DNA from: Sporichthyaceae bacterium
GTDB lineage: Bacteria; Actinomycetota; Actinomycetes; JAKEEW01
Assembly (NCBI GenBank): GCA_022616375.1
Contig: JAKEEW010000265.1
Coordinates: 1 to 55,424 of the forward strand
Length of the DNA: 55,424 nucleotides
Reading direction: 5' to 3'
Part shown: positions 1 to 55,424 of the stretch, one piece after another
Layout of the letters: the number at the start of each line of letters is the position of its first letter
Numbering within the stretch: position 1 is the first letter of the stretch
The notes under the pieces: generated by a model
What the model was told of the DNA's origin: nothing
Databases searched by the model: none
Seen by the model: the letters and a program-made list of their open reading frames with translations, nothing else
Made by a program: the position numbers and the translations under genes

Positions 1-2616
1 GGTAAGCGGGTCGACTACTCCGGCCGTTCGGTCATCGTGGTCGGTCCGCAGCTCAAGCTGCACCAGTGCGGGTTGCCCAAGCAGATGGCGCTCGAGCTGT
101 TCAAGCCGTTCGTGATGAAGCGGCTGGTCGACCTGAACCACGCGCAGAACATCAAGTCCGCGAAGCGGATGGTGGAGCGGGTCCGGCCGGTCGTGTGGGA
201 CGTGCTGGAAGAGGTCATCACCGAGCACCCGGTGCTGCTCAACCGGGCGCCGACGCTACACCGACTCGGCATCCAGGCGTTCGAGCCGCAGCTGATCGAG
301 GGTAAGGCGATCCAGATCCACCCGCTGGTCTGCACCGCGTTCAACGCAGACTTCGACGGTGACCAGATGGCCGTGCACCTGCCGCTGTCGGCCGAGGCTC
401 AGGCCGAGGCGCGGATCCTGATGCTGTCCTCGAACAACATCCTCAAGCCGGCGGACGGTCGCCCGGTCACCATGCCGACCCAGGACATGGTCATCGGGAT
501 CTTCTTCCTGACCTCGGACTCCGACAGCGCCGAGGAGCCGACCCGGGTGTTCGGCTCAGTCTCCGAAGCGATCATGGCGTTCGACGCCGGCGAGATGCAG
601 CTGCAGACTCCGATCCGGATCCGGCTGCGGGACATCGTTCCGCCGCGCGGCTGGACGGCGCCGGAGAGCTGGGAGCTCGGCGACCCGATCACGCTGACCA
701 CGACCCTCGGGCGGGCGCTGTTCAACGAGACGCTCCCGGCGGACTACCCCTACGTCAATGACGAGGTGGACAAGAAGCGGCTGTCCGCGATTGTCAACGA
801 CCTTGCAGAGCGGTACCCGAAGGTGCAGGTCGCGGCGACTCTGGACGCGCTCAAGGACGCCGGATTCCACTGGGCCACCCGGTCCGGGGTAACCATCTCG
901 ATCACCGACGTGATCCCGCCGCCGGAGAAGACCGGGATCCTGGACGCCTACGAGACCAAGGCCGATCGGGTGCAGGGCCAGTACGAGAAGGGCCTGATCA
1001 CCGACGAGGAGCGGCGCCAGGAGCTGATCCAGATCTGGACCCACGCGACGAATGAGGTCGCGCGGAAGATGGAGGACAACTTCCCGAAGGACAACCCCAT
1101 CTTCGTGATGATCAACTCCGGCGCCCGGGGTAACCCGATGCAGGTCCGGCAGCTGGCCGGTATGCGTGGCCTGGTGGCCAACCCGAAGGGTGAGATCATC
1201 CCGCGGCCGATCAAGGCCAACTTCCGCGAGGGCCTGTCCGTGCTGGAGTACTTCATCTCCACCCACGGTGCTCGTAAGGGTCTCGCGGACACCGCGCTAC
1301 GGACCGCCGACTCCGGCTATCTGACTCGCCGGCTGGTCGACGTGTCTCAGGATGTGATCATCCGCGAGGAGGACTGCGGCACCGACCGGGGCATCATGAT
1401 GCGGGTCGGCAACCTCGGCCACGACGGCAAGCAGCGCAAGGACGACAACGTCGACACCGGCGTAGTGGCCCGCACCCTGGCCGAGGACGTGGTGGTCGAC
1501 GGCGCGACCGTCGCGGTGGCGGGCACCGACCTGACCACCGTCGCGGTAGACGACATCAACGCGGCCGGAGTCGAGGAGGTCCGGGTTCGCAGCGTGCTCA
1601 CCTGCGAGAGCAAGACCGGCACCTGCGCGGCCTGCTACGGCCGGTCGCTGGCCACCGGCAAGCTGGTCGATGTCGGCGAGGCGGTCGGGATCATCGCGGC
1701 ACAGTCCATCGGTGAGCCCGGCACCCAGCTGACCATGCGTACCTTCCACACCGGTGGTGTCGCGGGTGAGGACATCACCCACGGCCTGCCGCGGGTGGTC
1801 GAGCTCTTCGAGGCTCGCCAGCCCAAGGGTGTAGCGCCGATCTCGGAGGTCGAGGGTCGGGTCCGGATCGAGGACACCGAGAAGACCCGTAAGGTCGTCG
1901 TGGTGCCGGATGACGGCACGGAGGAGAAGGCGTACCCAGTGTCCAAGCGGGTCCGGCTGCTCGTCCACGACGGTGACCACGTCGGCGTCGGTGACCAGCT
2001 GATCGCCGGCGCGGTCAACCCGCACGACGTGCTGCGGGTGCTGGGCCAGCGGGCCGTCCAGGTCCACCTGGTGGCCGAGGTCCAGCAGGTCTACCGGTCG
2101 CAGGGCGTGTCGATCCACGACAAGCACATCGAGATCATCATCCGGCAGATGCTGCGCCGGGTGACGGTCATCGAGTCCGGCGACGCTGAGCTGCTGCCCG
2201 GCGAGCTGGTCGAGCGGTCCCGGTTCGAGGAGGAGAACCGTCGGGTCGTGGCCGAGGGCGGCACCCCCGCCTCCGGCCGTCCGGTCCTGATGGGTATCAC
2301 CAAGGCCTCGCTGGCCACCGAGTCGTGGCTGTCCGCGGCCTCCTTCCAGGAGACCACCCGGGTGCTTACCGACGCGGCGATCAACGCCAAGTCGGACCCG
2401 CTGCTCGGCCTGAAGGAGAACGTGATCATCGGCAAGCTGATCCCGGCCGGGACCGGACTGCCGCGTTACCGCAACATCCGGGTCGAGCCGACCGAAGAGG
2501 CGAAGGCCACGATGTACACGATCACGCCGTACGACACCGACTACTCGGCCTTCGGTGCCGGGTCCGGTCAGGCGGTGCCGCTGGAGGACTACGACTTCGG
2601 TAGTTACCAGGGCTGA
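1..2616 (+). CDS. rpoC: RNA polymerase beta' subunit, 3' part (partial)
   Basis: Largest catalytic subunit of RNA polymerase. The reading frame is open from base 1 and codes 871 residues; the N-terminal third, including the first zinc finger, lies outside the window. Visible motifs are the metal-binding catalytic loop NADFDGDQM at bases 343-369, the trigger-loop region with [19 protein letters not shown] (bases 1267-1323), and the second zinc site (Cys in EEDCGT and in [13 protein letters not shown]). Actinobacterial beta' is about 1,300 residues, so about one third is missing. The gene ends TGA at 2614-2616, just before a strong hairpin. rpoB should lie immediately upstream. Confidence 0.98.
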
Positions 2617-2628
2617 CGCGGTTCGGCG

Positions 2629-2665
2629 TGCGGGGCCGGGGAGGGCAACCTTCCCCGGCCCCGCA
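2629..2665 (+). terminator. Hairpin terminator after rpoC
   Basis: Perfect 14 bp inverted repeat (arms 2629-2642 and 2652-2665, 9 nt loop), starting 12 nt after the rpoC stop codon. It is very GC-rich and has no T tract, as is common for actinobacterial terminators. It would end the rpoBC transcript. Confidence 0.7.
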
Positions 2666-2708
2666 GCCGTGTCCGGGTCCGGCTTCCGGGGCCGGCCCCC
2701 GGGCCTAC

Positions 2709-2791
2709 CCCAAGATCGCTGTTTCCATGATTTCTCCACGCCCCGACCTGGGAGTTTGGGAGAAAGAAATCATGGAAACGGCGATCTTGGG
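2709..2791. repeat. Palindromic element, family A, copy 1
   Basis: Inverted repeat with 27 nt arms (2709-2735 and 2765-2791), perfect except for one G-U wobble pair, and a 29 nt loop. Measured from its CAAGATCG...CGATCTTG ends the element is 79 bp (2711-2789), exactly the length of the copy at 26755-26833. The reverse complement of this copy matches that one at about 58 of 79 positions without gaps. It fills the gap between the rpoC terminator and the next gene, and no protein is encoded in it. Confidence 0.85.
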
Positions 2792-2931
2792 CCGTGTCCG
2801 GCCTGGAGCTTGGGCTGTGTCCCGACGTGGAGTTGGGCAAGCCGGGCATACTCGGGCTCGTAGGGTTATCGCCGAGGATGCCGCGGTTTCGGCGGCTCGT
2901 CGGTCGGCCGGACGGCAGAGAGGCTCGGTGG

Positions 2932-3855
2932 ATGAGCGAGCAGCCAGGGTCTTCGGAGCCGGACGAGCGCGGCTCCGAGTCCGCGGCCGAGCCTGAGGCC
3001 AAGCCGGAGTGGAAGGGCCAGTTCGCCGCCTGGCGCGGGCAGTTAGGCCAAGCCGCCGAGCCGGTCGTGCGCCCGGTCGGCGAATCCGAGCCGACCGGCG
3101 AGGACGAGCCGGACCCGGACGAGCCGGAGCCTGGCTATGCGGTCCGCGAGCCCGAGCCGGATGAGGGGCCTGCCCAACACCAACCGGGCCGGACCGGGCC
3201 GGATCGGTCCAGCCAGCCGAGCTGGGGCCAACCGGCACCGCCACAGTGGGGACCCGCTGGCTGGAACCCGCCGGGTGCGCCGCCGCAGTCGGGCTGGAAT
3301 CCGCCCCCGGGACCGGGCCACTCCGGATGGGGCCAAGCCGGACCGCCCAACCAAGGCCAACCACCTTGGAGCCAGACCGGACCGCCGAACCAAGGCCAAC
3401 CACCCTGGGGTCAGCAACCGGCACCCGGTCAACCCGGCTGGGGACAACCCGGACCGTACGGCCAGCCCGGTTGGGGACCGCCCGCAGGGTACGGCCAACC
3501 TGGCTGGGGACCGGGCCAGCCGCCACCGCCCGGTTGGGGAGCCGGCCAGCCAGGTCCGCCGTGGGGGCGGGGCCCGTATCGGCCCGATTTCGTCCCGGGT
3601 TCGACCGAGCGGAGCGCGGTCTGGGCGATGGTGCTGGCGGCCGCGTCCTGGGTGCTGTTCTTCATCTGCCCGGGTGTGCTGGCGATCGCCGCGCTGTTCC
3701 TGGCCGCCCAGGCGGACAAGCGGATCAAGGACTCCGGCTACCAGTTGAAGGGCAGCGGGCTGGTCTCGGCCGCGCGGATCACGGCCTGGTCCAACCTGGC
3801 TGTGATCAGCTTGGTTGTGGTGATCTGGTTCGGGATCTTGGGCTCCAGCCGCTAG
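2932..3855 (+). CDS. Pro/Gly/Trp-rich membrane protein, DUF4190-like
   Basis: Codes 307 residues of unknown function. Residues 1-85 are acidic and charged. Residues 90-225 are low-complexity, built from repeats of the kind QPGWGQPG, with a 39 bp direct repeat in the DNA from 3341. The C-terminal 85 residues hold two hydrophobic segments (AVWAMVLAAASWVLFFI and NLAVISLVVVIWFGIL) around a short polar loop, the plan of DUF4190-type membrane proteins. The ATG at 2932 is preferred over an upstream in-frame ATG at 2794, which lies next to the palindrome. The protein probably sits in the cytoplasmic membrane with a long disordered N-terminal domain. It separates the rpoBC and str operons. Confidence 0.8.
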   Translation: MSEQPGSSEPDERGSESAAEPEAKPEWKGQFAAWRGQLGQAAEPVVRPVGESEPTGEDEPDPDEPEPGYAVREPEPDEGPAQHQPGRTGPDRSSQPSWGQPAPPQWGPAGWNPPGAPPQSGWNPPPGPGHSGWGQAGPPNQGQPPWSQTGPPNQGQPPWGQQPAPGQPGWGQPGPYGQPGWGPPAGYGQPGWGPGQPPPPGWGAGQPGPPWGRGPYRPDFVPGSTERSAVWAMVLAAASWVLFFICPGVLAIAALFLAAQADKRIKDSGYQLKGSGLVSAARITAWSNLAVISLVVVIWFGILGSSR

Positions 3856-4202
3856 GTCGAGCCCGGGTCTTCCGGATGTCGGATCGGCGAGGTACCTTCG
3901 CCGCAGAGGGGCGCGAACCGGCCCAACAGCCCCGGCCGGAGCGCGGCGCAGTCCTGCTCCGCGCGGTTACTCGTTTTGACCTACGGTCGATCGAGAGGTA
4001 ATCTCCTTCCTTGTGCCTGGGCTGCCCCGGGCTATCGAGTGCGCGGTGACCGCGCACCGGAGCACATCCGCTTACCTCCTATTTCACAGGGGTGTGAGCA
4101 CGGCCTGAATCGGGCGACACGCCCGACCGCGTGGGCCGGACGATCCGGGGCAAATCGGGCAAGAGAAAGCCAATCCATCAGTGCGAAGAAGACGGAGACG
4201 CG
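3856..4202 (+). other. Intergenic region and leader of the str operon
   Basis: 347 nt without a convincing gene. It holds the str promoter at 3976-4004 and a leader of about 190 nt before rpsL. The leader has local palindromes (for example GGTGACCGCGCACC around 4045) and a GGAGA ribosome-binding site a few bases before the rpsL GTG. Confidence 0.6.
3976..4004 (+). promoter_or_regulatory. Promoter of rpsL-rpsG-fusA-tuf
   Basis: TTGACC (-35, 3976-3981), a 17 nt spacer, then TAATCT (-10, 3999-4004). Both hexamers are close to the housekeeping sigma-70 consensus, and this is the best promoter match in the window. The predicted transcript starts near 4011. Confidence 0.7.
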
Positions 4203-4576
<374 letters not shown>

Positions 4577-4577
<1 letters not shown>

Positions 4578-5047
4578 TGCCCCGTAAGGGTCCAGCGCCG
4601 AAGCGTCCGGTGCACGTCGATCCGGTGTACAACTCGCCGCTGGTCACGTCGCTGGTCAACAAGGTGCTGCTCAATGGCAAGCGGTCGGTCGCCGAGCGGA
4701 TCGTGTACGGCGCCCTGGAGGGCTGCCGGGAGAAAACCGGCACCGATCCGGTGATCACGCTTAAGCGTGCCCTGGACAACGTCAAGCCGACCCTCGAGGT
4801 CCGCAGCCGCCGGGTCGGTGGCGCGACCTACCAGGTCCCGGTCGAGGTCCGGGCCCCGCGCGCGAACACCCTCGGGATGCGCTGGCTGGTCAGCTACTCC
4901 CGGTCCCGGCGCGAGAAGACCATGACCGAGCGGCTGATGAACGAGCTGCTGGACGCGAGCAACGGCCTCGGCGCGAGCGTGAAGCGGCGCGAGGACACCC
5001 ACAAGATGGCCGAGTCCAACAAGGCCTTCGCGCACTACCGCTGGTAA
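4577..5047 (+). CDS. rpsG: 30S ribosomal protein S7
   Basis: 156 residues, the usual length. S7 nucleates assembly of the 30S head. The N-terminus [10 protein letters not shown] and the core [13 protein letters not shown] and MRWLVSYSR segments are typical. It overlaps the rpsL stop by one base and is followed 57 nt later by fusA in the same operon. In other bacteria S7 represses the str operon; no specific binding site is recognisable here. Confidence 0.97.
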
Positions 5048-5104
5048 CCCAAGACATCCACGACCGCACGACGAACTAGAGCGAGCAACGAGAGCAGAGA
5101 CGAA

Positions 5105-7204
<2,100 letters not shown>

Positions 7205-7277
7205 CCGGCCGGGCCGATCGACCTAACCAACCAACACACGTCGCACGGCGTACCACCTCAGTCCCTAAGGAGTCACA

Positions 7278-8471
7278 GTGGCGAAGGCGAAGTTCGAGCG
7301 CACTAAGCCGCACGTCAACATCGGCACCATCGGCCACATCGACCACGGCAAGACGACCCTGACCGCGGCGATTACCAAGGTGCTCCACGACAAGTACCCG
7401 GACGTGAACCCGTACACGCCGTTCGACCAGATCGACAAGGCGCCCGAGGAGAAGCAGCGGGGTATCACGATCGCGATCGCGCACGTCGAGTACCAGACCG
7501 ACGCGCGCCACTACGCGCACGTGGACTGCCCGGGTCACGCGGACTACATCAAGAACATGATCACCGGTGCGGCCCAGATGGACGGCGCGATCCTCGTGGT
7601 CGCGGCGACTGACGGCCCGATGCCGCAGACCCGCGAGCACGTCCTGCTGGCCCGCCAGGTCGGCGTGCCCTACATCGTGGTCGCGCTGAACAAGGCCGAC
7701 ATGGTCGACGACGAGGAGATCCTCGAGCTGGTCGAGCTCGAGGTCCGCGAGCTGCTGTCGGACAACGAGTTCCCCGGCGACGATCTCCCGGTGATCCGGG
7801 TGTCGGCGCTCAAGGCGCTCGAGGGCGACGACAAGTGGGCGCAGAGCGTGCTCGACCTCATGGAGGCCGTGGACACCTCGGTTCCGGAGCCGATCCGCGA
7901 GATCGACAAGCCGTTCCTGATGCCGATCGAGGACGTCTTCACGATCACCGGCCGCGGCACCGTGGTGACCGGCCGGATCGAGCGCGGCGTGGTCAAGGTG
8001 AACGAGGAAGTCGAGATCGTCGGCATCCGCCCGCAGAGCACCAAGACCACCGTCACCGGCGTCGAGATGTTCCGCAAGCTGCTCGACGAGGGTCGGGCCG
8101 GCGAGAACGTCGGGCTGCTGCTGCGTGGCACCAAGCGCGAGGACGTCGAGCGCGGCCAGGTCGTCACCAAGCCGGGCGCGACCACCCCGCACACCGAGTT
8201 CGAGGCGCAGGTCTACATCCTGTCCAAGGACGAGGGCGGCCGGCACACGCCGTTCTTCAACAACTACCGCCCGCAGTTCTACTTCCGTACCACCGACGTG
8301 ACCGGCGTGGTGAACCTCCCCGAGGGCACCGAGATGGTCATGCCCGGTGACAACACCGAGATGCGGGTGGATCTGATCCAGCCGATCGCGATGGACGAGG
8401 GACTGCGGTTCGCAATCCGCGAGGGTGGCCGCACCGTCGGCGCCGGCCGGGTTGTGAAGATCCTCAAGTAA
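7278..8471 (+). CDS. tuf: Elongation factor Tu
   Basis: GTPase that delivers aminoacyl-tRNA to the ribosome; 397 residues, full length. The GTG start at 7278 follows a strong AAGGAG site. Motifs are GHIDHGKTT (residues 19-27), DCPGH and NKAD. The C-terminal barrel ([15 protein letters not shown]) is intact. It is the last gene of the str operon and is followed by a 12 bp perfect hairpin. Confidence 0.98.
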
Positions 8472-8482
8472 GACCCACGGGG

Positions 8483-8518
8483 CGGGGGCCGAGACAGGCA
8501 ACCAGATCTCGGCCCCCG
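8483..8518 (+). terminator. Hairpin after tuf
   Basis: Perfect 12 bp inverted repeat (arms 8483-8494 and 8507-8518, 12 nt loop), 11 nt after the tuf stop, without a T tract. It probably ends or attenuates the str transcript before the S10 operon. No convincing promoter hexamers are visible between it and rpsJ. Confidence 0.6.
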
Positions 8519-8589
8519 AACCACGGCTCCACCTCGGAGCTCACCAGCGGCACCGAAAGCCTGAAGCAGATAAGGACGAGTTGAGCATC

Positions 8590-8898
8590 ATGGCGGGACA
8601 GAAGATCCGCATTAGGCTCAAGGCCTACGACCACGAGGTCATCGACAGCTCGGCGCGCAAGATCGTCGAGACGGTGGCGCGTACCGGTGCGAAGGTCGCG
8701 GGCCCGGTGCCGCTGCCGACCGAGAAGAACGTGTACTGCGTTATCCGCTCGCCGCACAAGTACAAGGACTCGCGCGAGCACTTCGAGATGCGCACGCACA
8801 AGCGCCTGATCGACATTCTCGACCCCACGCCCAAGACGGTGGACTCGCTGATGCGGCTCGACCTTCCGGCCGGCGTCGACATCGAGATCAAGCTCTAA
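8590..8898 (+). CDS. rpsJ: 30S ribosomal protein S10 / NusE
   Basis: 102 residues. S10 is a 30S head protein and, as NusE, links transcription antitermination to translation. The start is placed at ATG 8590 ([11 protein letters not shown]), which matches the family N-terminus. An upstream in-frame TTG at 8581 is only 4 nt after the AAGGA site (8572-8576), too close. It is the first gene of the S10 block; rplC follows after 12 nt. Confidence 0.95.
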
Positions 8899-8910
8899 GG
8901 GACGCTGACG

Positions 8911-9585
8911 ATGAGTAAGCAGATGAAGGGTGTCCTGGGCGAGAAGCTCGGCATGACCCAGGTCTACGACGAGAACAACCGGGTGGTTCCGGTGACCGTC
9001 GTCAAGGCCGGGCCGTGCGTGGTCACCCAGGTCCGCACCCCGGACAAGGACGGCTACTCGGCCGTGCAGATCGGCTTCGGCCAGATCGACCCGCGCAAGG
9101 TGAACAAGCCGCTGGCCGGGCACTTCGAGAAGGCCGGCGTCACCCCGCGGCGGCACCTGGTCGAGCTGCGCACCGACGACGCCAGCGAGTACACGCTCGG
9201 CCAGGAGCTGGGCCCGGACACGTTCGAGCCCGGCCAGACCATCGACGTGATCGGCACCACCAAGGGCAAGGGCTTCGCCGGCGTCATGAAGCGGCACGGC
9301 TTCCACGGCCTGCGGGCCAGCCACGGCGTCGAGCGCAAGCACCGCTCGCCGGGCGCGATCGGTGCCTGCGCCACCCCGGGCCGGGTGTTCAAGGGCGTCA
9401 AGATGCCCGGCCGGATGGGTGGCGTGCGGATGTCCGTCCAAAACCTGACCGTGCACGCGGTGGACACCGACAACGGGCTGCTGCTGATCAAGGGCGCGGT
9501 GCCGGGTCCGACCGGCGGCGTGGTCCTGGTCCGTACCGCTGCCAAGGGCGAGCAGGCCGTGGCAAGTAAGGGGGCGGCGCAGTGA
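8911..9585 (+). CDS. rplC: 50S ribosomal protein L3
   Basis: 224 residues. L3 is an early assembly protein near the peptidyl-transferase centre. The N-terminal [14 protein letters not shown] and the W-loop region [18 protein letters not shown] are typical. Its last bases overlap the GTG start of rplD by 4 nt. Confidence 0.97.
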
Positions 9586-10478
9586 CCACCGTCGACGTAC
9601 GCAACTCAGCTGGCAAGAAGACCGGCACGATCGAGCTGCCCACCGAGGTCTTCGACGTCACCGTGAACGTGCCGCTGATCCACCAGGTCGTGGTCGGCCA
9701 GCTGGCCGCGGCCCGGCGGGGCACTGCCGACACCAAGACCCGCGGTGAGGTGGCCGGCGGCGGCCGCAAGCCGTACCGGCAGAAGGGCACCGGCCGGGCC
9801 CGCCAGGGCTCGACCCGGGCGCCGCAGTTCGCCGGCGGCGGGGTCGTGCACGGCCCGACCCCGCGCGACTACAGCCAGCGGACCCCGAAGAAGATGAAGG
9901 CCGCCGCGCTGCGCGGCGCGCTGTCCGATCGGGCCCGCAACGGCCGGGTGCACGTGGTCGAGGGCTTCGGCCTGGACGACGCGCCGTCCACCCGGGCGGC
10001 GGTGAACGCCCTCGGGCTCATCGTCGAGCAGCGCCGCAACGTGCTGGTCGTGGTGACCCGCGACGACGAGACCACCTGGAAGAGTCTGCGCAACCTCGAG
10101 CGCGTGCACGTACTCAGCGCGGACCAGCTCAACACCTACGACGTGCTGGTCAGCGACGACGTGGTGTTCACAAGCGCGGCGCTCGAGCTGTTCCTGGGTG
10201 GAGCGCCGAAGGGCAAGACCACCAAGGCGGTAGCCAGGTCCAGCGAGCTGGACCAGGTCGACACCGACGAGGCGGCAACTGCCGAGGATGCAACCCCGGC
10301 CAAGCCCGCCAAGAAGGCGCCCGCCAAGGCGGCGACGAAGAAGGCGGCGACGAAGAAGGCGGTAGCCAAGACGACTACCGCCAAGAAGTCGGCGGCCAAG
10401 AAGACGACCACCGCCAAGAAGTCGGCGGCCAAGAAGACGGCTGCTAAGAAGACCGACGGAAAGGCGGACCAGTCGTGA
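9582..10478 (+). CDS. rplD: 50S ribosomal protein L4 with a long Lys/Ala-rich tail
   Basis: 298 residues against about 205-225 in most bacteria. Residues 1 to about 205 are a normal L4, including the extended loop [19 protein letters not shown] that lines the exit tunnel. Residues about 206-298 are an added tail: an acidic linker ([11 protein letters not shown]), then repeats of the type [11 protein letters not shown] resembling histone H1 or HupB tails. The DNA of the tail holds a tandem 33 bp repeat (10371-10403 and 10404-10436, one difference). The stop codon overlaps the rplW GTG by 4 nt, so the tail is in frame and translated within the operon. In other bacteria L4 represses the S10 operon; no leader site is recognised here. 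Confidence 0.95.
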
Positions 10479-10774
10479 CCACGCTGGACAAGGACCCGCG
10501 GGACGTACTGATCCGTCCGGTGGTCTCGGAGAAGAGCTACTCGCTGCTCAACGAGAACAGGTACACGTTCCTGGTCAGCCCGGAGGCGAACAAGACCGAG
10601 ATCAAGATCGCGGTCGAGAAGCTGTTCGGGGTTCGGGTGACCGCGGTGAACACCATCAACCGGGCTGGTAAGCGCAAGCGCACCAGGTACGGCTGGGGCA
10701 AGCGCAAGGACACCAAGCGCGCGATCGTGACCGTGGCCGGATCCATCGACATCTTTGGTGGTCCGGTCGCCTGA
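10475..10774 (+). CDS. rplW: 50S ribosomal protein L23
   Basis: 99 residues. L23 lies at the exit of the peptide tunnel and docks trigger factor and SRP. The start [14 protein letters not shown] and the core [17 protein letters not shown] are standard. The GTG start overlaps the rplD stop by 4 nt. Confidence 0.97.
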
Positions 10775-10803
10775 CCGGGTGGAAGAAGCAGACAGGACTC
10801 GAG

Positions 10804-11640
10804 ATGGGTATCCGCAAGTACAAGCCGACGACGCCGGGGCGCCGGGGCGCCAGCGTTGCCGACTTCGTGGAGATCACGCGGTCGGAGCCGGAGAAGTCGT
10901 TGGTGCGTCCGCTGCACAACAAGGGCGGCCGGAACAACCACGGCCGGGTGACTACCCGGCACCAGGGTGGCGGGCACAAGCGGGCGTACCGGCTCATCGA
11001 CTTCCGCCGGCACGACAAGGACGGGGTGCCGGCCAAGGTCGCGCACATCGAGTACGACCCGAACCGGACCGCACGGATCGCGCTGCTGCACTACGCCGAC
11101 GGCGAGAAGCGCTACATCCTCGCGCCGACCAACCTCAAGCAGGGCGATCGGATCGAGAACGGGCCGAGCGCGGACATCAAGCCGGGCAACAGCCTGCCGC
11201 TGCGCAACATCCCGGTCGGCACCGTGGTGCACGCCATCGAGCTCCGGCCCGGTGGTGGCGCCAAGATCGCCCGGTCGGCCGGCTCGAGTGTGCAGCTGGT
11301 CGCCAAGGAAGGCCCGTACGCCCAGCTGCGGATGCCCTCCGGTGAGATCCGTAACGTCGACGTCCGCTGCCGGGCCACCGTCGGTGAGGTCGGGAACGCG
11401 GAGCAGTCCAACATCAACTGGGGTAAGGCCGGCCGGATGCGCTGGAAGGGCAAGCGCCCGACCGTGCGTGGCGTGGCCATGAACCCGGTCGACCACCCGC
11501 TCGGTGGTGGCGAGGGCAAGTCCTCCGGCGGCCGGCACCCGGTCAGCCCGTGGGGCCAGAAGGAAGGCCGCACCCGTGCGGCGTCCAAGGCCAGCGACAA
11601 GTTCATCGTCCGCCGCCGCAAGACCGGCAAGAAGCGCTAG
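10804..11640 (+). CDS. rplB: 50S ribosomal protein L2
   Basis: 278 residues, normal length. L2 is needed for subunit association and peptidyl transfer. The C-terminal signature region with [16 protein letters not shown], which carries the critical histidine, is present. It lies 29 nt after rplW and 12 nt before rpsS. Confidence 0.97.
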
Positions 11641-11652
11641 GAGTAGCTCGGT

Positions 11653-11934
11653 ATGCCGCGCAGCCTGAAGAAGGGCCCGTTCGTGGACGACCACCTGATC
11701 AAGAAGGTGGACGTGCAGAACGACAAGGGCACCAAGAACGTGATCAAGACCTGGTCCCGGCGGTCCATGATCGTGCCGGCCATGATCGGCCACACCATTG
11801 CGGTGCACGACGGCCGCAAGCACGTGCCGGTCTTCGTGACCGACTCGATGGTCGGCCACAAGCTCGGCGAGTTCGCGCCGACCAGGACGTTCCGGGGCCA
11901 CGTCAAGGACGACAAGCGGGCCCGGCGCCGGTAG
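11653..11934 (+). CDS. rpsS: 30S ribosomal protein S19
   Basis: 93 residues. S19 forms a complex with S13 in the 30S head. [19 protein letters not shown] and the [14 protein letters not shown] region are family hallmarks. It is preceded by a GGAG site in the gap after rplB. Confidence 0.97.
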
Positions 11935-11984
11935 GCACCGAGCCCCGTCAGATACGACACAGACGTTAGAAGGTAGGGACAGCG

Positions 11985-12383
11985 ATGGAAGCCAGGGCCC
12001 AGGCGCGGTATGTCCGCGTCACGCCCATGAAGGCCCGCCGCGTGGTGGACCTCATCCGCGGGCTGCCTGCCGCCGAGGCACAGGCGGTGCTGCGGTTCGC
12101 ACCGCAGGCGGCGAGCGAGCCGGTCGGCAAGGTGCTGGCCAGCGCCGTCGCCAACGCCGAGCACAACGAGCAGCTCGACCCCGCCACCCTGGTCGTGGCC
12201 GAGGCGTACGTGGACGAGGGTCCGACCCTCAAGCGTTTCCGCCCGCGTGCTCAGGGCCGGGCCTACCGCATCCGTAAGCGCACCAGCCACATCACCGTTG
12301 TGGTGCAGTCGCGGCCAACCGCGACCGCCCAGACCGGCAGCTCGGCCAAGGCCGGCGCCGTCAAGAAAGGGAGGACCCGCTAG
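11985..12383 (+). CDS. rplV: 50S ribosomal protein L22
   Basis: 132 residues. L22 contacts all domains of 23S rRNA, and its beta hairpin lines the exit tunnel. The hairpin region [19 protein letters not shown] is intact. A short Thr/Ala/Lys-rich tail of about 20 residues extends the C-terminus. Its TAG shares one base with the rpsC GTG. Confidence 0.96.
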
Positions 12384-13309
12384 TGGGGCAGAAGGTCAAC
12401 CCGCACGGGTTCCGCCTCGGCATCACCACCGACTTCAAGAGCCGCTGGTACGCCGACAAGCTGTACAAGGACTACGTCAAGGAAGACGTGGCGATCCGGC
12501 GGAAGATGACTCAGGGCATGGAGCGCGCCGGGATCTCCAAGGTGGAGATCGAGCGCACCCGCGACCGGGTCCGGGTCGACATCCACACCGCCCGGCCGGG
12601 CATCGTGATCGGCCGCCGCGGCGCGGAGGCCGACCGGATCAGGGCCGACCTGGAGAAGCTGACCAGCAAGCAGGTGCAGCTGAACATCCTCGAGGTTAAG
12701 AACCCCGAGATCGACGCGCAGCTGGTCGCGCAGGGCGTGGCCGAGCAGCTGTCCAGCCGGGTCTCGTTCCGGCGGGCGATGCGCAAGGCGATGCAGAGCG
12801 CGATGAAGGCCGGTGCCAAGGGCATCCGGATCCAGTGCTCGGGTCGCCTCGGTGGCGCCGAGATGAGCCGGTCGGAGTTCTACCGCGAGGGCCGGGTGCC
12901 GCTGCACACGCTGCGCGCAAACATCGACTACGGCTTCTTCGAGGCCCGCACCACGTTCGGCCGGATCGGCGTGAAGGTCTGGATCTACAAGGGCGAGGTT
13001 GCCGGCACCCGCGCCGAGCGGGAGGCGGCCGCGCAGGCCAGCCTGCGCCGGGAGCGGGCCGAGCGGGGCGACTCGCGCAGCCGGCCGGGCACCGGGCGGC
13101 CGCGCCGCGTCGGCGGTCCGGGCCGGGACAGCCGGGCCGGCGAGGCACCGAGCCGGGCAGCCGAGCCGGCCGCCCCGGTCGAGGCGCCGGCCAGCACCGA
13201 GCCGGTCGCGACCGAGCCGGTCGCCGCGACCGAGCCGACCACCACGACCGAGCCGGTCGCCACCGCTGAGCCGACCACCACGACCGAGCCGACTGGAAAG
13301 GAGGCCTGA
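12383..13309 (+). CDS. rpsC: 30S ribosomal protein S3 with a Thr-Glu-Pro repeat tail
   Basis: 308 residues; the conserved part ends near residue 215-220 ([11 protein letters not shown]). The KH domain region ([16 protein letters not shown]) is clear. The rest is a long tail: first Arg/Gly/Ala-rich, then repeats of TEPVA and TEPTTT up to the C-terminus. The last codons (GKEA) contain the AAGGAGG site that serves rplP, so the tail is constrained at its end. The GTG start shares one base with the rplV stop. Confidence 0.96.
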
Positions 13310-13314
13310 GTCAC

Positions 13315-13734
13315 ATGCTGATGCCGCGCAGGGTCAAGCACCGCAAGCAGCACCACCCCGACCGTTCCGGCATGGCCAAGGGCGGTACCAAGATTGCCTT
13401 TGGTGACTACGGCATCCAGGCCATCGAGCCGGCCTACGTGACCAACCGGCAGATCGAGTCGGCCCGTATCGCGATCACCCGGCACATCCGACGTGGTGGC
13501 AAGGTCTGGATCAACATCTACCCGGACCGGCCGATCACCAAGAAGCCGGCCGAGACCCGGATGGGTTCGGGCAAAGGCTCGCCGGAGTGGTGGGTCGCCA
13601 ACGTGAAACCGGGTCGGATCATGTTCGAGCTGTCCTTCCCGAACGAGAAGATCGCTAAGGAGGCCCTGACCAGGGCCATCCACAAGCTTCCGATGAAGTG
13701 CCGGATCGTTCGGCGCGAGGCAGGTGAGGTCTGA
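13315..13734 (+). CDS. rplP: 50S ribosomal protein L16
   Basis: 139 residues. L16 organises the A-site tRNA region of the 50S subunit. Start ATG 13315 is 10 nt after AAGGAGG (13298-13304); ATG 13321 is a less well-spaced alternative. [16 protein letters not shown] and the [12 protein letters not shown] segment are typical. It overlaps rpmC by one base. Confidence 0.97.
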
Positions 13735-13970
13735 TGGCCGCCGGCACCAAGCCGAACGAGCTGCGCAACAAGACCGACGACGAGCTGTTGACCGACTTGG
13801 CCGAGGCCAAGGAGGAGTTGTTCAACCTCCGGTTCCAGGCCGCGATGGGTCAGCTGGAGAGCCACGGGCGGCTGCGCGCCGTCCGCCGCAACATCGCCAG
13901 GCTCTACACGATCTTGCGCGAGCGCGAGCTCGGCATCACCACAGTCGGGCCGTCGGAGGACGTCGCATGA
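13734..13970 (+). CDS. rpmC: 50S ribosomal protein L29
   Basis: 78 residues. L29 is an all-helical protein near the tunnel exit. The [27 protein letters not shown] helix pair is recognisable in its first half. Start ATG overlaps the rplP TGA by one base, and its own stop overlaps the rpsQ ATG by 4 nt. Confidence 0.96.
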
Positions 13971-14248
13971 GCGAGAAGGACCAGATGAGCGAGATCAAGC
14001 GCGGCTTCCGCAAGGTCCGTGAGGGCACTGTGGTGAGCGACAAGATGGACAAGACCGTCGTCGTGATGGTCGAGGACCGGGTCAAGCACCCGCTGTACGG
14101 CAAGGTGCTGCGCCGGACCAGCAAGCTCAAGGCGCACGACGAGGTGAACCAGTGCGGCGTCGGTGACCGGGTGCTGTTGATGGAGACCCGGCCGCTGTCG
14201 GCCACCAAGCGCTGGCGCGTGGTCGAGGTCATCGAGAAGGCCAAGTAA
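13967..14248 (+). CDS. rpsQ: 30S ribosomal protein S17
   Basis: 93 residues. S17 is a primary 16S rRNA binder with an OB fold. The segments [16 protein letters not shown] and [13 protein letters not shown] are standard. The start is ATG 13967 in an ATGA overlap with rpmC. Confidence 0.96.
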
Positions 14249-14362
14249 TCCGAGGCCGAGCCGAAGCGCAGCGGAGGCGAGGCCGGGAAACACAGCAGGG
14301 TCGCAAGGCTCACGCCGCGCGAAGCGCGGGGGAGAACCGGCGAAACAACCAGGAGAGATGAA
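14249..14362 (+). other. rpsQ-rplN gap with AGCGCAGCGG-type repeat
   Basis: 114 nt gap, long for this tightly packed block. It contains GAGCCGAAGCGCAGCGGAGG followed by a GCCGCGCGAAGCGCGG-type inverted stretch (about 14310-14327). These purine-rich near-palindromes resemble the GAGCGAGCGCAGCGAGCG motif of the bridging ORF at 37079-37159. There is no gene. The rplN ribosome-binding site AGGAGAG lies at its end. Confidence 0.45.
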
Positions 14363-14731
14363 GTGATCCAGCAGGAGTCGCGACTGAGGGTCGCCGACAA
14401 CACCGGTGCCAAGGAGCTCTTGTGCATCCGGGTGCTCGGCGGCTCGGGTCGGCGCTACGCGGGCATTGGTGACGTCATCGTGGCCACCGTCAAGGACGCC
14501 ATCCCCGGTGGCAGCGTCAAGAAGGGCGAGGTCGTCAAGGCCGTCATAGTGCGGACAACCAAGGAGCGCCGCCGGATCGACGGCTCCTACATCCGCTTCG
14601 ACGAGAACGCCGCGGTCCTGATCAAGGACGGCGGCGACCCCCGCGGCACCCGCATCTTCGGCCCGGTGGGCCGGGAGCTGCGTGACAAGCGGTTCATGCG
14701 CATCGTCTCGCTTGCCCCGGAGGTGCTGTAA
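14363..14731 (+). CDS. rplN: 50S ribosomal protein L14
   Basis: 122 residues, standard. L14 lies at the subunit interface and binds elongation-related factors. [17 protein letters not shown] and the [14 protein letters not shown] segment are diagnostic. GTG start. rplX begins immediately after its TAA. Confidence 0.97.
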
Positions 14732-15079
14732 ATGAAGATCAAGAAGGGTGACACGGTCGTGGTGCTGACCGGCCGGACCGAGGACAAGGGCCGGTCCGGC
14801 AAGGTCATCGCGGTCTACCCGGAATCGCAGCGGGTGCTGGTCGAGGGCTGCAACATGGTCAAGAAACACACCAAGGTCGGCCAGACCCAGCGTGGTGCGA
14901 AGACCGGCGGGATCATCACCCAGGAGGCTTCGATCCACGTCAGCAACGTCATGTTGGTCGACGAGGAGACCGGCAAGCCGACCCGGGTCGGCTACCGCAA
15001 GGAAGAGCACAGCCTGCCCGACGGCCGGATCAAGGCACGCAAGGTCCGCGTCTCGAAGCGCAGCGGTAAGGACATCTGA
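14732..15079 (+). CDS. rplX: 50S ribosomal protein L24
   Basis: 115 residues. L24 is an assembly initiator of the 50S subunit. The KOW motif ([19 protein letters not shown]) is at the N-terminus. It overlaps rplE by one base. Confidence 0.97.
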
Positions 15080-15648
15080 TGACGGCAACCACTACCGACC
15101 GGCCGTACCCGCGGGTCAAGCAGCGCTACCGCGAAGAGATCGCGCCGGCGCTGCGCGAGGAGCTCGGCTTCGACAACGTCATGCAGGTGCCCACGCTGAC
15201 CAAGATCGTGGTCAACATGGGCGTCGGCGAGGCGGCCCGGGACAACAAGCTGATCGAGGGCGCGGTTCGTGACCTGGCCGCGATCACCGGCCAGAAGCCG
15301 GCGGTGACCAAAGCCCGCAAGTCCATCGCACAGTTCAAGCTGCGCGAGGGCATGCCGATCGGCGCGCACGTGACGCTGCGCGGCGACCGGATGTGGGAGT
15401 TCCTCGACCGGCTGCTGGCCACCGCGCTGCCCCGGATCAGGGACTTCCGTGGCCTGTCGCCCAAGCAGTTCGACGGCCGCGGCAACTACACGTTCGGTCT
15501 GGTCGAGCAGAGCATGTTCCACGAGATCGACCAGGACAAGATCGACCGGGTGCGCGGTATGGACATCACCGTCGTCACCTCGGCAAAGACCGACGACGAG
15601 GGTAGGGCGCTGCTGCGTCACCTCGGCTTCCCGTTCAAGGAGAACTGA
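15079..15648 (+). CDS. rplE: 50S ribosomal protein L5
   Basis: 189 residues. L5 binds 5S rRNA and contacts P-site t[27 protein letters not shown] and the C-terminal [16 protein letters not shown] are typical. The ATG overlaps the rplX stop. Confidence 0.97.
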
Positions 15649-15650
15649 CC

Positions 15651-15836
15651 GTGGCGAAGAAGTCATTGATCGCTAAGGCGGCGCGCAAGCCGAAGTTCGC
15701 GGTACGTGCCTACACCCGCTGCCAGCGTTGTGGCCGGCCGCACTCGGTGTACCGCAAGTTCGGCCTGTGCCGGGTGTGCCTGCGTGAGATGGCGCACCGC
15801 GGCGAGCTGCCCGGCGTGACCAAAAGCAGCTGGTAA
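15651..15836 (+). CDS. rpsN: 30S ribosomal protein S14, zinc-binding type Z
   Basis: 61 residues, GTG start. The zinc ribbon is complete: Cys24, Cys27, Cys40 and Cys43. This is the short zinc-dependent form; many actinobacteria also carry a longer zinc-free paralogue elsewhere, which is not in this window. Confidence 0.96.
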
Positions 15837-15913
15837 GAGACCAACGCACACGACCGCCGAAGGTCCTGGTTCGTCAGGGCTGGGAAACCGCGGCGAGAAA
15901 GAAGTAAACGGCC

Positions 15914-16312
15914 ATGACCATGACCGACCCGATCGCAGACATGCTGACCCGCCTGCGCAACGCCAACTCGGCCTACCACGACACCGTGGCGATGCCGTAC
16001 AGCAAGATCAAGTCGCACATCGCCGAGGTACTCCAGCAGGAGGGCTACATCGCCGGCTGGAAGGTCACCGAGGCCGAGGTTGGCAAGAGCCTGGTGATCA
16101 TGCTCAAGTTCGGCCCGAACCGGGAGCGCTCGATCGCCGGGCTGCGCCGGGTGAGCAAGCCGGGCCTGCGGGTGTACGCCAAGTCCACCGGCCTGCCGCG
16201 CGTGCTCGGCGGCCTCGGTGTCGCGATCATCTCGACGTCATCGGGCCTGCTGACCGACAAGCAGGCCGCCAAGAAGGGTGTGGGCGGGGAAGTCCTCGCC
16301 TACGTCTGGTAA
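15914..16312 (+). CDS. rpsH: 30S ribosomal protein S8
   Basis: 132 residues. S8 is a primary 16S rRNA binder and, in enterobacteria, the spc operon repressor. [14 protein letters not shown] and the C-terminal GGEVLAYVW are characteristic. It follows rpsN after 77 nt. Confidence 0.97.
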
Positions 16313-16333
16313 CCGGAGAGGAGGCACCAAGAA

Positions 16334-16873
16334 ATGTCGCGAATCGGACGTTCCCCGATTCCGGTGCCCGCCGGTGTCGAGGTGGACATCAAGGGCGCCG
16401 AGGTGACCGTCAAGGGTCCCAAGGGCGCGCTGCAGCACACCCTGGCGGCGCCGATCACGGTGACCCGGGCCGAGGACGGCTCGCTGCTCGTGGTCCGGCC
16501 GGACGACGAGCGGGCCAGCCGTGAGCTGCACGGCCTGTCCCGGACCCTGGTGGCCAACATGGTCACCGGCGTGACCAGCGGTTACCAGAAGAGCCTGGAG
16601 ATCGTCGGGGTCGGCTACCGGGTCGCCGCCAAGGGTCCGGCGCTCGAGTTCTCGCTCGGGTTCAGCCACTCGGTCGTGGTGGAGCCGCCAGAGGGCATCA
16701 CGTTCCAGGTCGAGACGCCAACCAAGTTCCATGTGTCGGGCATCGACAAGCAGCAGGTCGGCGAGGTCGCGGCCAACCTGCGCAAGCTGCGCAAGCCGGA
16801 CCCGTACAAGGGCAAGGGCGTGCGCTACCAAGGCGAGGTCGTCCGCCGCAAGGTCGGAAAGGCTGGTAAGTAG
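16334..16873 (+). CDS. rplF: 50S ribosomal protein L6
   Basis: 179 residues. L6 lies near the GTPase-associated centre. Two repeated L6 domains are visible ([16 protein letters not shown] at the start, [18 protein letters not shown] in the second), and the C-terminus [11 protein letters not shown] is diagnostic. It lies 3 nt before rplR. Confidence 0.97.
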
Positions 16874-16876
16874 GTC

Positions 16877-17260
16877 ATGGCTGTCGGTATCAAGGTCGGC
16901 AAGGGCGCGGGCGCCAAGCGCGTCGCCCGGATCCGCCGCCACCTCCGGGTCCGCAAGAAGGTCTCCGGCACGACGGCGCGGCCGCGACTGGTCGTGTCCC
17001 GATCCAGCCGGCACATGGTCGCTCAGATCGTCGACGACACCGCGGGGCGTACCCTGGTATCGGCTTCGTCGATGGACGCGGACCTGCGCAAGGCGGGTGG
17101 CGACAAGACTGCCAAGGCGCGTGAGGTCGGCAAGCTGGTCGCCGAGCGAGCCAAGGCGGCCGGCATCGAGTCCGTGGTGTTCGACCGTGGTGGCAACCGC
17201 TTCCACGGCCGGATCGCCGCGCTGGCCGAGGGCGCCCGCGAGGGCGGTCTCGGATTCTGA
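16877..17260 (+). CDS. rplR: 50S ribosomal protein L18
   Basis: 127 residues. L18 forms the 5S rRNA complex with L5. [17 protein letters not shown] and [14 protein letters not shown] are standard. ATG start 3 nt after the rplF stop. Confidence 0.97.
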
Positions 17261-17306
17261 CCACGACAAACGCTCCGTAACTTCGGGCAAGAAAGAGGAA
17301 GTAGAC

Positions 17307-17909
17307 ATGGCTGGACCCCAGCGCCGTGGTACTGGCGCCGGCGGCGAGCGGCGTGAGCGTCGTGGTGACGGGCGTCGAGATGCTGCTGCGGAGAAGACCG
17401 CGTTCGTTGAGCGGGTAGTCGCGATCAACCGGGTCGCCAAGGTCGTGCAGGGCGGTCGGCGCTTCAGCTTCACCGCGCTGGTGGTCGTCGGCGACGGCGA
17501 CGGGATGGTCGGTGTCGGATACGGCAAGGCCAAGGAGGTGCCGGCCGCGATCGCCAAGGGCGTCGAAGAGGCCAAGAAGCACTTCTTCAAGGTCCCCCGG
17601 ATCCAGGGCACGATCCCGCACCCGGTGCAGGGCGAGGCGGCCGCGGGTGTGGTGCTGCTCAAGCCGGCATCGCCGGGTACCGGTGTGATTGCCGGTGGCC
17701 CGGTGCGTGCCGTGCTGGAGTGCGCCGGCATCCACGACGTGCTGTCCAAGTCGCTCGGCTCGTCCAACGCGATCAACATCGTGCACGCCACCGTGGCGGC
17801 GCTGCGGATGCTCGAGCGCCCCGAGGAGGTGGCCGCGCGCCGCGGTCTGCCGCTCGAGCACGTGGCACCGGCCGCGCTGCTGCGGGCCAGGGCCGGAGTG
17901 GGTACCTGA
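17307..17909 (+). CDS. rpsE: 30S ribosomal protein S5
   Basis: 200 residues. S5 contributes to decoding accuracy and mRNA unwinding. It starts at ATG 17307 after an AAGAGGAAG site. An Arg/Gly-rich N-terminus precedes the core ([18 protein letters not shown] and [15 protein letters not shown]). Its TGA shares one base with rpmD. Confidence 0.96.
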
Positions 17910-18091
17910 TGTCGCGACTGAAGGTAATCCAGACCCGGTCCGGGATCGGGCAGAAGCAGAACCAGCGGGACACGCTGCGGACTCTCGGCCTCAAGCGCGT
18001 CGGTGACGTCGTGGTCAAGGAGAACCGTCCGGAGATCCGCGGGATGGTCAACACGGTGTCGCACCTCGTCACCGTCGAGGAGGTCGACTAG
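17909..18091 (+). CDS. rpmD: 50S ribosomal protein L30
   Basis: 60 residues. [20 protein letters not shown] and the GLKRVGD segment are typical. Start ATG 17909 in a TGATG overlap with rpsE. rplO follows after 2 nt. Confidence 0.95.
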
Positions 18092-18093
18092 TC

Positions 18094-18534
18094 ATGACCC
18101 TCAAGGTCCACCACCTGCGTCCGGCCCCGGGCGCGCACACCAAGAAGACCCGGGTGGGTCGTGGTGAGGGGTCCAAGGGCAAGACTGCCGGTCGCGGAAC
18201 CAAGGGCACGAAGGCTCGCTACCAGGTGCCGGCCTCGTTCGAGGGCGGCCAGATGCCCCTGCACATGCGGGTGCCCAAGCTCAAGGGCTTCCGCAACCCG
18301 TTCCGGGTCGAGTATCAGGTGGTCAACCTGGACAAACTCGCCGCGCTCTACCCGAGCGGTGGCGAGGTCACGGTCGACGACTTGGTGGCCAAGGGCGCGG
18401 TCCGCAAGGGCCAGCCGGTCAAGGTGCTCGGTACGGGTTCGGTGTCGGTGGCGCTGCAGGTGAGCGTGAACGCGTTCTCCAGCACCGCAAAAGAGAAGAT
18501 CGCAGCAGCCGGCGGCACCGCCACCGTGCTGTAG
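18094..18534 (+). CDS. rplO: 50S ribosomal protein L15
   Basis: 146 residues. L15 is a late assembly protein. The Gly-rich N-terminus [19 protein letters not shown] and the [18 protein letters not shown] segment are diagnostic. Its stop codon is the first part of a hairpin, and secY lies 252 nt downstream. Confidence 0.97.
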
Positions 18535-18565
18535 GAGGGGCGGTGGTGGTTCCGCCACCCTCCTA
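18532..18565 (+). terminator. Hairpin at the end of rplO
   Basis: Arms TAGGAGGG (18532-18539) and CCCTCCTA (18558-18565), with an inner GCGG/CCGC extension across a 2 nt bulge. It begins on the rplO stop codon and has no T tract. It may end or attenuate the spc transcript before secY. Confidence 0.5.
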
Positions 18566-18786
18566 CCCAAGGCCGTCGCGAGACGACTACGTTGGGGGCG
18601 TCGCCGCTCACCTGAGCTTGATCGGGTAGGCAGTGGCGCCCCCGCGGCTGTTATTGTCCGTGCAGTCCGGTGCTGGGCGACTCATCCGCAACTTTCCACC
18701 ATCCGCGGGCGGGTTGGACGGTTACCTTGACTGTTGACCATGAATCGAGCGCCGCCAATCCCGGCGGCCTTGCGCAGGAGGCCTGA
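18566..18786 (+). other. Gap between rplO and secY
   Basis: 221 nt with no gene. TTGACT and TTGACC hexamers at 18727 and 18734 look like -35 boxes, but no good -10 follows. AGGAGG at 18776-18781 is the secY ribosome-binding site. secY probably has its own promoter here, but I cannot place it. Confidence 0.4.
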
Positions 18787-20094
18787 GTGCTCACCGCGTT
18801 CGCCCGGGCGTTTCGCACGCCCGACCTGCGCCGGAAACTGCTGTTCACACTCGCGATCATCGCGTTGTTCCGGTTCGGCTCGCAGCTGCCTACTCCCGGT
18901 GTGGACTCGGGCGCGATCCAGCGATGCCTGGAGCCCGCGCTCGCGCAGGGCGGCATCTACGGCCTGATCAACCTGTTCAGTGGCGGCGCCCTGCTCCAGC
19001 TGTCGGTGTTCGCGCTCGGCATCATGCCGTACATCACCGCGAGCATCATCATCCAGCTGCTCACGGTGGTGATCCCACGACTGGAGTCGCTGAAGAAGGA
19101 AGGCCAGGCCGGCACCGCTCGGCTCACCCAGTACACCCGCTACCTGACCGTGGCGCTGGCCGTGCTGCAGTCGACCGCGTTCATCGCGATCGCGCGCGAG
19201 CCGGGCCGGCTGTTCCAGGACTGCAGCGAGTTCATCATCCGGGAAGAGATCGGCATCTGGGGCATCCTGTCCATGGTGGTCACGATGACCGCGGGCACCG
19301 CCGTCATCATGTGGTTCGGCGAGCTGATCACCGACCGCGGCGTCGGCAACGGGATGTCGCTGCTGATCTTCACCCAGATCGTGGCCACGTTCCCGCAGCA
19401 GCTGTGGGTCATCAAGCAGCAGGCCGGCTGGGACGCGTTCCTGATCGTGGTCGGCGTCGGGCTCGCGCTGGTCGCCGCGGTGATCTTCATCGAACAGGGC
19501 CAGCGGCGGATCCCGGTGCAGTACGCGAAGCGGATGATCGGCCGGCGGATGTACGGCGGTAGCTCCACCTACATCCCGCTGAAGGTCAACCAGGCCGGTG
19601 TCATCCCGGTCATCTTCGCCTCCTCGCTGATGTACCTACCGGTGCTGGCCGCGCAGATGGGCAACCCGAACTCGGGCTGGGCGATCTGGATCCAGCGCAA
19701 CCTGGTCAACGGGACCGGCTGGATCTACATGGCCTCGTTCTTCCTCATGATCGTCTTCTTCACGTACTTCTACGTCGGAATCACCTGGAACCCGGTGGAC
19801 GTGGCGGACAACATGAAGAAGTACGGCGGGTTCATCCCGGGCATCCGGGCCGGCCGGCCAACCGCGGAGTATTTGCAGTACATCCTGAACCGGATCACGC
19901 TGCCCGGTTCGGTCTACCTGGGTCTGATCGCGCTGGTTCCGATGGTCGCAATTTCGATCTTCGGCGGCGGGGTGAACCAGAACTTCCCGTTCGGCGGCAC
20001 CAGCATCTTGATCATGGTTGGCGTCGGGCTGGACACCGTGAAGCAGATCGAGAGCCAGCTGCAGCAGCGCAACTACGAGGGCTTCCTGCGCTAG
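18787..20094 (+). CDS. secY: Protein translocase subunit SecY
   Basis: 435 residues; the channel of the SecYEG translocon in the cytoplasmic membrane. About ten hydrophobic segments, with the first-helix region ALFRFGSQLPTPGVDSGAI and the cytosolic loop VDVADNMKKYGGFIPGIR visible. The GTG start lies 5 nt after AGGAGG (18776-18781). It is followed directly by adk: the TAG and the ATG abut. Confidence 0.97.
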   Translation: MLTAFARAFRTPDLRRKLLFTLAIIALFRFGSQLPTPGVDSGAIQRCLEPALAQGGIYGLINLFSGGALLQLSVFALGIMPYITASIIIQLLTVVIPRLESLKKEGQAGTARLTQYTRYLTVALAVLQSTAFIAIAREPGRLFQDCSEFIIREEIGIWGILSMVVTMTAGTAVIMWFGELITDRGVGNGMSLLIFTQIVATFPQQLWVIKQQAGWDAFLIVVGVGLALVAAVIFIEQGQRRIPVQYAKRMIGRRMYGGSSTYIPLKVNQAGVIPVIFASSLMYLPVLAAQMGNPNSGWAIWIQRNLVNGTGWIYMASFFLMIVFFTYFYVGITWNPVDVADNMKKYGGFIPGIRAGRPTAEYLQYILNRITLPGSVYLGLIALVPMVAISIFGGGVNQNFPFGGTSILIMVGVGLDTVKQIESQLQQRNYEGFLR

Positions 20095-20748
20095 ATGCGT
20101 ATCGTGCTCGTCGGGCCGCCAGGAGCAGGGAAGGGGACCCAGGCCCAGTTCATCGCCTCGCACCTGTCGATCCCCAAGATCTCGACAGGCGATATCTTCC
20201 GGACCAATGTCAACCAGGGGACGGAACTGGGGCGAGAAGCGCGGGCCTTCATGGATCGCGGCGACCTGGTGCCGGACACGGTGACGATCGCGATGGTCAG
20301 GGACCGGCTGTCCGAGGGCGACGCGGCCGACGGGTTCCTGCTCGACGGTTTCCCGCGCACGCTGCACCAGGCGAAGGTGCTGGACGAGATCCTGGACGAG
20401 ATGGGCGACAAGCTGGACGTCGTGCTCGAGCTCGTGGTGGACGACGACGAGGTCGTGCGCCGGCTGTCCGGGCGGCGGACCTGCCGGCAGTGCGGGCGGG
20501 TCTGGCACCTGGACTTCGACCCGCCGAAGGTGGACGGGATCTGCGACCAGTGCATCGGCGAGCTGTTCCAGCGCGACGACGACCGGGAGGAGACGATCCG
20601 GCACCGGCTCGAGGTCTACGCGGAGCAAACCGCGCCCCTGATCGACTTCTACGCCGACCAGGGCAATCTGGTCGGCCTGGACGCGACCGGACCGGTCGAG
20701 GACGTGACCGAGCGGGCCATCGGCGCGCTGCGGCGCTTCGGCGGGTGA
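20095..20748 (+). CDS. adk: Adenylate kinase
   Basis: 217 residues; interconverts ATP + AMP and 2 ADP. P-loop [10 protein letters not shown] (residues 7-16), DGFPRT segment, and a long LID domain with four cysteines (130, 133, 150, 153) in two CxxC pairs, so a zinc-type LID. Start ATG abuts the secY stop. The neighbours secY and map are the conserved arrangement. Confidence 0.97.
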
Positions 20749-20776
20749 CCGGCGCTTGTTCAGGAGGCGCAAGAAC

Positions 20777-21577
20777 ATGATCGAGATCAAGACCGAGGCC
20801 GAGATCGCCAAGATGCGCGAGGCCGGTCTGGTCGTCGGCCAGACCCTAGAGCTGCTGCGCAGCGCGGCCCAGCCCGGGGTCAGCACCGGCGAGCTCGATG
20901 CGATCGCCGAGCAGCACATCAGGGACAGCGGCGCGGTCCCGTCTTTCAAGGGCTACCAGGGCTTCCCGGCCTCGATCTGCGCGTCCATCAACGACGAGAT
21001 CGTGCACGGCATCCCGGACCGGTTCCGGGTCCTGCGCGACGGCGACATCATCTCGCTGGACTGCGGCGCGATCGTGGACGGCTGGCACGGCGACGCCGCG
21101 ATCACGGTGCCGGTCGGTGCGGTGGCCCCGGAGCTGCACCGGCTGCTCGCGGTCTGCGAGGAGGCGCTCTGGCAGGGAATCGGGGCGGCCCGGCTGGGCG
21201 GGCGGCTGACCGACATCTCGCACGCGATCGAGATCTTCATCCGCGCCCAGGGCCGGTACGGCATCGTCGAGGAGTACGGCGGCCACGGCATCGGCTCCCG
21301 GATGCACCAGGACCCGCACCTGCTCAACTACGGCCGGCCTGGCCGCGGGCCCCGGCTGGTCAAGGGGATGGCGCTGGCCGTGGAGCCGATGATCAACATC
21401 GGCAGCCGCAAGACCAAGGTGCTCGGCGACGACTGGACCGTAGTGACCGAGGACGGGTCGTGTTCCGCGCACTTCGAGCACACGTTCACGCTGACCGAGG
21501 ACGGCCCGTGGGTGCTGACCGCGCTGGACGGCGGCACTGCCCGGCTCGGCCGCGATGCGGCCGCGGTCTCTTCGTGA
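20777..21577 (+). CDS. map: Methionine aminopeptidase, type I
   Basis: 266 residues; removes the initiator methionine from new proteins. ATG 20777 lies 9 nt after AGGAGG (20762-20767); an upstream TTG at 20756 would contain that site. The metal ligands are in place: Asp in SLDCGAIVDGWHGDAA, His in GGHGIGSRMH, Glu in AVEPMINIG and Glu in AHFEHTFTL. Type I cores are about 250-285 residues. The TGA stop overlaps the left end of a palindromic element. Confidence 0.96.
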   Translation: MIEIKTEAEIAKMREAGLVVGQTLELLRSAAQPGVSTGELDAIAEQHIRDSGAVPSFKGYQGFPASICASINDEIVHGIPDRFRVLRDGDIISLDCGAIVDGWHGDAAITVPVGAVAPELHRLLAVCEEALWQGIGAARLGGRLTDISHAIEIFIRAQGRYGIVEEYGGHGIGSRMHQDPHLLNYGRPGRGPRLVKGMALAVEPMINIGSRKTKVLGDDWTVVTEDGSCSAHFEHTFTLTEDGPWVLTALDGGTARLGRDAAAVSS

Positions 21578-21649
21578 TCATTACCCGCAATCTGTGCGGA
21601 CGAACTACCCAAATGGGGTGATCATTTGCGCAGATCGCCGGTAATGATC
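21576..21649. repeat. Palindromic element, family B, copy 1
   Basis: 74 bp element with GATCATTAC...GTAATGATC ends and imperfect 22 nt arms (two mismatches and one wobble). Its reverse complement matches the element at 45680-45753 at about 54 of 74 positions without gaps, including the internal ATGATCACCC/TTGATCACCC block. It starts inside the map stop codon. Confidence 0.8.
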
Positions 21650-21714
21650 GGCGGGCGGTGGCGCATAGTGATCGAGATTGCGGAGTCGATTAGCGAGCGC
21701 GCGGTGATCTGACG

Positions 21715-21720
21715 TAGACT
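21715..21720 (+). promoter_or_regulatory. Possible -10 box of an infA promoter
   Basis: TAGACT fits the actinobacterial TANNNT -10 pattern. The -35 region (about 21691-21696, TAGCGA) is poor. If real, the transcript would start near 21727 and pass through the terminator at 21756-21796 before reaching infA. Confidence 0.35.
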
Positions 21721-21755
21721 CTTCCCTCGGCTCACTATGTGCCTCACCTCCATCA

Positions 21756-21796
21756 AGCGCCCCGCGGCTGGTTCTGGCGCCGGAGGGGCGCTTTTT
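21756..21796 (+). terminator. Intrinsic terminator upstream of infA
   Basis: AGCGCCCC (21756-21763) pairs with GGGGCGCT (21785-21792), and the stem extends inward as GCGGC/GCCGG-type pairs. It is followed directly by TTTTT. It is the only hairpin with a T run that I see in the window. It may end the secY-adk-map transcript, or attenuate infA if the TAGACT box is a promoter. Confidence 0.75.
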
Positions 21797-21852
21797 GTGT
21801 GCCAAGAACCATTCCGATAGATCAACTGACAACGTGCAGAAACGCGGAGGCC

Positions 21853-22074
21853 ATGCCCAAGAAAGAGGGCGCCATCGAGATCGAGGGCACTGTGGTGGAG
21901 TCGCTCCCGAACGCCATGTTCCGGGTCGAGCTCGCCAACGGGCACAAGGTCCTCGCGCACATCAGCGGGAAGATGCGGATGCACTACATCCGGATCCTTC
22001 CCGATGACCGGGTCGTCGTCGAGCTCAGCCCGTACGACCTGACCCGGGGTCGGATCGTCTACCGGTACAAGTGA
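21853..22074 (+). CDS. infA: Translation initiation factor IF-1
   Basis: 73 residues, the standard actinobacterial length. IF-1 occupies the A site during initiation. The OB-fold sequence [21 protein letters not shown] and the end RGRIVYRYK are diagnostic. ATG 21853 is very close (2 nt) to GGAGG at 21846-21850. It heads infA-rpmJ-rpsM-rpsK-rpsD. Confidence 0.96.
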
Positions 22075-22138
22075 TTGGTTAACCGGCACGGGCGTCCCCG
22101 ACGCTCATGAGCGCCGCGAGCACGTCCTGGAGAAACCC

Positions 22139-22252
22139 ATGAAGGTCAAGCCGAGCGTCAAGAAGATTTGCGACAAGTGCAAGGTGATCCGCCGGCACGG
22201 GCGGGTCACGGTGATCTGCGAGAACGCGCGCCACAAGCAGCGTCAGGGCTAA
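22139..22252 (+). CDS. rpmJ: 50S ribosomal protein L36
   Basis: 37 residues; too short for most ORF lists. [20 protein letters not shown] is the family start. Zinc ligands Cys11, Cys14, Cys27 and His32 are present, so this is the zinc-binding form. It lies 64 nt after infA. Confidence 0.96.
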
Positions 22253-22482
22253 GCCAGCAGGCGTCGCAACCGTAAGCACGAACAACTCAATACCGAGCAG
22301 CAACCCGACACCCGCGGCAACGCGGGACGGTACCCCCGGCGACGGAGGCCGGGGACCTGCGGACCGGGACGGTCATCCCGCCGGGCTGGGCAGCCAGGCG
22401 GACCCGCGCCCGGGTCACCACCCCCGCGGGACCGGTGCTGCCCCAGACCTCCGCCAAGTAACCGACAGGAGAAACCGCCCAG
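22253..22482 (+). promoter_or_regulatory. Structured rpmJ-rpsM gap, possible S4-responsive leader
   Basis: 230 nt without a gene. It contains a 6 bp hairpin with a GCAA tetraloop (22311-22326), a 7 bp CCCCGGC/GCCGGGG hairpin (22334-22354) and further GC-rich pairing up to about 22390. In enterobacteria S4 represses the alpha operon at a structured site before rpsM. That this region does the same is inference from its position only. Confidence 0.35.
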
Positions 22483-22863
22483 ATGGCACGCCTCGCAGGC
22501 GTCGACCTTCCCCGCGAAAAGCGGCTCGAGGTCGCCCTCACATACATCTTCGGCATCGGCCGTACCCGCGCGCTGGAGACCCTCAAGGCCACCGGGGTAA
22601 GCCCGGACCTGCGGGTTCGCGACCTCGGGGACGACCAGCTGGTCAAGCTCCGGGACTGGATCGAGTCCAACTACAAGATCGAAGGTGACCTCCGCCGTGA
22701 GGTCGCCGCCGACATCCGCCGCAAGGTGGAGATCGGTTGCTACCAGGGTCTGCGGCACCGCCGTGGCCTGCCGGTGCATGGTCAGCGCACGCACACCAAC
22801 GCGCGCACCCGCAAGGGCCCGCGCAAGGCCATCGCCGGCAAGAAGAAGGTCGGCAAGAAGTAA
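22483..22863 (+). CDS. rpsM: 30S ribosomal protein S13
   Basis: 126 residues. S13 contacts S19 and P-site tRNA and forms the B1 bridges. [20 protein letters not shown] and the C-terminal [14 protein letters not shown] are typical. The Lys-rich tail is normal for actinobacteria. Confidence 0.97.
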
Positions 22864-22910
22864 GTATGTAACCCAGACCTCGCCGTAACCGATACAGGAG
22901 AACCAGCCAG

Positions 22911-23315
22911 ATGCCCCCCAAGAGCCGCACGGCCGGCGCCAAGAAGGTGCGCCGCAAGGAGCGGAAGAACGTGGCCCACGGCCACGCGCATATCAAGAGC
23001 ACGTTCAACAACACGATCGTGTCCATCACCGACCCGTCCGGCGCCGTGATCGCATGGGCCAGCTCGGGTCAGGTCGGGTTCAAGGGCTCGCGGAAATCGA
23101 CCCCGTTCGCCGCGCAGATGGCCGCCGAGGCGGCCGGCCGCCGGGCGCAGGAGCACGGCATGCGCAAGGTCGACGTGTTCGTCAAAGGCCCCGGCTCCGG
23201 CCGGGAGACCGCGATCCGGTCCCTGCAGGCGGTTGGCCTGGAGGTCGGATCGATCCAGGACGTCACCCCTGTCCCGCACAACGGATGCCGGCCGCCTAAG
23301 CGCCGGCGCGTCTGA
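22911..23315 (+). CDS. rpsK: 30S ribosomal protein S11
   Basis: 134 residues. S11 forms the platform near the Shine-Dalgarno helix. [17 protein letters not shown] and the end [12 protein letters not shown] are diagnostic. A GGAGAA site precedes the ATG. Confidence 0.97.
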
Positions 23316-23340
23316 GAAGCCCTGAGGAGTACGAACCCAG

Positions 23341-23967
23341 ATGGCCCGTTACACCGGCGCGGACTGCAAGCTTTGCCGCCGCGAGAAGATGAAGCTGTTC
23401 CTCAAGGGCGCCAAGTGCGAGTCGCCGAAGTGCCCGATCGAGATCCGGCCGTACCCTCCGGGGGAGCATGGTCGCGGCCGGTCGAAGGACAGCGAGTACT
23501 TGATGCAGCTGCGCGAGAAGCAGAAGGCTCGCCGCATCTACGGCGTGCTCGAGGCGCAGTTCCGCAACTACTACAAAGAGGCCAACCGCACCGGCGGCAA
23601 GACCGGTGAGAACCTGCTGCGCATCCTGGAGAGCCGGCTGGACAACGTGGTCTACCGTGCCGGGTTCGCCAAGAGCCGGGACATGGCCCGCCAGCTGGTC
23701 CGGCACGGCCACCTCATGGTCAACGGCCACAAGGTGGACATCCCGTCCTACCGGGTCTCGGAGAACGACATCATCGAGGTCCGGCCGTCCTCGGTCGAGC
23801 TGACCCCGTTCGTGATCGCGCGCGCCGAGGCCGGCGAGCGGACCGTGCCGGCGTGGCTGGAGGTCATCCCGAACCGGATGCGCATCCTGGTCCACTCGCT
23901 GCCGGCCCGGCAGGTCATCGACACCCAGGTCCAGGAACAACTGATCGTCGAGCTGTACTCGAAGTAG
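23341..23967 (+). CDS. rpsD: 30S ribosomal protein S4, zinc form
   Basis: 208 residues. S4 nucleates 30S assembly and takes part in decoding fidelity. The N-terminal zinc site is intact (Cys9, Cys12, Cys26, Cys31). The S4 RNA-binding domain is recognisable (RLDNVVYRAGFAKSRDMARQ). A 128 nt gap with two strong hairpins separates it from rpoA. Confidence 0.97.
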   Translation: MARYTGADCKLCRREKMKLFLKGAKCESPKCPIEIRPYPPGEHGRGRSKDSEYLMQLREKQKARRIYGVLEAQFRNYYKEANRTGGKTGENLLRILESRLDNVVYRAGFAKSRDMARQLVRHGHLMVNGHKVDIPSYRVSENDIIEVRPSSVELTPFVIARAEAGERTVPAWLEVIPNRMRILVHSLPARQVIDTQVQEQLIVELYSK

Positions 23968-23978
23968 TCCGGCTCGAA

Positions 23979-24046
23979 CCCGGTGGCGGCGGACCGATGC
24001 CGCCGCCGGGGCACCGGGCGGCGGCGCAGGTTGCTGCCGCCGGGTG
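23979..24046 (+). terminator. Two stacked hairpins between rpsD and rpoA
   Basis: First stem 23979-23990 / 23999-24010 (12 bp, one G-U, 8 nt loop). Second stem 24012-24022 / 24036-24046 (10 of 11 bp, 13 nt loop). Neither has a T tract. Their position suggests attenuation between rpsD and rpoA, or protection of the upstream mRNA end. Confidence 0.5.
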
Positions 24047-24095
24047 CGCGTACGCGAGAGTCAAATAGCGGGCCTCGCGGGAAGGAAGAACGTCA

Positions 24096-25115
24096 GTGCT
24101 CATCGCCCAGCGTCCCACTCTTACCGAAGAGCCGGTCTCCGATTTCCGGTCACGGTTCGTGATCGAGCCGCTCGAGCCGGGCTTCGGCTACACCCTCGGT
24201 AACTCACTGCGCCGTACCCTGCTCTCCTCCATCCCAGGTGCCGCCGTCACCAGCATCCGCATCGACGGCGTGCTGCACGAGTTCAGCACCGTGCCCGGGG
24301 TGAAGGAGGACGTCACCGACCTGATCCTGAACATCAAGGAGCTGGTGATCAGCTCCGAGCACGACGAACCGGTCGTGATGTACCTGCGCAAGCAGGGCCC
24401 CGGCGTGGTCACCGCGGCCGACATCCACCCGCCGGCCGGGGTCGAGGTGCACAATTCCGAGCTGCACCTGGCCACCCTGAACGGCAAGGGCAAGCTCGAC
24501 CTCGAGCTGACCGTCGAGCGCGGCCGTGGCTACGTCTCGGCGGCGCAGAACAAGCAGCCGGGCCAGGAGATCGGCCGGATTCCGATCGACTCGATCTACT
24601 CACCGGTGCTCAAGGTCGTCTACAAGATCGAGGCGACCCGAGTCGAGCAGCGCACCGACTTCGACCGGCTGATCGTGGACATCGAGACCAAGCAGTCGAT
24701 GAGCCCGCGGGACGCCATGGCCTCGGCCGGGAAGACGCTGACCGAGCTGTTCGGGCTGGCCCGTGAGCTCAACCTCGAGGCCGAGGGCATCGACATGGGC
24801 CCCTCGCCCACTGACGCCGCGCTGGCTGCCGATCTGGCACTGCCGATCGAGGAGCTCGAGCTCACCGTCCGCTCGTACAACTGCCTCAAGCGCGAGGGCA
24901 TCCACACCGTGGGCGAGCTGGTCATGCGCAGCGAGGCCGACCTGCTCGACATCCGCAACTTCGGGGCCAAGTCGATCGACGAGGTCAAGCTGAAGCTGGC
25001 CACCCTCGGGCTGACCCTCAAGGACAGCCCGCCCGGGTTCGACCCCGGTAGCGCGGTGCACGACTTCGGTGCCGACGACGACGATCAGCGCTTCGCCGAG
25101 ACCGAGCAGTACTGA
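24096..25115 (+). CDS. rpoA: RNA polymerase alpha subunit
   Basis: 339 residues. The N-terminal domain (to about residue 230) assembles the polymerase, with the [20 protein letters not shown] segment. The C-terminal domain binds UP elements and activators, with the helix-hairpin-helix [20 protein letters not shown] and the [14 protein letters not shown] segment. The end is acidic. GTG start after a GGAAGGAAG site. Confidence 0.97.
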
Positions 25116-25201
25116 CCGACCCTGACTGATTCCGCAGGGAGGCTGCCCCGAGTCCGCCAGATCGGGGCAGCCGCCCGGCACGAGGAAGAGAGAAGAACAC
25201 G

Positions 25202-25801
25202 ATGCCCACGCCCAGCAAGGGCCCGCGGCTCGGCGGCGGTCCGGCGCATGAGCGGCTGATGTTGGCCAACCTCGCCACCGCGCTGTTCGAGCACGGTCGG
25301 ATCACCACGACCGAGGCCAAGGCCAAGCGGCTGCGCCCGTTGGCCGAGCGCCTGATCACCAAGGCTAAGCGGGGCGACCTGCACAGCCGCCGGATGGTCA
25401 TGCGGGTGATCAATGACCGGACTCGGAAGCGGATGAGCAGCCCGGCGGACCGGGCGCTGCACAATCTGTTCACCGAGATCGCGCCGCGGTACGAGAACCG
25501 CAACGGCGGCTACACCCGGATCGTCAAGGTCGGATCGCGCAAGGGTGACAACGCGCCCATGGCGGTCATCGAGCTGGTCGAGGCGCTGACCGAGGCCACC
25601 GCCGCACGCCCGGCGAAGAAGACCGCGGCGAAGAAGGCCACGGCGAAGACCGCCGGCGCGCCGGAGAAGAAAATCCGGGCCAAGAAGGTGGCCGAGGCTC
25701 CCGCCGACGCGTCGGCCGACGTTTCCGCCGATGCCGACGCCGCTGTGGCCGCCGACACCGGCACGGACACCGCCGAGGACTCCGACGAGTCGAAGGCGTA
25801 G
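25202..25801 (+). CDS. rplQ: 50S ribosomal protein L17 with a two-part tail
   Basis: 199 residues. The conserved L17 core is about residues 1-125 ([18 protein letters not shown]-like start, [15 protein letters not shown]). Then comes a Lys/Ala-rich stretch ([14 protein letters not shown]), then an acidic Ala/Asp-rich end. Enterobacterial L17 is about 127 residues; long tails are common in actinobacteria. It lies 86 nt after rpoA and ends the alpha operon before truA. Confidence 0.95.
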
Positions 25802-25849
25802 GTACTCCCCGAGCCGGCCAGTGCCCGGCCCGAGCTGTAGGGCGTGTCC

Positions 25850-26713
25850 ATGACGCTCGTTGATGAGCCCGCCGTCCCCGACACCGGGGACGGCGGGCTC
25901 ATTCGACTGCGCCTCGATCTGGCCTATGACGGCACCGACTTCGCCGGTTGGGCGCGCCAAGTGGGCGGGCTGCGCACGGTCCAGGCGGTGGTCGAGGACG
26001 CGCTCGCCACCGTGTTGCGGATCGACCAGGACGGAGCCGCGCTGGTGGTCGGCGGCCGGACCGATGCCGGAGTGCACGCCCGCGGCCAGGTGGCCCACGT
26101 AGACGTGCCTGCGGTCGCCTGGCGCCCGCTGGCCAGCTCACTCACCCGGCGGCTCAACGGGGTGCTGCCGGCCGACGTGCTGGTGCACCGGGTGGCGCCG
26201 GCGATGCCGGGCTTCGATGCCAGGTTCGCCGCGCTGTCCAGGCGGTATGCGTACCGGGTCAACGACAACCCGGCCGGGCCCGACCCGCTGCGCCGGCACG
26301 ACGTGCTCTGGTACAAGCGCGCGGTCGACGTCTCGCTGATGAACGAGGCGGCCGCCGATCTGATCGGCGAGCACGACTTCGCCGCGTACTGCCGGCGCCG
26401 GCTCGGCGCCTCTACGGTCCGCAGGCTGCTGTCGCTGTCCTGGGTGCGGGAGTCCAGCGGGCTGGCCGTCGCGCACGTGCTGGCCGACGGGTTCTGCCAC
26501 AACATGGTCCGTTCGCTGGTGGGTGCGCTGCTCGCGGTCGGCGACGGGCACCGCCCGGTGGAGTGGCCGGGAGCGGTGCTGGCGGCCGGGGTGCGCGAGC
26601 CTGGCGTGCAGGTGGTGGCACCGCACGGGCTGACCCTGGAGGAGATCCGCTACCCGGCCAACCCGGCCGAGCTGGCCGCCCGGGCCACCGAGACCCGCCG
26701 GCACCGCGGCTAG
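25850..26713 (+). CDS. truA: tRNA pseudouridine(38-40) synthase TruA
   Basis: 287 residues from ATG 25850; GTG 25844 is possible but lies only 1 nt from the AGGG site (25839-25842), against 7 nt for the ATG. The enzyme makes pseudouridine at positions 38-40 of tRNA. The catalytic Asp is Asp72 in GGRTDAGVHARGQ. LRLDLAYDGTDFAGWARQ and FCHNMVRSLVGALLAVG are typical. Bases 25863-25902, coding residues 5-18, form a 17 bp perfect hairpin. The neighbour after rplQ is conserved in actinobacteria. Confidence 0.94.
   Translation: MTLVDEPAVPDTGDGGLIRLRLDLAYDGTDFAGWARQVGGLRTVQAVVEDALATVLRIDQDGAALVVGGRTDAGVHARGQVAHVDVPAVAWRPLASSLTRRLNGVLPADVLVHRVAPAMPGFDARFAALSRRYAYRVNDNPAGPDPLRRHDVLWYKRAVDVSLMNEAAADLIGEHDFAAYCRRRLGASTVRRLLSLSWVRESSGLAVAHVLADGFCHNMVRSLVGALLAVGDGHRPVEWPGAVLAAGVREPGVQVVAPHGLTLEEIRYPANPAELAARATETRRHRG
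25863..25902 (+). terminator. 17 bp perfect hairpin inside the 5' end of truA
   Basis: Arms 25863-25879 and 25886-25902 are perfect complements with a 6 nt loop, 61 nt after the rplQ stop. There is no T tract. It looks like the rplQ operon terminator lying inside the truA reading frame. No good truA start exists downstream of it. Confidence 0.65.
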
Positions 26714-26754
26714 CGCACACCTCCCGCCTCCGCCCGCCTCGCAACCCGCATTTT

Positions 26755-26833
26755 CAAGATCGCCGTTTTCGTGATCGCATTGCCGAAAAAGCGCAGGTCG
26801 CGACCGAGAGGGATCATGAAAACGGCGATCTTG
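26755..26833. repeat. Palindromic element, family A, copy 2
   Basis: 79 bp element with 22 nt arms (26755-26776 and 26812-26833), perfect apart from one G-U wobble. It is the same length as, and about 73% identical to, the reverse complement of the element at 2711-2789, with a matching AGGTCG block at the same internal position. Confidence 0.85.
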
Positions 26834-26866
26834 GTCCGAGGCTTGGTCCGGGGCTTGGTGCGAGGT
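26831..26866 (+). repeat. Three tandem 12 bp units
   Basis: Units 26831-26842, 26843-26854 and 26855-26866 differ from each other at one to three positions. They begin at the last bases of the palindromic element and may derive from its end. Confidence 0.6.
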
Positions 26867-26927
26867 GGGGCGGGGATGAACGGTGGGACCCTCGCCAACC
26901 GGGCGATCTGCCCCATACCGTTCGGAT

Positions 26928-28311
26928 ATGGATCGGGCGTGCATCATCGGAGCCGGCTCCTCGGGCATCACCGCGGCCCAGGTGTTAGCCGAACGCGGGA
27001 TCGACTTCGACTGGTTCGAGCTCGGTAGCCAGATCGGCGGCAACTGGTGCTACCGCAACGACAATGGGCTGTCCTCGGGCCTACGCCTCGTTGCGGATCA
27101 ACACCTCGCGCACCGTGATGGAGTACCAGGCCTACCCGATGCCCAAGGACTACCCGGACTACCCGAACCACTGGGAGATCCAGCGCTACTTCGAGAGCTT
27201 CGTCGAGCACTTCAAGCTGGCCGAACGGATCACGTTCCGGACCCGGGCGGAACGGGTGGCGCCGGCGCCGGATGGCGAACCCGGCTACGACGTCACGATC
27301 CGACCGCTCGACCGGCCCGACGCGCCGGCGCAGACCTACCGATACCGCTGGGTGCTGGCGGCCAGTGGGCACCACTGGGACCCTCGCTGGCCTGAGCCGG
27401 CCTTCCCGGGCGAGTTCGACGGCCAGATCATGCACAGCCACGACTACAAGACGCCGGACTTCCTGGTCGGCAAGCGGGTGCTGGTGCTGGGCATCGGCAA
27501 CTCCGCGGCCGACATCGCGGTCGAGGCATCCCGGGCGGCGGCCGCCACGTTCCTTGCGATCCGGCGCAGCGCGCACGTGATCCCGCGCTACGTGCTCGGC
27601 CGCCCGGCCGATGCCACGGCCAAGTCGATGTCGCTGCTACCGATCCGGATCCAGGAGCTGCTGGACACCGGGGTGCTGTTCCTGGCCCGCGGCCGGGTGT
27701 CCTGGTCCGGTTTGCCGCAGCCCAGGCACCGGGTGCTGCAGGCACACCCGACCATGTCCAGCGACCTGCTGCCGGCGATCCGCCGCGGGTTCATCACGGT
27801 CAAGCCCAACCTGGCGGAGCTGCAGGGTGATCGGGTCCGCTTCACCGACGGCAGCACCGAACAGGTCGATGTAGTGATCTACTGCACCGGTTACAAGATC
27901 ACATTTCCGTTCCTCGACGAGGAGTTCTTCGCCGCGCCGGACAACCAGGTGCGGTTGTTCCAGCGAGCGGTCGATCCGGACCGGCCCGGACTCTACTTCG
28001 TCGGCCTGATCCAGCCGCTCGGCGCGATCATGCCGCTGGCCGAGCTGCAGTCCCGCTGGATTGCCGAGCTGATCCTGGGCGAGGCCGCGCTGCCCGGCCG
28101 CGCCGAGATGGACCGCGAGATCAACGGCTGGGCCGACGCGATGGCCCGCCGCTACGTCACCTCGAAGCGGCACACCATCGAGGTCGACGCGTTCAGCTAT
28201 CTGCGCGGGCTCAACCGGGAACGGCGCCGCGGCCGGCGCCGAGCCAGTGCCGCCCGCCGGGCCGGTGCCTCCAGCCGTGCAACAGATCGGGACCGGCTGC
28301 TGTCTAAGTAG
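26928..28311 (+). pseudogene. Flavin-containing monooxygenase with a +1 frameshift
   Basis: Two frames together give one FAD/NADPH monooxygenase of about 460 residues. Frame one, from ATG 26928, has the FAD motif GAGSSG and the IGGNWCYRNDNGLSS segment typical of FMOs. The match continues in the next frame as AYASLRINTSRTVMEYQAYPMP. Removing one G from the GGG run at 27077-27079 restores the frame. The rest is intact: an FMO-like FPGEFDGQIMHSHDYK, the NADPH motif GIGNSAAD and a normal C-terminus. Either a recent pseudogene or a single-base sequencing error; the otherwise clean second part favours a recent event or an error. The substrate cannot be told. No Shine-Dalgarno is seen; TACCGT 6 nt upstream suggests a leaderless mRNA. 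Confidence 0.85.
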
Positions 28312-28325
28312 CCGGAGGGATGCGG

Positions 28326-28838
28326 ATGAGCCCCGGCGCCGCGGGACGGTTAGCCGATTTCGAGTCGTTTGTAGCCGAGCAGATGTCGCAGCTGCTCGGC
28401 TACGCGCATGCGCTGACCGGCGATCGCAGGCACGCCGAAGACCTGGTCCAGGAGGCGCTGATCCGTACCGGCCTGGCCTGGCATCGGGTCCGGCGCAAGG
28501 ACCGGCCGACGGCCTACGTCAAGACCGCGATCCTGCGGCTGTACCTGAACGAGCGCAGGCGCTCGTCCGTGCCGGCTGCCGGCTACGAGGTGGACAACGG
28601 TGCCCCGGACCCGGGCTTCACGCAGGTGGATGAGCAGGACGCGCTCAAGCAGGCACTGGCCAAGGTGCCGCCGAAGATGCGCGCGGTGCTCGTGCTGCGC
28701 TATCTCGACGGGCTACCCGACGACGAGATCGCCACGGCGCTCGGCTGTTCCCGCGGCACGGTACGGACCCAGGCGGCACGTGGGTTGGCGAAGCTTCGCT
28801 CCGCCTACCTGGATGGAGTGACCCGGCATGAAGCGTGA
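28326..28838 (+). CDS. SigE-family ECF sigma factor
   Basis: 170 residues. Region 2 covers about residues 8-75 (LGYAHALTGDRRHAEDLVQEALIR) and region 4 about 110-165 (KMRAVLVLRYLDGLPDDEIATALG, SRGTVRTQAARGLAKLR). It is of the short SigE family common in actinobacteria. ATG 28326 lies 6 nt after GGAGGG; ATG 28320 has no room. Its 3' end overlaps the next gene by 11 nt, and it heads a chain of overlapping genes. Targets are unknown. Confidence 0.92.
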   Translation: MSPGAAGRLADFESFVAEQMSQLLGYAHALTGDRRHAEDLVQEALIRTGLAWHRVRRKDRPTAYVKTAILRLYLNERRRSSVPAAGYEVDNGAPDPGFTQVDEQDALKQALAKVPPKMRAVLVLRYLDGLPDDEIATALGCSRGTVRTQAARGLAKLRSAYLDGVTRHEA

Positions 28839-30162
28839 CGACGACTGGCTGGTGACCGCGTTCGAGCCGGAGCGCTGGTCACTGTCCACCGATCCGGCCC
28901 AGGTGGACCGGATCGTGGCCGAGGTGAGGCATCGCCGCCGGCGCCGGCTGGCGATCCGGAGCGGCTCGGGCGTGCTCGCCGTCGCCCTGGTGACGGCCGC
29001 CGCGGTGGCCGTGGTCAACTCCGATCTGGTCCGCAACGCGCCCGCGCAACCGGTGCAGCTCCTGACTCAACCGCAAACCACGGGCCCGCTCCCGGAGCCG
29101 GTGACCAAGTCGGTTGCCGGGCTGGACGAGCTGGTCGAGTTGCTGCCCGGGATCACCGTGACCGAACGAGACCTCGGGTCGTTCGACCCGGTCCGGCTGG
29201 TCGACCAGGCCACCCTGCTCGGCGTGATCGAGCGGGACGGAAAGCCCGAGCTCGCACTGCTCGATCTGCCGTCCGGCGACCAGATTCCGGTGGCCCGGCT
29301 GGACCGGTCGTTCGTGGACGCCGCCTGGCTTGACGACGACTACATCGTGTGGATGGAAACCGAGCACGTGGACGTGGACGCCTCCGGCGGGTATCGGCCG
29401 GAGGAGCTCATCGTGCGGTGCTTCGATCGCGCCACCGCCCAGACCAGCCGGCTCCGGATCCCGGCCGCCGATCCGGCCGGTATGCCCTTCCCGACCACCT
29501 GGGGCTTCGGCGAGGTCGCGCTCGGCGGTGGCCGGATCGTGGTGTCGATGCACCTGGAAACCACCGGCCCCAGCGGTTCGTTCGTTGAGGTCAACAACCT
29601 GTATGTGGCGCAGGGATGTGGGGACGACCTCGAGCTGCTGGCCGCGCATGCCGGCTACCCCGAGGTCTCCGGGCAGTGGCTGTACTACCTGCATTCCCCG
29701 GACGGGACGGACGGGATCTGGCGGCAGAAGCTGTCGGGATCCGAGCCCGAGCCGATTGCCGCGCCCGCGGGACTGTTCGCGCTCACCGGCGACGCGGTGG
29801 TCTGGGACGAGACCCGGGTCGGCGCGCTCACCTCCACCGTCACGCTGCATGCCGCCCGGCTGGACGGCTCGCATGCCAGGGTGGTGCCGTCCTCGCGCGG
29901 CTGGCAGCTGGGTCTGGAGGGCTCTCGATCCGCGGTCTTCGGTTTCGTGCTCGATCCGGACAGCCAGACGTTCGACTACCAGGGCTGGTGGCTCTACGTT
30001 CCGTCGTTGGGAGCCATCGTGACCGGGCCGCCACCTGACGCGGCACCAGGCGCGACGATGATGCTGGACGGCCACGGCGCCGGTGCCGACCAGCTGCTGT
30101 TCATCGAGGATTCCGGCCATGGGGTCAGGACCGGCAGAATCCTGGTGGTGAGCCTGCCATGA
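28828..30162 (+). CDS. Membrane-anchored beta-rich protein, candidate anti-sigma partner
   Basis: 444 residues. Residues 1-45 are a charged cytoplasmic segment ending in an Arg run (HRRRRR), then one transmembrane helix (about 50-66, GVLAVALVTAAAVAVV), then an external part of about 370 residues rich in beta strands and repeated DG/GG turns, like a beta-propeller. Genes of this plan often follow SigE-family sigma factors. The short N-terminus could hold the sigma factor, but no known anti-sigma motif (such as HxxxCxxC) is seen. It overlaps the sigma gene by 11 nt and the next gene by 4 nt. Confidence 0.8.
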   Translation: MKRDDDWLVTAFEPERWSLSTDPAQVDRIVAEVRHRRRRRLAIRSGSGVLAVALVTAAAVAVVNSDLVRNAPAQPVQLLTQPQTTGPLPEPVTKSVAGLDELVELLPGITVTERDLGSFDPVRLVDQATLLGVIERDGKPELALLDLPSGDQIPVARLDRSFVDAAWLDDDYIVWMETEHVDVDASGGYRPEELIVRCFDRATAQTSRLRIPAADPAGMPFPTTWGFGEVALGGGRIVVSMHLETTGPSGSFVEVNNLYVAQGCGDDLELLAAHAGYPEVSGQWLYYLHSPDGTDGIWRQKLSGSEPEPIAAPAGLFALTGDAVVWDETRVGALTSTVTLHAARLDGSHARVVPSSRGWQLGLEGSRSAVFGFVLDPDSQTFDYQGWWLYVPSLGAIVTGPPPDAAPGATMMLDGHGAGADQLLFIEDSGHGVRTGRILVVSLP

Positions 30163-30614
30163 GCCCCGCCGGGATCCCGACCTTCGAGCAGTTCGCCGCG
30201 GTTCGGCTGGTCGCGCTGCGCGGCTACGCGCAACAGCTCACGGCGGATGCCGAGCTCTCCGGAGCACTGGTCGAGGAAGCCCTGATCCGGACCGGCCTGA
30301 CCTGGTCACGAGTGATCAAGGACGGCGATCCGGACGGCTACACCCGCGCCACGATCGTGGCGCTCTACCTCAGTCGGTGGGCCAGGCGGCGGGACGGGGG
30401 GTCGAGCGGAGCCGGCGAAGCGACGGCGCCGCGTTCCGCCCGGCTACGCCGTACGATCATGGTCCTCTGCCGGGTCGACGGGTTGCCCGACGACCAGATC
30501 GCCCGCCTGGTCGGACTGAGCGAGCGCCGGGTCCGCCGGATCGTCGCGGAAATGCGTTCGCGATCACTGCCCTTGGCAGGTCAGACTCAGCAAGCGTGGG
30601 CCACGTCGAAGTAG
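30159..30614 (+). CDS. Degenerate SigE-family sigma-like protein
   Basis: 151 residues. It aligns with the sigma factor two genes upstream: FEQFAAVRLVALRGYAQQLT and VEEALIRTGLTW match FESFVAEQMSQLLGYAHALT and VQEALIRTGLAW. The region 2 acidic core DLVQE has become ALVEE, and the linker is short. A region 4 helix-turn-helix remains (LPDDQIARLVGLSERRVRRI). It may be a weak sigma factor, a modulator or a decoy. The ATG overlaps the upstream stop by 4 nt; the 3' end overlaps the ABC-F gene by 19 nt. Confidence 0.8.
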   Translation: MSPAGIPTFEQFAAVRLVALRGYAQQLTADAELSGALVEEALIRTGLTWSRVIKDGDPDGYTRATIVALYLSRWARRRDGGSSGAGEATAPRSARLRRTIMVLCRVDGLPDDQIARLVGLSERRVRRIVAEMRSRSLPLAGQTQQAWATSK

Positions 30615-32206
30615 CCAAGCTCAGACACCAGCTCCCGGACGGCCGGGTGCTGTTCGACGACGTCTCGTTCCGGGTCGGCGACAGTGCCAAGGTCGCGCTG
30701 GTCGGACCGAACGGCGCGGGCAAGACCACGCTGGTCCGGATGATCGCGGGCGATCTGGTGGCCAAGTCGGGCACCGTCACGTCCAGCGGCGGTCTGGGCG
30801 TGATGCGGCAGTTCATCGGCTCGGTGCGGGACGAGTCCACGGTGCGCGACCTGCTGCTCGGAGTGGCGCCACCGCGGATCCAGCAAGCTGCCGCCACGCT
30901 GGAGGCGGCCGAGCTGGCGATGATGGAGCGCGACGACGACGAGCGGGTCCAGATGCGCTACGCCCAGGCGCTGGCCGACTGGGGCGACGCCGGCGGCTAC
31001 GACGCCGAGGTGCTCTGGGACACCTGCACGGTGGCCGCGCTCGGGGTGCCCTACGAGCGGGCCCAGTACCGCGGACTGCGCACGCTGTCCGGTGGCGAGC
31101 AGAAGCGGCTGGCCCTGGAGGCGCTGCTGCGCGGCCCGGACGAGGTGCTGCTGCTGGACGAGCCGGACAACTATCTGGACGTCCCCGGCAAGCAGTGGCT
31201 GGAGACCGCGCTGCAGGAGTCGCCAAAGACGGTTCTGTTCATCTCGCACGACCGGGAGCTGCTGGCCAGGGCCGCGACCCGGATCGTCACGATCGAGGAC
31301 GGCCGGTCCTGGGTGCACGGCGGCAGCTTCGTCACCTACCACGAGGCCAGGACCGAGCGGATCGAGCGGCTCGAGGAGCTGCGCCGCCGCTGGGACGAGG
31401 AGCACGCCAAGCTCAAGGCGCTGGTCCTCCGCTTGAAGATCAAGGCGACCTACAACGACGGTATGGCCAGCCAGTATCACGCGGCCCAGACCCGGTTGCG
31501 CCGGTTCGAGGAGGCCGGGCCGCCGGAGGAGAAGCCGCGGGAGCAGCGGGTCCGGATGCGGCTGCGCGGCGGACGGACCGGGATCCGGGCGGTGACCTGC
31601 GAGGACCTCGAGCTCACCGGACTGATGCGGCCATTCTCGGTAGAGATCTTCTATGGCGAGCGGGTTGCGGTGCTCGGCAGCAACGGATCCGGCAAGTCGC
31701 ACTTCCTTCGGCTGCTTGCCGGCGGGCACGTCAAGCACGCCGGCCGGTGGAAGCTGGGTGCCCGGGTAGTGCCCGGCCACTTTGCCCAGACGCACGAGCA
31801 TCCGGAGCTCGAAGGCCAGTCGCTGACCGAGATCCTGTGGACCGAGCAGTCGCTGCAGCGGCACGACGCGATGCACGCGCTGGCGCGCTACGAGCTGCAG
31901 TTCTGCGGCGATCAGCCGTTCGAGACGCTGTCCGGCGGGCAGCAGGCTCGGTTCCAGATCTTGCTGCTCGAACTGGCCGGCTCCACCGCGCTGCTGCTCG
32001 ACGAGCCGACCGACAACCTGGACCTGGCCAGCGCGGAAGCGCTGGAGGAGGGCTTGCTGAGCTACCAGGGCACAGTGCTCGCGGTGACCCACGACCGGTG
32101 GTTGGCGCGCTCGTTCGACCGGTTCCTGATCTTCGGATCGGACGGCTCCGTCTACGAGGCGCCGGAGCCGGTCTGGGACGAGGGCCGGGTCGCCCGGGAG
32201 CGGTGA
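30596..32206 (+). CDS. ABC-F family ATPase
   Basis: 536 residues with two ABC domains and no membrane segment. First domain: GPNGAGKTT, LSGGEQKRLALE, VLLLDEPDNYLD. Second: GSNGSGKSH, LSGGQQARFQILL, ALLLDEPTDNLD. The linker between them is charged. ABC-F proteins act on the ribosome, in translation quality control or antibiotic protection; which one cannot be told. GTG 30596 (GHVEVAKLRHQLPDG) fits the actinobacterial subfamily start and overlaps the sigma-like gene by 19 nt. Confidence 0.92.
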   Translation: MGHVEVAKLRHQLPDGRVLFDDVSFRVGDSAKVALVGPNGAGKTTLVRMIAGDLVAKSGTVTSSGGLGVMRQFIGSVRDESTVRDLLLGVAPPRIQQAAATLEAAELAMMERDDDERVQMRYAQALADWGDAGGYDAEVLWDTCTVAALGVPYERAQYRGLRTLSGGEQKRLALEALLRGPDEVLLLDEPDNYLDVPGKQWLETALQESPKTVLFISHDRELLARAATRIVTIEDGRSWVHGGSFVTYHEARTERIERLEELRRRWDEEHAKLKALVLRLKIKATYNDGMASQYHAAQTRLRRFEEAGPPEEKPREQRVRMRLRGGRTGIRAVTCEDLELTGLMRPFSVEIFYGERVAVLGSNGSGKSHFLRLLAGGHVKHAGRWKLGARVVPGHFAQTHEHPELEGQSLTEILWTEQSLQRHDAMHALARYELQFCGDQPFETLSGGQQARFQILLLELAGSTALLLDEPTDNLDLASAEALEEGLLSYQGTVLAVTHDRWLARSFDRFLIFGSDGSVYEAPEPVWDEGRVARER

Positions 32207-32297
32207 TCGTCGCTGCCTACTCGGGCAGTGCCGGGTGCCCCAAAGTCCGCTCGCTTTCCGGGTTTACCGGATCTTGTTTTGTGGAACCCTCGCGTTG

Positions 32298-32315
32298 GCG
32301 ATCAACTTTGATCGC
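32298..32315. promoter_or_regulatory. Operator-like palindrome before the small membrane protein
   Basis: GCGATCA-ACTT-TGATCGC, a perfect 7+7 bp palindrome 28 nt upstream of the start codon at 32344. It could bind a dimeric regulator or be a short hairpin. Confidence 0.35.
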
Positions 32316-32343
32316 GACTCGTGTCCGCGAAAGGGGCATGGAC

Positions 32344-32505
32344 ATGCTTGCTTTGGCTGGCGCTGTATCGTTCGTCGTAGCTCTCATCTGGCGACTGGCC
32401 GAGGTCGGTAGCCAGACCGACAAGATCAACGAGAACTTCTGGGTGGTCCTTGGCCTCCTGCTCGTCGCCCTTCACCTCGGTGGAGTCGGCAGTAGAAGGC
32501 CGTAG
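32344..32505 (+). CDS. Small two-helix membrane protein
   Basis: 53 residues. Two hydrophobic segments (LALAGAVSFVVALIWRL and FWVVLGLLLVALHLGGV) flank a polar loop (SQTDKINEN). ATG 32344 is 7 nt after AGGGG; ATG 32338 would add two residues but is too near that site. Small proteins with an LALAGAV start and an ALHL-GV end recur in actinobacteria. Function unknown. Confidence 0.65.
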   Translation: MLALAGAVSFVVALIWRLAEVGSQTDKINENFWVVLGLLLVALHLGGVGSRRP

Positions 32506-32522
32506 CCAACCTGCGCGAGACC

Positions 32523-32565
32523 GCCGGGCCTCGGCACCTTCCCCCGTGGGTGTCCGAGGTCCGGC
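32523..32565 (+). terminator. Hairpin before the rplM promoter
   Basis: GCCGGGCCTCGG-CACC pairs with GGTGTCCGAGGTCCGGC (about 15 of 16-17 positions, one bulge), followed by CCTTTC. It lies 18 nt after the small membrane protein gene and should end that transcript. Confidence 0.6.
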
Positions 32566-32586
32566 CCTTTCATGCGGCCCGCCACT

Positions 32587-32616
32587 TTGACCAGGCGTGG
32601 TCACCGCCGGTATTCT
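32587..32616 (+). promoter_or_regulatory. Promoter of rplM-rpsI
   Basis: TTGACC (32587-32592), an 18 nt spacer, then TATTCT (32611-32616). The transcript would start near 32623. The leader holds a perfect 16 nt palindrome CCTGCCCGCGGGCAGG (32639-32654), which may be a hairpin or an operator. Confidence 0.6.
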
Positions 32617-32742
32617 GCGAGGTCGTTGCGCGTGCTAGCCTGCCCGCGGGCAGGTAGGCGTCGCGCGGCTGGTATTGCGGGCCGTCTGGCCGCGGTATCC
32701 CACCATGAAGGCCCCTTTCCATCACAGCGAAGGCTTATGACC

Positions 32743-33186
32743 GTGCGCACGTACAGCCCGAAGCCCGGCGACGTCCAGCGTCAGTGGCACGTGATCGACG
32801 CGACCGACGTCGTCCTCGGCCGGCTCGCCTCCCAGGCAGCGATCTTGCTGCGAGGCAAGCACAAGCCGATCTACGCGCCGCACGTGGACACCGGCGATTT
32901 CGTCATCATCGTGAACGCCGAGAAGATCTCGCTGTCCGGGAACAAGCGGGAGCAGAAGATGGCCTACCGGCACTCCGGTTACCCGGGTGGGCTGCGCGCC
33001 ATCAGCTACGGCGAGCTGCTCGACAAGGACCCCCGCAAGGCGGTCGAGAAGGCCATCAAGGGCATGCTCCCGCACAACACCCTCGGTCGGCAGATGCTGA
33101 AGAAGCTGAAGATCTACTCCGGCCCGGCGCACCCGCACCAGGCGCAGCAGCCGGTGCCGTACGAGATCACCCAGGTCGCGCAGTAG
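32743..33186 (+). CDS. rplM: 50S ribosomal protein L13
   Basis: 147 residues from GTG 32743 ([21 protein letters not shown]). ATG 32737 would add two residues but is only 3 nt from the AAGG site (32730-32733); the GTG is 9 nt away. L13 is an early 50S assembly protein. [17 protein letters not shown] and [13 protein letters not shown] are diagnostic. rpsI follows after 44 nt. Confidence 0.95.
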
Positions 33187-33230
33187 CCACGGCCGGCAAC
33201 CCACGAACGTCAGCGAAAGGAACCGTGGCA

Positions 33231-33725
33231 GTGTCTGAGGCCACCCTCGAAACCCCGGTCGTCGTCTCCGACGACGACGCGCCGGAGAGCTACACCTCCG
33301 AGTCGTCGGCGGCTCGGCCGGCCCGCACCTCGGCGATCGAACCGGGCGCGGCAACCGGTCGGCGCAAGGAGGCGATCGCCCGGGTCCGGATCGTCCCGGG
33401 CACCGGCCGCTGGTTGATCAACGGCCGCCCGCTCGAGGCGTACTTCCCGAACAAGGTCCACCAGCAGATGGTCAACGAGCCGTTCAAGACCCTCGAGCTG
33501 GACGGCCGGTACGACGTGTTCGCTCGTATTCACGGCGGCGGGGTTTCCGGTCAGGCCGGCGCGCTGCGGCTGGGCATCGCCCGGGCGCTGAACGAGGCCG
33601 ACCTGGAGAGCAACCGCCCAACCCTGAAGAAGGCGGGCTTCCTCACCCGGGACGCGCGGGTCAAGGAGCGCAAGAAGTACGGTCTGAAGAAGGCGCGCAA
33701 GGCGCCCCAGTACAGCAAGCGCTAA
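33231..33725 (+). CDS. rpsI: 30S ribosomal protein S9
   Basis: 164 residues. S9's C-terminal tail (APQYSKR) reaches the P-site tRNA and is intact. The core [18 protein letters not shown] and [19 protein letters not shown] is standard. About 40 acidic N-terminal residues precede the core, normal for actinobacteria. GTG 33231 is 9 nt after GAAAGGA; GTG 33225 is an alternative. A 16 bp hairpin follows. Confidence 0.95.
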
Positions 33726-33756
33726 GCAGCACGCCTCGGCAGATCAGAGCGAGAGC

Positions 33757-33796
33757 AGCACTCCGGGGGGTCAGTACCGCGACCCCCCGGAGTGCT
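33757..33796 (+). terminator. Terminator between rpsI and glmM
   Basis: Perfect 16 bp inverted repeat (33757-33772 and 33781-33796, 8 nt loop) followed by GTTGTGT. Only 7 nt separate it from the glmM ribosome-binding site AAGGAGG (33804-33810), so read-through transcripts would carry the hairpin next to that site. Confidence 0.7.
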
Positions 33797-33820
33797 GTTG
33801 TGTAAGGAGGACACGACCTA

Positions 33821-35173
33821 GTGGGCCGACTATTCGGCACGGACGGTGTGCGCGGCCGGGCGAACGTGGACGTGACCGCCGAGCTCGCCCTGGATCTCTC
33901 GGTGGCGGCCGCGCATGTGCTCGGCGACGTGGGCGAGTTCGCCGGGCACCGCCCGGTCGCGGTGGTCGGCCGGGACCCGCGGGCCTCCGGGGAGTTCCTC
34001 GAGGCCGCGGTGGTGGCCGGGCTGGCCAGCGCCGGCGTCGACGTGCTGCGGGTCGGCGTGCTGCCCACGCCGGCGATCGCCTACCTCACCGACACGCTCG
34101 GAGCGGATCTCGGAGTCGTGCTGTCCGCCTCGCACAACCCGATGCCGGACAACGGGATCAAGTTCTTCGCCAGAGGCGGGCTCAAGCTGGCCGACGAGAT
34201 CGAGGACGCGATCGAGCAGCGGATCGGCGAGCAGTGGCAGCGGCCGACCGGAGCCGAGGTCGGCCGGGTCCGTGCTAACGGCGGCAGCGCCGAGCGATAC
34301 ATCGGCCACCTGCTCGACACGCTGCCCAACCGGCTGGACGGGCTGCGGGTCGTGGTCGACTGCGCGCACGGCGCGGCCTGTGCGGTGGCGCCCGAGGCGC
34401 TGCGCCGGGCCGGTGCCGACGTGGTGGCGATCGGGGCCGAGCCGACCGGGCTGAACATCAACGAGGGCTTCGGTTCCACACATCTGGATCAGCTGCAGGC
34501 GGCGGTTCCGGCCCACCGGGCCGACCTTGGCATCGCCCTGGACGGGGACGCCGACCGGTGTCTCGCGGTCGACGCCACCGGTGCGGTCGTCGACGGCGAC
34601 CAGATCATGGCGGTGCTCGCGCTGGCGATGCGCGAGGGGGGCACGCTGGCGCACGACACCGTGGTGGCGACCGTGATGTCCAACTTGGGCCTGCGGCTTG
34701 CGATGCGGCGTGAGGGCGTGCAGTTGGTGGAGACCGCGGTCGGCGACCGGTACGTGCTGGAGGCGATGAAGGCCGGCGGCTACAGCCTCGGCGGCGAGCA
34801 GTCCGGGCACGTCCTCCTGCTCGACCACGCAACGACCGGAGACGGCCTGCTGACCGGCCTGCATCTGCTGGCCAGGACGGCCGCGTCGGGCAAGCCGCTG
34901 GCCGAGCTGGCGGCCGTGATGACCCGGTTCCCGCAGGTCCTGGTCAACGTCAAGGACGTGGACAAGACCGGGCTCGACTCCGCCCAGGACGTGCTGGCCG
35001 AGGTGGCCGCGGTGGAGGCCGAGCTGGGCGAGTCCGGCCGAGTGCTGCTGCGCCCGTCCGGCACCGAGCCGCTGGTGCGGGTCATGGTGGAGGCGAGCAC
35101 CGAGACCGCGGCCCGGACTGCCGCCGACCGGCTGGCCGCCGTGGTCAAGCGTTCCCTGCCGGTCGCTGGCTAG
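33821..35173 (+). CDS. glmM: Phosphoglucosamine mutase
   Basis: 450 residues; converts glucosamine-6-phosphate to glucosamine-1-phosphate for UDP-GlcNAc and peptidoglycan. Phosphoserine loop SASHNP (Ser104), metal loop DGDADR and the sugar/phosphate loop [12 protein letters not shown] are present. GTG start 10 nt after AAGGAGG. glmS, the preceding pathway step, is also in this window at 42174. Confidence 0.96.
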
Positions 35174-35231
35174 ACCAGGTTGCCGCGGAAAGTAGTGGCT
35201 ACGCTGAAAGCAGCAACCCTACGCTCGTAGC

Positions 35232-35321
35232 ATGACCGCATTCTCGGCTCGCGATCTACGCAACCACACGGCCGAGATCCTGCCCGATACCACGGACGAC
35301 GTCCCCGGCATCAGGCTCTGA
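35232..35321 (+). pseudogene. Remnant of a Phd/YefM-family antitoxin
   Basis: 29 codons from ATG 35232 to TGA. The first 17 residues, MTAFSARDLRNHTAEIL, match the N-terminal DNA-binding start of Phd/YefM antitoxins ((S/T)ARDLRNHTAE-type). The rest is short and unrelated, and no toxin gene follows. It looks like a truncated remnant of a toxin-antitoxin pair. Confidence 0.5.
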
Positions 35322-35352
35322 CGCGGCCGGAGGCGCGCTGGTGGGTTGGGAT

Positions 35353-35388
35353 GTCGGGGATTCCCGACATCCGTCGGGAATCCCCGAC
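35353..35388. terminator. Nested hairpin, possible bidirectional terminator
   Basis: Perfect 16 bp arms (35353-35368 and 35373-35388, loop ATCC). Each arm is itself nearly self-complementary (GTCGGG-GATT-CCCGAC), so alternative folds exist. It lies between the ends of glmM (plus) and the minus-strand ABC permease and could stop both transcripts. Confidence 0.5.
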
Positions 35389-35451
35389 TACTTCGCCACC
35401 ATCACCCTCGGGGAGCCGGGAAGCGGGGGAGCCGGTTCCCGGGAGCGAGAG

Positions 35452-36174
35452 CTACGCGGTGACGTCGCCGGCGATGGTGAACGTGCGGAGCTTGCGGATC
35501 GCGATGTAGGTCGCGGCCACGGTCACCAGGATGCTCATGACGATCGCGGTCCGCAGCGAGATCCGGGCATCCCGGATGGTGAAGTCGGAGACCCAGTCCG
35601 CGATCCGCAGGGTGTAGCGGTTGACCGAGAGGGTGCGGACCCCGGAGGCAACGTTCCCGAGCAGGCTCTCCCAGATCAGGATGTAGAGCAACCCGACCGG
35701 AACCGCCCGCCGGGTCAGCGCGGAGAGCATCAGGAACAGCGCGCTGTAGACGATCGAGCCCACCGTCGCGGCCAGGCCGAGTCCGAGCGCGGTGCTCGGC
35801 TCGTCCGGCAGCGCGATGATCGTGGCCAGCGTGATCGGCACCGCCGCGAACAGCGCGGTGACCACCGATGCCACGACCAGCTTGGTGAGGATGATCTCGC
35901 GCCGAGGGATCGGCTTGGTGAGCAGGTGGACGATGTTGCCTTCCTCGATCTCCATTCCAAGCACGCTGGTGCCGACGATCAACGCGATGATCGGCACCAT
36001 CGCGCCGACGCCGAGACCGCCGACCACGCCGCCGATCCACTCCTCCGGCTCGCCGACCGTGGCGGACAGGATGACGGTCAGCCCGATCAGCAGCACCGGG
36101 AAGACGAATAGCAGGATGGCCCGGCGGCGGCCGAGTGCGCCGCGCCAGGTGATCGAGGCAATGACCGGGTTCAC
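35452..36174 (-). CDS. ABC-2 type transporter permease (second pair)
   Basis: 240 residues with about six hydrophobic segments (for example ILLFVFPVLLIGLTVIL and LVVASVVTALFAAVPITLA). The cytoplasmic loop EIEEGNIVHLLTKPIPRREIIL, following VLGME, is typical of ABC-2 permeases. GTG start in a 4 nt overlap with the ATPase gene upstream on the minus strand. Last gene of a minus-strand operon. Substrate unknown; drug or lipid export is usual for this type. Confidence 0.85.
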   Translation of the reverse strand: MNPVIASITWRGALGRRRAILLFVFPVLLIGLTVILSATVGEPEEWIGGVVGGLGVGAMVPIIALIVGTSVLGMEIEEGNIVHLLTKPIPRREIILTKLVVASVVTALFAAVPITLATIIALPDEPSTALGLGLAATVGSIVYSALFLMLSALTRRAVPVGLLYILIWESLLGNVASGVRTLSVNRYTLRIADWVSDFTIRDARISLRTAIVMSILVTVAATYIAIRKLRTFTIAGDVTA

Positions 36175-37082
36175 GATGCCACCAGGTAGGAGAAGACGCT
36201 TTCCAGGGACTCGTCGGTGGGCAGCACCTCGCGCAGCCTGACCTTCTCCGCCCTGGCGATCTTGGGCAGCAGCCGGGTGAACGTGCCGTAGTCGGAGGCA
36301 CTCACGGTCAGTGCGTCCGCGCCGATCGTCACTCCTGCTACCGACGAGTCGGTGACCAGGGCCGCGGCCAGCCGGCGGTCGTCGCTGGACCGGACCGTGA
36401 ACGCGTGCGGCCGGTGGGTCATCAGCCGGCGGATGCTGCGGAAGTCGCCGGAGGCGGCCAGCCGCCCGGTGACCATGACCTGGACCGTGCTGGCCAGCCG
36501 CTCTACCTCTTCGAGGATGTGCGAGCTGTAGAGCACGGTGTGCCCGGCCTCGCCCATCCGGCGAAGCACGTCCATCAGGTGCAGCCGCTGCCTCGGGTCC
36601 ATCCCGTTGAACGGTTCGTCCAGCAGCAACACCGACGGCCGGTGCACCAGCGCCGCGGCGACCCGGACCCGCTGGCGCATGCCCTTGGAGTAGGTCTCGA
36701 TCTTCCGGTTGGCCGCGTCGACGAGGTCGACCAGCTCGATCGCCGCCTGCGCGGACGCCCGAGCGTTTGGCAGCTTGTGCAGCCGGGCGCTGGCATGAAC
36801 GAACTCCCAGCCGGTGAGGTAGCCGAACACCGCCTCCCGCTCGGGCACGAAGCCGATCTTCTTGTAGAGGTCGAGGTTGGCCCAGGTGGCCTCGCCATCC
36901 ACGGTGACGCTGCCCTTCGACGGCGCGAGGAACCCGGCCAGCATGTTGAGCAGCGTGGTCTTGCCGGCGCCGTTCGGCCCGAGCAGGCCGGTGACGCCCG
37001 GCCCGATCCGCATCGAGATGTCGTTGACCGCGACCAGGTTGCCGTACCAGCGGGAGACGTTGGCAAGCCCGATCTCGCTCAC
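36171..37082 (-). CDS. ABC transporter ATP-binding protein (second pair)
   Basis: 303 residues. Walker A GPNGAGKTT, signature YSKGMRQRV, Walker B VLLLDEPFNGMD, then the H-loop segment YSSHILEEVE. A C-terminal domain of about 80 residues follows, as in ABC-2 export ATPases. GTG start at 37082, overlapping the stop of the bridging mini-ORF by 4 nt; its stop overlaps the permease start by 4 nt. Confidence 0.9.
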   Translation of the reverse strand: MSEIGLANVSRWYGNLVAVNDISMRIGPGVTGLLGPNGAGKTTLLNMLAGFLAPSKGSVTVDGEATWANLDLYKKIGFVPEREAVFGYLTGWEFVHASARLHKLPNARASAQAAIELVDLVDAANRKIETYSKGMRQRVRVAAALVHRPSVLLLDEPFNGMDPRQRLHLMDVLRRMGEAGHTVLYSSHILEEVERLASTVQVMVTGRLAASGDFRSIRRLMTHRPHAFTVRSSDDRRLAAALVTDSSVAGVTIGADALTVSASDYGTFTRLLPKIARAEKVRLREVLPTDESLESVFSYLVAS

Positions 37083-37159
37083 GCGCCCCCCTCGCTGTGC
37101 TCGGCGGACCCGCTCGCGGATGCGGTGTGCCTATTGATTCGCTCGCTGCGCTCGCTCAT
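37079..37159 (-). CDS. 26-codon bridging ORF (MSERSERINR)
   Basis: On the minus strand its ATG (37159) overlaps the stop of the upstream permease by 4 nt (ATGA), and its TGA overlaps the GTG of the next ATPase by 4 nt (GTGA). It begins MSERSERINR, coded by a near-palindromic GAGCGAGCGCAGCGAGCG motif, and is rich in Ser, Glu and Ala. It may serve only to carry ribosomes across the gap. Whether the peptide itself matters is unknown. Confidence 0.45.
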   Translation of the reverse strand: MSERSERINRHTASASGSAEHSEGGA

Positions 37160-38085
37160 CGGCCCACTCTCCGGTAGCGCCACATCAGGATGGCCACGCA
37201 GGCGGCGAAGAACACGATCGTCACGCCGATGAACAGCGGGGCGTAGCTGCCGGCTTCGGTCGGCGCCGGTTCGACCCCCAGGGCGGCGTTCTGGAAGCCG
37301 TTGAGCATACCGAACGGGGTGAGCAGGGCCGGCCACTCGGCGTCCGGCTCGCCATTCTCGGTCTGGCTGGCCAGCACTCCGAACAGGATCCCGGTGAGCA
37401 CGTTGGTGACCACATACCAGGCCGCGATCCCGCCGATCGCGTACGGCCGGCGCGGCGTGAACGAGGCGATCGCGAGTCCGAGCGCCCCCAGCACCAGCCC
37501 GTGCACTACGGCGCTGACCAGGATCGGTGCGACCCGCTCGGTCTCGGTCCAGATCCCGTCCAGCCCGTCCTCGGTGGTGAACACCGCGCCGACGTACTGC
37601 ACGATCAGCGGAGTCGAGATCACGATGAACAGCGCGGTCGCCATCGCGAGCAGCTTGGCCAGCGGGTAGTCGGTGCGCTTGATCGGTCGGGAGAAATACA
37701 GCGGCAACACGTTGAACCGCAGATCCCGGCAGATCAGCTCGGCGGCCTGCACGGCTAGGAAACCGAGGATGACCGGCTGGAACGCGAACGCATATTGCCG
37801 GTACTGGATGATGTCGGCCTGGTCGCCGATCGCCTCGCCGAGCGTGGTCAGCACCACGACTGTGATCATGGCCGGCAACGCCATGATGCCGACCGCGAGG
37901 AACGGGATGATCTTTGCTTTACCGCCGCGGCCGAGCCCGAAGGCCGAGCGCAGGCTGGACGAGTACAGCGCCCGGAAGACCGCGCCGCGGCCCAGCCTTA
38001 CCCCGTCGTAGCCCCGGTAGCCGAGGTCGTGGATGACCCCTCCGGCCGCGTTGCCGTTGCCGGTCACGCTGGTGGCCTCGGTCAC
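37156..38085 (-). CDS. ABC-2 type transporter permease (first pair)
   Basis: 309 residues. A cytoplasmic start (VIHDLGYRGYDGVRLG) leads to about six hydrophobic segments, including IIPFLAVGIMALPAMITVVVL, and a membrane-proximal LPLYFSRPIKRTDYPLAK loop typical of ABC-2 permeases. GTG start in a 4 nt overlap with the first ATPase gene. Confidence 0.85.
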   Translation of the reverse strand: MTEATSVTGNGNAAGGVIHDLGYRGYDGVRLGRGAVFRALYSSSLRSAFGLGRGGKAKIIPFLAVGIMALPAMITVVVLTTLGEAIGDQADIIQYRQYAFAFQPVILGFLAVQAAELICRDLRFNVLPLYFSRPIKRTDYPLAKLLAMATALFIVISTPLIVQYVGAVFTTEDGLDGIWTETERVAPILVSAVVHGLVLGALGLAIASFTPRRPYAIGGIAAWYVVTNVLTGILFGVLASQTENGEPDAEWPALLTPFGMLNGFQNAALGVEPAPTEAGSYAPLFIGVTIVFFAACVAILMWRYRRVGR

Positions 38086-38975
38086 TGGAACACCTCCTCG
38101 ACCCGGTGCCGGCGTTGCTCAAGCCGGTGTAGCGGCAGCCCGAGCTCGGCGATCGCGTCCCTGATCTGGTCGTAGGACTCGTCGCTGTCCAGCGGGACCA
38201 GCAGCCCACCGTCGTCCCGGTTGAAGGTCATCCCGGCTTTGGTCAGGTGCTCGGCCAGGGCGTCGGTGCCTTCGTCGACCTGCACCAACAGCACCTCGCG
38301 CCGGCCGGTGAACGCGGCCAGCCGATCGTGTCGGAGCAGCGTGCCGGCGTCGATCACGATCAGGCTGTCGCAGATCTGCTCGATCTCGCTGAGCAGGTGC
38401 GAGGAGACCAGGATGGAGATCCCGAACTCGGAGCCGATCCGGCGGATCAGGCCGAGCATGTCGTTGCGCCCGGCCGGATCGAGTCCGTTGGTTGGCTCGT
38501 CGAGCAGCAGCAGCTTCGGGTCGTGCACGATCGACTGGGCAAGCTTGACCCGCTGCTTCATGCCGGTCGAGTAGCCACCGATCTGCCGGTAGCGCTCCTC
38601 GTGCAAGCCGACCAGCCTTAACGCCTCGGCGGCCCGCTCTCTGGCCGCGGTCAGCGGCAGCCCGGACATCCGGGCCATGTGCACGACGAACTCGGTCGCG
38701 CTGACGTCCGGCGGCAGGCAGTCGTGCTCGGGCATGTAGCCGACCACGGAGCGCACCCGCTCGCCTTGGTCGGTGGGATCCAGGTCGAGCACCGAGGCCG
38801 ACCCGCTGGTCGGCGGCAACAGGCCCAACAGGATCTTGATGAGGGTCGACTTGCCCGCGCCGTTGGCGCCGACCAGCCCGATCACACCCGGCTCGACGTC
38901 GACGGTCAGCGCGTCGAGGGCGAGGACCCCGTTCGGGTAGCGCTTGGACAGCGCGTTGGTAGCGAGCAGCGACAC
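38082..38975 (-). CDS. ABC transporter ATP-binding protein (first pair)
   Basis: 297 residues. Walker A GANGAGKST, signature YSTGMKQRV, Walker B LLLLDEPTNGLD, H-loop SSHLLSEIE. GTG 38975 is chosen because TAGGGT lies 7 nt upstream on the minus strand (38988-38983) with no Shine-Dalgarno, and residues before it do not look homologous. It is the promoter-proximal gene of the operon and diverges from the kinase-like gene at 39041. Confidence 0.88.
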   Translation of the reverse strand: MSLLATNALSKRYPNGVLALDALTVDVEPGVIGLVGANGAGKSTLIKILLGLLPPTSGSASVLDLDPTDQGERVRSVVGYMPEHDCLPPDVSATEFVVHMARMSGLPLTAARERAAEALRLVGLHEERYRQIGGYSTGMKQRVKLAQSIVHDPKLLLLDEPTNGLDPAGRNDMLGLIRRIGSEFGISILVSSHLLSEIEQICDSLIVIDAGTLLRHDRLAAFTGRREVLLVQVDEGTDALAEHLTKAGMTFNRDDGGLLVPLDSDESYDQIRDAIAELGLPLHRLEQRRHRVEEVFQ

Positions 38976-38982
38976 GCGGCCG

Positions 38983-38988
38983 ACCCTA
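38983..38988 (-). promoter_or_regulatory. TAGGGT -10 box, ABC operon
   Basis: TAGGGT on the minus strand, 7 nt before the GTG at 38975. The spacing fits transcription starting at or next to the start codon. Confidence 0.45.
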
Positions 38989-39040
38989 GCCGCCAACAAT
39001 GCGGTTGCGAAAGCCGGGCGGGTTCTGGTCACCTGCCGGG

Positions 39041-40024
39041 ATGGCGATCGGATGGAACCAGGCCTGGCGGGCCGAGGTGGACGAGTGGATCTCGGACCAG
39101 CTGGTCCGGCTTGGCCGCCGGCCGTCAGGTGAGATCGAGCAGATCAAGTTGCGGTCGTGGTCGCTGGTCTTGCGCGTGCCGGCCGAGCCGAATCAGGTGT
39201 GGTTCAAGGCCGGTGGGCCGGGCTGCGCCTACGAGGCGGGTCTGGTCGCCGCGCTGGCCGGTTGGGTTGGCCGGTCCGTGCTCGGGCCACTCGCCGTCGA
39301 CCGGGACCGGGGCTGGCTGCTGCTCCCGGACGGCGGACCGACCCTGCGCAGCATCCTGGCCGATGGTGACGACCAGGCGCATTGGGAGCGGCTGCTGCCG
39401 TCCTACGCCGAACTGCAGCGTGAGCTGTCCGGCCGGGTCGACGAGATGCTCGCACTGGGCGTGCCTGACCAGCGGCCACGTACGGTGCCGGTCGCGCTGG
39501 CTTCGCTGCTGGCAGACACCGATGCGCTGATGATCGATCAACCCGGTGGGATGACCGCGGCGGATCACGATCGGATGCCGCGGCTGCAGCCCGAGGTGGC
39601 CGGATGGGCCAAGCAGCTGGACGAGTTCGGGATCGCGCCGTCGTTGAATCACGACGACTTCCATGACGGCAACGTGTTCCTGCGCGACGGCCATTACGTG
39701 TTCTTCGACTGGGGCGACGCGTCGGTCTCGCATCCGTTCGCCAGCCTGCTGGTCACCCTGAACGTGATCGCGCACCAGAAGACGCTGACCCCAGGAAGCG
39801 CCGAGCTGATCCGGATGCGCGATGCCTACCTGGAACCGTGGAGCGCCGAGCACGACCACGCCGACCTGGTCGAGGCGGCTCGGCTGGCGACCCGGTTGGG
39901 CAAGGTCGGCCGGTCGCTGTCCTGGCGGCGGGCGCTGATCGGCGGTACGCCGGAGGAGATCGCGCCGTGGGCGGACGGCATTCCCGGTTGGCTGACCGAG
40001 TTGTTCGAGCCCGACCTGATCTAG
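39041..40024 (+). CDS. APH-family phosphotransferase
   Basis: 327 residues. The kinase catalytic motif HDDFHDGNV and the metal motif FFDWGDA of the aminoglycoside/homoserine kinase fold are present. The substrate is unknown; many such genes are not resistance genes. ATG 39041 is preferred to ATG 38999, which would leave only 23 nt to the divergent ABC gene. Its TAG shares bases with the stop of the convergent phosphatase gene (CTAG, 40021-40024). Confidence 0.82.
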   Translation: MAIGWNQAWRAEVDEWISDQLVRLGRRPSGEIEQIKLRSWSLVLRVPAEPNQVWFKAGGPGCAYEAGLVAALAGWVGRSVLGPLAVDRDRGWLLLPDGGPTLRSILADGDDQAHWERLLPSYAELQRELSGRVDEMLALGVPDQRPRTVPVALASLLADTDALMIDQPGGMTAADHDRMPRLQPEVAGWAKQLDEFGIAPSLNHDDFHDGNVFLRDGHYVFFDWGDASVSHPFASLLVTLNVIAHQKTLTPGSAELIRMRDAYLEPWSAEHDHADLVEAARLATRLGKVGRSLSWRRALIGGTPEEIAPWADGIPGWLTELFEPDLI

Positions 40025-40497
40025 CGGTTGGCCGCCGCTACCTGCGCCTGGGTCCAGGCCAGCAGGCCGGGCATGGCGGCCTCGATCAGCTCGAGAGTCT
40101 GGGCGTAGCCGCCGGGACCGTCGTAGATCGGGTCGGGTACCTCCGCGTCACCGTCCACCGCCGGGTCGAACGACCTGAGCAGTCGTACCCGCCGCTCCGG
40201 CTCACTGACCAGCTGGTGCAGCACGCACCGGTGCCCGCCGGCCATCGCAACCAGCAGGTCGGCCTCGAGGTCATCCGGGCGCAGCGTCGCGGAGGTGTGC
40301 TCGGTGGGATAACCGTGCAGAGCCAGGACGCTGGTCGCGGTCGGGTCGAGCGGCTCGCCCGGGTTCAATGGGCCGGTGCCGGCACTGCTCACTCGAACCT
40401 GGTCGGCCAGACCGCTGCGGTGGAGGTAGGCACCGAAGACCAGGGCCGCGATCGGCGATCGGCAGGTGTTTCCGGTGCAGACGAAGCAGATGTGCAC
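40021..40497 (-). CDS. Low-molecular-weight protein-tyrosine phosphatase
   Basis: 158 residues. The active-site loop CTGNTCRS (Cys7, Arg13) is at the N-terminus, and the general-acid Asp lies in a DPIYDG segment near residue 119. This is the fold of PtpA/Wzb-type enzymes and some arsenate reductases. GTG start without Shine-Dalgarno; TAGGCT lies 6 nt upstream on the minus strand (40509-40504), suggesting a leaderless mRNA. Confidence 0.9.
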   Translation of the reverse strand: MHICFVCTGNTCRSPIAALVFGAYLHRSGLADQVRVSSAGTGPLNPGEPLDPTATSVLALHGYPTEHTSATLRPDDLEADLLVAMAGGHRCVLHQLVSEPERRVRLLRSFDPAVDGDAEVPDPIYDGPGGYAQTLELIEAAMPGLLAWTQAQVAAANR

Positions 40498-40560
40498 AAC
40501 CGGAGCCTACGCGGAACGTGACCGGCGGTTGCCGGCAATATGCGGATTCGTTTCCTGCGG

Positions 40561-40613
40561 AGCCGCTAGAGCTTGCGGAGCCGCAGAGCTTGCGCAGTCG
40601 CTAGAGCTTGCGC
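40561..40613. repeat. Three imperfect tandem copies of the coaA 3' end
   Basis: Units of about 17-18 bp with the core GCTAGAGCTTGCGCAG or GCAGAGCTTGCGCAG at about 40561-40578, 40579-40595 and 40596-40613. The last one contains the coaA stop codon and its final codons (RKL). The two others lie after the stop on the minus strand. Confidence 0.65.
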
Positions 40614-41578
40614 AGCCGGATCCGCCGGACCGCATGGTCGGCACCCTTGTGCAACACCAGCGTGGCCCGACCCCGGGTGGGCCGGATGTTCTGCACCAGG
40701 TTCGGCTCGTTGGTCTCGGTCCAGATCCGGGCCGCGGTTGCCTCCGCGTCGGCATCGGACAGCTGGGCATAGCGATGGAAGTAGGACCTCGGATCGGCGA
40801 ACGCGGTCTGCCGCAGGACCCGGAACCGATCGACGTACCAGCGGCGAACGTCGCTCTGGGCGGCATCCACGTACACCGAGAAGTCGAAGAAGTCGAAGAC
40901 CGCCAGGCGCGGCCGCCCGTCCGGATGCGATCGGGCCGGCTGCAGCACGTTGAGGCCCTCGATCAGCAGGATGTCCGGCCGGCGGACCACCTGGAACTCG
41001 CCGGGCACCAGGTCGTAGGTCAGGTGGGAGTAGGTCGGCGCACTCACGGCTGGGGCGCCGGACTTCACGTCGCTGACGAAGCGCAGCAGCCGGCGCTGGT
41101 CGTACGACTCGGGAAAGCCCTTGCGGTGCAGCAGGCCGCGCCGGGTCAGCTCGGCCAGTGGCAGCAGGAACCCGTCGGTGGTGACCAGCTCGACCCGGGG
41201 ATGGTCGGGCCAGCGGGCCAGCAGCTCGCGCAGGATCCGGGCGGTGGTGGACTTGCCGACCGCGACCGAGCCGGCGATGCCGATGACGAACGGGGTACGG
41301 CCGGAGTCCAATGGTCGGCCGTCCGTCGCGCGCTCGCCGAGGAACGTCGAGGTGGCCGCGTGCAGCTCGTGGGTGGCCGCGACGTAGAGGTTGAGCAGCC
41401 GGGACAGTGGGAGGTAGACGTCGGTCACCTCGGCGAGATCGACCGGTTCGCCGAGACCGGACAGCCGCTCCAGCTCGGTCTCGGTCAGCGGCAGCGGTGT
41501 GCTCTCCCGCAGCTTGGCCCAGGCGGCGCGGTCCAGCTCGACGTAGGGCGAGGCGGGCCGATCGGGTCCGGGCTTCAC
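40601..41578 (-). CDS. coaA: Pantothenate kinase, type I
   Basis: 325 residues; phosphorylates pantothenate, the first and usually rate-limiting step of CoA synthesis. P-loop GSVAVGKS at about residues 103-110, then the TTDGFLLP and LIEGLNVLQ segments of the CoaA family. GTG start. A TATAAG box 8 nt upstream on the minus strand (41592-41587) may be its -10 element. Confidence 0.95.
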
Positions 41579-41586
41579 AGCCCACG

Positions 41587-41592
41587 CTTATA
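41587..41592 (-). promoter_or_regulatory. TATAAG -10 box of coaA
   Basis: TATAAG on the minus strand, 8 nt before the coaA GTG, with no Shine-Dalgarno between. Five of six bases match the -10 consensus. Confidence 0.45.
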
Positions 41593-41627
41593 CCAGCCCG
41601 GAGCCGGGTTCGAGATCGCCTGGCGGG

Positions 41628-42020
41628 CTACCCCTGGGGCTCGCCGCCGGCGCGGGCGCCTCGCCCCTGATCGGCCAGCACCTCGGCCAGCCGCTGCCGG
41701 GCGGCCGCGTGCTGCGGCTCCAGGGACAGCGCCCTGGCCAGGTAGGACACCGCGTTGGCCAGGTCACCTAGGCGCAGCGCAATCTCGCCTAACTGCAACC
41801 AGGAGTCGACGTGCTCGGCCTGGGTGACCACAACCGCCCGGAAGTACTCCGCCGCCGCCTCCAGGTCGTCCTGGTCGAGCCGGATCAGGCCGAGGCCGTA
41901 CAGCCCGTCGGCCCGCAGCGCCCCCTCGCCGCTGGCCAGCGCGGCAAATGCTCGCTCGCTGTCGGCGAGTCGGCCTTCCTGGTAGGCACGCCGGGCCTCA
42001 CCGACACGGTGGTCGGTCAT
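41628..42020 (-). CDS. Small TPR-repeat protein
   Basis: 130 residues with about three tetratricopeptide repeats (YQEGRLADSERAFAAL, DLEAAAEYFRAVV, DLANAVSYLARALSLEP). No signal peptide or membrane segment. ATG 42020 directly follows GGGGGAGAG on the minus strand; an upstream GTG would place that site inside the gene. Probably a scaffold; partner unknown. Confidence 0.8.
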   Translation of the reverse strand: MTDHRVGEARRAYQEGRLADSERAFAALASGEGALRADGLYGLGLIRLDQDDLEAAAEYFRAVVVTQAEHVDSWLQLGEIALRLGDLANAVSYLARALSLEPQHAAARQRLAEVLADQGRGARAGGEPQG

Positions 42021-42160
42021 CTCTCCCCCAGGTGGCGACACCAGCTAGCCACCGTAACTACGCACTGTGGCCAGCCGGTTCTGCACTGTCAATACCCGGG
42101 TGGAAGATCACTCGAGCCGGCCGGAACCGGCAGCCCAGGGGCCGATCCGGGAGGCCCGGG

Positions 42161-42166
42161 TAGGGT
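42161..42166 (+). promoter_or_regulatory. TAGGGT -10 box of glmS
   Basis: TAGGGT 7 nt before the glmS ATG, with no Shine-Dalgarno between. A leaderless transcript would begin at or next to the ATG, leaving no room for a riboswitch or ribozyme of the glmS type. Confidence 0.5.
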
Positions 42167-42173
42167 GACGGCC

Positions 42174-44039
42174 ATGTGCGGAATCGTGGGGTACGTCGGG
42201 GACAAATCGGCACTCGAGGTCGTGATCGAGGGCCTGCGGCGGCTTGAGTACCGCGGGTACGACTCCGCTGGGGTGGCGCTGATCTCCAGCAACGGCGGAT
42301 CGGGCACCGAGCTCGCCACCGAGCGCCGGGCCGGGAAGCTGGCCAACCTGATCGGCGCGATCGAGGAGCGGCCGCTGCCGGCGGCCACAACCGGGATGGG
42401 CCACACCCGGTGGGCCACCCACGGCGCCCCGACCGACCGCAACGCGCATCCGCACACGGACTGCACCGGCCGGGTAGCAGTGATCCACAACGGCATCATC
42501 GAGAACTTCGCCGCGCTGCGGGCCGAGCTCACCGCCGCCGGGCACCCGCTGAGCTCGGACACCGACACCGAGGTGGTCGCGCATCTGCTCGAGGCCGCCT
42601 ACCAGGACTCCGACGGCGATCTGGCCGAGGCGCTGCGCCGGGTCTGCCGCCGGCTGGAGGGCGCGTTCACGCTCGTGGTCGTGCACGCCGACGCGCCGGG
42701 CGTAGTGGTTGGTGCCCGCCGGAACTCACCACTGGTGGTAGGCCGGGGGATCGGGGAGAACTTCCTCGCCTCCGACGTCGCCGCGTTCATCGCCCATACC
42801 AGGCAGGCGATCGAGCTCGGCCAGGACCAGGTCGTGGAGATCCGCGCCGACCAGATCTCGATCACCAACTTCGACGGCACCCGGGCCGCGGTGAACGAGT
42901 ACCACGTGGACTGGGACGTCTCGGCCGCGGAAAAGGGCGGCTACGACTACTTCATGCTCAAGGAGATCGCCGAGCAGCCCCGCGCGGTGGCCGACACGCT
43001 GCTCGGCCGGATCGGCGCCGACGGCCGGCTTCAACTGGACGAGATGCGGCTGTCCCCCGACGAGTTGCGCGAGATCGACAAGATCATCGTCATCGCGTGC
43101 GGGACCTCGTTCCATGCCGCGCTGATCGCCAAGTACGCGATCGAGCACTGGACCCGGATCCCCTGCGAGGCGGAGCTGGCCAGCGAGTTCCGCTACCGCG
43201 ACCCGGTGCTGAGCCGACGCACGCTGGTCATCGTGATCTCCCAGTCCGGCGAGACGATGGACACGCTGATGGCCCTGCGGCACGCCAGGGAACAGGGCTC
43301 CCTGGTGCTCGCGATCAGCAACACGAACGGTTCCACGATCCCGCGCGAGTCCGACGCGGTGCTGTACACGCACGCCGGTCCCGAAGTCGCGGTGGCCTCC
43401 ACCAAGGCGTTCCTCACCCAGCTGGTTGCGGTCTACCTGGTGGCGCTCTACCTCGGCCAGCTCCGCGGCACCAACTACGGCGACGAGCTGGACGACGTGA
43501 TCCTGCAACTCGCGGCGATGCCGGAGAAGGTGGAGAAGGTCCTGGAGACGATGGAGCCGGTCCGGGAGCTGGCCCGGTCGTTGGCCGGCGAGCGGTGCGT
43601 GCTGTTCCTCGGCCGCCACGTGGGCTACCCGGTCGCGCTCGAGGGCGCGCTCAAGCTCAAGGAGCTGGCCTACATGCACGCCGAGGGCTTCGCCGCCGGC
43701 GAGCTCAAGCACGGCCCGATCGCGCTGATCGAGCAGGATCTGCCGGTGGTCGTGGTAGTGCCGTCCAGGCAGGGGCGCGACGTGCTGCACGACAAGATCG
43801 TGTCGAACATCCAGGAGATCAGGGCCCGCGGCGCCAAGACCATCGTGATTGCCGAGGAGGGCGACGACGCGGTCGTGCCCTACGCAGACATGCTGATCCG
43901 GATCCCGCCGACGCCGACCCTGCTGCAGCCGCTGGTTGCGACGGTCCCGCTGCAGGTGTTCGCGTGCGAGCTGGCCACCGCGAAGGGTCACGAGGTCGAC
44001 CAGCCGCGGAACCTGGCCAAGTCGGTCACGGTCGAGTAG
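42174..44039 (+). CDS. glmS: Glutamine-fructose-6-phosphate aminotransferase
   Basis: 621 residues; makes glucosamine-6-phosphate from fructose-6-phosphate and glutamine. After the initiator Met comes the catalytic Cys2 (MCGIVGYVG). The glutaminase domain runs to about residue 240. Two SIS sugar domains follow (IIVIACGTSFHAALIAKYA, SQSGETMDT; AEGFAAGELKHGPIALI). The C-terminus ends LAKSVTVE as expected. Confidence 0.97.
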   Translation: MCGIVGYVGDKSALEVVIEGLRRLEYRGYDSAGVALISSNGGSGTELATERRAGKLANLIGAIEERPLPAATTGMGHTRWATHGAPTDRNAHPHTDCTGRVAVIHNGIIENFAALRAELTAAGHPLSSDTDTEVVAHLLEAAYQDSDGDLAEALRRVCRRLEGAFTLVVVHADAPGVVVGARRNSPLVVGRGIGENFLASDVAAFIAHTRQAIELGQDQVVEIRADQISITNFDGTRAAVNEYHVDWDVSAAEKGGYDYFMLKEIAEQPRAVADTLLGRIGADGRLQLDEMRLSPDELREIDKIIVIACGTSFHAALIAKYAIEHWTRIPCEAELASEFRYRDPVLSRRTLVIVISQSGETMDTLMALRHAREQGSLVLAISNTNGSTIPRESDAVLYTHAGPEVAVASTKAFLTQLVAVYLVALYLGQLRGTNYGDELDDVILQLAAMPEKVEKVLETMEPVRELARSLAGERCVLFLGRHVGYPVALEGALKLKELAYMHAEGFAAGELKHGPIALIEQDLPVVVVVPSRQGRDVLHDKIVSNIQEIRARGAKTIVIAEEGDDAVVPYADMLIRIPPTPTLLQPLVATVPLQVFACELATAKGHEVDQPRNLAKSVTVE

Positions 44040-44165
44040 TCGCCACGCGGGTTCGGTCACCGGGGGTTCACGCGCCGGACCCGGCCTCGTAGCGTTGTCT
44101 GAACGTCGATTGCCGCAGTCGGCTGTGGCAGCGTGGGGCACCGCAGAGAATCGAGCGAGGCAGCG
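44040..44165 (+). other. glmS-phoX-like gap
   Basis: 126 nt. No clear promoter hexamers and no stable terminator are recognised. A weak GAGCGAGGCAGCG purine stretch before 44166 may be the ribosome-binding site. Confidence 0.4.
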
Positions 44166-45620
44166 ATGACCAGTGTGACTAGGCGTACTTTCATCAAGGG
44201 CGCGGCGGCCGGAGCCGGGGTCGCCGTCGCCGGACCATTCCAGGGCGTGGCCGCGCGGGCGGCGACGGTCCGCAATGGCGGCACGGTGCGGGCGAGCGCG
44301 CCGCACCCGGGCTACGGACCGCTCATCCCTACCCCTGACCTCAGGGACGGCACCACCCGGCTGGCACTGCCCGAGGGCTTCTCCTACCGCTCCTTTGCCC
44401 CGCGTGGGTTCGTCATGGACGACGGGGTGGCGACCCCGGCTCGGCACGACGGGATGGCCTGCTTCAACGGCCCTGGGCGCAACTTCGTGCTGATCCGCAA
44501 CCACGAGGTCAACGGGCCGGTGCCGGCATTCGGCGACCCGGCAACCGCGTACGACACGATGACCGGCGGCGGCACCACCCGCGTGGTCATCACCCGGTTC
44601 GGCGAGGTGTTACACAGCGAGGTCAGCTGCAACGGCACCCAGATGAACTGCTCGGGCGGACCGATGCTATGGGGTTCCTGGATTAGCTGCGAGGAGACCG
44701 TGAACGGTCCCGATGTCGGCCCTGACTTCACCGGCGCGCCCAACACGGCGCTCACGCAGACGCACGGCTACGTCCACGAGGTGCGCGCGCGGGCCAACGG
44801 CGCGGTCAAGACCACCCCGGTCAGGTCGGCCGGGCGGTTCGCGCACGAGTCGGTGGCGTACGACCCGTTCTTCAACCACCTGTATCTGACCGAGGACAAC
44901 TTCGCGTTCCCGAGCGGTTTCTATCGCTACCGGCCGCCGGACCACGCGTTGTTCCGCCGCCGGATCAGTGACGGTGGCCGGTTGCAGATGCTGGCGGTGA
45001 AGGGTCAGCCGAACGCGGACCTGTCCGGGCACTTCGAGATCGGCACCACGTTCGACACCGAGTGGGTCACCATCGACGACCCGGACCCGACGTTCGCCCC
45101 CGGGACCACGAACGACCAGGCGCTGGTCGCGGTGTCCAACCAGGGTCTGGCGAAGGGTGCGGCGATGTTCTCCCGGCTCGAGGGCTCGGCCTGGGATCTC
45201 GGCGTGGTCTACTTCACCTCCACCCAGGGTGGCGCGCTCGACCCGTCCCAACCGCCGCCGGCCGGGTTCGGAGACGGCCGTGGGCAGATCTGGGCCTACC
45301 GGCCGCTGACCGGGCGGCTGCGGCTGGTGTACGAGTCGACCGGGCTGGATGTGCTCGACCTGCCGGACAACGTGACCACCAGCCGGCGCGGTTCGCTGGT
45401 GATCTGCGAGGACGGGCTGGACGGGCAGAGCTTCCTGCGCGGGCTCACCCCGGGCGGGCTGCTGTTCGACTTCGCCCAGAACGTCACCGCGGGCACCACC
45501 GGTGACGAGTTCGCCGGATCCACGTTCAGCCCGGACGGACACACCCTGTTCGTCAACATCCAGTCGTCGTTCGGCATCTCGTTCGCGATCTGGGGACCCT
45601 GGGCCAAGGGCGGCTTCTAG
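44166..45620 (+). CDS. Tat-exported PhoX-like (DUF839) protein
   Basis: 484 residues. The N-terminus is a twin-arginine signal (TRRTFIKGAAAGAG) with a likely cut after AARA. The rest has the features of DUF839/PhoX proteins: a beta-propeller with segments such as LIRNHEVNGPVPAFG and SWISCEETVNGPDVG, and a GSLVICEDG segment that probably binds metal. PhoX enzymes are calcium/iron phosphatases, but many DUF839 proteins lack proof of this activity. ATG 44166 fits the signal peptide; ATG 44133 would add 11 residues. Confidence 0.85.
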   Translation: MTSVTRRTFIKGAAAGAGVAVAGPFQGVAARAATVRNGGTVRASAPHPGYGPLIPTPDLRDGTTRLALPEGFSYRSFAPRGFVMDDGVATPARHDGMACFNGPGRNFVLIRNHEVNGPVPAFGDPATAYDTMTGGGTTRVVITRFGEVLHSEVSCNGTQMNCSGGPMLWGSWISCEETVNGPDVGPDFTGAPNTALTQTHGYVHEVRARANGAVKTTPVRSAGRFAHESVAYDPFFNHLYLTEDNFAFPSGFYRYRPPDHALFRRRISDGGRLQMLAVKGQPNADLSGHFEIGTTFDTEWVTIDDPDPTFAPGTTNDQALVAVSNQGLAKGAAMFSRLEGSAWDLGVVYFTSTQGGALDPSQPPPAGFGDGRGQIWAYRPLTGRLRLVYESTGLDVLDLPDNVTTSRRGSLVICEDGLDGQSFLRGLTPGGLLFDFAQNVTAGTTGDEFAGSTFSPDGHTLFVNIQSSFGISFAIWGPWAKGGF

Positions 45621-45679
45621 GCGCGCCCTCCGCCCTCCCGGCTCCGGGCTCCCTGCTCCGGTCTCCGCGCCCCTTCGGC

Positions 45680-45753
45680 GATCATTACTCGCGGAATGAG
45701 CAATTGATCACCCAGTTTGCGGCTTTTGTCGGCGCAAACCGCGAGTAATGATC
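45680..45753. repeat. Palindromic element, family B, copy 2
   Basis: 74 bp element. The outer arms, counted from 45675 to 45758, are 20 bp and perfect (45675-45694 and 45739-45758). It matches the reverse complement of the element at 21576-21649 without gaps (about 54 of 74 positions). It lies between the PhoX-like gene and acpS. Confidence 0.85.
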
Positions 45754-45776
45754 GCCGATGGCGGGGGCACCGGTCT

Positions 45777-45782
45777 TAGGGT
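45777..45782 (+). promoter_or_regulatory. TAGGGT -10 box of acpS
   Basis: TAGGGT 6 nt before the acpS GTG, without a Shine-Dalgarno. It fits leaderless initiation. Confidence 0.45.
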
Positions 45783-45788
45783 GGGGCC

Positions 45789-46139
45789 GTGATCGTAGGG
45801 GTCGGCATCGACGTGGTCGACGTCGAGCGCTTCGTCGAGTCGATGCAGCGCACCCCCGGCCTGGCCGAGCGGGTGTTCACCGAGACCGAGCGGCACGTCG
45901 GCCCGGCCTCGCTGGCGGCCAGGTTTGCCGCCAAGGAGGCGGTGGCCAAGGCGCTCGGCGCGCCCGGTGGGCTGCGCTGGCACGACTGTGAGGTGCTCAC
46001 CGCCGACTCCGGCCGACCGTCTCTGGTGATCACCGGAACCGTAGCCGCCCGGGCCGCGATGCTCGGGATCCGGACCTGGCACGTGTCGATGAGCCACGAC
46101 GCCGGCATCGCCAGTGCTGTGGTGATCGCCGAGAGCTGA
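45789..46139 (+). CDS. acpS: Holo-[acyl-carrier-protein] synthase
   Basis: 116 residues; moves phosphopantetheine from CoA to acyl carrier proteins. Metal ligand Asp8 in [12 protein letters not shown] and Glu in [12 protein letters not shown] are present. The C-terminus [16 protein letters not shown] is typical. GTG start. nnrD/E follows after 13 nt. coaA, which supplies the CoA substrate pathway, lies about 4 kb upstream. Confidence 0.95.
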
Positions 46140-46152
46140 GATCCTGGCTGCT

Positions 46153-47649
46153 ATGAGGTTCGGGTACCCGGTTGCCACGGTGCGCCGGGCCGAGGCCGAG
46201 CTGATGGCCTCGCTGCCGACCGGCGCGCTGATGCGCCGCGCGGCCGGCGGGCTCGCCGCGGCCGGCGTCGAGCTGCTCGGCAGGCAGGTCTACGGCAGCC
46301 GTGTAGTGCTGCTGGTGGGGTCGGGAGACAACGGCGGCGACGCGTTGTTCGCCGGCGCCACGCTGGCGCGGCGCGGTGCGGTAGTCACCGCGGTGCTGCT
46401 CGACCCGGACCGCGCGCATCCCGCCGGGCTGGCCGCGTTGCGGGTAGCCGGCGGGCTGTCTGTCCCGGCCTTCCCGGACTCCGGCCGCCGAGTCGCCGCG
46501 GCTGCCGAGCAGGCGATCCGGACCGCCGAGCTGGTCCTGGACGGGATCGTCGGGATTGGCGCCACCGGCCCGCTGCGCGCCGAGCCGGCCGCCGTCGTGG
46601 CGCTGCTGGCCGATGCCCCGGCCACAGTGGTCGCGGTCGACCTGCCAAGTGGGGTCGATCCGGATACCGGAGCGGTTCCGGGGCCGGCCGTCCGCGCGGA
46701 TGTCACGGTCACGTTCGGCGCCTATAAGCCCGGCCTGCTGGTCGATCCGGGCGCCGGACATGCCGGCGTCGTTCAGTTGGTGGACATCGGGCTCGATCCG
46801 TACCTAGCCGAGCCCTCGCTCGCCGCGCTGCAGGCTGTCGATGTCGCTGCGGCCTGGCCCTGGCCGGGCGGGCCGGAGATGGACAAATACCGCCGTGGCG
46901 TAGTCGGCGTGTTCGCCGGCTCGGCCGGCTATCCGGGCGCCGCGGTGCTCGCTGTCGGCGGTGCGCTGCGCGGTGGTGCCGGCATGGTCCGCTACGTCGG
47001 GCCGGACCGGGTCGCAGCGCTCGTGCGCGCCCGCTGGCCGGAGGCGGTGGTCGCGACCAAACCGGCGGACGCGGGCCGGGTACAGGCCTGGGTGGCCGGG
47101 CCCGGGCTCGGCACCGATCCGGCGGCCGCCGGCCAGCTGGACGAGGTGCTGGCCACCGATCATCCGGTGCTGCTGGATGCGGACGCCCTCACGCTGCTGG
47201 CCGGCCGCGGCGGGCTGGACCGGACCGCGCCCACGTTGCTCACTCCGCACGCGGGGGAGGCGGCCCGGCTGCTCGGCCACGACGACCGGGCCAGGATCGA
47301 GGCCGACCGGCTGGCCGCGGTGACCGAGTTGGCCCGGCGCTACCGGGCGACCGTGCTGCTCAAGGGCACCACCACGCTGATCGCCGGACCCGACGCCGGC
47401 GATGCCCGCAGTACGCCGATCCGGGTGAACCCGACCGGCACTCCTTGGCTGGCCACCGCAGGCAGCGGAGACGTGCTGTCCGGGCTGGCCGGATCGCTGC
47501 TGGCCGCCGGCCTCCAGCCGGTCGACGCCGGTTCGGTCGGCGCCTACCTGCACGGGCTCGCCGCCCGGCTGGCCGCTGACGCCGGAGTCCCGATCACCGC
47601 CGGCGACGTCCTCGATGCCCTGCGTCATGCGGTGGCGGCTATCCGCTGA
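46153..47649 (+). CDS. Bifunctional NAD(P)H-hydrate epimerase / ADP-dependent dehydratase
   Basis: 498 residues; repairs hydrated NAD(P)H. The N-terminal YjeF_N epimerase domain (about 1-215) has LLVGSGDNGGDALFAG and VDLPSGVDPDTG. The C-terminal carbohydrate-kinase-like dehydratase domain has GPGLG, LLKGTTTLIAG and the nucleotide site TAGSGDVLSG. Position between acpS and alr is conserved in actinobacteria. ATG start; no clear Shine-Dalgarno. The two activities are known as NnrE and NnrD. Confidence 0.93.
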   Translation: MRFGYPVATVRRAEAELMASLPTGALMRRAAGGLAAAGVELLGRQVYGSRVVLLVGSGDNGGDALFAGATLARRGAVVTAVLLDPDRAHPAGLAALRVAGGLSVPAFPDSGRRVAAAAEQAIRTAELVLDGIVGIGATGPLRAEPAAVVALLADAPATVVAVDLPSGVDPDTGAVPGPAVRADVTVTFGAYKPGLLVDPGAGHAGVVQLVDIGLDPYLAEPSLAALQAVDVAAAWPWPGGPEMDKYRRGVVGVFAGSAGYPGAAVLAVGGALRGGAGMVRYVGPDRVAALVRARWPEAVVATKPADAGRVQAWVAGPGLGTDPAAAGQLDEVLATDHPVLLDADALTLLAGRGGLDRTAPTLLTPHAGEAARLLGHDDRARIEADRLAAVTELARRYRATVLLKGTTTLIAGPDAGDARSTPIRVNPTGTPWLATAGSGDVLSGLAGSLLAAGLQPVDAGSVGAYLHGLAARLAADAGVPITAGDVLDALRHAVAAIR

Positions 47650-47689
47650 CCCGAGCCTGTCGCGCCGTTGATCAAGATAGCTGCCATGC

Positions 47690-47695
47690 CAGACT
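47690..47695 (+). promoter_or_regulatory. Possible leaderless promoter of alr
   Basis: CAGACT 7 nt before the alr ATG, with TTGATC (47668-47673) 16 nt further upstream as a possible -35. No Shine-Dalgarno in the 53 nt gap. Confidence 0.35.
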
Positions 47696-47702
47696 GTGCG
47701 GG

Positions 47703-48847
<1,145 letters not shown>

Positions 48848-48851
<4 letters not shown>

Positions 48852-49918
48852 GCCGGTTGCAAGCGGCGGGCAAGCGGGCCGGGGTCTTCGGGGCCGCGGT
48901 CGGTGTCGTCGCTGCCGGCGCTGCGGTCGGGCTGGCCGCCGAGCGGTACGCGGTGGGCCGCTCGTTCCGCCGTGGTGACCCGGCCAGGGGGGAGCCGTTC
49001 GGCGAGCTGCGCGGCACCCCGACCTACGTTGTCTCCGACGACAGCATCGACCTGTACGTCGAGGTCGAGGGCGACCTGGACGCCGATCTGACCATCTTGT
49101 TCGTGCACGGCTATGCGCTGAACCAGGACGCCTGGCACTACCAGCGCAAGGAGCTGGGCGACCTGGGCCGGCTGGTGTTCTACGACCAGCGGGCGCACGG
49201 CCGGTCCGCGCGCGGCACCCGGGAGCGGGCCACCATCGACCAGCTCGCCCACGATCTGCGCGCGGTGATCGACGCGGTCGCCCCGGACGGTCCGATCGTG
49301 CTGGTCGGGCACTCCATGGGCGGGATGACCATCATGGCGCTGGCCGACCAGTATCCAGGTCTGTTCGGCGACCGGATCACCGGCGCCGCGCTGCTGTCCT
49401 CCTCGCCCGGCCGGCTGGCCGAGGTGACCATCGGAGCGCCGGCCTATACCGGGCGGATCCTGCACAAGCTTGCGCCCGGCTTCATTGCCGCCCTGGCCAG
49501 GCAGGCCGAGCTGGTGGACAAGAGCCGCCGGGTCGGAAGCGACTTGTCGTACGTATTGACCAAGCGGCTCGCGTTCGCCTCCGACGTGCCGCCCACCCTG
49601 GTCAGGTTCGCCGCCCGGATGCTGGCCCAGACCCCGATCGACGTCGTGGCCGACTTCTTCCCCGCCTTCGACGCGCACGACAAGCTGTCCGCGCTGTCGG
49701 TGTTGCAGCATGTCGAGACACTGGTCATGGTCGGCTCGCACGACCTGCTGACCCCGGAGGAGCACAGCAAGGACATCGTCCGGGCGGTGCCTGGGGCGGA
49801 GCTGGTGGTAGTCCCCAACGCCGGGCACCTGCTGACCCTCGAGCATCCGGAGCCGGTCAACCGAGCGCTGCGCGAGCTGGTCGAGCGAGCCCGGCGGACC
49901 ACCGGCGCACGCCGATGA
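48848..49918 (+). CDS. Alpha/beta hydrolase, membrane-anchored N-terminus
   Basis: 356 residues. The N-terminus holds one hydrophobic helix (about 12-35, GVFGAAVGVVAAGAAVGLAAE). The hydrolase core has the oxyanion region FVHGYALNQD, nucleophile GHSMGG (Ser near 155), acid in VGSHDLLTP and His in NAGHLLTLEHPE. Substrate unknown. Its position between alr and the tsa genes is widely conserved in actinobacteria. GTG start in a 4 nt overlap with alr. Confidence 0.9.
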
Positions 49919-50589
49919 CCGGGCAGCAACCCCTGCCCCTGCCCCTGCCGCTGGTGCCGGGCCCGCTGGCGCAGGCGCCGGTGGTGCCGGCCCCGGTAGA
50001 GCTGGCACCCACCATGGACAGCTGGTCCGACCTGGTCGAGACCGTGACCGGCTGTGTCGCGTGCGCCGAGCTCGCCGCCGGCCGGACCCACGTGGTCCCC
50101 GGGGTGTATCCGGACGGCGCGGACGTGCTGCTGATCGGCGAGGCACCGGGCGCGCAGGAGGATGCCAGCGGGGTCCCCTTCGTCGGCAAGGCCGGCCAGG
50201 TCCTCGACGCGTTGCTGGGCGCGGCCGGGTTGGCCCGCGACCGGGTCGCGGTCGCCAACGTGCTCAAGTGCCGCCCGCCCGGCAACCGCAAGCCCAAGCG
50301 GTCGGAGATGGCGACCTGCACGCCTTGGCTGGACCGCCAGCTCGAGCTGATCGACCCGGTGCTGGTCATCACGCTCGGCGGGACCGCGGCCGAGTGGGCG
50401 CTCGGTTCCGGCACGAAGATCTCCGCGGCGCGCGGCGCACCGCACCAGTTCCGCGGCCGTTCCCTGCTGGTCACCTACCATCCGTCGGCTGCGATCAGGT
50501 TTGGCCCGAACGGCGCGCCGATGCGGGCTTTGCGCGACGACCTGGCCAGCGCGGCCGAGCTGGTCGACCGGCTGCGGGCGCGACGCTGA
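49915..50589 (+). CDS. Uracil-DNA glycosylase, family 4
   Basis: 224 residues; removes uracil from DNA. Iron-sulfur cysteines are at about 47, 50, 119 and 135. Motif A is GEAPGAQED and motif B is YHPSAA, the family 4 pattern. A Pro-rich N-terminus of about 30 residues (QPLPLPLPLVPGPL) is unusual. The start overlaps the hydrolase stop (ATGA) and the stop overlaps the tsaE ATG by one base. Confidence 0.92.
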   Translation: MTGQQPLPLPLPLVPGPLAQAPVVPAPVELAPTMDSWSDLVETVTGCVACAELAAGRTHVVPGVYPDGADVLLIGEAPGAQEDASGVPFVGKAGQVLDALLGAAGLARDRVAVANVLKCRPPGNRKPKRSEMATCTPWLDRQLELIDPVLVITLGGTAAEWALGSGTKISAARGAPHQFRGRSLLVTYHPSAAIRFGPNGAPMRALRDDLASAAELVDRLRARR

Positions 50590-51092
50590 TGGTAGCGACC
50601 AGGTCGGATCAGCGGGAGCTGACCGTCGCTACCGGCGCGGACATGCAGGCGCTCGGCCGGTCGCTGGCCGGCCGGCTGCTGGCCGGTGATCTGGTGCTGC
50701 TGTCCGGCGACCTGGGCGCCGGCAAGACCACCCTGACCCAGGGCATCGGTGCCGCGCTCGGCGTGCGCGGGCCGATCACCTCACCCACGTTCGTGATCGC
50801 CAGGGTGCATCCGTCTCTGGTCGGCGGACCGCCGCTGGTGCACGTGGACGCCTACCGGCTCGACGGCTGGGACGAGATGGAGGACCTCGATCTGGAAGCC
50901 TCGCTGGACGAAGCGGTCACCGTGGTCGAATGGGGCACCGGTCTGGTCGAGGGACTAGCCGATGATCGGCTCGAGATCGCGATCTGGCGAGCCCACGGTG
51001 CGCAGGTGACCTCCGAGGTCCGGACCGTCCGGATCCGGCCGGTGGGCGGGCGGTGGGCTGAGGAACCGTTGCCGGGCGGCTCGCGCGGCTAG
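50589..51092 (+). CDS. tsaE: tRNA threonylcarbamoyladenosine synthesis ATPase TsaE
   Basis: 167 residues; the ATPase that resets the TsaBD complex in t6A synthesis. P-loop GDLGAGKTT (residues 40-48), ITSPTFVIARV, HVDAYRL and VVEWG are typical. ATG in a TGATG overlap with the glycosylase gene. Confidence 0.95.
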   Translation: MVATRSDQRELTVATGADMQALGRSLAGRLLAGDLVLLSGDLGAGKTTLTQGIGAALGVRGPITSPTFVIARVHPSLVGGPPLVHVDAYRLDGWDEMEDLDLEASLDEAVTVVEWGTGLVEGLADDRLEIAIWRAHGAQVTSEVRTVRIRPVGGRWAEEPLPGGSRG

Positions 51093-51095
51093 CCT
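51090..51095 (+). promoter_or_regulatory. TAGCCT box before tsaB
   Basis: TAGCCT 6 nt before the tsaB ATG. Its first three bases are also the tsaE stop codon, so part of the match is forced. Confidence 0.3.
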
Positions 51096-51101
51096 GGCGG
51101 C

Positions 51102-51740
51102 ATGCTGCTGCTGGCATTCGACACCGCCACCCCGGCGGTCACGGTCGCGGTGTGCGACGGCGACCTGACCTTGGCCGAGCACACGGTGGTGGATGCCCGC
51201 CGACACGGTGAGCTGCTCGCGCCCGGGATCCGCACCGTGCTCGACACCGCCGGGATCACCCGCCAGCAGCTGGCCGGCATCGCGGTCGGAGTTGGCCCGG
51301 GGCCGTTCACCGGATTGCGGGTCGGGCTGGTCACCGCCCGGGTGCTCGGGGCGACCCTGGACATCCCGGTCTTCGGGGTATGCACGCTGGACGGGTTGGC
51401 CGAGCTGGCCGGGCGCACCGGCGAGTATGGAGTGGCCACCGACGCGCGCCGCAAGGAGGTCTACTGGGCTCGCTATGCCGGCCCGGACCGGCTTGACGGG
51501 CCGCAGGTGTCCCGGCCCGACGACGCCGGTAAGGCGCTGGCCAGCCTGCCGGTGGTCGGAGCGGGTGCCGCGCTCTACCCGGACGCGTTCCCCGATTCGT
51601 GCGAACCGCAGCTACCGGTCGCGGCCGCGCTGGCTAGCTGGGTCACAGCCGGCCGGCCGACCCTGCCGCCGCTGCCGCTGTACCTGCGCCGGCCGGACGC
51701 GGTCGCCCCAGGTCCACCGAAGCGGGTCAGCCCGCGATGA
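51102..51740 (+). CDS. tsaB: TsaB, partner protein for t6A synthesis
   Basis: 212 residues. ASKHA-fold protein that dimerises with TsaD. The start LLAFDTATPAVTVAVCDG and VGVGPGPFTGLRVGL are diagnostic. ATG 51102 lies 9 nt after the tsaE stop. Its TGA overlaps the rimI ATG by 4 nt. Confidence 0.95.
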   Translation: MLLLAFDTATPAVTVAVCDGDLTLAEHTVVDARRHGELLAPGIRTVLDTAGITRQQLAGIAVGVGPGPFTGLRVGLVTARVLGATLDIPVFGVCTLDGLAELAGRTGEYGVATDARRKEVYWARYAGPDRLDGPQVSRPDDAGKALASLPVVGAGAALYPDAFPDSCEPQLPVAAALASWVTAGRPTLPPLPLYLRRPDAVAPGPPKRVSPR

Positions 51741-52282
51741 CCGGCGCCACCGGGCCGATCGACCGGACCGGGATCGCCGACCCGGCCGAGCGGGCCGCGG
51801 CGTTCCGGCGCAGCCGCCCGGAGGTCAGGTTCCGGCGGATGCGGTGGTGGGACATCCCGGCCGCGGCGGCGCTGGAACGGCAGCTGTTCCAGCACGATCC
51901 CTGGTCGGTCGAGATGTTCTGGGGTGAGCTCGCCTGGGTGCCGGACACCCGGTACTACCGGGTCGCCGAGGACGAGACCGGTCGGATGGTCGGCTATGCC
52001 GGTTTGATGGCGGTGCGGGACGAGGGCACCATCCAGACCGTCGGAGTGCACCCGGACCTGCACGGCAGCGGGCTCGGGCACGCGCTGCTCGACCAGCTGC
52101 TGGCCGAAGCCGCCAGGCGCGACTGCCGCCAGATCTTCCTCGAGGTGCGCGCGGACAACCGGCCGGCGCTCGGCCTCTACGAGCGGTTCGGCTTCACCAC
52201 GCTCGGCCGGCGCCGGGACTACTACGGGCCAGGTGTCGACGCACTGACCATGCGACTCACCCTGACCCGTGCGGCTCGCTAG
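51737..52282 (+). CDS. rimI: Ribosomal S18 alanine N-acetyltransferase
   Basis: 181 residues, GNAT fold. The acetyl-CoA loop region is VHPDLHGSGLGHALLDQLL, and FLEVRADNRPALGLYERFGF is the RimI hallmark. About 30 residues precede the usual start (VRFRRMRWWDI), but no better start codon is seen. The ATG overlaps tsaB by 4 nt. Adjacent tsaB and tsaD are the usual context. Confidence 0.92.
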   Translation: MTGATGPIDRTGIADPAERAAAFRRSRPEVRFRRMRWWDIPAAAALERQLFQHDPWSVEMFWGELAWVPDTRYYRVAEDETGRMVGYAGLMAVRDEGTIQTVGVHPDLHGSGLGHALLDQLLAEAARRDCRQIFLEVRADNRPALGLYERFGFTTLGRRRDYYGPGVDALTMRLTLTRAAR

Positions 52283-52285
52283 GGT
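52280..52285 (+). promoter_or_regulatory. TAGGGT box before tsaD
   Basis: TAGGGT 6 nt before the tsaD ATG. The first three bases are the rimI stop codon. Confidence 0.35.
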
Positions 52286-52291
52286 CCGGCC

Positions 52292-53341
52292 ATGGAACCG
52301 CTGGTGCTGGGCATCGAGACGTCCTGCGACGAGACCGGGGTAGGGCTGGTCCGCGGCACCACGCTGCTGGCCGACGCGGTGGCCTCCAGCGTGGCCGAGC
52401 ACGCCCGCTTCGGCGGGGTGGTGCCCGAGGTGGCCAGTCGCGCGCACTTGGAGGCGATGCTGCCGACCGTGGATCGGGCGCTGTCCGAGGCCGGCGTCCG
52501 GCTCGCCGATGTCGACGGGATCGCGGTCACCGCTGGTCCCGGCCTGGCCGGGGCGCTGCTGGTCGGGGTAGCGGCGGCCAAGGCCTACGCGATGGCGCTG
52601 GACAAGCCGCTCTACGGGGTGAACCACCTGGCCGCGCACGTCGCGGTCGACCAGCTCGAACACGGTCCGCTGCCGCAGCCGTGCCTGGCCCTGCTGGTGT
52701 CCGGCGGGCATTCCTCGCTGCTGCTGGTGCCGGATGTCACCGCCGACGTCCAACCACTTGGCGCCACCATCGACGACGCGGCCGGCGAGGCGTTCGACAA
52801 GGTAGCCAGGGTGCTCGGGTTGCCGTTTCCCGGTGGACCGCACATCGACCGGGTAGCCAGGGACGGCGACCCGGCGGCGATCGACTTCCCGCGCGGGCTG
52901 ACCGGACCGCGCGATGCGGTCTACGACTTCTCGTTCTCCGGGCTCAAGACCGCGGTGGCCCGCTGGGTGGAGGCTCGCGAGCAGGCCGGCGAAACGGTTC
53001 CGGTGGCCACCGTCGCGGCCGCGTTCCAGGAGGCCGTGGTGGACGTGCTGACCCGCAAGGCGGTGGCTGCCTGCCGCGACCACGGCGTGCTCGACCTGGT
53101 GATCGGCGGCGGCGTAGCGGCGAACTCGCGGCTGCGCGCGGTCGCCGAACAGCGATGTGCGGCAGCCGGAATCCGGCTGCGGGTGCCACGGCCGAAGCTG
53201 TGCACCGACAACGGTGCGATGGTGGCGGCGCTCGGCGCCGAGCTGATCGCCCGCGACCGGCCGGCGTCCGCGCTCGACCTGCCGACCGACCCGTCGCTGC
53301 CAATCACCGAGGTATTGGTCGGTGCGCCGGGTTTGTCGTGA
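52292..53341 (+). CDS. tsaD: tRNA N6-adenosine threonylcarbamoyltransferase TsaD
   Basis: 349 residues; transfers the threonylcarbamoyl group to A37 of ANN-decoding tRNAs. Metal ligands His in GVNHLAAHV and Asp near the C-terminus ([11 protein letters not shown]) are present. [11 protein letters not shown] and VSGGHSSL are diagnostic. Confidence 0.96.
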
Positions 53342-53387
53342 CTATCGGCGTTGACGGGACCTGTCCGAGTGCTCCAGCATTCGCCCG

Positions 53388-55424
53388 GTGCGATTACCAC
53401 TGGCCACGGCCGCCGCGGCCGTGCTGGCGTTCGGCCTGGCCGGCACCGGGCTCAGCGTCGGGTTGCCAGTCGGTGCCGGCCTGTCGGGCCTGACCGGGCC
53501 GTCCGGCCCAGATGGCCTGTCCGGCGACGCAGTCCTCGGCACGGTTGGGTTGTACGAGTGCCCGGATGACGACGCCGACGACGCCGGGGCGCGGTGCGGC
53601 ACGGTCCCGGTGCCGCTGGACTACCGCAGCGGCGCCGGCACGCTGGGGATCGGCCTCGAGTGGTACGCAGCGCCCGGTGACGCGGTCGGGACCGTGGTCG
53701 CGGTGGCCGGCGGCCCGGGCGGATCGAGCACCAAGGATCGCGACGGCTTTCTCGACCTGTTCTACCAACTCGAGGGCTGGAACCTGCTGCTCGTCGACCT
53801 ACGCGGCACCGGCACGTCGGGCGCGCTGCACTGCGACCGGCTGGAGCGCTTCTTCACCAGCGACGACGAGGACTACGTCGCCGCGGTGGGGGACTGCGGC
53901 CGGGAGCTGGATCGGACCTGGCGCCGGAACGGCGAGCGGTTCCTACCCGGTAGCGAGCTGTTCACCACCGCGAACGCGGCCCGGGATCTCGACCGGGTGC
54001 TGGACCGGCTGGAGCTGGGCCAGATCGACCTGTACGGCGTCTCCTACGGCAGCTACTTCGCCAGCACGTTCGCGGCCCGGTATCCGCACCGGGTGCGCAG
54101 CCTAACCCTGGACTCCAGCTACCAGATCGTGGATCTCGACCCCTGGCGCGTGACTGCGGTGACCACGTCGAGGACCGCGTTCGACCAGGTGTGCACGCGC
54201 TCCGCCGCATGCGCCGCGGCGGCTCCTGGCAGCTCGTGGACGAGGATCGGCCGGCTGGCGCAGCGGCTGCGGTCCGACCCGGTCGACGGCGACGTGCCTG
54301 TCCCGGACGGCGATGTCCCGGTCACCGTGGATATCGGTGCGCTGGTCACACTGGTGAACGCGGCCGGCGGCGACCCGATCGTGTACCGCGAGCTCGATGC
54401 TGCGGCCCGGGCGCTGCTGGAGCACGACGACGCGGTCCCGCTGTTACGCCTGGCCAGCGTGGCCGCCGGGTTCGGCGGCGACGAGGACATCTCGCACTTC
54501 TCGACCTCCCTCTACTCGGCGGTGGTCTGTAGCGACTACCCGCAGCTGTTCGATCCGCGGGCCGGTCGGGGCACCAGGGAGCGCCAGCTCGACGACGCCA
54601 TCGCGGCGCGGGCCGAGCGCACGTTCGCTCCGTTCACCGTCGACGAGTGGTTCAGCTACTCCGGTGAGTCGTACGTGGACTGCCTGCACTGGCCGGCGCC
54701 GGACAACGACGACCTGCCGCTGCCGGACCGGCAATCGCTGGCGGCCGCCGGGGTGCCGACCCTGGTGCTGTCCGGCGACCTGGACACGATCACCCCGGCG
54801 GTTGACGGGCGCCGGGTCGCTGCCCAACTCGGCCGGAGCGCCCGTTGGGTGCGGGTGCACAACGCGGTGCATGGCACCGCGTTGTGGGATATCCACGACT
54901 GTGCCGGCCGGCTGGTCCGCGAGTTCGTCCGGCAGCCGGCCGGGTTGCCGACCATGGACACCTCCTGCGCGAGCCGGCTTCCGGAGATCCGCGCGGTCGC
55001 GAGCTTCCCGCCCCGCCTGGCCGACGCGGAGCCGTCCACCGCGGCTGCAGGCGGGACCACGGATCGGACCGCGCTGCAGCTGGCAGCGGTGGCCGCGGCG
55101 ACCGTCGGGGATGCGATCGAGCAGTACTGGTACGTCCTGGACGAGGAGGTCGGGCTGCGCGGCGGCCGGGTAGAGATCACCGACTCCGAGGTAGTGCGGT
55201 TCCGGTTCCGGCAGACCAGGTTCGTCAGCGACGCCCGGATGGACGGCACCGCCACCTGGGATCCGGTGGATGGGGCAGTGTCGGCCGAGGTGACGATCAC
55301 CGGTCCGGACCGGATCGCCGGACGGTTCGAGATCAGCTGGTCCCACCACCAGCCGCACGCCGTAGCCACCGTGGTTGGCACAGTCGGTGAGCTTGTGGTC
55401 CGGGCGACCATGCCGGCGCCGTGA
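53388..55424 (+). CDS. Secreted S33-family serine peptidase with a C-terminal extension
   Basis: 678 residues, ending in TGA at the last base of the window. An N-terminal signal (RLPLATAAAAVLAFGLAGTG) is followed by a Gly/Pro-rich linker. The alpha/beta hydrolase core is typical of actinobacterial tripeptidyl aminopeptidases: VAGGPGGSS, nucleophile GVSYGS (Ser near 219), Asp in LSGDLDTITP (near 463) and His in NAVHGTAL (near 496). About 150 residues beyond the core are beta-strand-rich, which is more than usual for this family. GTG start without Shine-Dalgarno. Probably releases tripeptides outside the cell. Confidence 0.88.
   Translation: MRLPLATAAAAVLAFGLAGTGLSVGLPVGAGLSGLTGPSGPDGLSGDAVLGTVGLYECPDDDADDAGARCGTVPVPLDYRSGAGTLGIGLEWYAAPGDAVGTVVAVAGGPGGSSTKDRDGFLDLFYQLEGWNLLLVDLRGTGTSGALHCDRLERFFTSDDEDYVAAVGDCGRELDRTWRRNGERFLPGSELFTTANAARDLDRVLDRLELGQIDLYGVSYGSYFASTFAARYPHRVRSLTLDSSYQIVDLDPWRVTAVTTSRTAFDQVCTRSAACAAAAPGSSWTRIGRLAQRLRSDPVDGDVPVPDGDVPVTVDIGALVTLVNAAGGDPIVYRELDAAARALLEHDDAVPLLRLASVAAGFGGDEDISHFSTSLYSAVVCSDYPQLFDPRAGRGTRERQLDDAIAARAERTFAPFTVDEWFSYSGESYVDCLHWPAPDNDDLPLPDRQSLAAAGVPTLVLSGDLDTITPAVDGRRVAAQLGRSARWVRVHNAVHGTALWDIHDCAGRLVREFVRQPAGLPTMDTSCASRLPEIRAVASFPPRLADAEPSTAAAGGTTDRTALQLAAVAAATVGDAIEQYWYVLDEEVGLRGGRVEITDSEVVRFRFRQTRFVSDARMDGTATWDPVDGAVSAEVTITGPDRIAGRFEISWSHHQPHAVATVVGTVGELVVRATMPAP

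Follow-up and report, generated by a model that had tools for sequence, protein, structure and literature searches.

The window analyzed here, a stretch of 55,424 nucleotides from a Sporichthyaceae bacterium, holds two intergenic palindromes that an initial annotation, made from the sequence alone, had grouped as one family. Are these chance hairpins or copies of a dispersed element and, in the latter case, is the element mobile, regulatory, or both? The basic description of the pair proved accurate. Both elements are 79 bp long with ends CAAGATCG...CGATCTTG, and an ungapped alignment of copy 1 with copy 2 in reverse complement has 58 matches in 79 positions (in 2000 shuffles the matches averaged 19.7 and never exceeded 33), with AGGTCG starting at position 41 in both copies. 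The long complementary arms comprise 25 consecutive pairs in copy 1 and 22 in copy 2, each with one wobble, and the count of one G.T per element was confirmed in the first 22 pairs of the outer arms. Predicted folding energies lie far beyond those of shuffled sequences (z -10.3 and -6.4), and all four occurrences of the arm motif in the window fall within the two copies, as against 0.00 expected from shuffles. Copy 1 sits just behind the stop codon of rpoC and copy 2 just behind that of truA. The tandem 12 bp triplication reported at the end of copy 2 is real (CTTGGTCCGAGG CTTGGTCCGGGG CTTGGTGCGAGG) and overlaps the element, its first unit beginning within the final four bases. The coordinates are collected in Table 1.

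Table 1. Positions in the window of the two palindromic elements, their parts and the genes upstream of them
Feature	Position	Strand	Remarks
Copy 1, 81 bp unit	2710..2790	+	79 bp core 2711-2789 flanked by the conserved C and G; center CGACCTGGGA
Copy 1, left arm	2711..2732	+	CAAGATCGCTGTTTCCATGATT
Copy 1, right arm, inverted	2768..2789	-	
Copy 1, oriented center	2744..2753	+	CGACCTGGGA
Copy 2, 81 bp unit	26754..26834	-	79 bp core 26755-26833; center CGACCTGCGC on the minus strand
Copy 2, left arm	26755..26776	+	
Copy 2, right arm, inverted	26812..26833	-	
Three tandem 12 bp units from the last four bases of copy 2	26830..26865	+	
rpoC, RNA polymerase beta' subunit, C-terminal part	1..2616	+	Upstream of copy 1; identified from its translation
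truA, tRNA pseudouridine synthase	25850..26713	+	Upstream of copy 2

The source genome is a 4.64 Mb draft in 971 contigs (96.75% complete, 5.77% contamination). When the whole of it was searched with the arms, allowing up to 2 mismatches, there were 35 forward and 36 reverse matches as against none for a reversed-pattern control. These arms assemble into 34 complete elements plus two that are cut at contig ends, about 36 in all, and leave a single, weak orphan arm in the 4.64 Mb. The 34 complete copies are a lower bound, two contigs breaking at copies (G000:C210 at its end and G000:C509 at its start). The length is 79 bp in 33 of the 34 and 78 bp in the other, and the 34 are without exception intergenic by the gene calls (codirectional neighbors in 17 cases, convergent in 8, divergent in 7, and a contig edge in 2). 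This is the picture of many copies with conserved ends that the initial annotation had anticipated for a true family; neither of the outcomes that it had set against itself, a family of two copies only or a freely varying length, was found. Those neighboring genes that were examined are ordinary chromosomal ones (rpoC, truA, valS, groEL, ispG, hflX, pup ligase, thiolase and others). The edge bases are biased as well, C preceding 31 of the 34 copies and G following 25, which makes the unit more precisely 81 bp; copy 2 has the usual G at 26834 and a T instead of the usual C at 26754. Chance hairpins are thus refuted, and we give them practically no probability: 34 complete copies share one length, control patterns matched nothing, and shuffles lead one to expect none. 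A CTAG boundary to the source-genome copies was also considered and was dropped when its excess mostly vanished in comparison with element-free intergenic DNA (0.0048-0.0059 against 0.0032 per base).

What is conserved within the element? Among the 34 genomic copies there is hardly any variation in columns 4-9 and 71-76; columns 10 and 15 hold a pyrimidine (Y), and A predominates in column 17. The center (columns 34-42, CGACCTGCG) is conserved too, and gives the element a polarity. The information content of columns 26-33 and 48-53 runs from near zero to 0.6 bits, with column 54 standing apart as mostly A. The whole unit occurs as one piece in which conserved arms and an oriented center, CGACCTGCGG, flank about 14 near-random positions, and its length is constant despite them. 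The "conserved interior" of the initial annotation accordingly survives in part: it is correct for the ACCTG of the center and wrong for the positions beside the center, whose number is fixed while their bases are not.

Is the element peculiar to this genome? The exact two-arm pattern of the source-genome type was found in none of 39 relatives from the class, and it had no match in GTDB r220 contigs or IMG/VR, in which the source genome itself is perhaps absent; plasmid and phage records likewise held no match to the element. There is, however, a wider family with the common ends GATCGCYGTTT...AAACRGCGATC. With a gap of 35 to 65 this shared-end pattern matched 8 of 395 genomes of the class, with zero control matches. 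The Frankia genomes among these are G347 (115 copies), G099 (67), G242 (8), G131 (2), G110 (1) and G198 (1); outside Frankia there are 3 copies in G032 and, by the same pattern, 28 in the source genome. The Frankia type is 79 bp long (73 nt from GATC to GATC) and reaches 115 copies per genome, and the Catellatospora type is 67 bp long (61 nt from GATC to GATC), with 111 copies in one genome. When the named collection was scanned for the shared ends at least 114 stretches were recovered, mostly from Catellatospora and Frankia. The pattern allowed anything from 57 to 87 nt, yet among the matches listed 71 of 117 measure 61 nt and 32 of 117 measure 73 nt between the GATC sites, and 114 of 117 measure 60-62 or 72-74 nt; the same matches include single Pseudonocardiales genomes at 61 nt and one MAG at 62 nt. 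The family has, then, one length per lineage: 79 bp in the source genome and Frankia, and 67-68 bp in Catellatospora and some others. The motif ACCTGCGGT is common to the Catellatospora type and the center of the source-genome type.

A covariance model (E <= 0.001) matched 11 other genomes of the 395 in the class; these matches comprise several 79 bp elements and a few shorter palindromes of doubtful kinship. A single viral-contig match to the shared-end pattern, 87 nt long, looks like chance and was discarded. Two further observations concern 61-nt palindromes. In G397, a Pseudonocardiales MAG, the six 61-nt elements listed come close to perfect palindromes, a change in one arm being matched by one in the other; in this they differ from the Frankia type. 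In another actinobacterium, G314, a 61 bp palindrome (L083, 1501-1561) has unrelated arms and the same center, CCCGACCTGCGGTTTC.

To follow individual sites between species, flank pieces of 110 bp served as the query for finding where 34 Frankia elements have their orthologous places, which were then read. Comparison of G099 with G347 showed the element in both at 24 of 34 checked sites and its absence at 10. In G131 only 2 of 23 checked sites are filled and 21 are empty, with similar flank identity, and in G110 none of 10 is filled; the flanks at the compared sites are mostly 77-98% identical. Copy number and site occupancy thus turn over between species, and the element spreads or is lost faster than coding DNA diverges. 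The initial annotation had looked to occupied and empty sites between strains for support, and both kinds occur at orthologous places between these Frankia species. A clean empty site with a target duplication was not resolved at any of them, the intergenic DNA being too diverged in every case examined, and no target duplication was seen around the copies.

Such turnover raises the possibility of a purely selfish, non-autonomous repeat of the MITE or ERIC kind without host function, whose active copies must keep their ends and length and whose old ones are quickly deleted. The range of 0 to 115 copies among congeneric Frankia genomes agrees with this, as do the many orthologous places that are empty despite similar flanks (see G131 and G110 above) and the existence of sub-families that have common interiors at non-orthologous loci. 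So does a Frankia subset (L153, L154, L148 and L141) in which the palindrome extends into longer flanks, CTAGTGCCG...CGGCACTAG, for a total of about 150-165 bp, like the terminal inverted repeats of a larger unit. Other observations fit a selfish repeat less well. No target duplication or clean empty site was seen; neither the source genome nor two Frankia genomes yielded a related autonomous element or a Y1 transposase, and a pattern search of the draft genome for an autonomous element with the same ends found no widely spaced arm pairs among the loci read. Moreover, the interiors of paralogues within a genome differ far more than those of orthologues, from which it follows that most copies are old. 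Finally, transposition competence alone does not explain why, at fixed orthologous sites, conserved columns change slowly and indels are rare (see below). We therefore consider a purely selfish repeat possible but doubtful.

Some features of chromosomal distribution may be mentioned here. In G099 two elements 2.2 kb apart (L126, 3022 and 5240) bound a segment whose order is inverted relative to two congeners lacking both elements (L166, L185); recombination between the palindromes is a possible cause. Regular chromosomal spacing of the copies in this genome was rejected, since the gaps look Poisson (CV 1.09). G099 is complete (8.8 Mb), and its copies are more closely packed in the megabase that follows the contig start near dnaA (15 as against 4-8 per Mb); one copy is just downstream of dnaA (L124, 1790).

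Are the copies constrained where they stand? In 20 orthologous Frankia pairs, which had to be recognizable as orthologues for the comparison, the rate of substitution per site was 0.041 for conserved columns, as against 0.134 for variable columns and 0.18 for flanks; the first of these rates is lowered in the outer columns because the copies were picked by exact outer arms, the inner columns being unaffected. The inner conserved columns were accordingly counted alone, as they are not in the search pattern and so have no pattern bias: in 24 Frankia pairs they gave 0.051 as against 0.188 in variable columns (p 3e-12). Indels tell the same story. The 20 pairs have 5 one-base indels in 1577 element sites as against 34 events (308 gap bases) in 2261 flank sites, so that indels are about five times rarer in the element than in its flanks (Fisher p 2e-4). 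For Catellatospora orthologues the rates were 0.109 in inner conserved columns, 0.349 in variable columns and 0.40 in intergenic flanks, the last being nearly saturated, and length was kept in most pairs. Because these comparisons use orthologues, the constraint concerns the copy at its own site as well as its capacity to spread. Individual copies are under purifying selection in place, as measured in Frankia and Catellatospora (the nearest relatives compared for the source genome are at class level), and each copy probably has a job. Of "mobile or regulatory", the alternatives offered by the initial annotation, both words are needed: there is dispersal and loss between species, yet there is purifying selection on the copies in place.

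If the copies have a job, is it done as RNA or as DNA? One proposal would be a bidirectional terminator or mRNA 3'-end hairpin, with the palindrome folding in RNA from either strand. Actinobacterial intrinsic or hairpin terminators do resemble the element in being long stable hairpins behind stop codons, as both window copies are, and the RNA hairpins predicted for it are very stable. The outer arms also covary. In the source genome this concerns columns 3/77 (z 4.8) and 15/65 (z 3.5), and in Catellatospora columns 15-17 (z 4-5); at orthologous sites, moreover, some changes affect both arms. Furthermore, by counts based on genes called with a simple codon-model script, and with some copies of Frankia sp. 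AgB1.9 counted twice in the Frankia set, convergent sites are over-represented in the source genome (8 as against 1.3 expected) and in Frankia (27 as against 8.3). Terminators, however, are sited at 3' ends and avoid divergent gaps, whereas by the same counts divergent sites make up 7 of 32 copies in the source genome and 25 of 58 in Catellatospora, where they lie at divergent promoters at twice expectation; the bias in context is thus opposite between lineages, convergent-rich in the source genome and Frankia and divergent-rich in Catellatospora. Nor is there a U-tract, and a terminator has no need of a fixed total length. The loop side is unstructured and not short, and in Frankia there is no covariation between the inner symmetric modules (columns 30/50 are paired at 0.32 as against 0.50 expected). 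The polarity of the center is unrelated to transcription, being the same as that of codirectional genes in 9 cases and opposite in 8. A terminator or 3'-end hairpin is in our view unlikely; the RNA hairpin as the selected object was set aside on the inner modules and the want of strand polarity, though the outer arms covary, and is kept as a rival only.

The covariation of the arms nevertheless calls for an explanation. Taken with the finding that 10-nt flanks pair better than shuffled pairs, it is better explained by a hairpin or cruciform, or by templating between the arms, than by simple double-strand binding. Arm-to-arm templated repair of the palindrome would yield the same covariation without selection on the hairpin. 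The lack of covariation in the inner modules is as expected for a dyad-symmetric double-strand site. The element may therefore be seen as a candidate site that acts at the level of DNA, with dyad symmetry and a fixed geometry, and that perhaps passes through a cruciform or hairpin phase.

The triplication beside copy 2 is not isolated. Several copies have tandem units of about 9-18 bp directly beside them, and in many cases the first unit begins within the final bases of the element (besides the window, L051 ~1866-1926, L065 ~2959-3019, L036 3088-3147 and L063 3087-3110). Compared with control intergenic DNA, tandem repeats are more frequent beside copies in the source genome (4 of 68 as against 0 of 79, p 0.04) and in Catellatospora (13 of 141 as against 4 of 226, p 0.0015), with no enrichment in Frankia. 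Such an excess would fit replication slippage at the palindrome.

The element is, in sum, a dispersed palindromic intergenic repeat with a lineage-fixed length and constraint in place, and the window has no Rfam match at the gathering score. It is probably best read as a dispersed DNA element of the ERIC kind, the copies of which are maintained as putative protein-bound sites with a fixed geometry. In its full form, this reading makes the copies a small non-coding intergenic element of fixed length, belonging to a wider actinobacterial family, that would be a DNA site for a putative symmetric-multimer protein and would be dispersed non-autonomously; we rate the chances of this full statement as about even. 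The element would work as DNA and not as strand-specific RNA, with an oriented center between two recognition arms that are inverted and kept a set distance apart. Its reader would most likely be a putative sequence-specific protein that binds as a symmetric multimer, for which substitutions of single spacer bases would be tolerable and indels would not. Dispersal to new intergenic sites would be non-autonomous, via a putative enzyme or a recombination route. The distance between the arm centers is 62 bp for the 79 bp type and 50-51 bp for the 67-68 bp type, and this difference, close to one helical turn, fits such a complex but does not prove it. As a more tentative extension, the copies might serve throughout the genome as sites of fixed geometry for a putative DNA-binding protein of actinobacteria, one with an action on chromosome structure or cruciform DNA. 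Its recognition of the arms (GATCGCYGTTT) would then be old and common to the lineages, and each lineage would have changed the spacing a single time, by roughly a turn of the helix.

Repeats of this small palindromic kind tend to be classed as inert or selfish. The present family, whose length does not vary, whose interior is close to random and whose copies are constrained in place, is found again in separate actinobacterial lineages, each with a single length. If the constraint reflects function, Frankia, Catellatospora and their relatives should have a putative protein with some 35-115 sites to read in each genome, for which the fixed 79 and 67 bp geometries offer a ready probe.

How does the element compare with known families? 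We found no published description of it in the open literature, although subscription journals may hold one. REP elements and BIMEs moved by a REP-associated tyrosine transposase (RAYT) are, like it, palindromic, intergenic and present in many copies. They are, however, 20-40 bp long and have a GTAG or CGTC tag at their ends, as against 79 bp and no tag here, and the Y1 transposase domain PF01797 was absent from the source genome (G000), G099 and G347 in a search that was positive in five control genomes including E. coli. As far as tested, a REP/RAYT system was rejected on these three grounds, and we consider it very improbable. MITEs are likewise short, with inverted ends and an occupancy that varies between species; the actinobacterial element differs from them in its constraint at fixed sites, and it may also differ in having no target duplication and no autonomous partner, neither of which was seen around the copies or in the pattern search of the draft genome, respectively.

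The nearest in kind are the ERIC/RU units. ERIC (enterobacterial repetitive intergenic consensus, RU-1), YPAL/RU-2 and RU-3 are small, dispersed, non-coding intergenic imperfect palindromes of set length (127, about 168 and 103 bp, respectively) that lack a transposase and form stable stem-loops (PMC2759123). The actinobacterial element has the same set length (79 bp in 33 of 34 copies), imperfect palindromy, high copy number, non-coding nature and intergenic siting (34 of 34). As with ERIC-type units, both occupied and empty orthologous sites were found (24 and 10, respectively, between G099 and G347, and 2 and 21 in G131), here with breakpoints that are not clean. ERIC-type units have TA ends and TA target duplications, whereas the source-genome element has C...G edges, no TA pair in the flank table and no visible duplication, and the ERIC/RU units belong to other taxa and have other sequences. 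Unlike ERIC, the actinobacterial element combines about 14 near-random inner positions with a constant length, has ends that are common to families of different length, and is under measured constraint in place.
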